From Dethiobacter alkaliphilus AHT 1 (lineage in GTDB: Bacteria; Bacillota; Dethiobacteria; Dethiobacterales; Dethiobacteraceae): a stretch of 32,320 nt of DNA. The stretch spans positions 1-32,320 of the forward strand of contig NZ_ACJM01000025.1 in NCBI RefSeq assembly GCF_000174415.1, read 5' to 3'. Of the stretch, positions 1 through 32,320 are shown piece after piece (the stretch's first letter is position 1; every line of letters starts with the position of its first letter). Under the pieces are notes generated by a model. It was not told the DNA's origin. It ran no database searches and saw nothing but the letters and a program-made list of their open reading frames with translations. Made by a program: the position numbers and the translations under genes.

Positions 1-455
1 TTTCCCGGCACGTTTTAACTAGTCCGATTGTACCAGCTCTAGATTGCATCGCCCATCAAATGCTTTGGGAATCTCCACCTTCAGGGAATCCGCGAAGTCT
101 CCCACATCTTTGCAAAACGGGAGCCTTGTCTCACATGGCTGAGCGCTAGTGCCATGGTGATGACTTGGGGCTGTCAAAATATAAACATAACACAGTCATC
201 GGGAGCCTTTTCTTGGCAGCCACATCATTATCAAGTGTCTGGGCCATAGGATATTTACCCGTACCGGTCCGCCCTGTCATAAAAATGTGATAGCCATGCC
301 TTTTTATGGCCAGGCCCAAATTCCATGGCCCGTACGGCCCGCTCCTGCCCAATGATACCCTCCAGCGGCGGAACCGATTCGGTGGTTTCAAACTCAAATT
401 GTGACGGATCACATATGTACCTTAACTCTTCAGGTTTTAGCGTTATAAACTCCAT
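1..455 (-). pseudogene. Decayed N-terminal fragment of a Lon-like AAA protease gene (LonB/AAA_32 type)
   Basis: Starts with a good ribosome binding site (AGGGGG before ATG at 455) and reads MEFITLKPEELRYICDPSQF, then EGIIGQERAVRAMEFG, the N-terminal region of the COG1067-type Lon-related ATP-dependent proteases. Near position 315 the homology jumps to another frame and continues as LAIKRHGYHIFMTGRTGTGK, which contains the Walker A motif. After an in-frame stop near 146 it resumes in further frames, ending with SLKVEIPKAFDG at about 50-90. At least three frame changes are needed and no homology is recognisable after about position 50, so the protein cannot be made. Known for the family: a roughly 750-800 residue ATPase-protease. 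Here only the first 130 or so residues remain. Sequencing error could explain one shift, but not several shifts plus missing homology. The left end is cut by the window, so more debris may lie outside. Confidence 0.8.
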
Positions 456-524
456 ACCTTTTCCCCCTTTTGTTATTTAAGACATCTATTACTCAGGCAA
501 CATCATCACCCCGCCTTTCCTAAT

Positions 525-866
525 TTAATCCCACACCAACAAGTCACCTACACAAACCCCACTGCTTCCCGCACTTCCTACCGCCATTTCCACAACATAA
601 CGGGCGTCCTTTATCACCGGTGATAGCTTTCCCGGTTTCATGCCGTAAATAATGTGGAGGACTTTCATATTGCTATCCAGGAAAAGTACATCCAGGCTAT
701 AACGCATAAAAAACGTATGAACCGCATTGCAGGGGGACAACATCAAAGCATCTATATCGCCGGGGAAAGTCCGGGAAAACATAAGGCCGCGCAGCCGCTT
801 GAAAAATGTATCGGCGCGGCCTACTCTTTTTGCCATTACTGATCCGTCCCTCTTATTTGCCAGCAT
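525..866 (-). CDS. DUF192 family protein at the end of the Tad locus
   Basis: A 113-residue protein matching the DUF192 (COG1430) pattern: an N-terminal KRVGRADTFFKRLRGLMFSR segment, the central NAVHTFFMRYSLDVLFLD core and the closing VVEMAVGSAGSSGVCVGDLL segment. The family is a small beta-rich fold of unknown biochemical role and is often found next to Tad pilus genes. No signal peptide or membrane segment is visible, so a cytoplasmic location is inferred. The ATG at 866 follows the tadC stop by one base, which argues for translational coupling; the GGTGAT just upstream could serve as a ribosome binding site. An ATG at 836 is an alternative start. It is the last intact gene of the pilus transcription unit before the Lon-like remnant. 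Confidence 0.85.
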   Translation of the reverse strand: MLANKRDGSVMAKRVGRADTFFKRLRGLMFSRTFPGDIDALMLSPCNAVHTFFMRYSLDVLFLDSNMKVLHIIYGMKPGKLSPVIKDARYVVEMAVGSAGSSGVCVGDLLVWD

Positions 867-867
867 G

Positions 868-1785
868 CTACATCACCAATGTTTCAACGATTTGAATCAT
901 AGCGGGTCCCAACAGCACAATAAATATTGTGGGAAAAATGAATGCCACCAGAGGTAGCAGCATTTTTACCGGAACCTTCATGGCTTGCTCTTCCACACGC
1001 TGCCGCCGTTTACGGCGCATCTGTTCCGACTGGACCTTAAGCGTTTTTCCGATATTTAAACCCAGCTGGTCTGCCTGCACAATGGCTCCGGTAAAAGACT
1101 TCACATCATCAATCCCGGTACGCTCCCCAAAATCCCGTAGCGCTTCACGCCTGGCTTTGCCCATTTTTATTTCCTGCAGTACCCGGCGGAATTCTTCTGC
1201 CACCGGTCCCTCCGACTTCTCTACAACTTTGGCCAGTGCACCATCAAAGCCCAGTCCTGCACCCACGCTAACGGTAAGTAAATCCAGTGTATCGGGGAAA
1301 CTTTTTTCAATACTTGCTTTTCTGCTTCGCGCCGTATTTTCCAGTTTCATTTCCGGAAGCCGCCAACCCAGAACACCGGCAATAGCCACGATTAAAAAGG
1401 TTTGAGGTGATAAGTCTCTCCCAAACAAGAGATAGAAAAAAAACGGCAGGCCGAAAGCAAACACCACTTTCATCCCCAGATAGTCCTTTGCGGAGAAACC
1501 TCCGGTCATTCCGGCCTGCTGCACTTTTCTCTCCAGCCCCTTGAGTATATCAGCGGGCAGCAGACGGGATGCTAAGGCAGACAAAACGCCTAACAGGGGA
1601 CTGCAGATGCGTTCACTTAAAGGTCGGCTCAATTCGGCCTGCCGAATGTCGGCAGTTTCATCATAATTAATAACATTCTTTAACCGTCCCTGCAAATCGA
1701 CTTTGGCCGGTTGCAGCTTATTTTGCAGTGCGGTTATGAAGGTAACCAGCGTCAAAAATACGAGTAAAGCTATTATTGCCTGCAT
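868..1785 (-). CDS. tadC: Tad pilus inner-membrane platform protein TadC
   Basis: A 305-residue protein with an N-terminal hydrophobic segment, a mid-protein pair of hydrophobic stretches (about residues 105-145), a type II secretion F (T2SSF) domain with the PDTLDLLTVSVGAGLGFDGAL and GKARREALRDFGERTG segments, and a final pair of membrane helices. TadC and TadB together form the membrane platform on which the TadA ATPase acts during pilin assembly. Called TadC rather than TadB because it is the second T2SSF gene downstream of tadA, the usual order. The start at 1785 has an AGGGGG ribosome binding site seven bases upstream. It lies 12 bases after tadB and one base before the DUF192 gene, so these genes are certainly co-transcribed. 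Confidence 0.92.
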   Translation of the reverse strand: MQAIIALLVFLTLVTFITALQNKLQPAKVDLQGRLKNVINYDETADIRQAELSRPLSERICSPLLGVLSALASRLLPADILKGLERKVQQAGMTGGFSAKDYLGMKVVFAFGLPFFFYLLFGRDLSPQTFLIVAIAGVLGWRLPEMKLENTARSRKASIEKSFPDTLDLLTVSVGAGLGFDGALAKVVEKSEGPVAEEFRRVLQEIKMGKARREALRDFGERTGIDDVKSFTGAIVQADQLGLNIGKTLKVQSEQMRRKRRQRVEEQAMKVPVKMLLPLVAFIFPTIFIVLLGPAMIQIVETLVM

Positions 1786-1797
1786 TTCTGCTCCCCC

Positions 1798-2757
1798 TTA
1801 CAATTCAATATTAATGACCTTTTTAATCAGCATAATACCTATTAACTCTGAAATAACGGCACCACCAATCAAAATCAGTCCCAACGGATGGGTAAAGAGC
1901 AGCCCGATATAGGACGGATTCATCACCGAAATTACTCCTACCAGAAAAACCGGTAGTAAAGCCACAATGGTTCCGGAGATTCGGCCCTGGGCAGTGAGTG
2001 TTTTTATTTCTCCCTTCATCCGCACCCTTTCACTGATGGTATTGCCGATATTATCCAGTATTTCGGCCAGATTACCACCAACCTGACGCTGAATATTTAC
2101 GGCGGTGACAATCAGGTCCAAATCATCACTGCGAATGCGTTCCGTCATATTTGCCAACGCTTCTTCTGTAGGAGTGCCCAGCCTCATTTCTTTCAATGCC
2201 CTGCCAAATTCCGTGGATATTGGTGGAGGCAGTTCCTTACTCAGCGAATCCATAGCTTGTAGAAAAGAAAATCCGGCCCGTAAGGAGTTGGACATAATGC
2301 CTAAAGCATCGCCCAGTTGATCGTTAAACTTCTGCAGACGCTTCATTTTTGCATTTTTTAAAAATAACAATGGTAGCACTGCACCAACTAAAGCCAATAA
2401 AATTGCCAATGCGAAGTTTTGGGTTACCAGGTAACCCAAAAGCGCCGGCAGCAAAGCGGTGGCAGCGTTGATGGCCAGCATTTCTTCCGGCTTGAGTAAA
2501 ACATCTGCCTGAACCAGTTCAGCTTCGATGCTGTCTCTAATCGGCTGGGTGGTAAAGATCCGAAATACTCCCGCAAAGACATGCAGTATTGATTTTTTGG
2601 CTTTTGTTTCTTCCTCTTTATCCTTTAACTGATCAGGAGAAAACGTCCGTACACGGTTTACAATATCTTCACTTTTACCCTCACTGCGGCTCCCTATGGC
2701 CCGCAGCAGAAACAAAATGGCAAAAAAGACAACTATGGAGACTGTGATGGGGCTCAT
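1798..2757 (-). CDS. tadB: Tad pilus inner-membrane platform protein TadB
   Basis: A T2SSF-domain membrane protein of 319 residues: an N-terminal helix (SPITVSIVVFFAILFLL), two central hydrophobic stretches (around residues 90-125), the T2SSF core with LGDALGIMSNSLRAGFSFLQA and RQVGGNLAEILDNIGNTISERVR, and two C-terminal helices. Partner of TadC in the platform of the Tad/Flp pilus. The start ATG at 2757 is preferred over the in-frame GTG at 2766 because AGGAG lies eight bases before the ATG but directly abuts the GTG. Only 17 bases separate it from the tadA stop. Length and order are normal for the family. Confidence 0.92.
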   Translation of the reverse strand: MSPITVSIVVFFAILFLLRAIGSRSEGKSEDIVNRVRTFSPDQLKDKEEETKAKKSILHVFAGVFRIFTTQPIRDSIEAELVQADVLLKPEEMLAINAATALLPALLGYLVTQNFALAILLALVGAVLPLLFLKNAKMKRLQKFNDQLGDALGIMSNSLRAGFSFLQAMDSLSKELPPPISTEFGRALKEMRLGTPTEEALANMTERIRSDDLDLIVTAVNIQRQVGGNLAEILDNIGNTISERVRMKGEIKTLTAQGRISGTIVALLPVFLVGVISVMNPSYIGLLFTHPLGLILIGGAVISELIGIMLIKKVINIEL

Positions 2758-2774
2758 AGCAACCACTCCTATTG

Positions 2775-4148
2775 TTAGAAATTTGCATCGGCAAACATTA
2801 CTGCAGGCAACTCTATTCCCGATGCTTCCAGTTGTTTGATAAACTTGGGCCGGATACCGGTGGAACGGAAAGAACCGATAATCTTGCCTTCCTCATCTAT
2901 TCCGGTCTGTTCAAACCTGAACAAATCCTGCATAACAATGATATCGCCCTCCATGCCCTGCACTTCAGTGACATGGGTGATTTTACGCGAACCGTCCCGC
3001 AGACGGCTCTGCTGTACAATAACATCAATGGCGGAAGATATCTGCTCCCGGATCGCTCTAACCGGCAAATCCATTCCCGCCATCAGCACCATGGTTTCCA
3101 GGCGGGATAGCATGTCCCGGGGAGAGTTGGCGTGTCCGGTGGTAAGGGAGCCATCATGACCAGTATTCATGGCCTGCAGCATGTCCAGTGCCTCACCGCT
3201 TCGCACCTCGCCCACCACAATCCGCTCCGGCCGCATCCGCAAAGAGTTTTTCACCAGATCCCGGATGGTAACAGAACCCTTTCCCTCTACGTTGGGAGGA
3301 CGGGTTTCCAGGGAAACAACATGATCCTGGCGTAATTGCAGCTCCGCCGCATCCTCGATGGTAACAATCCGCTCATCATGGGGGATAAAGGAGGAAAGGA
3401 CATTGAGCGTTGTGGTTTTACCGGAACCGGTACCCCCGGATACCACTACATTCAGTTTGGATTTCACCGCCGCTTCCAAAAAGGCGGCGATTTCCAGGCT
3501 CAGTGTGCCAAAGCCCAATAAATCATCCACCGTTAAGGGATCCTTGGCGAACTTCCGGATAGTGATGGAAGGGCCACATAAAGCCAGCGGAGGTATGATG
3601 GCATTTACCCGGGAACCGTCAGGCAGGCGAGCATCTACCATGGGGGAGCTTTCATCAATGCGACGGCCGATGGGCGCCACAATTTTTTCGATGATATGCA
3701 GAACGTGGGCATCATTACGAAATACCACATCGGTGAGCACCAGCTTGCCGTTCCGTTCCACGTAAACCTGATTGGGACCGTTAACCATCACCTCAGAAAC
3801 GGTTTCATCATTCAGAAGAGGATGGATGGGGCCAAAACCCACCGCTTCATCTACAATCTCAGTTACAATCCGCTGCTTATCGCCGCGGGGGATAAAGGAA
3901 ACTTCCTGGTCTATGGTCTCGGAAACCAGTTTCTGCAAGCGTTCCGGCAGGCTGCCGTCTGTCTCGCCTTCCGTCTCCCGGCCCAATTCTTCAATAACCC
4001 GTTTATGGATTTTAATTTTCAGCTTTGTATATGGATCATTTTTTGGCTGCGGTTCGGCCCTCTTTTCAATTGTCAGGCCGACCTGCGCCGGTTTTCCTTC
4101 TGTTTGTTCCTGCTTTTTTACCCTTTCCAGTCTTTCCAGCAAAGACAT
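2775..4148 (-). CDS. tadA: Tad pilus assembly ATPase TadA/CpaF
   Basis: A 457-residue secretion ATPase of the GSPII_E/VirB11 superfamily that powers Flp pilus extension (and in some species retraction). Visible motifs: a charged N-terminal region (1-80), the N2 domain with [16 protein letters not shown] (119-134), Walker [10 protein letters not shown] (238-246), an Asp box EDAAEL (265-270), Walker B RIVVGEVR (309-316) and the His box [12 protein letters not shown] (329-340). All catalytic motifs look intact. The start at 4148 has an ideal ribosome binding site (AAGGAGGGGG, six bases upstream). It sits between tadZ and tadB, as in most Tad loci. Cytoplasmic, docking on TadB/TadC. Confidence 0.96.
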
Positions 4149-4169
4149 GGTGCTCCCCCTCCTTTACAA

Positions 4170-6338
4170 TTAGAGACTAAACATGCGGTTTATAATACCC
4201 TTGCTTTGTTTTTCCTGAGAGTTCTGCTGCCGCTTTCCTGTCAGACGGTCACAAAGCCTCTTAAACGACCGGGTAATTTCCGTATTGCTGTGGCTAACCG
4301 CCACAGGAACCCCTTTATTGATGGCCGCAATTAACGATTTTTCATCACTGTTAACCTGATGGGAGACGGTAATCTCCAACCCTTTTTCCAGGTCGGTCAC
4401 ACCAACGCCTAAATCCTGATCACTGCGGTTTAGCACAACTCGTATTTTATCACGGTAGTTCAAAGATTCCAGGATATTCAAACTGGTTTTTGTGTTTTTA
4501 ATGGTGACTATATCCCGGGTGGTTACCAGCAAAATACTGTCTGCCAAATCCATAACCTGTAAATTTATTTCATTGAAGGTGGCCGCAGTATCTACGATGA
4601 CATAATCATAGTTGTCTTTTAGTACTCTCAGGATTTCATCGGTATGATCCGAGGTAATGTATTCTGCATCCTGCGGAAAAAGCGGCGCGGGCAGAATATC
4701 AATGCCGGTGAAGTGGCGAATCATGTAATTTTCAATTAATTCCTTAGTTATGGTATCCGCATCCTGAATTAAGTCGCTGATGTTTTTACCATCGGATAAA
4801 TTCAGCAAAACAGATACATCCCCAAATTGCAGGTCATAGTCAACCAACGCAACTTTTTTCTTCTCCTGCTGAGCCAAAACCACTGCCAAATTGGTGGCAA
4901 TGGTGGTCTTACCCACCCCGCCCTTACCACAGAAAACCGCCGTAACCATACCAAGAGGTTTTTCATCGGAGGAGGACCGTTCCGGACGCTGATGCTGAAC
5001 AGTGGATTCCCTGGCGGGTTCTTCCCTGCGCTGGGGCTCCTGAGCCTCCTTTTGTTTTACAGGCGTTTCCTGTTGCGCCGGCTTTTGAGGCCTTTCGTTA
5101 TAGTGGTTTTGCTCCGAAGCCTCTTTCCGGGAAGTTTTTTCCTGAGTATCGGGGTTGGGCTTGACAAACCCCTCTTGTCTGGGACTTTCAGTCCGGGGAG
5201 GATTTTCCTCAACCTCAGGTTTGGGTTTTGCGTATGTCTCTTGTCTTACGCTCTCCCTTGGCGGGGTCTGCACATTATAACGTTCAGGGGAAATATTCTC
5301 AGCAAGCCGCTCATTTTGCCGTACATCAGGTGGAGATTCCATACTGGAGTTGTTGCCATAAAAAGGCTGCCTGTCTTCCCGGGAATGGGATGTTTCCTTG
5401 TGCTGATAGTAAGGCTGAGGTTCACGTTCATCACCATAGTACCCCTGATGTCTGCCGGACTCCCTCTGTTGATTGGATTGAGGCGGCTTGTTTACCTTTT
5501 GAGGCACACCCTGTTGCTCATCAAAATGCGGGGCGGTTTGATCCCGGCGCTCAAAAGCCTGCTCTCTTCCCGCCCTTGTCTCCCAGTCTTGCTGAGTATG
5601 CTGAGTATTACATACATCTTGTTGCCTGGGATATGGACCTAAATCTCGGTCAATAGTTCCCGGCTGATGGTAGCTTTCAGGATTGTGCCGGACTTGGGGT
5701 GGGGTATCCATTGGACCGCGGACCTGACGCTCAGGGTTATTGGGATAATACCCACTTTCCCTGGGAGGGGGTTCGGATTGCCTTTCATAATTTGCTTGCT
5801 GTTCATAGTGACCAGGATATTCTCTGTCCCGGGTCTTTTGTTCCGTAAAAGAAGAATACTCCTTTTCCTGTCTCTGGTGGGGCTGATCGGTATACTCCTG
5901 TGTTACCCTTTCAGTTTCCGGAGAGGGGATTTCGGCAACGGAAGATTGCTGGACCATTCGTCTTTTCTGCTGCTTGTAAACGGAACGAATGGTACCGGCC
6001 ATCTCTTCACTGCCCAGTGGTTTTACCAGGTAATCCCGCGCCCCCGCCACCATGGCTTTTTTCAGATACTCAGATTCCCCTTGAATTGAAATAATTACAA
6101 CCGCCACCTGCGGATACATCTGGCAGGCACGCTCCGTAGCTGTTATCCCGTCCATCTGCGGCATGTTAATGTCCATCAGCACCACGTCTGGCTGTAATTC
6201 GGCTATTTTCTGCAGCGCATCTGTTCCATCCACGGCCTCACCAACGACAACCATATCATCCTCAAAATATAACAGGCGGATAATATCTTTGCGTGTTTGC
6301 GGGATGTCATCCACAACCAGCAGTTTGATTTTTTCCAC
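4170..6338 (-). CDS. tadZ: TadZ/CpaE-like localisation ATPase with receiver domain and very long disordered linker
   Basis: A 722-residue protein in three parts. Residues 1-120 are a response-regulator receiver (LLVVDDIPQTRKD, PDVVLMDINMPQMDG, then the conserved Lys in YLVKPLG), so the phospho-acceptor Asp and acidic pair are present. Residues about 135-460 are low complexity, rich in Gln, Pro, Glu, Arg, Tyr and Asn, with imperfect internal repeats such as RQETYAKPKPEVEE and RQEGFVKPNPDTQE. Residues 463-722 are a MinD/ParA-like ATPase with a deviant Walker A GKGGVGKTT, VDYDLQFGD and DYVIVDTAA. TadZ proteins position the Tad machinery at a site in the cell. Typical members have about 370-420 residues, so the linker nearly doubles the size. 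The GTG start at 6338 has GGGGGG seven bases upstream. Lies between cpaB and tadA. Confidence 0.9.
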   Translation of the reverse strand: MEKIKLLVVDDIPQTRKDIIRLLYFEDDMVVVGEAVDGTDALQKIAELQPDVVLMDINMPQMDGITATERACQMYPQVAVVIISIQGESEYLKKAMVAGARDYLVKPLGSEEMAGTIRSVYKQQKRRMVQQSSVAEIPSPETERVTQEYTDQPHQRQEKEYSSFTEQKTRDREYPGHYEQQANYERQSEPPPRESGYYPNNPERQVRGPMDTPPQVRHNPESYHQPGTIDRDLGPYPRQQDVCNTQHTQQDWETRAGREQAFERRDQTAPHFDEQQGVPQKVNKPPQSNQQRESGRHQGYYGDEREPQPYYQHKETSHSREDRQPFYGNNSSMESPPDVRQNERLAENISPERYNVQTPPRESVRQETYAKPKPEVEENPPRTESPRQEGFVKPNPDTQEKTSRKEASEQNHYNERPQKPAQQETPVKQKEAQEPQRREEPARESTVQHQRPERSSSDEKPLGMVTAVFCGKGGVGKTTIATNLAVVLAQQEKKKVALVDYDLQFGDVSVLLNLSDGKNISDLIQDADTITKELIENYMIRHFTGIDILPAPLFPQDAEYITSDHTDEILRVLKDNYDYVIVDTAATFNEINLQVMDLADSILLVTTRDIVTIKNTKTSLNILESLNYRDKIRVVLNRSDQDLGVGVTDLEKGLEITVSHQVNSDEKSLIAAINKGVPVAVSHSNTEITRSFKRLCDRLTGKRQQNSQEKQSKGIINRMFSL

Positions 6339-6367
6339 AGTTAATCCCCCCTGTTACTCTAACATTT

Positions 6368-7057
6368 TTAAAACTGACTTAGCCGGTGGGCCCGTATCGC
6401 CCGGTCATTACTTTCTTCCACAGGCCGCAGGACAAGACGCAGGCTGCCGCGCTCCGAGGCCTGAATAATTGCGGTTACCGCATCAGCCGGAGTATCCAAC
6501 GTTACAGTTTCCACTATCAACTGCTCTCTGTCCTGCTCTACGGTATATTGCCCTGATGCCAGAACCTTGATCTTTGATTCCACAACCTTTGTCACTGTGT
6601 CCTCATCTTCCGTACTTTCGATAGTTACTATGGCATCCACATAATCACCGGGTAGAATATAACCGGCCACACCGGAGACGTTGTTTACCGGTACGGTAAC
6701 AGCCCGATGCCCATCCGAGACTTTATATGACAGGCCGGTTTCGCTCTGTTCAAACACAAGGCGCGCAGACAGTACCTGCTCCCCGGCAACCAAGCGTTCT
6801 CTGGCATATGCCCCGTCTAATTCAGAAGTCTCCCGAATTGCATCTCCGTGAATGGCATCCTGGGGAACTTCTGCGGTGGTGAACATGGATGCGCTAAGCC
6901 TGGTACGGGCGGGAATTTCTTCCCGGGCCACCAAAATGGTGGTCAGATTAGCCGCGGACTTGGATTGGCGTTCCATTTCATTTAAATAGTGAAATATGGC
7001 TCCTGCTGCAACCAAAGCCAGAATTAGTGAGAGTAAAAAAAACTTTTTCCCCTTCAT
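6368..7057 (-). CDS. cpaB: Pilus assembly protein CpaB/RcpC
   Basis: A 229-residue protein with an N-terminal membrane anchor (about residues 5-25, FFLLSLILALVAAGAIF) followed by an SAF domain (VAREEIPARTRLSASMFTTAEVP, residues about 44-105) and a RcpC/CpaB C-terminal domain with YILPGDYVDAIVTIE and SERGSLRLVLRP. The family is an extracytoplasmic Tad component thought to contact the wall or the secretion channel. No secretin gene is visible here, consistent with a single-membrane cell. The start at 7057 has GGAGGGG six bases upstream. It is 30 bases before tadZ. A long hairpin with a T-run lies in the gap after tadG and may separate its expression from the tadE-tadG genes. Confidence 0.9.
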   Translation of the reverse strand: MKGKKFFLLSLILALVAAGAIFHYLNEMERQSKSAANLTTILVAREEIPARTRLSASMFTTAEVPQDAIHGDAIRETSELDGAYARERLVAGEQVLSARLVFEQSETGLSYKVSDGHRAVTVPVNNVSGVAGYILPGDYVDAIVTIESTEDEDTVTKVVESKIKVLASGQYTVEQDREQLIVETVTLDTPADAVTAIIQASERGSLRLVLRPVEESNDRAIRAHRLSQF

Positions 7058-7101
7058 TGTGAACCCCTCCAGTGATTATCAGATAAGTAATTTGAGTTTT
7101 A

Positions 7102-7177
7102 TAAAAAATCCGGGGGCAAGTTGACCGGGGTCGCTTTCGGGGGAGCAATTTCCCCGGCCATTTGCCTACCCGCCGGA
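7102..7177 (-). terminator. Long hairpin with T-run between tadG and cpaB (terminator or attenuator)
   Basis: Read on the minus strand, an outer stem TCCGG/CCGGA encloses GGCAA/TTGCC and GGCCGGGG/CCCCGGTC, with a 21-base apical region, followed at once by TTTTTT. The shape fits an intrinsic terminator larger than usual, placed 45 bases upstream of the cpaB start. It probably reduces readthrough from the pilin and tadE-tadG genes into the machinery genes. No known riboswitch consensus was recognised in it. Confidence 0.6.
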
Positions 7178-7196
7178 AAATTATAAGCAAATTTCA

Positions 7197-8156
7197 CTAT
7201 TTTACAAGCTTTAAAGCAGTGAGGCCATATGCGCTTTCCCCTTCCTCACTTGCAGCGGGAAAAACATGGGGGCGTACAAAATAACCCCAAACCTCGGTAT
7301 TTGCTCCTTGTCCTAACATTTCGCTGACCCAAAAGGCAGCAAAATCCACGATTATGACTTCTCCGGTTTTATTCTGGTTATTATCAAGAACTTCTTGATA
7401 AATGGGTAAGATTAAAATTCTCGGGCAACCGGTGGGACAATTATCTTTTGTACAGACATGATCCTTTGCTGCCTCTGCGAACCGATAATTGATGCCGTCA
7501 CGGATCGGGCCCATGGAAACACCACCGGAAGCATCGGCCCAATCATCAATTTCAACCACACCGTCATACCCTAGTTTCAAATGTTCCCGCCAGATACTGG
7601 CTCCCGTCTGATAATCGCCGTTTTCATCCTGGAAAGCCAGAGCCCCCCAGTTTCCTGATCCTAAAAGGTCATCGCTAAACAAATTAACTTTAGTATGGTA
7701 GTCAAATTCTATACCTTCCTCAACTCCCAAAGGAAATACACCGTAGAAAGCAATGGGCCTTGTCCGGGCAGCACGGGCTCTTTGCTCCATTGCACCGCCT
7801 TCCATACCAAAAATTCGGCCGAAGAACAGCTGAACAGGTGCCTGTGTCCGCACCGTCACACCCCGGGCATTATCATCCACTTCCACAAAGACCTGCTCTG
7901 CCGGGACACCGTTCTTCTCCGCAGTTTCCACCGCAGCCAACATTACAGCATCCCTACCCTCATCAAAAAGGGTTCCGCCGGCCAGCGCCGCCGCATCTGC
8001 CGCCACGGAAAGGCGGGCCTGTGTTACATAATTTACGCCCACATCGGCCACCAGAGCGGCAGCCCCTAACAGCACAGTCATTCCTACGGCAACCAGGACA
8101 AGCACCGAACCGCGCTGGTTATTAAGAATGTTTTTCAGCTTTTCAGGCATCTTCAT
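7197..8156 (-). CDS. tadG: TadG-like pseudopilin/anchor protein
   Basis: A 319-residue protein with the Tad N-terminal domain: NNQRGSVLVLVAVGMTVLLG, a hydrophobic helix, then VADVGVNYVTQARLSVAADAAALAGG, the hallmark of TadG/TadE-type proteins that insert through a pilin-like helix. The C-terminal 200 residues are extracytoplasmic and contain two Cys near CTKDNCPTGC, but I see no von Willebrand domain, which many TadG proteins carry. The ATG at 8156 is chosen because GAGGG lies seven bases upstream; an in-frame TTG at 8174 would overlap tadE and lacks a site. It follows tadE by ten bases. Function beyond a minor pilus or surface component is inferred. Confidence 0.82.
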   Translation of the reverse strand: MKMPEKLKNILNNQRGSVLVLVAVGMTVLLGAAALVADVGVNYVTQARLSVAADAAALAGGTLFDEGRDAVMLAAVETAEKNGVPAEQVFVEVDDNARGVTVRTQAPVQLFFGRIFGMEGGAMEQRARAARTRPIAFYGVFPLGVEEGIEFDYHTKVNLFSDDLLGSGNWGALAFQDENGDYQTGASIWREHLKLGYDGVVEIDDWADASGGVSMGPIRDGINYRFAEAAKDHVCTKDNCPTGCPRILILPIYQEVLDNNQNKTGEVIIVDFAAFWVSEMLGQGANTEVWGYFVRPHVFPAASEEGESAYGLTALKLVK

Positions 8157-8166
8157 TCTGTATCCC

Positions 8167-8559
8167 TCACTCAATTCTCATTGTGGTGTCGCTGCTGACA
8201 AGTACCGGACCTTCTAAAATGCTGGTGGGCAGCGGCAGGATTAAACTCATTGGGTAGGATACGGTGACCCTGATATCCTGTCCCGTTGTGCGTTGGTGCT
8301 CCGGATAAATCTCAACCACTATAGTCGCCGGATCCAACGCTGTTGCCGCACTCTGGACGCGCTCAGCAATTTCAGCGTTGGTACCGCCCACAGCTCCCAG
8401 CCGGGCCCCATGGCGGGCTGCGTTGGTGACGGTCAGATAGGCATTACCCATCCGCCCCATCTCCACCATCCCCAATAACAGCAACAGAATGATGGGAAGC
8501 ACCAGAGCCGATTCCACAATGGCCTGGCCCTTTTCATTTTTTAACCATCTACCTGGCAT
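8167..8559 (-). CDS. tadE: TadE-like pseudopilin
   Basis: A 130-residue protein with a short basic leader ending in NEKG, followed by QAIVESALVLPIILLLLLGMVEMGR. This is a class III prepilin-type signal with Gly at -1 and Glu at +5, continuing into a hydrophobic helix of about 20 residues. The rest, with NAARHGARLGAVGG and a beta-rich tail ending in DTTMRIE, matches the TadE family. It should be cleaved by a prepilin peptidase, which is not encoded in this window. The ATG at 8559 has GGGGTG six bases upstream; upstream in-frame GTG and ATG codons are less well placed. Precedes tadG by ten bases. Confidence 0.85.
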   Translation of the reverse strand: MPGRWLKNEKGQAIVESALVLPIILLLLLGMVEMGRMGNAYLTVTNAARHGARLGAVGGTNAEIAERVQSAATALDPATIVVEIYPEHQRTTGQDIRVTVSYPMSLILPLPTSILEGPVLVSSDTTMRIE

Positions 8560-8593
8560 TTTCATCACCCCGTTCACTGTTTAGAATAAATGA

Positions 8594-8615
8594 GCCCTGC
8601 CCTTGCGGGCAGGGC
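8594..8615 (-). terminator. Perfect 9-bp GC-rich hairpin between the first pilin gene and tadE
   Basis: GCCCTGCCC and GGGCAGGGC flank a four-base loop, 21 bases downstream of the pilin stop. The bases after it on the minus strand are only moderately T-rich (TCATTTATTC), so it may be a weak terminator or an mRNA-stabilising stem that keeps pilin transcript far above tadE transcript. Confidence 0.55.
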
Positions 8616-8635
8616 CAACTCTGGGGGAGGAGCTA

Positions 8636-8815
8636 TTAATCTAAGCCTTCTCCACTGAAACTACCTGTAATTTGTTCAAATATCTCTTCAATTCTGCCAC
8701 CCATAGCAAACAGTGCACCAATTGCAACGATGGAAACCAGCGCCAAAATCAAAGCGTACTCCGTCATACCCTGGCCAGACTCCTCAGTGAAAAACCTTCT
8801 TACCATTTCCTTCAT
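8636..8815 (-). CDS. flp: Flp-type pilin (first copy)
   Basis: A 59-residue prepilin. The leader MKEMVRRFFTEESG is followed by QGMTEYALILALVSIVAIGALF, the Flp signature: cleavage after Gly places Glu at +5 and Tyr at +6, followed by a hydrophobic helix. The short polar tail ends in GSFSGEGLD. It would form the main fibre of the Tad pilus. The start is fixed by AGGAGG seven bases before ATG at 8815. The gene stands alone between its own upstream regulatory region and a downstream hairpin. A second pilin gene lies 162 bases upstream and shares the EESGQGMTEYALIL block, so the two are paralogues. Confidence 0.93.
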   Translation of the reverse strand: MKEMVRRFFTEESGQGMTEYALILALVSIVAIGALFAMGGRIEEIFEQITGSFSGEGLD

Positions 8816-8872
8816 TTCACTACCTCCTAAAAATTTATTTGGATTTATGAATTCCCGAAAGCGATTAACTGA

Positions 8873-8942
8873 CTTAAGTGTACCACAGCTGGAGAAACTT
8901 GGAATCGACCTGTCGTCTTAAAAACTACGGGACCCTGGTCCC
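8873..8942 (-). promoter_or_regulatory. Upstream region of the first pilin gene with GGGACC-CT-GGTCCC palindrome
   Basis: The palindrome at 8929-8942 (plus-strand reading) is followed, in the direction of transcription, by a stretch that aligns along about 70 bases with the region upstream of the second pilin gene (9177-9247). Shared pieces on the minus strand include ATTGGGACC, GGTCCC, TTAAGAC, GATT and TGGTA. The palindrome lies about 115 bases upstream of the start codon. I infer an activator site plus promoter; the bound protein could be the DegU-like regulator encoded just upstream. No textbook -10 box is visible. Confidence 0.55.
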
Positions 8943-8977
8943 AATTTCCGAAAATGGTACTGTTTTACATATCCATC

Positions 8978-9151
8978 TTAACCCGGCTCTGGATCAAAGG
9001 CAGCGATGGTGCGGTGAAACATATCAACTATGGGCTCTGCCATCTGGCCCAGAACCAGTACTACAGCCAGCGCCACAAACGCCAGGATAAGCGCATACTC
9101 GGTCATCCCCTGGCCCGACTCCTCCCGGATTAACGCCATCAACATTGCCAT
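8978..9151 (-). CDS. flp: Flp-type pilin (second copy)
   Basis: A 57-residue prepilin: leader MAMLMALIREESG, then QGMTEYALILAFVALAVVLVLGQ, the same Glu+5/Tyr+6 pilin signature as its neighbour, then a short tail ending in AAFDPEPG. ATG at 9151 is taken as the start because AGGAGG sits eight bases upstream; the in-frame GTG at 9160 overlaps that site. Divergence after the signature suggests an old duplication or two pilins with different roles. It has its own upstream palindrome region and is the first pilus gene after the terminator of the two-component operon. Confidence 0.92.
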   Translation of the reverse strand: MAMLMALIREESGQGMTEYALILAFVALAVVLVLGQMAEPIVDMFHRTIAAFDPEPG

Positions 9152-9176
9152 CTTATCCACCTCCTGCTGCTCCCTT

Positions 9177-9247
9177 GCTTTCAGCTTACCATAGTTTGGA
9201 AAGCTCTGAAATCAACCACGGTCTTAATTTACTGGGACCCCGGTCCC
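9177..9247 (-). promoter_or_regulatory. Upstream region of the second pilin gene with GGGACC-CC-GGTCCC palindrome
   Basis: The palindrome at 9234-9247 has six-base arms and a two-base centre, like the one upstream of the other pilin gene, and lies about 83 bases before the start codon. The following 50 bases are also conserved between the two copies, with TTGATT and TATGGT 16 bases apart here as a possible weak promoter. Conservation confined to the upstream regions of two paralogues fits either retained duplication or selection on a shared control site. Confidence 0.55.
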
Positions 9248-9279
9248 AATCTGGGTCAGGGGTCCCTCTGCAAGGACAG

Positions 9280-9314
9280 CCAAAACAAAATAAAACAGGA
9301 CCCTTTTGGGTCCT
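9280..9314 (-). terminator. Intrinsic terminator of the degS-degU operon
   Basis: On the minus strand AGGACCC, a four-base AAAA loop and GGGTCCT are followed by GTTTTATTTTGTTTTGG. It lies 30 bases after the DegU-like stop codon and insulates the pilin genes from the regulator operon. Confidence 0.85.
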
Positions 9315-9343
9315 GCGGATGATCTTGGTATGATAGATGATTG

Positions 9344-10006
9344 CTATAGCTTTACTATTCTGTTTTTCACTGCGTACAGGGCAGCCTGGGTGCGGTCGGT
9401 GACCTGGATTTTGCGGAAGATGTTGGTGATGTGGTTTTTAACTGTTTTTTCACTTATGTAGAGTTCATCGCCGATTTCTTTGTTGCTTTTACCGCGGGCA
9501 ATTAGGGTAAGGACGTCGGTTTCACGGCGGGAGAGGGGTTCGTCATGGACATTGCGCAGGGCCAGGCGTTGGAATTCACCGCACATTTTTTCTGAGATGC
9601 GAGGGTGATAGACCGTTTCGCCGCGAAATACCGCCCGGATGGCATCAACCAGGCAATCGGTCTCAATATCCTTTAGCATATAGGCCGATACTCCGCATTT
9701 TACCAGCTCATAGATATACTCTTCATCGTCATGGATGGTAAGGGCGATAACGCCTATTTCCGGAAACTCACTTTTAATGCGGCGGGTGGCATCGATTCCG
9801 TTCATATTAGGCATGTTGATGTCCATTAAGACAATATCCGGCCGGATTGTTTTTGTCATGTTGTATGCTTCCTGTCCGTCCGGTGCTTCCGCCACCACTT
9901 CCAGATCATGATGTAATGCTAATATTTTTTTTAGTCCGTCCCGCAGCAAAGCGTGGTCGTCGGCCACCAACAGCCTTATTTTTCTCTCTCCCGGCATCCG
10001 GCTCAC
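9344..10006 (-). CDS. DegU/NarL-family response regulator
   Basis: A 220-residue protein: receiver domain with acidic pair DD (16-17), phospho-acceptor D62 in PDIVLMDINMPNMNG and the conserved Lys in YMLKDIE, then a LuxR-type helix-turn-helix (about 155-212) with LSRRETDVLTLIARGKSNKEI and SEKTVKNHITNIFRKI. All phosphorylation residues look intact. Start: GTG at 10006 overlaps the degS stop as GTGA, so translation is coupled; ATG at 9997 is an alternative. Known for the family: phosphorylated by the partner kinase and binds DNA inverted repeats. The adjacent Tad pilin genes with palindromic upstream sites are the obvious candidate targets, which is inference. Confidence 0.92.
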   Translation of the reverse strand: MSRMPGERKIRLLVADDHALLRDGLKKILALHHDLEVVAEAPDGQEAYNMTKTIRPDIVLMDINMPNMNGIDATRRIKSEFPEIGVIALTIHDDEEYIYELVKCGVSAYMLKDIETDCLVDAIRAVFRGETVYHPRISEKMCGEFQRLALRNVHDEPLSRRETDVLTLIARGKSNKEIGDELYISEKTVKNHITNIFRKIQVTDRTQAALYAVKNRIVKL

Positions 10007-11142
10007 CCCTTTATTGGAATACTTACATGAATCTCTGTTCCCTTCTCCGGCTTGGAAACTATCTTTATCTGCCCGTCCAAAAGCTCTACCCGCTCACGCA
10101 TCCCCAAAAGGCCAAAACAATCCACATCCATGTTTTGCATGGTCCTTTCCGTATCGAAACCGCGTCCGTTGTCGGCTATGGAAATATTGATTCGACCCGG
10201 CAAGATCTCCAGCTTAATCACACACCTTTTTGCTTCGGCATGCTTATAAATGTTATTCAATGATTCCTGCACAATCCGAAAAATTGCCACTTCCAAAACA
10301 CTGGCCAACCGCTGTTCCTCACCGCCCAAAACCACCAGTTCAATATTCATGTCGGTGCGTTTCTGTAATTCGGCAATAAAGCGGCGTAATGTGGGGACAA
10401 TGCCCAAATCGTCAAGAACCATGGGCCTTAAATCAAAGATGATTTTGCGCACTTCCTGCAGGCTTTCTTTAACCATATCTTTTAAGTCATGCAGTTCGGC
10501 CCGCACTTTGTCGGGCTCCACCGACATCAGCTTTTCGCAGATTTCCGCCCGCAGCACTACATTGGCCATGGACTGGGCCGGCCCGTCATGAATCTCCCGT
10601 GCCACACGTAGCCTCTCTTCTTCCTGCGCTTTAATAATGCGCAGGCTGACCTGCTGGCGCAGCTGAATTTCATCCAGCTTTACCGTAACTCCCTGCAGTC
10701 CCCCGGAGATAAGCTCCAGTGCCATTCCCACCTGGGTTTCCAGTTTCTTGGCTCTTTCCACCGTCTCGTTTACCCTGCGCACCATAATTTCCAATTGGTC
10801 TCTGCGCTGGCGGTGCTGCGCTTCCCGCTCCCGCATCTGACTTAGCTGCAGCTGGATATGCTGCGCTTCTTCATAAGCCTGTTGAATGTCTTTTTCCGTA
10901 TATTTATTAAAGTTGCGGTTTACCTCCATCAAGTGGATGCGGGCCAACTTCTCTTCCCGCTCCAAACGGTCCACCGCAGTGATTACGTCCAGGATTTCAC
11001 CTTTTAAGTCCACCAGTTTTGCCAACAGTTCGTCACGCTGTTGCCGGGCACTTCCGGAAATGGACATGATATCCTCCCGGCCCTTTTGGACAGCAGAAAT
11101 GGTATTTCTAATTGCTTCATCCAGTTGCTTGATTTCCTGCAC
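10003..11142 (-). CDS. DegS-like cytoplasmic sensor histidine kinase
   Basis: A 379-residue kinase without membrane helices. Residues 1-165 are predicted coiled coil of the DegS sensor type; the HisKA_3 dimerisation motif is EEERLRVAREIHDGPAQ with the phosphorylatable His at 185; the C-terminal HATPase domain has the N box (SLNNIYKHAEA), the G1 box (IADNGRGFD) and FGLLGMRERVELL. It lacks transmembrane sensing, so it probably reads an intracellular cue or a partner protein. The start is GTG at 11142 (GGCGGTG five bases before). Its stop overlaps the regulator gene by four bases. It lies 87 bases downstream of the nucleotidyltransferase gene. Confidence 0.92.
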   Translation of the reverse strand: MQEIKQLDEAIRNTISAVQKGREDIMSISGSARQQRDELLAKLVDLKGEILDVITAVDRLEREEKLARIHLMEVNRNFNKYTEKDIQQAYEEAQHIQLQLSQMREREAQHRQRRDQLEIMVRRVNETVERAKKLETQVGMALELISGGLQGVTVKLDEIQLRQQVSLRIIKAQEEERLRVAREIHDGPAQSMANVVLRAEICEKLMSVEPDKVRAELHDLKDMVKESLQEVRKIIFDLRPMVLDDLGIVPTLRRFIAELQKRTDMNIELVVLGGEEQRLASVLEVAIFRIVQESLNNIYKHAEAKRCVIKLEILPGRINISIADNGRGFDTERTMQNMDVDCFGLLGMRERVELLDGQIKIVSKPEKGTEIHVSIPIKG

Positions 11143-11229
11143 TGTTGCACCGCCCCGAATTTAGAATTGGTTTGTCACTATATTCGCCCCAATTCTTTCC
11201 TTTCCTGCCAATTCAGTTATTTTGCGACA

Positions 11230-12519
11230 TTAATTTTCTAAGCGGGCATCAACAAAACCCAGCGAAAACGCTTCTGCTTCCTGCCTGTTGGCCACATCTC
11301 CCAGAGCAGAAGCCCGGTGCAAAGCTTTTTGCAATTCACCGATTCGGGAAGCAGGCTGCCTCCTTTTTCCCACCATGGCCGCCAACTCCCGCCCTGTCAT
11401 AAAGTCCGGCGGCGAGACAAGCAAATTTCCCTCCGGCAGCAGTTTTTTCAGCAGGAATACCGCTCTAGAGCGGGCGGCAGCACCATCTACGGCCCGCAGT
11501 AAAACGGCGGCATCCAGGCCGGCGGGCCCGAAACGGGAATAATAGCTGTATAATGAGCGGCTTTTTAAGTTGCCACCGAAACACCGCAGCCAATCTAGCG
11601 CGCCCTGCAGTGCAGAAAGGGAAGCGCGTTCCTGCCGTGACAGGGGGTACTTCCGGATATGGTGGATGGTTTGCGGGGAGATTCCGTCTACGATACCGTC
11701 CAGGTCACAGAGCAGGGCGGCAAGTTTTAACACCTGATAGCCACGTGTCTGTGCTGAAAGGCTGCGTGCCAGGTTTTGCTGCAGCCGGTGCCGGATTGAT
11801 TCAGGCCAGTGGTTTGCATTAAGCAATTTCTCTGTTTGCGCCATAACATGATCATGGCCGGCGGAAAAAGGCTTGCCAAACACATACCTGGCCGCACCCA
11901 ATGTTTCCAATAACGGCAAATAACCTGTACATTTGCTTTGCAAAGTGGCAAATATTTCCGCCGCTATCCGTTCTCCCGGAAGATCGGGTAATAAAGGGGC
12001 CACACTACGTGCTTCCCGGACAGTTGACTCATCGGGGGTGAGTCCAAAATGCAGGGCCAGGCGCGCACCCCGCATCACACGCAGTGGATCATCCCGGAGG
12101 GCCCCGGGCAAGGCGCATAATCTTTGCCGGGTAAGATCCTCCAAGCCCTGGTAAGGGTCAATCAGGGTACTTTTGCTGTGAGGCTGTTCTAAATAGTCCC
12201 TTAGAGGCAGGGCCATGGCATTTACGGAAAAATCCCGCAGCGCCAGATCGTGGCCGATGTCTGCACCCTTAAACTCGGAAATATCCAGCCGTAAACCGGA
12301 TAATGTAAGGCGCAGCAATTTGTGCCTTTCAACCAGATGAGCAGACAGTTTATGTGCTTTTGCGAACTTATCGGCAAATGAAATCAGGCCAGGCTCTCCG
12401 GTCAAATCCATGTCGGTACTTTGCCTGCCGGAAAACAGATCCCGCAAAAAGCCACCCACCAGATAGATTTCCAGATTCTGTTTTTGCGCTTCTGCGGCAA
12501 ATTTATTTAAAAGGTCCAT
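11230..12519 (-). CDS. cca: tRNA nucleotidyltransferase / poly(A) polymerase family (CCA-adding type)
   Basis: A 429-residue class II nucleotidyltransferase. Visible motifs: VGGFLRDLFSG (21-31), the metal-binding DMD (36-38), DFSVNAMALPL, then the RNA-binding/neck region DPLRVMRGARLALHFGLTPDE. The C-terminal half is helical and shows no clear HD phosphohydrolase motif. It adds or repairs the 3' CCA of tRNAs; some bacteria split CC- and A-adding activity between two such enzymes, and I cannot tell which class this is. The usual GGAVRD is GGFLRD here. GGGAAGTGG precedes the ATG at 12519. It is separate from the downstream two-component operon by function. Confidence 0.85.
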   Translation of the reverse strand: MDLLNKFAAEAQKQNLEIYLVGGFLRDLFSGRQSTDMDLTGEPGLISFADKFAKAHKLSAHLVERHKLLRLTLSGLRLDISEFKGADIGHDLALRDFSVNAMALPLRDYLEQPHSKSTLIDPYQGLEDLTRQRLCALPGALRDDPLRVMRGARLALHFGLTPDESTVREARSVAPLLPDLPGERIAAEIFATLQSKCTGYLPLLETLGAARYVFGKPFSAGHDHVMAQTEKLLNANHWPESIRHRLQQNLARSLSAQTRGYQVLKLAALLCDLDGIVDGISPQTIHHIRKYPLSRQERASLSALQGALDWLRCFGGNLKSRSLYSYYSRFGPAGLDAAVLLRAVDGAAARSRAVFLLKKLLPEGNLLVSPPDFMTGRELAAMVGKRRQPASRIGELQKALHRASALGDVANRQEAEAFSLGFVDARLEN

Positions 12520-12700
12520 TTTACCACTTCCCGGGCATAATTTTTACCTTTCAACTGAACAATAAAACTGTAAAATCAACCAGGAAGATTATTAAAAATG
12601 AGCGGCTAATCTGGTATATCGGCTGATTTCAGATAATCTTTACACTATTATCTGCAAAACCGGTGGAACAAACGGAAATGCGCGGAAGGTGAGTGAACAG

Positions 12701-14824
12701 ATGAGCGATCTGCATTCCCTGTTTAATCCCGATTCCATAGCGGTAATCGGGGCCTCCAACAACAAAGAAAAAATCGGCTTTGTCATCATGGAAAATATTC
12801 AAAACAGCGGTTTTCAGGGCAAAGTTTATCCCGTTAACCCCAGAGAAAAAGAAATACTGGGTTATACTTGTTATACCTCAATAGGAAAGATCGGACAACC
12901 TGTGGATGTGGCGGTTATTTCCGTCCCGGCCCAACTTTCTCTGGATGTGGCCAGGGAATGCGGTGAGTCCGGGGTCAAGTTTCTTGTGGTGGTTACCGCA
13001 GGCTTTAAGGAAATTGGCGACGAAGGCCTGAAAAGGGAAAAGGAACTGCTTAAAATCTGCCGGCAGCACAAGATGCGTATGGTCGGTCCTAATGTGGTGG
13101 GAATCATGGACACCCACACTCCCGCCAATGCTTCCTTTGCCGAAGGATTCCCCAAACAGGGTGAAATTGCCTTTATTTCACAAAGCGGGGCAATGCTGTT
13201 GGCAATCTTTGACTGGAGCCGCAGTGTGGGGCTTGGTTTCTCCCGCTTTGTCTCCATGGGTAATAAAGCGGATTTAAACGAAGTTGATTTTATCTGGTCC
13301 GCTGCACAAGATCCCAATACCCGGGTTATTTTATGCTATATAGAAGACGTGGCCGACGGCAAACGTTTTCTGGATGTGGTCAGTGAAGCCTGTAAGAAAA
13401 AACCTGTTATTATCCTCAAAAGTGGCACATCACAGGCGGGAGCCCGCGCCGCATCCAGCCATACCGGTGCTTTGGCCGGTAGTGACCTGGCCTATGATAC
13501 CGCTTTTCGTCAGTGCGGTGTTATCCGGGCGGAGACCATGTCCGACTTGTTTGACCTGGCGGTGGCCTTTGTCAGCCAACCAATCCCTGCCGGAAATCAT
13601 GTGGCCATTGTGACTAATTCCGGCGGCCCCGGAATTATCGCCACCGACAGTGTGGAGAGAAACGGCCTGCGCATGGCCCGCTTTGGCAAAGATACCATCG
13701 AGACTCTACGTAATGCTCTGCCGGCAGAGGCCAATCTTTATAACCCGGTGGATGTACTGGGGGACGCCAGAACAGACCGTTACAGTGTATCACTGGAGGC
13801 TGTGCTGGCTGATGAAAACACTGATTGCGCATTGGTGCTGCTTTCTCCCGCCGCCGTTACCGAGCCGGTAAAAACTGCACAGGTCATCTCATCTTTGCGG
13901 GAACGGTTTACCAAGAAGCCCATTTTTGCCGCCTATATGGGAGGTGAAGGCCTGGCTGAAGGGTGTCAGGTGCTGACAAACTCCGGTGTACCCTGCTTTA
14001 CATTCCCTGAACCGGCACTAAAATCTTTTTCCGGCATGGTAAGATTTGCAGCGCTGCAGCGTAAACTGGCTAGGGGACAGCAGTTGCCCAAAATTAATAA
14101 CATTGACCAAAGAGCGGTTAAAGCCACCTTTTATGATGTGTTAAAAGAGCGAAGGCTGGTACTGCTGGGCAATGAGGCCACTTCTGTGGCGGAGGCGTAC
14201 GGTATCCCGGTGGCTCCGGTGCGTCTGGCCACCAGCCCTGAAGAAGCTGCAGAACTGGCAGATAAACTGGGTTACCCGGCGGTTCTCAAAGTGGCCTCTC
14301 CCAAAATCATGCATAAAACCGATGTGGGTGGAGTAAAAATCGGACTGGAAACACGGGATGAGGTAATGGAAGGATACCACGCCATTATGAACAGCGTCCG
14401 CAGACTCATGCCGGGCACCCCCATCTATGGCATCGAAGTGCAGAAAATGATGCCCAAGGGCGATGAGCTGATTATCGGCATGAGCCGGGATGTACAGTTT
14501 GGCCCACTTTTGGCTTTTGGACTGGGCGGTATCTACGTTAACCTACTAAAGGATGTCTCCTTCCGCTTGGCTGCAGGGTTGACCCTGGAGGAAATTGAAG
14601 AGATGATTGCAGAGACAAAAGCTTATTCTCTCATACGGGGTTACCGCGGCAGCAAGCCGGCAGATATCGGAGCCCTGGTACAGACACTGGCGCGGGTAGC
14701 CCGGCTTTCCCTGGACTTTCCGGAAATAACGGAAATCGATCTTAACCCGGTAATAGCCTATCCGGATTCGGCAGTGGCGTTGGATGTTAAAATAACCGTC
14801 TCCTATGACGAGAACGAGGTTTAG
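12701..14824 (+). CDS. ADP-forming acyl-CoA (acetyl-CoA) synthetase, fused alpha-beta
   Basis: A 707-residue protein of the NDP-forming acyl-CoA synthetase family: CoA-binding Rossmann domain (1-130, IAVIGASNNKEKIGF), two succinyl-CoA-ligase-like domains (about 150-455) with the phosphohistidine loop SSHTGALAGSD (H254), and an ATP-grasp domain (about 480-700) with GYPAVLKVASP, HKTDVGGVKIG and a GMSRDVQFGPLLAFGLGGIYV segment. It interconverts acyl-CoA + ADP + Pi and acid + CoA + ATP, giving substrate-level ATP during fermentation. ATG at 12701 is chosen (AGGTGA eight bases upstream) over GTG at 12689. It is followed at 14 bases by the P-loop/DRTGG gene, so they form an operon. Confidence 0.92.
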   Translation: MSDLHSLFNPDSIAVIGASNNKEKIGFVIMENIQNSGFQGKVYPVNPREKEILGYTCYTSIGKIGQPVDVAVISVPAQLSLDVARECGESGVKFLVVVTAGFKEIGDEGLKREKELLKICRQHKMRMVGPNVVGIMDTHTPANASFAEGFPKQGEIAFISQSGAMLLAIFDWSRSVGLGFSRFVSMGNKADLNEVDFIWSAAQDPNTRVILCYIEDVADGKRFLDVVSEACKKKPVIILKSGTSQAGARAASSHTGALAGSDLAYDTAFRQCGVIRAETMSDLFDLAVAFVSQPIPAGNHVAIVTNSGGPGIIATDSVERNGLRMARFGKDTIETLRNALPAEANLYNPVDVLGDARTDRYSVSLEAVLADENTDCALVLLSPAAVTEPVKTAQVISSLRERFTKKPIFAAYMGGEGLAEGCQVLTNSGVPCFTFPEPALKSFSGMVRFAALQRKLARGQQLPKINNIDQRAVKATFYDVLKERRLVLLGNEATSVAEAYGIPVAPVRLATSPEEAAELADKLGYPAVLKVASPKIMHKTDVGGVKIGLETRDEVMEGYHAIMNSVRRLMPGTPIYGIEVQKMMPKGDELIIGMSRDVQFGPLLAFGLGGIYVNLLKDVSFRLAAGLTLEEIEEMIAETKAYSLIRGYRGSKPADIGALVQTLARVARLSLDFPEITEIDLNPVIAYPDSAVALDVKITVSYDENEV

Positions 14825-14838
14825 AAAGGATGACTGCC

Positions 14839-15903
14839 ATGAAAAGCATTTTTATCGGCGGAATGGCCGGAAGCGGAAAAACAGCCATCGCACTGGGCCT
14901 GGCGCTCAAATTCCGCGATCAGGGACTAAATGTCGGTTATTTTAAGCCACTGGGCGCATCACACGGCCCCCACCGGCAGGAGGATGAGGACGTAATCCTC
15001 TTTCAGCAGGTCCTTTCCCTGCCCCATGATGCCGCCACGCTCTCTCCGGTCCGCACCGGGCCTTACTACTTAAGCAGTGGGCCCCGCCGTGATCCCGCTC
15101 CTCTGAAGGAGAAACTGCAGCAGGCCTACAATACTGTATCGGCCAACGTTGACGTACTGTTAATTGACGGTTCTCTTTCTCCTTATACCGCCGCCAGCCT
15201 GGGCCTTGATGCCATTAACCTGGCCCGCATGTTTGACAGCACCATGCTTTATGTCAGCCGCATGGAAGATGACTACAGTCTGGATAAAACCATTTTGTAC
15301 AATGAACTCTTCCGGCTGGCGGGCATTAAAGTGCTGGGCAACATCTTTAACAGTGTGGAGCGTACTTTGCTGGATAAAACAAAAGGTGTGTATGCGCCTA
15401 TTCTGGAAGAGGCCGGCCACCCTGTTTTGGGGATAATCCCCAGCAGGCCGGAAATCGCCTCCCCCACAGTCCGGGAATTTTACGACGCACTGGGTGGCGA
15501 ACTGCTGACAGAAGAGGGGGTCGGGTTGGAGCGCATCGTGGAAGAAGTGGTGGTAGGCACCATGACCACCGAAAGTGCTCTGGGTTATCTCAGGCGTGCG
15601 CCAAACAAAGCTGTTATCACCGGAGGAGACCGTTCCGATATGGCGGTGACGGCTCTGGAAACCAGCACATCTGTTCTCATCCTCACAGGCGGCTACTACC
15701 CCGACGTAGGCGTACTGGCCAGCGCCATAGAAAAGAAAGTAGCGGTGATTATGGTGCACTACGACACCTTCACCGCCATTGAGCGTCTCCACGAGATTAC
15801 CAGGCGCATTCACCCCGGTGACGAACAGGGTATCCGCATCGCCCAGACCAATATTTCCGAACACTGCAATTGGCAAACAATCCTCGATGAAGTTAAATCC
15901 TAA
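14839..15903 (+). CDS. P-loop (BioD/cobyrinic-type) plus DRTGG domain protein
   Basis: A 354-residue protein. The N-terminal half is a BioD/CobQ-like P-loop domain (GGMAGSGKT near residues 6-14, YFKPLG, DVLLIDGS), and the C-terminal half is a DRTGG domain (VITGGDRSDMAVTALETS, TGGYYPDVGVLASAIEKKVAV), the same pair found in the N-terminal regulatory region of long phosphotransacetylases. No phosphotransacetylase catalytic domain is present. Paired with the acyl-CoA synthetase, it is likely a regulator or sensor of acetyl-CoA/acetate metabolism; this is inference. ATG at 14839 has AAAGGA eight bases upstream and is preferred to the ATG at 14830, which overlaps that site. A strong terminator follows. 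Confidence 0.85.
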   Translation: MKSIFIGGMAGSGKTAIALGLALKFRDQGLNVGYFKPLGASHGPHRQEDEDVILFQQVLSLPHDAATLSPVRTGPYYLSSGPRRDPAPLKEKLQQAYNTVSANVDVLLIDGSLSPYTAASLGLDAINLARMFDSTMLYVSRMEDDYSLDKTILYNELFRLAGIKVLGNIFNSVERTLLDKTKGVYAPILEEAGHPVLGIIPSRPEIASPTVREFYDALGGELLTEEGVGLERIVEEVVVGTMTTESALGYLRRAPNKAVITGGDRSDMAVTALETSTSVLILTGGYYPDVGVLASAIEKKVAVIMVHYDTFTAIERLHEITRRIHPGDEQGIRIAQTNISEHCNWQTILDEVKS

Positions 15904-15918
15904 TTGTAAACCGGACGT

Positions 15919-15954
15919 TGAGCCAAGGGAACGGTTCTCTTGGCTCATTTTTGT
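15919..15954 (+). terminator. Intrinsic terminator after the acyl-CoA synthetase/DRTGG operon
   Basis: TGAGCCAAGGGAAC pairs with GGTTCTCTTGGCTCA and is followed by TTTTTGTT. It also lies just past the end of the convergent nfo gene but lacks a T-run on that strand. Confidence 0.9.
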
Positions 15955-15956
15955 TG

Positions 15957-16790
15957 CTAGAGCCAGGAGCGAATGAGGGTAATTTCTTCGCCGTATTGCT
16001 GAAAGTCCTCCACTGGGGTTTCCAGTGCCATGGGTAAGTCTTTGAAAGCGGGATGGGTAATAAGGTTTAGCAGGCCTTCTTTGCCAAGATAGCCTGCGCC
16101 TATCCGTTCGTGCCTGTCTTTGTGTGTGCCCGGCGGAAACTTGGAATCGTTTAGGTGCATAGCTCTAACCCTGCTTAATCCCACCGTTTTCTTCACATCC
16201 GTCACCAGCCTGTCCACTTCTTCTTTTTGCAAGAAATCATATCCGGCGCCGGTCAGATGGCAGGAATCAAGACAAACGCCCATACCATCCGGCCAGGACA
16301 GTTTTTCCATAATTTCTGCGATGTCTGCCAGGGTGCCTATTTCCGAGCCCTGTCCCGCCATGGTTTCCAAAAGCAAAGAAGTTTCTCCGTCATAGGGTAA
16401 AAATGATTCCTCCAGACAGGCCACAATTCGCTCTAGTCCCGCTTCACGTCCAGAACCGGCATGAGAGCCGGGATGGATTACCAGGTACTCGGCGCCCACC
16501 GCATCCATACGCTCTAAATCATCGGCCACCACCATTTTGGCAAAGTTATAGGCCCGTTCTGCAGGAGACGCCATATTTACGGTATAAGGCAGGTGTCCCA
16601 TAATGGGATAAATATCATATTTTTTCCTGGCTTCCTGCCATTTTTCCACTTCCTGGGGAGAAATGGTGCGGGCAGAACCTCCCCGGGGGTTGCGGGTAAA
16701 GAACTGAAATGTATTGGCACCGATGGATGCCGCAGCTTCCGCTGCTTTATGAAATCCTTTGGAAACAGACAGATGAGAACCAAGTCGCAT
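15957..16790 (-). CDS. nfo: Deoxyribonuclease IV (AP endonuclease IV)
   Basis: A 277-residue TIM-barrel metal enzyme that cuts the DNA backbone 5' to abasic sites in base-excision repair. The family signatures are visible: MRLGSHLSVSKG at the N-terminus, NTFQFFTRNPRG, LVIHPGSHAGSGREAGLERI, LDSCHLTGAGYDF and MHLNDSKFPPGTHKDRHERIGAGYLG, together supplying the His/Asp/Glu ligands of the trinuclear zinc site. Length is normal for the family. In spore formers, Nfo helps repair damage accumulated in dormant spores; the spore-protein gene is the next gene upstream, though a 220-base gap with hairpins separates them, so they are not an obvious operon. Confidence 0.95.
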   Translation of the reverse strand: MRLGSHLSVSKGFHKAAEAAASIGANTFQFFTRNPRGGSARTISPQEVEKWQEARKKYDIYPIMGHLPYTVNMASPAERAYNFAKMVVADDLERMDAVGAEYLVIHPGSHAGSGREAGLERIVACLEESFLPYDGETSLLLETMAGQGSEIGTLADIAEIMEKLSWPDGMGVCLDSCHLTGAGYDFLQKEEVDRLVTDVKKTVGLSRVRAMHLNDSKFPPGTHKDRHERIGAGYLGKEGLLNLITHPAFKDLPMALETPVEDFQQYGEEITLIRSWL

Positions 16791-16870
16791 GAAAAGCGGA
16801 CCTCCTAGTCATATAATATATACTTTATACCATACCCTGCCTGGGCTGACAAATGAAACAAGCTAAAAAC

Positions 16871-16974
16871 AAGAAAGGCGCGCTCTTACGATTTCCTCAG
16901 CGCGCGCTTTTCAGTACTGCTTACATTAGCAGCTTCGCTATCTGCGAAGCGTTATAATTTCCTAGCAGTAAAAT
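16871..16974 (-). repeat. Structured dispersed repeat, copy A (3' region of the spore-protein gene)
   Basis: About 100 bases that align, on the minus strand, with the plus-strand sequence at 20249-20348. Shared landmarks: AAATTATAACG, a stem GCTTCGC/GCGAAGC (16932-16950) with five-base loop, CTGCTAA, GTA, CAGTA, TGAAA, and a terminal GC-rich stem ending in GCGCGCC TTTCTT. Compared with copy B, both stems change by paired substitutions. It lies directly after the terminator of the spore-protein gene, as copy B does after the superoxide dismutase terminator. Confidence 0.75.
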
Positions 16975-16993
16975 ATAGCTCCCTGCGGGAGCT
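16970..16993 (-). terminator. Terminator of the spore-protein gene
   Basis: AGCTCCC/GGGAGCT with a three-base loop (16977-16993), followed on the minus strand by ATATTTT, about 12 bases after the spore-protein stop codon. Confidence 0.7.
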
Positions 16994-17004
16994 TTAATTC
17001 TATA

Positions 17005-17208
17005 CTATGACTTCTGCAGTTTTTTATCACGGAGACGGCGGGACATCACACCGCCAACCCTGCCGGTTTCGCGGGCAGTGAGGTTTTCCCATCCCTTCTC
17101 TTTAACTTTGTCGCCCAAACCTAATTCATCTGCGATTTCCAGCTTCATTTTTTCTACCGCCAATTCTTCAGGTGTCATTTTTTCAGGCTTTTTCTTGTAC
17201 TTGGCCAT
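17005..17208 (-). CDS. Small acid-soluble spore protein, alpha/beta type
   Basis: A 67-residue protein with a lysine-rich N-terminus (MAKYKKKPEKMTPEELAVEK), the germination-protease-like segment KLEIADELGL and the DNA-binding signature KGWENLTARETGRVGGVMSRRL. Such proteins coat spore DNA, force it to an A-like form and protect it from UV and heat. The start is fixed by AAGGAGGGGG seven bases before ATG at 17208; a longer frame reaching 17244 has no support. Expression should depend on the forespore sigma factor G, but I could not confirm its promoter. This gene is the best evidence that the organism sporulates. Confidence 0.92.
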   Translation of the reverse strand: MAKYKKKPEKMTPEELAVEKMKLEIADELGLGDKVKEKGWENLTARETGRVGGVMSRRLRDKKLQKS

Positions 17209-17271
17209 AGCTATACCCCCTCCTTTACAGGTAGTATGTGCCATCCGTCAGAGGATATGCGGCTACGGCAT

Positions 17272-18534
17272 TTAGACAAAAACGCCCACAGAAAAGAGGA
17301 ACAGCAAAAGCGCCAAAGCAAAAACGGGAGCAACCACCGTGGTGACAAAATATTCTTTATAGGTTTGTGCAAAGGTGAGCCCGCTAAAAGCCAGCATGGT
17401 TAAATAACCGTTATTGTGAGGCAAAGTGTCCAACCCGGCGGCGGCCAAAGTAATTACACGGTGCAGTAAGGCCGGGTCTGCCGAAGCAGACAATTCAGGC
17501 GCCACAGTGGTCAGGGTAAGAACCACACCACCGGAGGCTGAACCCACAAGCCCTGCCGCCACATTGGTGGTTATACCCGCCAACACCAAGGGATTCAGGG
17601 TTGAATCGGCCAGTGCTTCAATAAATGTTAAAAAGGCGGGAACAGCCTGCAGAGCCACACCGAATCCCACCGATGAGGAGGCAAACAAGAGCGGCATCAT
17701 AGCAGTTTTTGTACCTTCATTAAGGACTTCCAGGGGCTTAGGTAACCAGGAAAATAGCACAATAAAAGCCAAAAGCACCCCTGAGCCCAGAGAAACCAGT
17801 GGGTCCAGTTGAAAAACAGAGAGCAGCACAACGATGGAAATTAGCGGTATGCAGGCCAGATAGACCGGTGGAAAGCCGCCGCCGGCCCGGGGCACATAGC
17901 CTTCAGGATGGTCAAATACTTCTTCCCGACGCCGCGCCCGGGCAGCAACATGTTCCAGATACAGGGCAATGATTACTGAAGATACGGTGACGCTAAAAAT
18001 TCCGGGCCAAAAACCCGCCGTAGACGTGGTGCCCAGATAATCCATGGGCATCAGGTTTTGGATTTGAGGTGTAGCCGGAGCAGAGATAGCCATAATAATG
18101 CCGGCACCAATGCTGGGAATCAACAGGCGCCGGGGCAGGTTTGCCTGGTCAAAAACGGAAAGCCCCAGCGGGTATAAGGTAAAGATAATGACAAATCCGG
18201 CAATACCGCCTACTCCCAAAAGCAAAGAGGCCAAAAAAATAGCGGTGGCCGCTCTTTTTGTCCCCAGCATGGCCACCAGGGCGTTGCCAATACTGTAAGC
18301 ACCACCGGACTGCTCCATAACTTTACCGAAAATAGCTCCCAGAATAAAAATAAAGATAAAGCTTTCGATGAAGCCGGCGGCTCCTGCCACATACGGGCCC
18401 GTTACCAATTCATACGGGCTCATGCCGTTACCCAGCGCAACAAATATGATAACAAGCGGCGCAGCTACAATCACGTTTACTTTTTTCGATACAAGAATTA
18501 TAAGCAGGCATAACCCTAAAACTACAAACAGCAA
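17272..18534 (-). CDS. GntP-family permease (carboxylate/gluconate:H+ symporter)
   Basis: A protein of about 420 residues, hydrophobic throughout, with around 12 predicted membrane segments. It matches the GntP family: N-terminal VSKKVNVIVAAPLVIIF, ALGNGMSPYELVTGPYVAG, IFILGAIFGKVMEQSGGAYSI, the LVGSASGGVVLTLTTVAPEL segment and a late LPHNNGYLTMLAFSGL. GntP members import gluconate or related hydroxy- and keto-acids; the substrate here cannot be named. An in-frame stop lies just upstream. The start is a TTG, either at 18534 (GGAGG eight bases before) or at 18549. No metabolic gene for a sugar acid is adjacent. Confidence 0.88.
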   Translation of the reverse strand: MLFVVLGLCLLIILVSKKVNVIVAAPLVIIFVALGNGMSPYELVTGPYVAGAAGFIESFIFIFILGAIFGKVMEQSGGAYSIGNALVAMLGTKRAATAIFLASLLLGVGGIAGFVIIFTLYPLGLSVFDQANLPRRLLIPSIGAGIIMAISAPATPQIQNLMPMDYLGTTSTAGFWPGIFSVTVSSVIIALYLEHVAARARRREEVFDHPEGYVPRAGGGFPPVYLACIPLISIVVLLSVFQLDPLVSLGSGVLLAFIVLFSWLPKPLEVLNEGTKTAMMPLLFASSSVGFGVALQAVPAFLTFIEALADSTLNPLVLAGITTNVAAGLVGSASGGVVLTLTTVAPELSASADPALLHRVITLAAAGLDTLPHNNGYLTMLAFSGLTFAQTYKEYFVTTVVAPVFALALLLFLFSVGVFV

Positions 18535-18612
18535 CAAAAACCCCTCCAATTCATCCCTGTACTATTCGCCTTCGTACGTCACTGTTCCTCCATGACTGTC
18601 GGGGGCAAAGGC

Positions 18613-18647
18613 TGGGAAAAAATAAATGACAGCCCACGGCTGTCATT
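18613..18647 (-). terminator. Intrinsic terminator after the thiamine-binding-protein gene
   Basis: AATGACAGCC and GGCTGTCATT form a perfect ten-base stem with a three-base loop (18625-18647), followed on the minus strand by TATTTTTTCC, ten bases after the stop codon. It separates that gene from the GntP permease. Confidence 0.92.
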
Positions 18648-18656
18648 AAAGGAAAA

Positions 18657-18956
18657 TTAGTTTTGTGGCTGGTTTGCTGCCTGCACCATACTGGACATAT
18701 CCAGTTCCTTGTCCCGACGTTCATCAATAGTAACATTGGTAATCACCCGATTTACTCCGGTGTCAAAAGGCAAACTGTGCAAATCTTTCACCACTGCCAG
18801 CAAGTCTTCCATGCTTCCTTCTACCATGGTGGACATGGGAGTTACCTGGTACTGCAGCCCCCGCTTATCCACCACTTCGCAGGCCTGGGAAACATAACTG
18901 CTAAAGCTTGCTTCGTCGGTACCGATAGGCATAATACTGATTTCAAGAACCGGCAT
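18657..18956 (-). CDS. MTH1187 (UPF0045) family thiamine-binding protein
   Basis: A 99-residue protein with the family pattern: MPVLEISIMPIGT at the N-terminus, SFSSYVSQACEVVDKRGLQY, the conserved VTPMSTMVEGSMEDLLAVV and a closing RVITNVTIDERRD. The family has a ferredoxin-like fold, forms tetramers and binds thiamine in crystal structures; the cell role is unsettled. ATG at 18956 has AGGGGTG six bases upstream. The reading frame extends farther upstream through debris of a TrkA-like gene, but that extension has no site and no family similarity. A thiamine biosynthesis fusion gene is present at 29949 in the same window. Confidence 0.9.
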   Translation of the reverse strand: MPVLEISIMPIGTDEASFSSYVSQACEVVDKRGLQYQVTPMSTMVEGSMEDLLAVVKDLHSLPFDTGVNRVITNVTIDERRDKELDMSSMVQAANQPQN

Positions 18957-18971
18957 CTTTTTCACCCCTTT

Positions 18972-19323
18972 TTGCTTAGCATCCCCGAAAAAGATATCCG
19001 TAATCAGTACCTGGCGCTCTTTTTTATTGAAACCGGCAGTTGGAAACCTATGCGACCGCCACCGGCAATAATTACCCTTTTGTGTCCTGTTTTTTTTTTC
19101 GCCATCCCCAAAAAAGTGAGGAACGTTTATTTGTTTTCCCCAACACATATATTTCATCATTTTCAAGAATTACATCTTTTCCACCGGGAATGATAACATC
19201 ATCGCCCCGGATAATTGCACAGATAATACCGGAGGGCGGCCTCTTAATGTCCTGCAGCCGCATTTTAAGGCGTCTTGCCAGCTCTGTTCCCACCTCACCG
19301 CCGCCGATAATAATTACACGCAT
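18972..19323 (-). pseudogene. Remnant of a TrkA-like K+ uptake regulatory (NAD-binding) gene
   Basis: From ATG at 19323 the frame reads MRVIIIGGGEVGTELARRL, the first Rossmann GxGxxG motif of TrkA. It then jumps, without the remaining 110 or so residues of that domain, into a TrkA_C domain (MRLQDIKRPPSGIICAIIRG, then DDVIIPGGKDVILENDEIYV). The frame ends at a stop near 19072, but a second TrkA Rossmann motif (RVIIAGGGRIGFQL) follows in another frame at about 19030-19077, and QVLITDIFFGDAKQ continues in the frame used by the next gene. So order and motifs of a two-unit TrkA are recognisable with an internal deletion, at least two frame changes and loss of the end. No TrkH/TrkG membrane partner is seen. 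Confidence 0.75.
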
Positions 19324-19362
19324 ATATCCGCCAAGCGCCCACAACTGTGGGTAGTCTTATCT

Positions 19363-19449
19363 TCAGCCTCCTCCGCCCATGCGGACTAAAAGAAAAGCAA
19401 TAGCTACAGCAAAGCCCAAATATATTAAGATAGAGCTCCAAGCAGGCAT
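19363..19449 (-). CDS. 28-residue single-helix membrane microprotein
   Basis: ATG at 19449 has AGGAGGTG directly upstream with ideal spacing. The product, MPAWSSILIYLGFAVAIAFL followed by LVRMGGGG, is one membrane helix with a glycine-rich end. I do not recognise the family. Size and shape recall small subunits or regulators of transporters (KdpF is a known example of about 29 residues). It sits 40 bases upstream of the TrkA-like remnant on the same strand, so it may be the surviving member of a potassium transport operon; that is inference. The strong ribosome binding site is the main evidence that it is translated. Confidence 0.6.
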   Translation of the reverse strand: MPAWSSILIYLGFAVAIAFLLVRMGGGG

Positions 19450-19595
19450 AATGCCACCTCCTATTCAAAGCTTACCACCAATGCAACGCTTTGACAAGAA
19501 TTAACGAATTATTAAGGTTATTTTAGGAACCTTTTATGTTTGTTCTGATGTTGATATAGTTAAGAAAATGCAAAATATATACAAGGAGGGTAATT

Positions 19596-20207
19596 ATGGT
19601 AGAACTTAAACCCAAAGAATTAAAAACCAGCAAGATGGAGGGCTTTTCAGAAAAACAGCTGGAAGACCATCACGGCGTCCTTTATAAGGGCTATGTAAAC
19701 AAAGTCAACGAAATCCGCAAGCAAATGGCGTCAGTAGACTACGACAAAGCAAACCAGACCTATAGTGAATTAAGGGCTCTAAAGATTGAAGAAACTTTTG
19801 CCTTAAACGGAATAAAGTTACATGAAGCTTATTTTGAAAACATGGGTGGCAGCGGCGGCAAAGCCACCGGCAAAGCACTGGAGTTGATTGAAAAATATTT
19901 CGGCTCCTATGAAGCATGGGAAAAAGATTTTAAAAAGACCGGCCTGGCAGTGCGCGGTTGGGTGGTTTTGGCTTATGACCTGGAAGACGGCACACTCCAT
20001 AATTTCGGCAGCGACTCCCATAATCTGGGGCCAATCTGGAACGCTGTGCCGGTGTTGGTTTTGGACACCTACGAACACGCCTACATGATCGACTATGGTG
20101 TGAAGCGCCCGCCCTACATTGACGCTTTCATGAATGTAATTGACTGGGATGTGGTTAACGCCCGCCTGGCCAAAATTGAAGGTGCCCGCACCACAGAAGT
20201 ATTTTAA
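19596..20207 (+). CDS. sod: Superoxide dismutase, Fe/Mn family (probably Fe)
   Basis: A 203-residue enzyme that converts superoxide to oxygen and hydrogen peroxide in the cytoplasm. Metal ligands are visible as H26 (LEDHHGVLY), H76 (LHEAYFENMGG), D157 and H161 (LVLDTYEHAYMIDYG). The ENMGGSGG and FGSYEAWEKDFKKTG segments fit the family. It differs from typical enterobacterial enzymes in the loop before the Asp-His ligands (DSHNLGPIWNAVPVLV), as in some anaerobe and archaeal members; metal preference is not decided by sequence reading. The start at 19596 has AAGGAGGG six bases upstream. It is a single-gene unit with a strong terminator, divergent from the microprotein gene. Confidence 0.93.
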   Translation: MVELKPKELKTSKMEGFSEKQLEDHHGVLYKGYVNKVNEIRKQMASVDYDKANQTYSELRALKIEETFALNGIKLHEAYFENMGGSGGKATGKALELIEKYFGSYEAWEKDFKKTGLAVRGWVVLAYDLEDGTLHNFGSDSHNLGPIWNAVPVLVLDTYEHAYMIDYGVKRPPYIDAFMNVIDWDVVNARLAKIEGARTTEVF

Positions 20208-20217
20208 ATAACTAATT

Positions 20218-20245
20218 AAAAAACGCCTCAAAGGAGGCGTTTTTT
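20218..20245 (+). terminator. Terminator of the superoxide dismutase gene
   Basis: ACGCCTC/GAGGCGT with a four-base loop, preceded by AAAAA and followed by TTTTTT, ten bases after the stop codon. Confidence 0.93.
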
Positions 20246-20248
20246 ATA

Positions 20249-20348
20249 CTGGTATAAATTATAACGTTTCGCAGTTTGCGAAACTGCTAAGGTAGCCAGT
20301 ATTGAAAGGCACGCTTTGGGGTAATCGAATAAGCGTGCCTTTCTTTCT
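20249..20348 (+). repeat. Structured dispersed repeat, copy B (3' of the superoxide dismutase gene)
   Basis: Aligns over about 100 bases with the minus-strand sequence at 16871-16974. Stem 1 is GTTTCGC/GCGAAAC (20266-20284); stem 2 is GGCACGCTT/AAGCGTGCC, ending in TTTCTTTC. The T-A pair in stem 1 replaces the C-G pair of copy A, and an A-T pair in stem 2 replaces a G-C pair. Stem 2 may also serve the convergent DUF1786 gene, whose stop lies within the element. Confidence 0.75.
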
Positions 20349-21360
20349 ACAAATTTGCGGCATCCACCAGCCCAAAGCAGCCCATCAGCATCATATTGCC
20401 CTGAGGGGCGGCAAAATAGCAATCCAGTGACGACAAAAGAGAGCGGCGCGGGCCGGTAACCACCGTCAGGACAGGGTCCACCTCCTCTGCCGGCGGCAGG
20501 CAGCCATGCCCCTGATCCTCTTGCACTTCAGCATTTGACAACTTTCCTGCGGTCAGCTTCTTTAGGTAATGGGCTACCTTTTGCGGTGTCATCATTCCGG
20601 TATGATGCTCAAAAAGTCCAATAACCCTTTGGTCCTCAACAAGAGCAGCAAAGGTATGCTGATTGCCCAGATTTATCACCGCCACCGTACCCCGACCGGA
20701 CGCCTCCCGAACACGTTCATCGGTCAGTGCTCCCAAAAGCGCTGCTCCGCAAGTATCCATTAACAGAGCGCCGGGTGCTTGTTTGCGCGCCGCTTCCATC
20801 CTGGTAAAAAAGGACGGAATATCTCCATATACCAGATCACTAAGCTTACCACCCGCCGCCATAAACTGTTCCCAGATGCGGAAACGAAAAATTCGGTTTG
20901 ATTCACCGGGAGAATAGCCGTGATCCTGCACCGCCACCGCAAATTCAGCGGGCAGGTCTTCCCCCGCTTCCCCTAAAATTCGGGCCAGCATTTCCCGGTC
21001 AATATCGCCTGTATGTATCCGCACCGCATGGGCAGGTGGGTCTTCAGTGGTTACAACACCCAGAGACTCCACCCTTTTGGGATCATCATGGATGGTCAAC
21101 GCCGCTTCTTTTGTGGCAAAAACGGGCAGTCCCTTACTTAAATGGTCCCGCACAGCTTTTGTGGACGGTCCGCCTCCCATTACGTGGCCGTGCAGAAAGA
21201 CAGCTTTTCCCGCTTCGGTGGCTTTTTTGATTTGCTGTGCCACCAACACCGTAGGTGAGGGCAGAATTAACTGAATGCAGTTTTCCAGCGTTTTGTCACT
21301 GTCGTAGAGCAGAATATCCTGTGTACCGCCACCGATATCAATGGCCATCAGTTTAGCCAT
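20347..21360 (-). CDS. DUF1786 protein (actin/Hsp70/sugar-kinase fold) overlapping psuG
   Basis: A 337-residue protein matching DUF1786 (COG4012). It shows an ASKHA-type phosphate-binding start, LMAIDIGGGTQDILLYD (about residues 4-20), a second glycine-rich segment LLMDTCGAALLGAL, a third VINLGNQHTFAALVED, and the family's LFEHHTGMMTPQKV and QEDQGHGC segments. Databases have sometimes labelled it a pyruvate-formate-lyase-activating-like protein, without good evidence. The start overlaps the end of psuG by eight bases, so both are translated together. I infer a possible ATP-dependent role in the same nucleoside pathway, since no pseudouridine kinase (PsuK) is present here; this is unproven. 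Confidence 0.85.
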   Translation of the reverse strand: MAKLMAIDIGGGTQDILLYDSDKTLENCIQLILPSPTVLVAQQIKKATEAGKAVFLHGHVMGGGPSTKAVRDHLSKGLPVFATKEAALTIHDDPKRVESLGVVTTEDPPAHAVRIHTGDIDREMLARILGEAGEDLPAEFAVAVQDHGYSPGESNRIFRFRIWEQFMAAGGKLSDLVYGDIPSFFTRMEAARKQAPGALLMDTCGAALLGALTDERVREASGRGTVAVINLGNQHTFAALVEDQRVIGLFEHHTGMMTPQKVAHYLKKLTAGKLSNAEVQEDQGHGCLPPAEEVDPVLTVVTGPRRSLLSSLDCYFAAPQGNMMLMGCFGLVDAANL

Positions 21361-22276
21361 GCTCCTTCCCCCTTATCGAAATTAAGGTTTGGGCAATTTC
21401 AGCTCCCAGACGGGCATTCTCCTTCAAGAGCGCCAGATTGGCCTGCAGCGTACGCCCATCGGACAAAGTAAACAGCCGGCGCAGCATCTGTGGTGTCACA
21501 TCCTGCCCTACCACACCTTCTTCTCTTATCTCCCGGTCTACATTGACAATCATAGCCATCAGTTCATCCCAGGGTATCTCACTATCCCCGGGCACAGGAT
21601 TGCACAGCAGAATGGCTGCCTGCAGACCCAGCTCATCCCGGGACATTGCGGTTTGCGCTACCTGCTCCACAGAGTCAAAAGACAGATTCAGAGGGTACGG
21701 AGAAGCCGCCGAGTAAAAGGCCGGCAAAGTATTGGTCTGATATCCACCCACAGTAATGCCGGCGGTTTCAAGATATTCAAGGGTCAGCGGTAAATCCAGA
21801 ATAGCTTTGGCACCGGACGCCACCACGGTAACGGGGGTTCTGGCCAATACCGGCAGGTCTCCGGAGATATCAAAGGTATTCTCTCCCCCACGATGTACGC
21901 CGCCAATCCCCCCGGTGGCAAAAACACCAATACCATAGCGGTGTGCCAAATGGGCGGTGGCGGCTACGGTGGTACCTCCGCTTCTCTTTTGCGCCACAGC
22001 CACAGGCAGCTCCCGTACTCCCAGTTTAAGCGGATTTTCTTCCATGGCCAGGGCGTCCAATTGGCTTTTGTTAAGCCCCATAATAATTTCCCCGTTAAGT
22101 ACTCCGATGGTGCACGGCACGGCACCGCTTTGTGTCACAATTTCCTCCAGTTGCACCGCCGTTTCCAGATTCAGCGGGCGGGGCAGGCCATGGGTCACCA
22201 GGGCTGTCTCCAAAGCTACAAGCGGCTTTTTTTCACGCAGGGCAGACAAAACATGTCCGCCGATGGATAATTTCAT
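21353..22276 (-). CDS. psuG: Pseudouridine-5'-phosphate glycosidase
   Basis: A 307-residue enzyme that splits pseudouridine 5'-phosphate into uracil and ribose 5-phosphate. Family segments are clear: PLVALETALVTHGLPRP, the GAVPCTIGVLNGEIIMGL block, GGTTVAATAHLAHRYGIGVF, ATGGIGGVHRG and DISGDLPVLARTPVTVVASG with the catalytic-site lysine in AKAILDLP. Full length for the family. It is the first gene of a two-gene unit with the DUF1786 gene. In most bacteria a PfkB-type kinase (PsuK) supplies the phosphorylated substrate; none lies beside it here. Confidence 0.94.
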   Translation of the reverse strand: MKLSIGGHVLSALREKKPLVALETALVTHGLPRPLNLETAVQLEEIVTQSGAVPCTIGVLNGEIIMGLNKSQLDALAMEENPLKLGVRELPVAVAQKRSGGTTVAATAHLAHRYGIGVFATGGIGGVHRGGENTFDISGDLPVLARTPVTVVASGAKAILDLPLTLEYLETAGITVGGYQTNTLPAFYSAASPYPLNLSFDSVEQVAQTAMSRDELGLQAAILLCNPVPGDSEIPWDELMAMIVNVDREIREEGVVGQDVTPQMLRRLFTLSDGRTLQANLALLKENARLGAEIAQTLISIRGKEHG

Positions 22277-22321
22277 AAACTCACTCCCGTCTGTATACGC
22301 TAAATTATGGAGGTGATAAAA

Positions 22322-22738
22322 ATGTCATCTGTTAAGGTTAAATGGCAAAATGATCTATACTTTCAAGGTGTTTCCGGCTCTGGGCAAACCGTACAACTTG
22401 AAGGGGCAACCGGTACCGGCCAGGGAGTTCGTCCCAGTGAAATGCTTCTTTTGGCTCTTGGTGGTTGTACCGGCATGGATATTGTCTCTCTACTGCAGAA
22501 ATTTGAAGCCCGGCTGGACCATTTTCAGGTAGAGCTGGGTGGGGAAAAACATAGCCAACATCCCAAGTCATTTCGTACTATAACTGCAGTTTACCATATA
22601 TCAGGCGATGTTACACCCCAACAAGCCTGGAAAGCTGTGAGCAGTTCCTATAAGAAATACAGCGTTATAGCAAATTCCCTGCAGGCCAACATAGAATATC
22701 GCGTTCTGCTAAACGGAGAGGAAATCACAGAAAAATAA
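22322..22738 (+). CDS. OsmC family protein
   Basis: A 138-residue protein with the OsmC fold signature RPSEMLLLALGGCTGMDIVSLLQK, which holds the peroxidatic-type Cys at about residue 49. The second conserved Cys of classical OsmC/Ohr peroxidases, expected in the KKY-C-P segment, is Ser here (SYKKYSVIANSLQ), so classical two-Cys peroxide reduction is unlikely; many YhfA-like members share this. Start: GGAGGTGAT lies just before ATG at 22322; the upstream in-frame ATG at 22307 overlaps that site. Divergent from psuG with 45 bases between them, so they may share a regulatory region. Confidence 0.9.
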   Translation: MSSVKVKWQNDLYFQGVSGSGQTVQLEGATGTGQGVRPSEMLLLALGGCTGMDIVSLLQKFEARLDHFQVELGGEKHSQHPKSFRTITAVYHISGDVTPQQAWKAVSSSYKKYSVIANSLQANIEYRVLLNGEEITEK

Positions 22739-22761
22739 CCCGGATTCCGGGTTATTTTTAA
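22731..22761. terminator. Bidirectional terminator between osmC-like and desulforedoxin genes
   Basis: AATAACCCGG/CCGGGTTATT with a three-base loop, flanked by A-runs on the left and T-runs on the right. It overlaps the stop codon of the osmC-like gene and directly follows that of the desulforedoxin gene, so it serves both convergent units. Confidence 0.88.
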
Positions 22762-22895
22762 TCCGCTTCTTCTATTTTTACCATTGCTTCGCCGCAGCAA
22801 ACTAACACCCCGGCACCGCTATTGACAACCTTGACTACGTTGCCGCAAACGTCACACCGATAGGTTTCCCCCACACTGGTAGCCAACTTTTTCAC
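22758..22895 (-). CDS. Desulforedoxin
   Basis: A 45-residue protein with the desulforedoxin pattern GETYRCDVCGNVVKVVNSG and GVLVCCGEAMVK: CxxC near residue 14 and adjacent CC near 33, forming a rubredoxin-like Fe(Cys)4 site. It is too short for the list of long reading frames. The same domain forms the N-terminus of desulfoferrodoxin (superoxide reductase), but no superoxide reductase domain follows here. The GTG start at 22895 overlaps the HD-GYP stop as GTGA, with GGA eight bases upstream, so it is translationally coupled to that gene. A small electron carrier; partner unknown. Confidence 0.9.
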   Translation of the reverse strand: MKKLATSVGETYRCDVCGNVVKVVNSGAGVLVCCGEAMVKIEEAD

Positions 22896-24013
22896 GCCCT
22901 TTCCTGAAGTGACATGATGGGAAATTCCTCCAATACCTGCACATCGTCTAAGACTTGGGAAATTACCAAATCAAGACTTTCTGCCAGATCCACATCAAAC
23001 GGGTTGAGGTAGGCAACCCCGTCGGCGTCTTTGGCAATACGCACCACCGGATGCAGCGGCAGACCTTTCCGGTTTGAAACCACCAGGCCAAGATCCCCGT
23101 TACTTAACCGGACTCCCGTGCCCACCGGATAAGCGGCTACATGATTTAGAAACAGCCGGGTCAGTTCCATATCATAGGCGTCACCACAGCCCATTATCAT
23201 TTCAATGGCCTGGTGCGGCTGCAATGAAGTGCGGTACGGACGGTCTGCGGTAAGGGCATCAAACACATCGGCCACCATTACAAGACGGGCATACTGGTGT
23301 ATATTATCTCTGTGCAGCCTGTACGGGTACCCGCTGCCGTCACAACGTTCATGATGTTGTGCCACCACAGTGCTGATTTCATGGGGCAGATTCTTCTGTT
23401 GCGATAAAATCTCACAACCAAAAGCAGGATGCTTTTGTATTTCGGCAAACTCATCGGGAGACAGGCTGCCCTTCTTATTAAGTATCTTACTGTCAATCCG
23501 GATTTTCCCCACATCATGCAAGAGCGCACCTGCAGCCAATCTCTCCAGCCGTGTGCGGGACAGGTCCAGATCAATTCCGGTCAACAGGGAAAGTATACAA
23601 ACATTAACTGAATGGCAAAAGGTATAATCGTCGGCATTGCGAATCTCAGCCAAATTCAACATAACATCTTTGTTCTCCAGCACTTGCTGAACCATGCTTT
23701 CCACAGTCTGGGAAAACTGATCGTCAAGGAGCAGCTCCGACGGGGCTGTTTCCTTTTTTCCGGCTTTCATCATATTTTTAAGAACTTTTATTGCCTGACG
23801 CCTGGTCTCTTCCGATACCACTTCAGGCACCGATACGTCATCTAGCAGCGGGTCCAGGACATACACATAAGGAATGCCTGTCCGCCACAGAGCAGTAATA
23901 TAGCTGCTTTTGAGTTTTATTCCGGCGCTTAGCCAAAGCTGTCCGTCTGAGCCGGAAACAGATTTGGCCAAAATCATGCCGGGACGAAGTAGTGTAACTG
24001 GCATTTTTCGCAT
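22892..24013 (-). CDS. HD-GYP domain protein, probable c-di-GMP phosphodiesterase
   Basis: A 373-residue protein. Residues 1-60 form a small N-terminal domain found in many Firmicutes HD-GYP proteins (LLRPGMILAKSVSGSDG, then GIKLKSSYITALW). The HD-GYP domain covers about 110-310: HSVNVCILSLL, LLHDVGKIRI with HD at 166-167, KHPAFGCEIL, HHERCDGSGYP at 220-230 with the GYP motif intact, and VADVFDALTADRPYR. It should hydrolyse cyclic di-GMP. No receiver domain or membrane helix is visible. ATG at 24013 has AGAGGT upstream. Its stop overlaps the desulforedoxin start, an unusual pairing. c-di-GMP commonly controls pili and motility, and a Tad locus lies in this window. Confidence 0.92.
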   Translation of the reverse strand: MRKMPVTLLRPGMILAKSVSGSDGQLWLSAGIKLKSSYITALWRTGIPYVYVLDPLLDDVSVPEVVSEETRRQAIKVLKNMMKAGKKETAPSELLLDDQFSQTVESMVQQVLENKDVMLNLAEIRNADDYTFCHSVNVCILSLLTGIDLDLSRTRLERLAAGALLHDVGKIRIDSKILNKKGSLSPDEFAEIQKHPAFGCEILSQQKNLPHEISTVVAQHHERCDGSGYPYRLHRDNIHQYARLVMVADVFDALTADRPYRTSLQPHQAIEMIMGCGDAYDMELTRLFLNHVAAYPVGTGVRLSNGDLGLVVSNRKGLPLHPVVRIAKDADGVAYLNPFDVDLAESLDLVISQVLDDVQVLEEFPIMSLQERA

Positions 24014-24116
24014 CGTCTGACCTCTGTTTAAAATTTGGCAGAAAATCTTACCAATTTCTATATTTCGACATTATCTAAGCTTATTCCTTTTTAGGAAGGA
24101 CCCTGTTTTATTAAAA

Positions 24117-24162
24117 AAAGGCGCGCTTATTTACTTACAGCGCGCTTTCAATGCTTTTTACC
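24117..24162 (-). repeat. Partial copy C of the structured repeat (terminal hairpin only)
   Basis: On the minus strand, ATTGAAA, GCGCGCT, GTAAG, AATAAGCGCGCC and a T-run match the last 45 bases of copies A and B. The first stem is missing. It lies downstream of the small membrane protein gene and its own terminator, so it repeats the arrangement gene, terminator, element. Confidence 0.6.
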
Positions 24163-24165
24163 TTG

Positions 24166-24189
24166 TGAAAAACCCGCATTTTCTGCGGG
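24166..24189 (-). terminator. Terminator of the small membrane protein gene
   Basis: CCCGCA/TGCGGG with a five-base loop begins right at the stop codon of the small gene and is followed on the minus strand by TTTTTC. Confidence 0.85.
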
Positions 24190-24363
24190 TTAAAAGTAAT
24201 CTGATGAAGCATTATAATCCGGACAATGAGAACGCCCTTCTTCCAGGAGATCATGATTCTCCGCTTTCAGCTTTTTTTTGCGCTGACAACGCCAATACCA
24301 CATCAGGGGCCAGACAACCAGTTTGGGCAGGATAAAAACTGCCATGGCCACGTATCGATACAC
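24190..24363 (-). CDS. 57-residue single-helix membrane protein, unknown function
   Basis: Starts at GTG 24363 with GAGGTG six bases upstream. The product has a short N-terminus, one hydrophobic helix (YVAMAVFILPKLVVWPLMWY) and a basic then acidic tail containing RCQRKKKLKAENHDLLEEG. The positive charges after the helix suggest the tail stays in the cytoplasm. I do not recognise the family. The terminator touching its stop codon supports a real transcription unit. A GTG at 24372 is an alternative start but overlaps the binding site. Neighbours are rubredoxin (divergent) and the HD-GYP gene (downstream). Confidence 0.55.
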   Translation of the reverse strand: MYRYVAMAVFILPKLVVWPLMWYWRCQRKKKLKAENHDLLEEGRSHCPDYNASSDYF

Positions 24364-24440
24364 AGCGGGCACCTCACAATTTTGTATTGCTTTATGTATA
24401 TTATATACGTTACAGGCAGATTTTAAAAGAAGAACTATTT

Positions 24441-24469
24441 TTCACAATTTGTTAATACTGCAATACTAT
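24441..24469 (+). promoter_or_regulatory. Possible sigma-A promoter of the rubredoxin gene
   Basis: TTCACA (24441-24446), a 17-base spacer and TACTAT (24464-24469) lie about 67 bases before the rubredoxin start codon. Matches are five of six and four of six, so support is modest. Confidence 0.35.
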
Positions 24470-24535
24470 GAAAAATCCGCGTCATAATGTAAGATAAAAA
24501 CAGCAATAAATATTGAACACATAGGAGGTATACAT

Positions 24536-24694
24536 ATGGAAAAATGGGTTTGTTCAGTTTGTGGCTACGTCTATAATCCTGAGGAAGGTGACCCGGATAA
24601 CGGCGTCTCTCCCGGCACATCTTTTGACGACCTGCCGGACGATTGGGTCTGTCCGGAATGTGGTGTAGGTAAGGATATGTTTGAAAAGGAATAA
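24536..24694 (+). CDS. Rubredoxin
   Basis: A 52-residue one-electron carrier with an Fe(Cys)4 site: [20 protein letters not shown] and the second CxxC in [13 protein letters not shown], plus the conserved [12 protein letters not shown] in between. Length is standard. AGGAGG lies seven bases before the ATG. Single-gene unit with a long terminator. In anaerobes rubredoxin commonly supplies electrons to superoxide reductase, rubrerythrin or flavodiiron proteins; none is in this window, though superoxide dismutase and desulforedoxin are. Confidence 0.97.
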
Positions 24695-24709
24695 AGCTAA
24701 AAACAGAAA

Positions 24710-24758
24710 TCAGGTCCGGCATTCGACGCATTGGTCGAATTGTCCGGACCTGACTTTT

Positions 24759-24760
<2 letters not shown>
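24710..24760. terminator. Bidirectional terminator between rubredoxin and glnB
   Basis: TCAGGTCCGG and CCGGACCTGA form the base of a long stem, with ATTCGAC/GTCGAAT inside it. TTTTTT follows on the plus strand and a T-rich stretch on the minus strand, so it can end both convergent genes. Confidence 0.88.
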
Positions 24761-25115
<355 letters not shown>

Positions 25116-26360
25116 CTAATGAACCTGCGGTACAGAGCTTTTTGACACAAAATCGGCGTATGCTTCCATACCGTGTTCACCGACGTCTAAACCTTCTTCT
25201 TCTTCTGCAGCGCTTACACGTAATCCTACCACCGCATTAATTGCTTTAAACAGGATAAAGGCAGTGGTCATGGTCCATGCAGCTACAGCTAATACACCAA
25301 TGGCCTGCACCGAAAGCAGTGCTGCGCCTCCGCCATAGAACAAACCGCCATCAGTGGCAAAGAAACCCACCATTACAGTACCGTAAGCTCCGCAGACACC
25401 GTGAACTGCCACAGCGCCCACCGGGTCATCAACATGAAGCACTTTTTCAATAAACTCCACTGCCAGAATGATCAGCACACCTGCACCGGCACCAATCAGC
25501 GCCGCACCCATAAAGTCCACATCAGCTGTGCCGGCGGTAATTCCCACCAGTCCCGCCAGGGCACCATTTAGCGTCAGACTCACATCAGGCTTACCGTAGC
25601 GTATCCAGGAGAAGGCCATGGCCAGCACCGCCCCGCCTGCTGCCGCCAGGTTTGTGGTTACCACAATGTGCGCTATGGATAAATCCATACCGGCGATGGT
25701 ACTGCCGGCATTAAAGCCAAACCAGCCAAACCAGAGAATGAAAACACCCATGGCGCCTAAGGTAATACTGTGACCGGGAATCGCATTGGGCTTTTTGTCG
25801 CTTGTGAATTTGCCCAGGCGGGGCCCTAAAATTGCGGCACCTACAAGAGCCGCCCAGCCGCCCACGGAGTGAACGATGGTGGATCCGGCAAAGTCTACAA
25901 AGCCCAACTCTTCAAGCCAACCGCCACCCCAACCCCAGTGACCCACCACCGGGTAAATCACGGCGGTAATTACCACAGAATAGAGCAGGTAGGAAACAAA
26001 CTTTGTTCTTTCCGCCATGGCTCCGGAGACAATGGTAGCCGCCGTAGCCGCAAACATGGTCTGGAACAACAGAAATGCCGGTACCGGTATGTTTAAATCC
26101 AAATGAGCAAACTCACCCAAGGCAAAAAAGCCGCTTCCACCGATAAATCCGCTTCTGGATACACCAAACATCAAGGCAAAACCAACACTCCAGTACAACA
26201 AGCTGCCGCAGGCAAAGTCCATCACATTTTTCATAATAATGTTACCCGCGTTTTTTGCCCGGGTAAAACCGGACTCCACCATGGCAAACCCTAACTGCAT
26301 AAGAAACACCAGAAAAGCTGCCAGTAACACCCAGATAGTATCAATAGCCATTTCAGTCAT
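25116..26360 (-). CDS. amt: Ammonium transporter Amt
   Basis: A 414-residue channel with about 11 membrane helices. Family segments: FLMQLGFAMVESGFTRAKNAGNI, the TIVSGAMAERTKF block, DFAGSTIVHSVGGWAALVGA, then LWFGWFGFNAGS and VGAVAVHGVCGAYGTVMVG with the pore histidines. The short C-terminal tail matches members regulated by GlnK. AGGAGG lies eight bases upstream of the ATG at 26360. It is preceded by a terminator and an ANTAR-type hairpin, so its transcription appears to depend on readthrough from glnA. Confidence 0.96.
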   Translation of the reverse strand: MTEMAIDTIWVLLAAFLVFLMQLGFAMVESGFTRAKNAGNIIMKNVMDFACGSLLYWSVGFALMFGVSRSGFIGGSGFFALGEFAHLDLNIPVPAFLLFQTMFAATAATIVSGAMAERTKFVSYLLYSVVITAVIYPVVGHWGWGGGWLEELGFVDFAGSTIVHSVGGWAALVGAAILGPRLGKFTSDKKPNAIPGHSITLGAMGVFILWFGWFGFNAGSTIAGMDLSIAHIVVTTNLAAAGGAVLAMAFSWIRYGKPDVSLTLNGALAGLVGITAGTADVDFMGAALIGAGAGVLIILAVEFIEKVLHVDDPVGAVAVHGVCGAYGTVMVGFFATDGGLFYGGGAALLSVQAIGVLAVAAWTMTTAFILFKAINAVVGLRVSAAEEEEGLDVGEHGMEAYADFVSKSSVPQVH

Positions 26361-26402
26361 TTTTTCTTCCTCCTTCAGGTTTTAGTTATAATTTGCACAG
26401 TA

Positions 26403-26450
26403 CAAAAAAAAGGCGAAGACACAAGCGCATTACGCTTTGCATCTTCGCCT
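26403..26450 (-). terminator. Intrinsic terminator in the amt leader
   Basis: On the minus strand AGGCGAAGA...TCTTCGCCT, with an inner stem CAAAGCG/GCGCTTG, is followed by TTTTTTTT. It stands between glnA and amt, 40 bases before the amt start, so amt expression needs readthrough or antitermination unless it has an unseen promoter. Confidence 0.9.
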
Positions 26451-26455
26451 AGGGA

Positions 26456-26469
26456 GGACATCTGTGTCC
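26456..26469 (-). promoter_or_regulatory. ANTAR-type hexaloop hairpin upstream of amt
   Basis: Minus strand GGAC-ACAGAT-GTCC: a four-base stem with a six-base loop having A at position 1 and G at 4, the published ANTAR recognition pattern. It ends five bases before the amt-leader terminator. A second adjacent hexaloop is not evident. A separate GC-rich hairpin (GCGGC/GCCGC, 26493-26505) lies just after the glnA stop. Confidence 0.55.
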
Positions 26470-26509
26470 AATATAGAGGTTGTTAACTCACTGCGGCCAC
26501 GCCGCGGTT

Positions 26510-27838
26510 TTAAAATTTAGCCAGATAATTATCCAGCTCCCACTGGTGAACCTTCATTTCATAGTCCTGGTACTCTATCCGCTTTGCTGTGATAAAGCGA
26601 TTAAAGGTATGGGTTCCCAGAGCTTCACGGATAAGCACATTATTCTCCAGCTCATTTAATGCTTCTTTTAAGCTGCCCGGCAGGCTGGCGATTTTCAGCT
26701 CTTCCCGCTGCTTTTCCGTCAGATCGTAAATGTTTTTATCCACCGGTGCCGGTGCCTGAGTTTTGTTTTTAATCCCGTCAAGCCCTGCTTTAATCATCAC
26801 CGCCAAAGCCAGGTACGGGTTGGCAGAGGGATCCGGAGAGCGCACTTCTACACGGGTGCCCACACCACGACGGGCGGGGATACGAATCAGAGGCGAGCGG
26901 TTCTTCTCTGACCATGCCAGGTACACCGGAGCTTCATATCCTGGCACCAGGCGCTTATAGGAGTTTACGGTGGGGTTTGTGATTGCTGTAAACGCCGGTG
27001 CGTGCTGCAGAATTCCTCCAATATAGTGGTACGCTTCTTCGCTCATTTGTCGCGGACCGTTGGGGTCATAGAAAATGTTCTCCCCGTTCTTAAACAGGGA
27101 TTGGTGAGTGTGCATGCCGGAGCCGTTAATCCCAAAGATTGGTTTTGGCATAAATGTGGCATGCAGCCCGTGTCTCTGCGCAATGGTACGCACAACAAAC
27201 TTGAACGTTATTAACTTATCCGCCGTTGCCAGCGCTTCATCATATTTAAAATCAATTTCGTGCTGGCCTACAGCTACTTCATGGTGGGAAGCTTCAATTT
27301 CAAAACCCATCTCCTGCAGGGTCATCACCATATCGCGGCGGGCGTTTTCACCCAAATCCACCGGTGATAGGTCAAAATAACCGCCCTGGTCATGGGTAAT
27401 GGTGGTGGGCCGGCCGCTTTCATCGGTGTGGAAGAGGAAAAATTCCGCCTCCGGGCCCACATTAACACTGTAGCCCATTTCCTCTGCTTCCTTCAGAACT
27501 TTCTGCAGTGTGCAGCGGGGGCACCCAGCAAAGGGTTCCTCATCCGGGGTGTACACATCACAAATCAGACGGGCTACGCTGCCGTCCCGGGGACGCCAGG
27601 GAAATACGGTGAAAGTATTGGGGTCGGGGCGCAGGTACTGATCTGATTCTTCAATCCGCACAAACCCTTCAATGGATGATCCGTCAAACATTAATTCCCC
27701 GTCCAAAGCTTTGCCCAGCTGATCCACCGGTATGGCAACATTTTTGGGTATACCAAAGATATCGGTGAACTGGAGTCGGATAAACTTTACGTTGGCCTCT
27801 TTGGCCATGTTTAGCACATCCTGTTTTGTCAAACTCAT
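26510..27838 (-). CDS. glnA: Glutamine synthetase, type I (GSI-alpha)
   Basis: A 442-residue enzyme making glutamine from glutamate, ammonium and ATP; forms dodecamers in the cytoplasm. Family segments: [70 protein letters not shown] and [24 protein letters not shown]. Length is that of the Firmicutes GSI-alpha group, controlled by feedback inhibition rather than adenylylation. AAGGAG lies ten bases before the ATG. A terminator with an overlapping ANTAR-type hairpin stands in its leader, directly downstream of the ANTAR regulator gene. Confidence 0.97.
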
Positions 27839-27870
27839 TTGCCATCATCTCCTTTAGTTACTTTATAAGT

Positions 27871-27925
27871 GTAAAAAAACAAAAAACGCCCTAAGGGATG
27901 GAAACACTGTTTCTCCCCAGGCGCC
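27871..27925 (-). terminator. Intrinsic terminator in the glnA leader
   Basis: Minus strand: CGCC...GGCG outer stem, GGG/CCC and GAAAC/GTTTC inner stems, then TTTTTTGTTTTTTT. It lies between the ANTAR gene and glnA, about 35 bases before the glnA start. The 5' arm shares the GCGCC with the hexaloop hairpin at 27920-27931, so the two structures exclude each other. Confidence 0.82.
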
Positions 27926-27931
27926 ATTGCC
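27920..27931 (-). promoter_or_regulatory. ANTAR-type hexaloop hairpin in the glnA leader
   Basis: Minus strand GGC-AATGGC-GCC: three-base GC stem, six-base loop with A1 and G4. Its 3' arm is also the 5' arm of the following terminator, the arrangement of the P2 hairpin in known ANTAR target RNAs. An upstream P1 is not clear; an AT-only candidate just before it lacks G4. Confidence 0.5.
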
Positions 27932-27950
27932 AAAAAATTATTTTATTTAC

Positions 27951-28508
27951 TTATTTAAAATCATTAGCTGTTATAATAGCTTCCGCAATCCGTCTTATGG
28001 ATACGCGCTTATTCATACTCTGCTGCTGAATCCGCTTGTAAGCTTGTGCCTCCGGCAGACCCAGCGTTTCCATTAAAATTCCCTTAGCTTTCTCCACAGC
28101 TTTGCGGGTTGCCAGCGTTTCCTTCATCTTCGCCAATTCATCGGCCATCTTGCGCATCCGGTGCTGGGCCGCAGCCGCAAATTCTACCGCCGTTATCAGA
28201 GCAGTATCCTGAACCGGCTTTAAAATCATCCCTGAGATGTATGGACCGTTTCGCTCTCTGCGCTGATGTGTACCTAACAGCACCAGCCCAATTTGGCCGT
28301 CTTCCTCAAGCATCTCCGCTGCGGACTTTCCATGTGGAGAATCGGTGTCGATTACCACCACATCAGGCTGTAATGACTGAATCATCCGCAGTGCTCCGGG
28401 GCCGCTATCGGTTTCACCGATTACCAGGTTGCCCGCCGTGGCCATAACAGAACCGACCTTTTTACGGATACCGGCAGAAGCACTTACCACCACTCGCACG
28501 CCACTCAT
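27951..28508 (-). CDS. ANTAR-domain antitermination regulator with degenerate receiver domain
   Basis: A 185-residue protein. Residues 1-115 resemble a receiver: D54 (PDVVVIDTD) and a Lys (MILKPVQ) are in place, but the acidic pair expected near residues 9-11 is Ser-Ala-Ser, so metal-dependent phosphorylation is doubtful. A coiled segment (115-135) leads to an ANTAR domain (about 135-182) with AVEKAKGILMETLGLPEAQA and YKRIQQQSMNKRVS. ANTAR proteins such as EutV and NasR bind paired hexaloop hairpins in nascent RNA and prevent terminator formation. ATG at 28508 has AGGGGGG six bases upstream; ATG at 28514 is too close. It is followed by glnA, amt and glnK. Confidence 0.9.
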   Translation of the reverse strand: MSGVRVVVSASAGIRKKVGSVMATAGNLVIGETDSGPGALRMIQSLQPDVVVIDTDSPHGKSAAEMLEEDGQIGLVLLGTHQRRERNGPYISGMILKPVQDTALITAVEFAAAAQHRMRKMADELAKMKETLATRKAVEKAKGILMETLGLPEAQAYKRIQQQSMNKRVSIRRIAEAIITANDFK

Positions 28509-28521
28509 AGGCATCCCCCCT

Positions 28522-28574
28522 AAAAAATAAAAACGACGCTACTGCAGAGACCTTTTGCTCTCTGAGATGGCGCC
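28522..28574 (-). terminator. Intrinsic terminator in the leader of the ANTAR regulator gene
   Basis: Minus strand GGCGC...GCGTC (with one G-U pair) and CAGAGA/TCTCTG around an eight-base loop, then GTTTTTATTTTTT. It ends about 14 bases before the ANTAR start codon. Its 5' arm overlaps the second hexaloop hairpin. Confidence 0.82.
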
Positions 28575-28597
28575 GCTGCCCGGTACAACGCTGTACC
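28569..28597 (-). promoter_or_regulatory. Tandem ANTAR hexaloop hairpins (P1 and P2) in the ANTAR gene leader
   Basis: Minus strand P1 is GGTAC-AGCGTT-GTACC (28597-28582) and, one base later, P2 is GGC-AGCGGC-GCC (28580-28569). Both have six-base loops with A1 and G4. P2 shares bases with the 5' arm of the terminator at 28522-28574. This is the full architecture described for ANTAR antitermination targets, and it predicts that the regulator controls its own gene. Confidence 0.72.
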
Positions 28598-28615
28598 TGT
28601 TCTTTAACTATCTCA

Positions 28616-28644
28616 ATTATAAATTAAGTGTTTACAAATTACAA
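28616..28644 (-). promoter_or_regulatory. Sigma-A promoter of the ANTAR-glnA-amt-glnK block
   Basis: Minus strand TTGTAA (28644-28639), a 17-base spacer and a perfect TATAAT (28621-28616). Transcription would begin about ten bases before the P1 hairpin, leaving a leader of roughly 100 bases. This is the only clear promoter I see for the block. Confidence 0.7.
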
Positions 28645-28764
28645 TAGGCAATTTTGAAAATTGTTTCCGCATAGTGAAATTTTCATTTTGCGCAATCCCT
28701 TTTCGTCACTTGAGAGGGGTGATGCCATTTAACTCTTTGTTAACCTTATAGAAGCCTGCCAGTA

Positions 28765-28812
28765 AAGGATTTCTTAGAAGCGCTGTGGAATACTTTTAAA
28801 AGAAAAATCCTT
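28765..28812 (+). other. Imperfect hairpin in the pfkA leader
   Basis: AAGGATTTCTT and AAGAAAAATCCTT can pair with a two-base bulge, ending 24 bases before the pfkA start codon. No T-run follows, so it is not a terminator. The remaining bases between the ANTAR promoter and pfkA show nothing else I can name. Confidence 0.35.
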
Positions 28813-28835
28813 GTATGGGATATTGGAGGGAAACT

Positions 28836-29933
28836 ATGAGTCAAAAAATTAAACGTTTGGGAATCCTGACCGGAGGCGGCGACTGTCCCGGCCTCAATGC
28901 TGTGATTCGTGCTGTGGCTAAAACCGCCCTTTATCGCTATGAAATAGAAGTTGTGGGTATTATGGACGGCTACGGCGGTGTAATTGAAAGCCGCAGCATG
29001 ATCCTGGAAGACCATCATGTCTCCGGAATCCTGCATCGCGGCGGCACAATTTTGGGCACCACCAACCGGGACAACCCCTTCCGATATCCGGTAGGTGAAA
29101 AGGACGGGCAGACCGTCTGGGGCGATGTTTCCGACAAAGCCATCGCCAACCTGGAAAAAATGGGGGTTGATGTGTTGGTGGCGGTGGGTGGAGACGGCAG
29201 CCTCTTTATCGGCAATGAACTTTATAAAAAGGGAGTTCCGGTGGTGGGTATACCCAAAACCATTGATAATGACCTGTCTGCCACCGACGTAACGTTTGGT
29301 TTTGATACCGCTTTAAATACCGCCACAGATGCCATTGATAAATTACATACAACTGCGGAATCCCACCACCGAGTGATGATTCTGGAAGTGATGGGCCGGG
29401 ATGCGGGCTGGATTGCCCTGCACTCCGGAACTGCCGGCGGTGCCGATGTAATACTTATTCCCGAAATAGATTTCTCCTACGAAGCAATCTGCCAAAAAAT
29501 CAGTGCGCGTCAGCAAAAAGGAAAGAAGTTCTCCATCATGGTGGTGGCTGAAGGCGCTAAGCTACCGGGTGGTGAACAAATTTATCAGGAAGAGCGCAAG
29601 GATAACCCGCATCTTAGCAAACTGGGCGGCGTGGGTAATGTCATCGGTGATGAAATCCAGCGACGCTGCGGGGTAGAAACCCGGGTAACGGTTCTTGGCC
29701 ACCTGCAGCGCGGCGGCACCCCCACTCCATTTGATCGGATACTGGGAACCCGTTTCGGGGTAAAAGCAGCCGAGCTTGCCATGAACGGTGAGTTTGGACA
29801 GATGACCTGTCTCTGCAGCGGGGAGATACAATCGGTCCCCCTCTCTGATGCGGTTAAAGAACAAAAACTGATTCAAGCAGACAGTGAACTGGTCCGGGCA
29901 GCAAAATCTGTGGGTGTCTCATTTGGCGACTAG
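28836..29933 (+). CDS. pfkA: 6-phosphofructokinase
   Basis: A 365-residue phosphofructokinase of glycolysis. Motifs: LTGGGDCPGLNAVIRAV (nucleotide site), VAVGGDGSLFIG (118-125), PKTIDNDLSATDVTFGFDTA with the catalytic Asp at 144, and VMILEVMGRDAGWIALHSG. GGDGS is typical of ATP users, but the Lys in PKTIDND (141) is typical of pyrophosphate-type or mixed-clade enzymes, where classical bacterial ATP enzymes have Gly; I favour ATP as donor but leave it open. It exceeds the 320 residues of the E. coli-type enzyme. Start ATG 28836 has GGAGGG six bases upstream. ThiD-ThiN follows after 15 bases, so they are co-transcribed. Confidence 0.93.
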   Translation: MSQKIKRLGILTGGGDCPGLNAVIRAVAKTALYRYEIEVVGIMDGYGGVIESRSMILEDHHVSGILHRGGTILGTTNRDNPFRYPVGEKDGQTVWGDVSDKAIANLEKMGVDVLVAVGGDGSLFIGNELYKKGVPVVGIPKTIDNDLSATDVTFGFDTALNTATDAIDKLHTTAESHHRVMILEVMGRDAGWIALHSGTAGGADVILIPEIDFSYEAICQKISARQQKGKKFSIMVVAEGAKLPGGEQIYQEERKDNPHLSKLGGVGNVIGDEIQRRCGVETRVTVLGHLQRGGTPTPFDRILGTRFGVKAAELAMNGEFGQMTCLCSGEIQSVPLSDAVKEQKLIQADSELVRAAKSVGVSFGD

Positions 29934-29948
29934 GGAGGAAATCTACCA

Positions 29949-31235
29949 ATGTATAAAGCACTGACCATAGCAGGGTCCGACTCCGGTGGAGGCGCCGGGA
30001 TTCAAACCGACCTAAAAACCTTTGCCGCTCTGGGCGTGTACGGTACCAGCGTTATCACCGCCCTGACCGCCCAAAACACCAAAGGGGTACACGGTATCCA
30101 TCCTGTTCCCCCTGATTTTATTAATTGCCAGTTGGAAGCGGTGCTCTCCGATATTCCGGTCCATGCTGCCAAAACAGGTATGCTTGGCGATGCAAAAACC
30201 ATAACGGCTGTGGCCGACAGTCTCAACAAACATCGTGTATCCAATCTGGTAGTAGACCCAGTGATGGTGGCCCAAAGCGGAGACCGGTTGCTGCAGGAGG
30301 ATGCGGTGGACGCGCTAAGGGACAAGCTACTCCCTCACGCCCTTGTTGTCACCCCCAACCTGCCGGAAGCAGAAGTACTCCTGGGACGCCAAATCACCAC
30401 GGTGGATGCCATGGTAGCCGCAGCCCGGGAAATACGTCTGATGGGGCCGCGTCACGTCCTGGTAAAAGGCGGACATCTGGAAGGCCAGGACATGGTGGAT
30501 ATATTTTTTGACGGCAGGACCATACATCATCTGTCGGAAAAGAAACTGGATACCCCACATACACACGGCACCGGCTGCACCTATGCCGCAGCCATTGCCG
30601 CCTGCCTGGCCAAAAACTTGTCACCATACGATGCCGTGACCCGGGCCAAACAGTTTATCACAGATGCCATCTCCCACGGAATCTGTGTGGGCGGAGGCTA
30701 CGGCCCCACAAACCCCATGGGTGCCCTTTTGCGGGAATTGGAACTGAGCCGTGCCTCCCAGGCCCTGTATAAAGCGCTTGCCGCGCTGCAAAAAACGCCC
30801 GCCTGTGCCAACATACTGGCAGACGGACGCTCTAATATCTTTTACTCCCTGGAAGGGGCAAACAGCCTGGAGGATATCGCCTCTTTCCCCACTCCCCTCT
30901 ATCGCTGCCACAACACCATTGCCCAGGCCGGGGACCCGGTATTTGCCGGCGGCCTTTACCCGGAAGAAATGCTTTTACAGGCTCACCAAAAAGATGCCCG
31001 CATCCGTGGCATGATTAATTTGCGCTACACCCCTGAAATGGCACTGGCCGCCAGTGCTCTAAACTATAAAACGGTGAAACTATCCGGCGATTTTGCCAAA
31101 CTCTCAGAAATTCCGGAAGTGCTGGTGATAGAACCAACAGAGGAGCAGGAAGGACAAATCATCCTCTTTGCCCGCACCCCCCAGGAAGCGGCCCAAAAAA
31201 CCGCCGGCCTGGCCCGCTCCTTCTCCGGCTGCTAA
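29949..31235 (+). CDS. thiD: Bifunctional phosphomethylpyrimidine kinase / thiamine-phosphate synthase (ThiD-ThiN fusion)
   Basis: A 428-residue fusion. Residues 1-260 are ThiD (ALTIAGSDSGGGAGIQTDLK, AAKTGMLGD, LVVDPVMVAQSGDRLL, then the DTPHTHGTGCTYAAAIAA anion hole), which phosphorylates HMP and HMP-P. Residues about 270-425 match the ThiN domain (DGRSNIFYSLEGANSLEDIA, RIRGMINLRYTPEMALAAS), which can replace ThiE in joining the pyrimidine and thiazole halves of thiamine phosphate. Such fusions are best known in archaea and some Firmicutes; here ThiN is somewhat divergent. GGAGGAAAT lies upstream of the ATG. No TPP riboswitch is visible. It is in a unit with pfkA, an odd functional pairing. 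Confidence 0.88.
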   Translation: MYKALTIAGSDSGGGAGIQTDLKTFAALGVYGTSVITALTAQNTKGVHGIHPVPPDFINCQLEAVLSDIPVHAAKTGMLGDAKTITAVADSLNKHRVSNLVVDPVMVAQSGDRLLQEDAVDALRDKLLPHALVVTPNLPEAEVLLGRQITTVDAMVAAAREIRLMGPRHVLVKGGHLEGQDMVDIFFDGRTIHHLSEKKLDTPHTHGTGCTYAAAIAACLAKNLSPYDAVTRAKQFITDAISHGICVGGGYGPTNPMGALLRELELSRASQALYKALAALQKTPACANILADGRSNIFYSLEGANSLEDIASFPTPLYRCHNTIAQAGDPVFAGGLYPEEMLLQAHQKDARIRGMINLRYTPEMALAASALNYKTVKLSGDFAKLSEIPEVLVIEPTEEQEGQIILFARTPQEAAQKTAGLARSFSGC

Positions 31236-31236
31236 A

Positions 31237-31267
31237 TGAGACAAAATCACCTGTCCCCTTTGTCTCA
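31237..31267. repeat. Inverted repeat TGAGACAAA/TTTGTCTCA after the ThiD-ThiN gene
   Basis: Perfect nine-base arms around a 13-base centre rich in C, followed by further GTCCC-type bases up to 31290. Similar GTCCC/GGGAC-rich intergenic pieces recur in some Clostridia genomes as small dispersed repeats, but only one copy is in this window. Confidence 0.45.
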
Positions 31268-31299
31268 GGCTTGGCCCGTCCCCCTGTCCCAAAATGAGA

Positions 31300-31335
31300 A
31301 GCGACCGCTATGATCAAAATGGCGGTCGCTTTTTT
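31300..31335 (+). terminator. Terminator of the pfkA-thiD unit
   Basis: AGCGACCGC/GCGGTCGCT around a 13-base loop, followed by TTTTTT. It lies between the converging thiD fusion gene and the protease gene. Confidence 0.88.
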
Positions 31336-31343
31336 GGGTTTAA

Positions 31344-32177
31344 TTATTTGTTTTCTTTTTCGTAGGGGATGGGGATAAATTCTACCGAAGGTCTGGTTCT
31401 TTGTGGTTGGGGGAATTTATCCATGATTTCATAAATTTCATCGGGCAACAGCCCGCAGGCCGGCAAACCCATCTCCCCCAGTTCACTGCAGGTAATGGCA
31501 TAATCATGGGTCCATTTTCCTGAAGCCAGGGAAGCAGCCACTTCCCGGGCTTTTTCTTCGCCCAGCCTGTCCAAAAGGATTTCATACACCCGGTTAGTTA
31601 CCTGCTTGATGGCTTTTTCCGCCACATCATATAAAATTAAAGTTTCATCGTCCACCTCATTGATGTCTTTGGCTCTAACTGCTTTTAGAATTGATACTGC
31701 CGGATATCTGCCGATTTGCGGATCCACCGGACCCAAAACCGCATTACCATCCATCAGAATCTCATCGGCAGCCAAAGCAATCATTGTACCGCCGGACATG
31801 GCGTAATGGGGAACAAACACCGTAACTTTCGACGGATGATTTTTTAGGGCATTGGCAATTTGTTCAGAGGCCAAAACCAGGCCGCCCGGTGTATGTATTA
31901 AAAGATCAATGGGCATATCGTCCGGTGTATAGCGGATAGCCCGCAATACTTGCTCCGAATCTTCGATGTTTATATAGCGAGTCAGGGGAATGCCCAACAG
32001 AGATAACGACTCCTGACGGTGAACCAAGGTGATAACCCTTGACTTACGCTTTTTCTCCAAATCACGGATTAGTCTAATCCGGGCAGCTTCCAGCTTAGCC
32101 TGTTTCATTGCGGGAACCAATGCGGAAATAATAATGAAAAGCCAAATTATAGAGAAAAAATTAAAGTCTCCTCCCAA
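31344..32177 (-). CDS. Membrane-anchored ClpP/SppA-fold serine protease (SDH/DUF114 type)
   Basis: A 277-residue protein: one N-terminal membrane helix (about residues 8-24), a basic coiled segment (25-48), then a ClpP-fold protease domain. Seen: DLLIHTPGGLVLASEQIANAL, VTVFVPHYAMSGGTMIALAA with the nucleophile Ser at about 128, and LGPVDPQIGRYPA. This matches the SDH/DUF114 family of membrane-bound Clp-fold serine proteases; substrates are unknown. The start is TTG at 32177 because AAGGAG lies eight bases upstream; the GTG at 32186 overlaps that site. The next upstream gene ends only 15 bases before, suggesting an operon that continues beyond the window. Confidence 0.85.
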   Translation of the reverse strand: MGGDFNFFSIIWLFIIISALVPAMKQAKLEAARIRLIRDLEKKRKSRVITLVHRQESLSLLGIPLTRYINIEDSEQVLRAIRYTPDDMPIDLLIHTPGGLVLASEQIANALKNHPSKVTVFVPHYAMSGGTMIALAADEILMDGNAVLGPVDPQIGRYPAVSILKAVRAKDINEVDDETLILYDVAEKAIKQVTNRVYEILLDRLGEEKAREVAASLASGKWTHDYAITCSELGEMGLPACGLLPDEIYEIMDKFPQPQRTRPSVEFIPIPYEKENK

Positions 32178-32192
32178 AAATATCACTCCTTA

Positions 32193-32320
32193 TTATGCCG
32201 ACCAGCCTACTTCCAGGCGGTCGCCGTGTTTAAGCTGTGTGGTAAACTCAGCTTCCCTGCCGTTAACACGCAGCATCAGCGTGTTGCGGCCGGCGGGTGG
32301 ATTGGTTTCAAAGTTAATTA
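32193..32320 (-). CDS. C-terminal end of an unidentified gene (cut by window edge)
   Basis: Only the last 41 or so residues are present, including TNPPAGRNTLMLRVNGREAE and a closing GDRLEVGWSA. The pattern of a short beta-rich end with a Gly-Asp turn recalls small beta-grasp or FtsA/PilM-associated C-termini, but this is too little to name a family. It lies 15 bases upstream of the protease gene on the same strand, so the two are probably in one operon. Confidence 0.5.
   Translation of the reverse strand, partial: INFETNPPAGRNTLMLRVNGREAEFTTQLKHGDRLEVGWSA

Follow-up and report, generated by a model that had tools for sequence, protein, structure and literature searches.

A candidate ANTAR antitermination leader ahead of the ANTAR gene of a nitrogen-assimilation operon in Dethiobacter alkaliphilus

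Does the ANTAR protein of Dethiobacter alkaliphilus AHT 1 act on the leader RNA of its own gene and, through it, on the nitrogen-assimilation genes that follow? The window analyzed here, a contiguous stretch of 32,320 nucleotides, carries on its minus strand genes in the order ANTAR-glnA-amtB-PII, which encode an ANTAR regulator of 187 aa composed of a degenerate receiver and an ANTAR domain (27951..28514), the type I glutamine synthetase GlnA (26510..27838), the ammonium transporter AmtB (25116..26360), and a PII nitrogen regulatory protein (24759..25097). The predicted sigma-A-like promoter of the ANTAR operon, TTGTAA-17-TATAAT (28616..28644, minus strand), agrees with the consensus at 10/12 positions, and a similar promoter, judged by eye, occupies the equivalent position in most relatives. 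Transcription would be expected to start at about 28609 on the minus strand, some 12 nt upstream of the first hairpin of the leader. The upstream neighbor of the ANTAR gene, a phosphofructokinase gene, is divergent, which leaves no preceding minus-strand gene that the terminator in the leader could serve. The first ATG of the ANTAR gene (28514) abuts a GGGGGG ribosome site; a second ATG at 28508 lies at a normal distance from that site, corresponds to the start in two relatives, and may be the true start.

The leader contains a P1 hairpin of 5 bp with a six-base loop, GGTAC[AGCGTT]GTACC (28582..28597, minus strand), a linker consisting of a single G (28581), a P2 hairpin of 3 bp with a six-base loop, GGC[AGCGGC]GCC (28569..28580), which is the putative antiterminator, and an intrinsic terminator (28522..28577) that ends in UUUUUAUUUUUU. 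When we reread the minus strand, the sequences and coordinates that the first-pass annotation had given for P1 and P2 proved correct, as did the one-base spacing between them and the presence of A1 and G4 in both loops. The same annotation held that the 3′ arm of P2 is also the 5′ arm of the terminator; this overlap is real but larger than it stated, given that the 5′ arm of the terminator begins at A1 of the P2 loop and covers the whole loop together with two bases of the three-base 3′ arm of P2. The overlap, as checked in the window, lies in the direction required of an antiterminator, and because the terminator uses the loop and 3′ arm of P2, the two structures are mutually exclusive. In the predicted fold, A1 and U6 of the P1 loop could pair. 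On the opposite strand, the P1 segment (28582-28597, plus strand) reads as a further hexaloop hairpin, GGTAC[AACGCT]GTACC, that likewise has A1 and G4, and for this reason models match both strands at P1.

The proposal that these structures exclude each other is supported by folding in two ways. The minimum-energy fold of the leader (-29.6 kcal/mol, z -4.55, equaled by 0/200 shuffles) retains P1 and has the terminator in place of P2, and forcing P1 and P2 together yields -21.4 kcal/mol, a penalty of 8.2 kcal/mol. Folding with growing 3′ ends predicts that P2 forms first and is displaced by the terminator when about 67 nt have emerged. With respect to chance expectation, dinucleotide shuffles of the leader produced any such motif in 1/20,000 cases and an equally strong one in 0/20,000, and a scan of both strands of the full window found one such motif, compared with three in total in 20 shuffled windows. 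Within the window, the best match to a covariance model trained solely on Desulfotomaculum-group sites is this one (21.1 bits, E 0.002). Genome-wide, such a model assigns the ANTAR leader site an E of only 0.2, as expected because the motif is so short, and its top match is a glutamate-synthase leader.

We assessed conservation in a set of eight Dethiobacteraceae genomes with a close homologue, chosen by protein similarity and including that of the window; the ANTAR proteins of the seven relatives are 59-72% identical to the window protein. The dual leader is present in 8/8 genomes with every stem pair intact and a linker of 1 nt throughout, and the terminator 3′ arm match and the U-run are found in all relatives. 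The P2 stem and the A1 and G4 of its loop are invariant (8/8), as is G4 of the P1 loop (8/8), and position 1 of the P1 loop is G in genomes G009 and G016. A second set of loci, from the Desulfotomaculum group, was likewise chosen by protein similarity; here a dual site precedes the ANTAR gene in at least 10/13 loci, with linkers of 5-14 nt. In L028 and L031 the dual site was recognized by eye, and in L033 it is doubtful. Lack of hairpin conservation, which the first-pass annotation had named as an outcome that would count against its reading, was looked for, and the hairpins proved to be kept throughout the eight family genomes and at most second-group loci. The covariation that it had suggested examining is found in part: P1 covaries among 24 distinct sequences (G-C to A-U, U-A to C-G), in an alignment whose Desulfotomaculum rows were obtained via a pairing search, but among the eight family sequences a single pair is altered on both sides, and the family-only covariation cannot stand by itself because it is too thin. 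In the ANTAR leader at L031:5700-5790, an extra hairpin lies between P1 and P2, possibly bridging a long linker so that the two come close.

More widely, 79 loci around ANTAR relatives contain 35 dual A1/G4 sites, all on the coding strand, compared with 2 sites in reversed sequence and 0-14 with other loop letters. The genes downstream of the sites, among them glnA paralogues, glutamate synthase genes, and eut-type genes, fit such a regulator, and the Desulfotomaculum-group loci have additional dual sites ahead of glnA paralogues and a glutamate synthase gene. A scan of more than 50 more distant loci revealed no convincing dual site ahead of their ANTAR genes.

The protein encoded behind the leader matches PF03861 (E 1e-19), and the genome (34 contigs, 3.11 Mb) contains no second ANTAR match. 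Its ANTAR domain aligns with those of EutV and Rv1626, and R137, K138, K142, Y159, and M167 align with the EutV residues that contact RNA, R142, K143, K147, Y164, and M172 (PMC8934654). An EutV-type phospho-activated receiver combines an acidic pair with an Asp and a Lys; the window protein keeps D56 and K99, but in it and in its seven close relatives the acidic pair is replaced (VVVSAS versus IVDDEP in EutV). The Pfam receiver match of the window protein falls below the cut-off, and the acidic pair is present in the more distant L010 receiver. Normal phosphorylation requires the acidic pair that this receiver lacks; an ordinary kinase signal is therefore unlikely, and the activating signal is probably of another kind; our guess is an AmiR-like protein partner, for example the PII protein or the glutamine synthetase of the same operon.

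Taken from sequence comparison and folding models, the leader is very probably an ANTAR antiterminator governing the ANTAR gene behind it and, by read-through, glnA-amtB-PII as well. Attenuators in general have a terminator between promoter and gene, and the switch could in principle be run by a metabolite, by translation of a leader peptide, or by some other RNA-binding protein, with the hexaloops incidental. We consider this highly improbable, given that an Rfam search of the window matched no family, that the conserved part is exactly two G4-loop hairpins, and that the pair recurs ahead of nitrogen genes in ANTAR-bearing relatives. We give equally little credence to the possibility that the ANTAR protein is bound chiefly for sequestration or negative feedback rather than for antitermination of its own gene: dual-hexaloop RNAs can be ANTAR sponges (EutX / rli55, PMC8934654) and terminated short leaders could build up and bind protein, but the P2-terminator overlap, a ready antitermination layout for which a sponge has no need, is conserved. 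The slimmest chance of all falls to a plain terminator whose hexaloops arose by chance. P2 is short, and GGC-loop-GCC with a terminator is by itself not separable from controls (24/38 versus 15/26, detailed below); however, shuffles seldom produce the full dual motif, which lies between promoter and ANTAR start codon in every close relative, and such conservation makes a chance origin unlikely.

The leader type to which we assign this site is already known, here with predicted autoregulation and with deviations in spacing and loop. Ramesh et al. 2012 (PMC3369931) established the mechanism and predicted such sites ahead of glutamine/glutamate synthase, ammonium transporter, and PII genes. The ANTAR regulons predicted for Desulfotomaculum reducens and D. 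acetoxidans (PMC3369931, Figure 9) resemble ours in having dual-hexaloop sites ahead of the same kinds of genes in related Firmicutes, whereas the main text of that paper makes no mention of autoregulation of the ANTAR gene, as predicted here. A literature search of main texts likewise found no paper describing this autoregulatory leader. The eut operon of Enterococcus faecalis, controlled by EutV (PMC3369931, PMC8934654), shares the two short A1/G4 hexaloop hairpins, the overlap between P2 and terminator, several serial terminators per operon, and a receiver-ANTAR protein. In contrast to EutV, the receiver here lacks the acidic pair, no kinase gene adjoins, the targets are glnA, amtB, and PII, a site lies directly ahead of the ANTAR gene, and the glnA site has no recognizable P1. 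The linkers differ as well: 1 nt is outside the known ranges, which are 5-12 nt in eut leaders and 2-25 nt in an actinobacterial survey (PMC8164766), and EutV induction fell drastically with a linker shortened to 3 nt (PMC3369931). Since the founding search took the linker as variable (PMC3369931), we regard the 1-nt linker as a deviation in spacing and not as the failure of a defining feature.

AmiR/AmiC offers a second comparison, alike in that the ANTAR protein has a receiver unfit for normal phosphorylation. In Pseudomonas aeruginosa, amiR is positioned behind the attenuated amiE leader, and positive autoregulation therefore has precedent. The AmiR receiver is without phosphorylation residues (PMC8934654), whereas our protein retains the phospho-acceptor Asp and the Lys, and we recognized no AmiC-like partner gene adjoining it.

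We view the ANTAR leader as the first of two or three serial terminators in the ANTAR-glnA-amtB-PII operon. The last of these, a probable switch in the amtB leader (26403..26469, minus strand), consists of GGAC[ACAGAT]GTCC, a short linker, and GC[GAAGAT]GC; the second hairpin is weak, with 2 bp at the base of a strong terminator. The layout, which was read by eye, recurs in G009 and G017, where the first loop begins with G. Elsewhere in the genome, contig C2 has a dual site ahead of a glutamate-synthase-type gene, with G at position 1 of P2, and contig C5 has a weak single-loop site (E 1.6) ahead of an asparagine-synthase-type gene. Upstream of the ANTAR promoter lies a near-palindrome, TTTCACNATRNGGAAA (28664-28679, minus strand), that is kept there in several relatives and that resembles a target of a DNA-binding nitrogen regulator. 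It also occurs at C2:192524-192539 (minus strand), where the P1 belonging to the gltB-like gene follows directly, and, with a single mismatch, at C10:22199-22214 and C14:22947-22962, ahead of a second gene of the glutamate-synthase type and of a gene for an iron alcohol dehydrogenase.

The remaining switch, in the glnA leader (27881..27931, minus strand), has a single hexaloop, GGC[AATGGC]GCC (27931-27920), located 19 nt past the ANTAR stop codon, and an overlapping terminator. The arrangement GGC[AAYGGY]GCC plus overlapping terminator is found in the glnA leader of seven genomes, in which the block GGCAAYGGYGCC is conserved and its flanks are not; six of these genomes were aligned together and the seventh, G016, was examined separately. 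When we searched the glnA leaders for a hidden P1, allowing loops of other lengths or a G as the first loop base, no candidate was common to the genomes. In G007 (L140, C107) and G008 (L141, C89), a glnA copy lies behind a dual leader, a remnant of the ANTAR frame, and a single-loop site; the ANTAR frame has decayed while both RNA elements are kept, and an intact ANTAR gene is encoded elsewhere in the genome.

In the EutV system, deletion of P1 abolishes induction (PMC3369931), yet the minimal binding site has been redefined as a single hexaloop with P1 kept as a recruitment hairpin, and why two hairpins are needed, though only one hexaloop is bound by the protein at any one time, is an open question in that study (PMC8934654). 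Nature thus provides a test of this point in the glnA leader, though not yet a proof. We tentatively suggest, at somewhat less than even confidence, that it is a working single-hexaloop antiterminator at which the ANTAR protein acts without a P1 recruitment hairpin, perhaps by way of protein preloaded at the upstream dual site or through tighter binding. The single-hexaloop pattern by itself (GGC-A..G..-GCC plus GGCG..TTT) gave 38 matches, compared with 20 and 6 for altered loops, and after folding 24/38 matches and 15/26 controls were terminator-like; on these figures we rejected the pattern alone as proof of sites. A scan of all loci found many more single-loop sites ahead of glnA, gltB, and eut-type genes, which we set aside as evidence. 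Only the conserved glnA case is counted, because some of the others have weak P1 candidates and AAAGGC-like loops can stem from the A-tracts of two-way terminators. Single hexaloop-terminator sites also occur at Bacillaceae eut-type genes (eutH-like and eutA-like; L060, L063, L067, L068, L072, L078), several of which have a recurring AARTGAATA-like stretch where the P1 hairpin would be.

We propose the following course of events. By default, as folding predicts, the nascent RNA would form P1 and briefly P2, after which the terminator would displace P2 and RNA polymerase would halt ahead of the ANTAR gene. By analogy to EutV, NasR, and AmiR, active ANTAR protein would bind the hexaloops and hold P2 until polymerase clears the U-run, permitting read-through. 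Newly made protein would then act again on its own leader, on the glnA terminator, and probably on that of amtB. The outcome would be the positive feedback of the ANTAR protein on its own gene that the first-pass annotation had envisaged, extended to nitrogen assimilation, and such a loop would need to be gated by an activating signal.

The locus offers a conserved case in which an ANTAR protein would govern its own gene in front of glnA, amtB, and the PII gene. In two groups of anaerobic Firmicutes, this arrangement is a candidate circuit for the control of nitrogen metabolism. Its natural variants, namely the fixed 1-nt linker, the G at loop position 1, and the site without P1, bear on why two hairpins are needed. 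The P1-less glnA companion in the same operon is the main source of interest, given that it could test how ANTAR proteins work.
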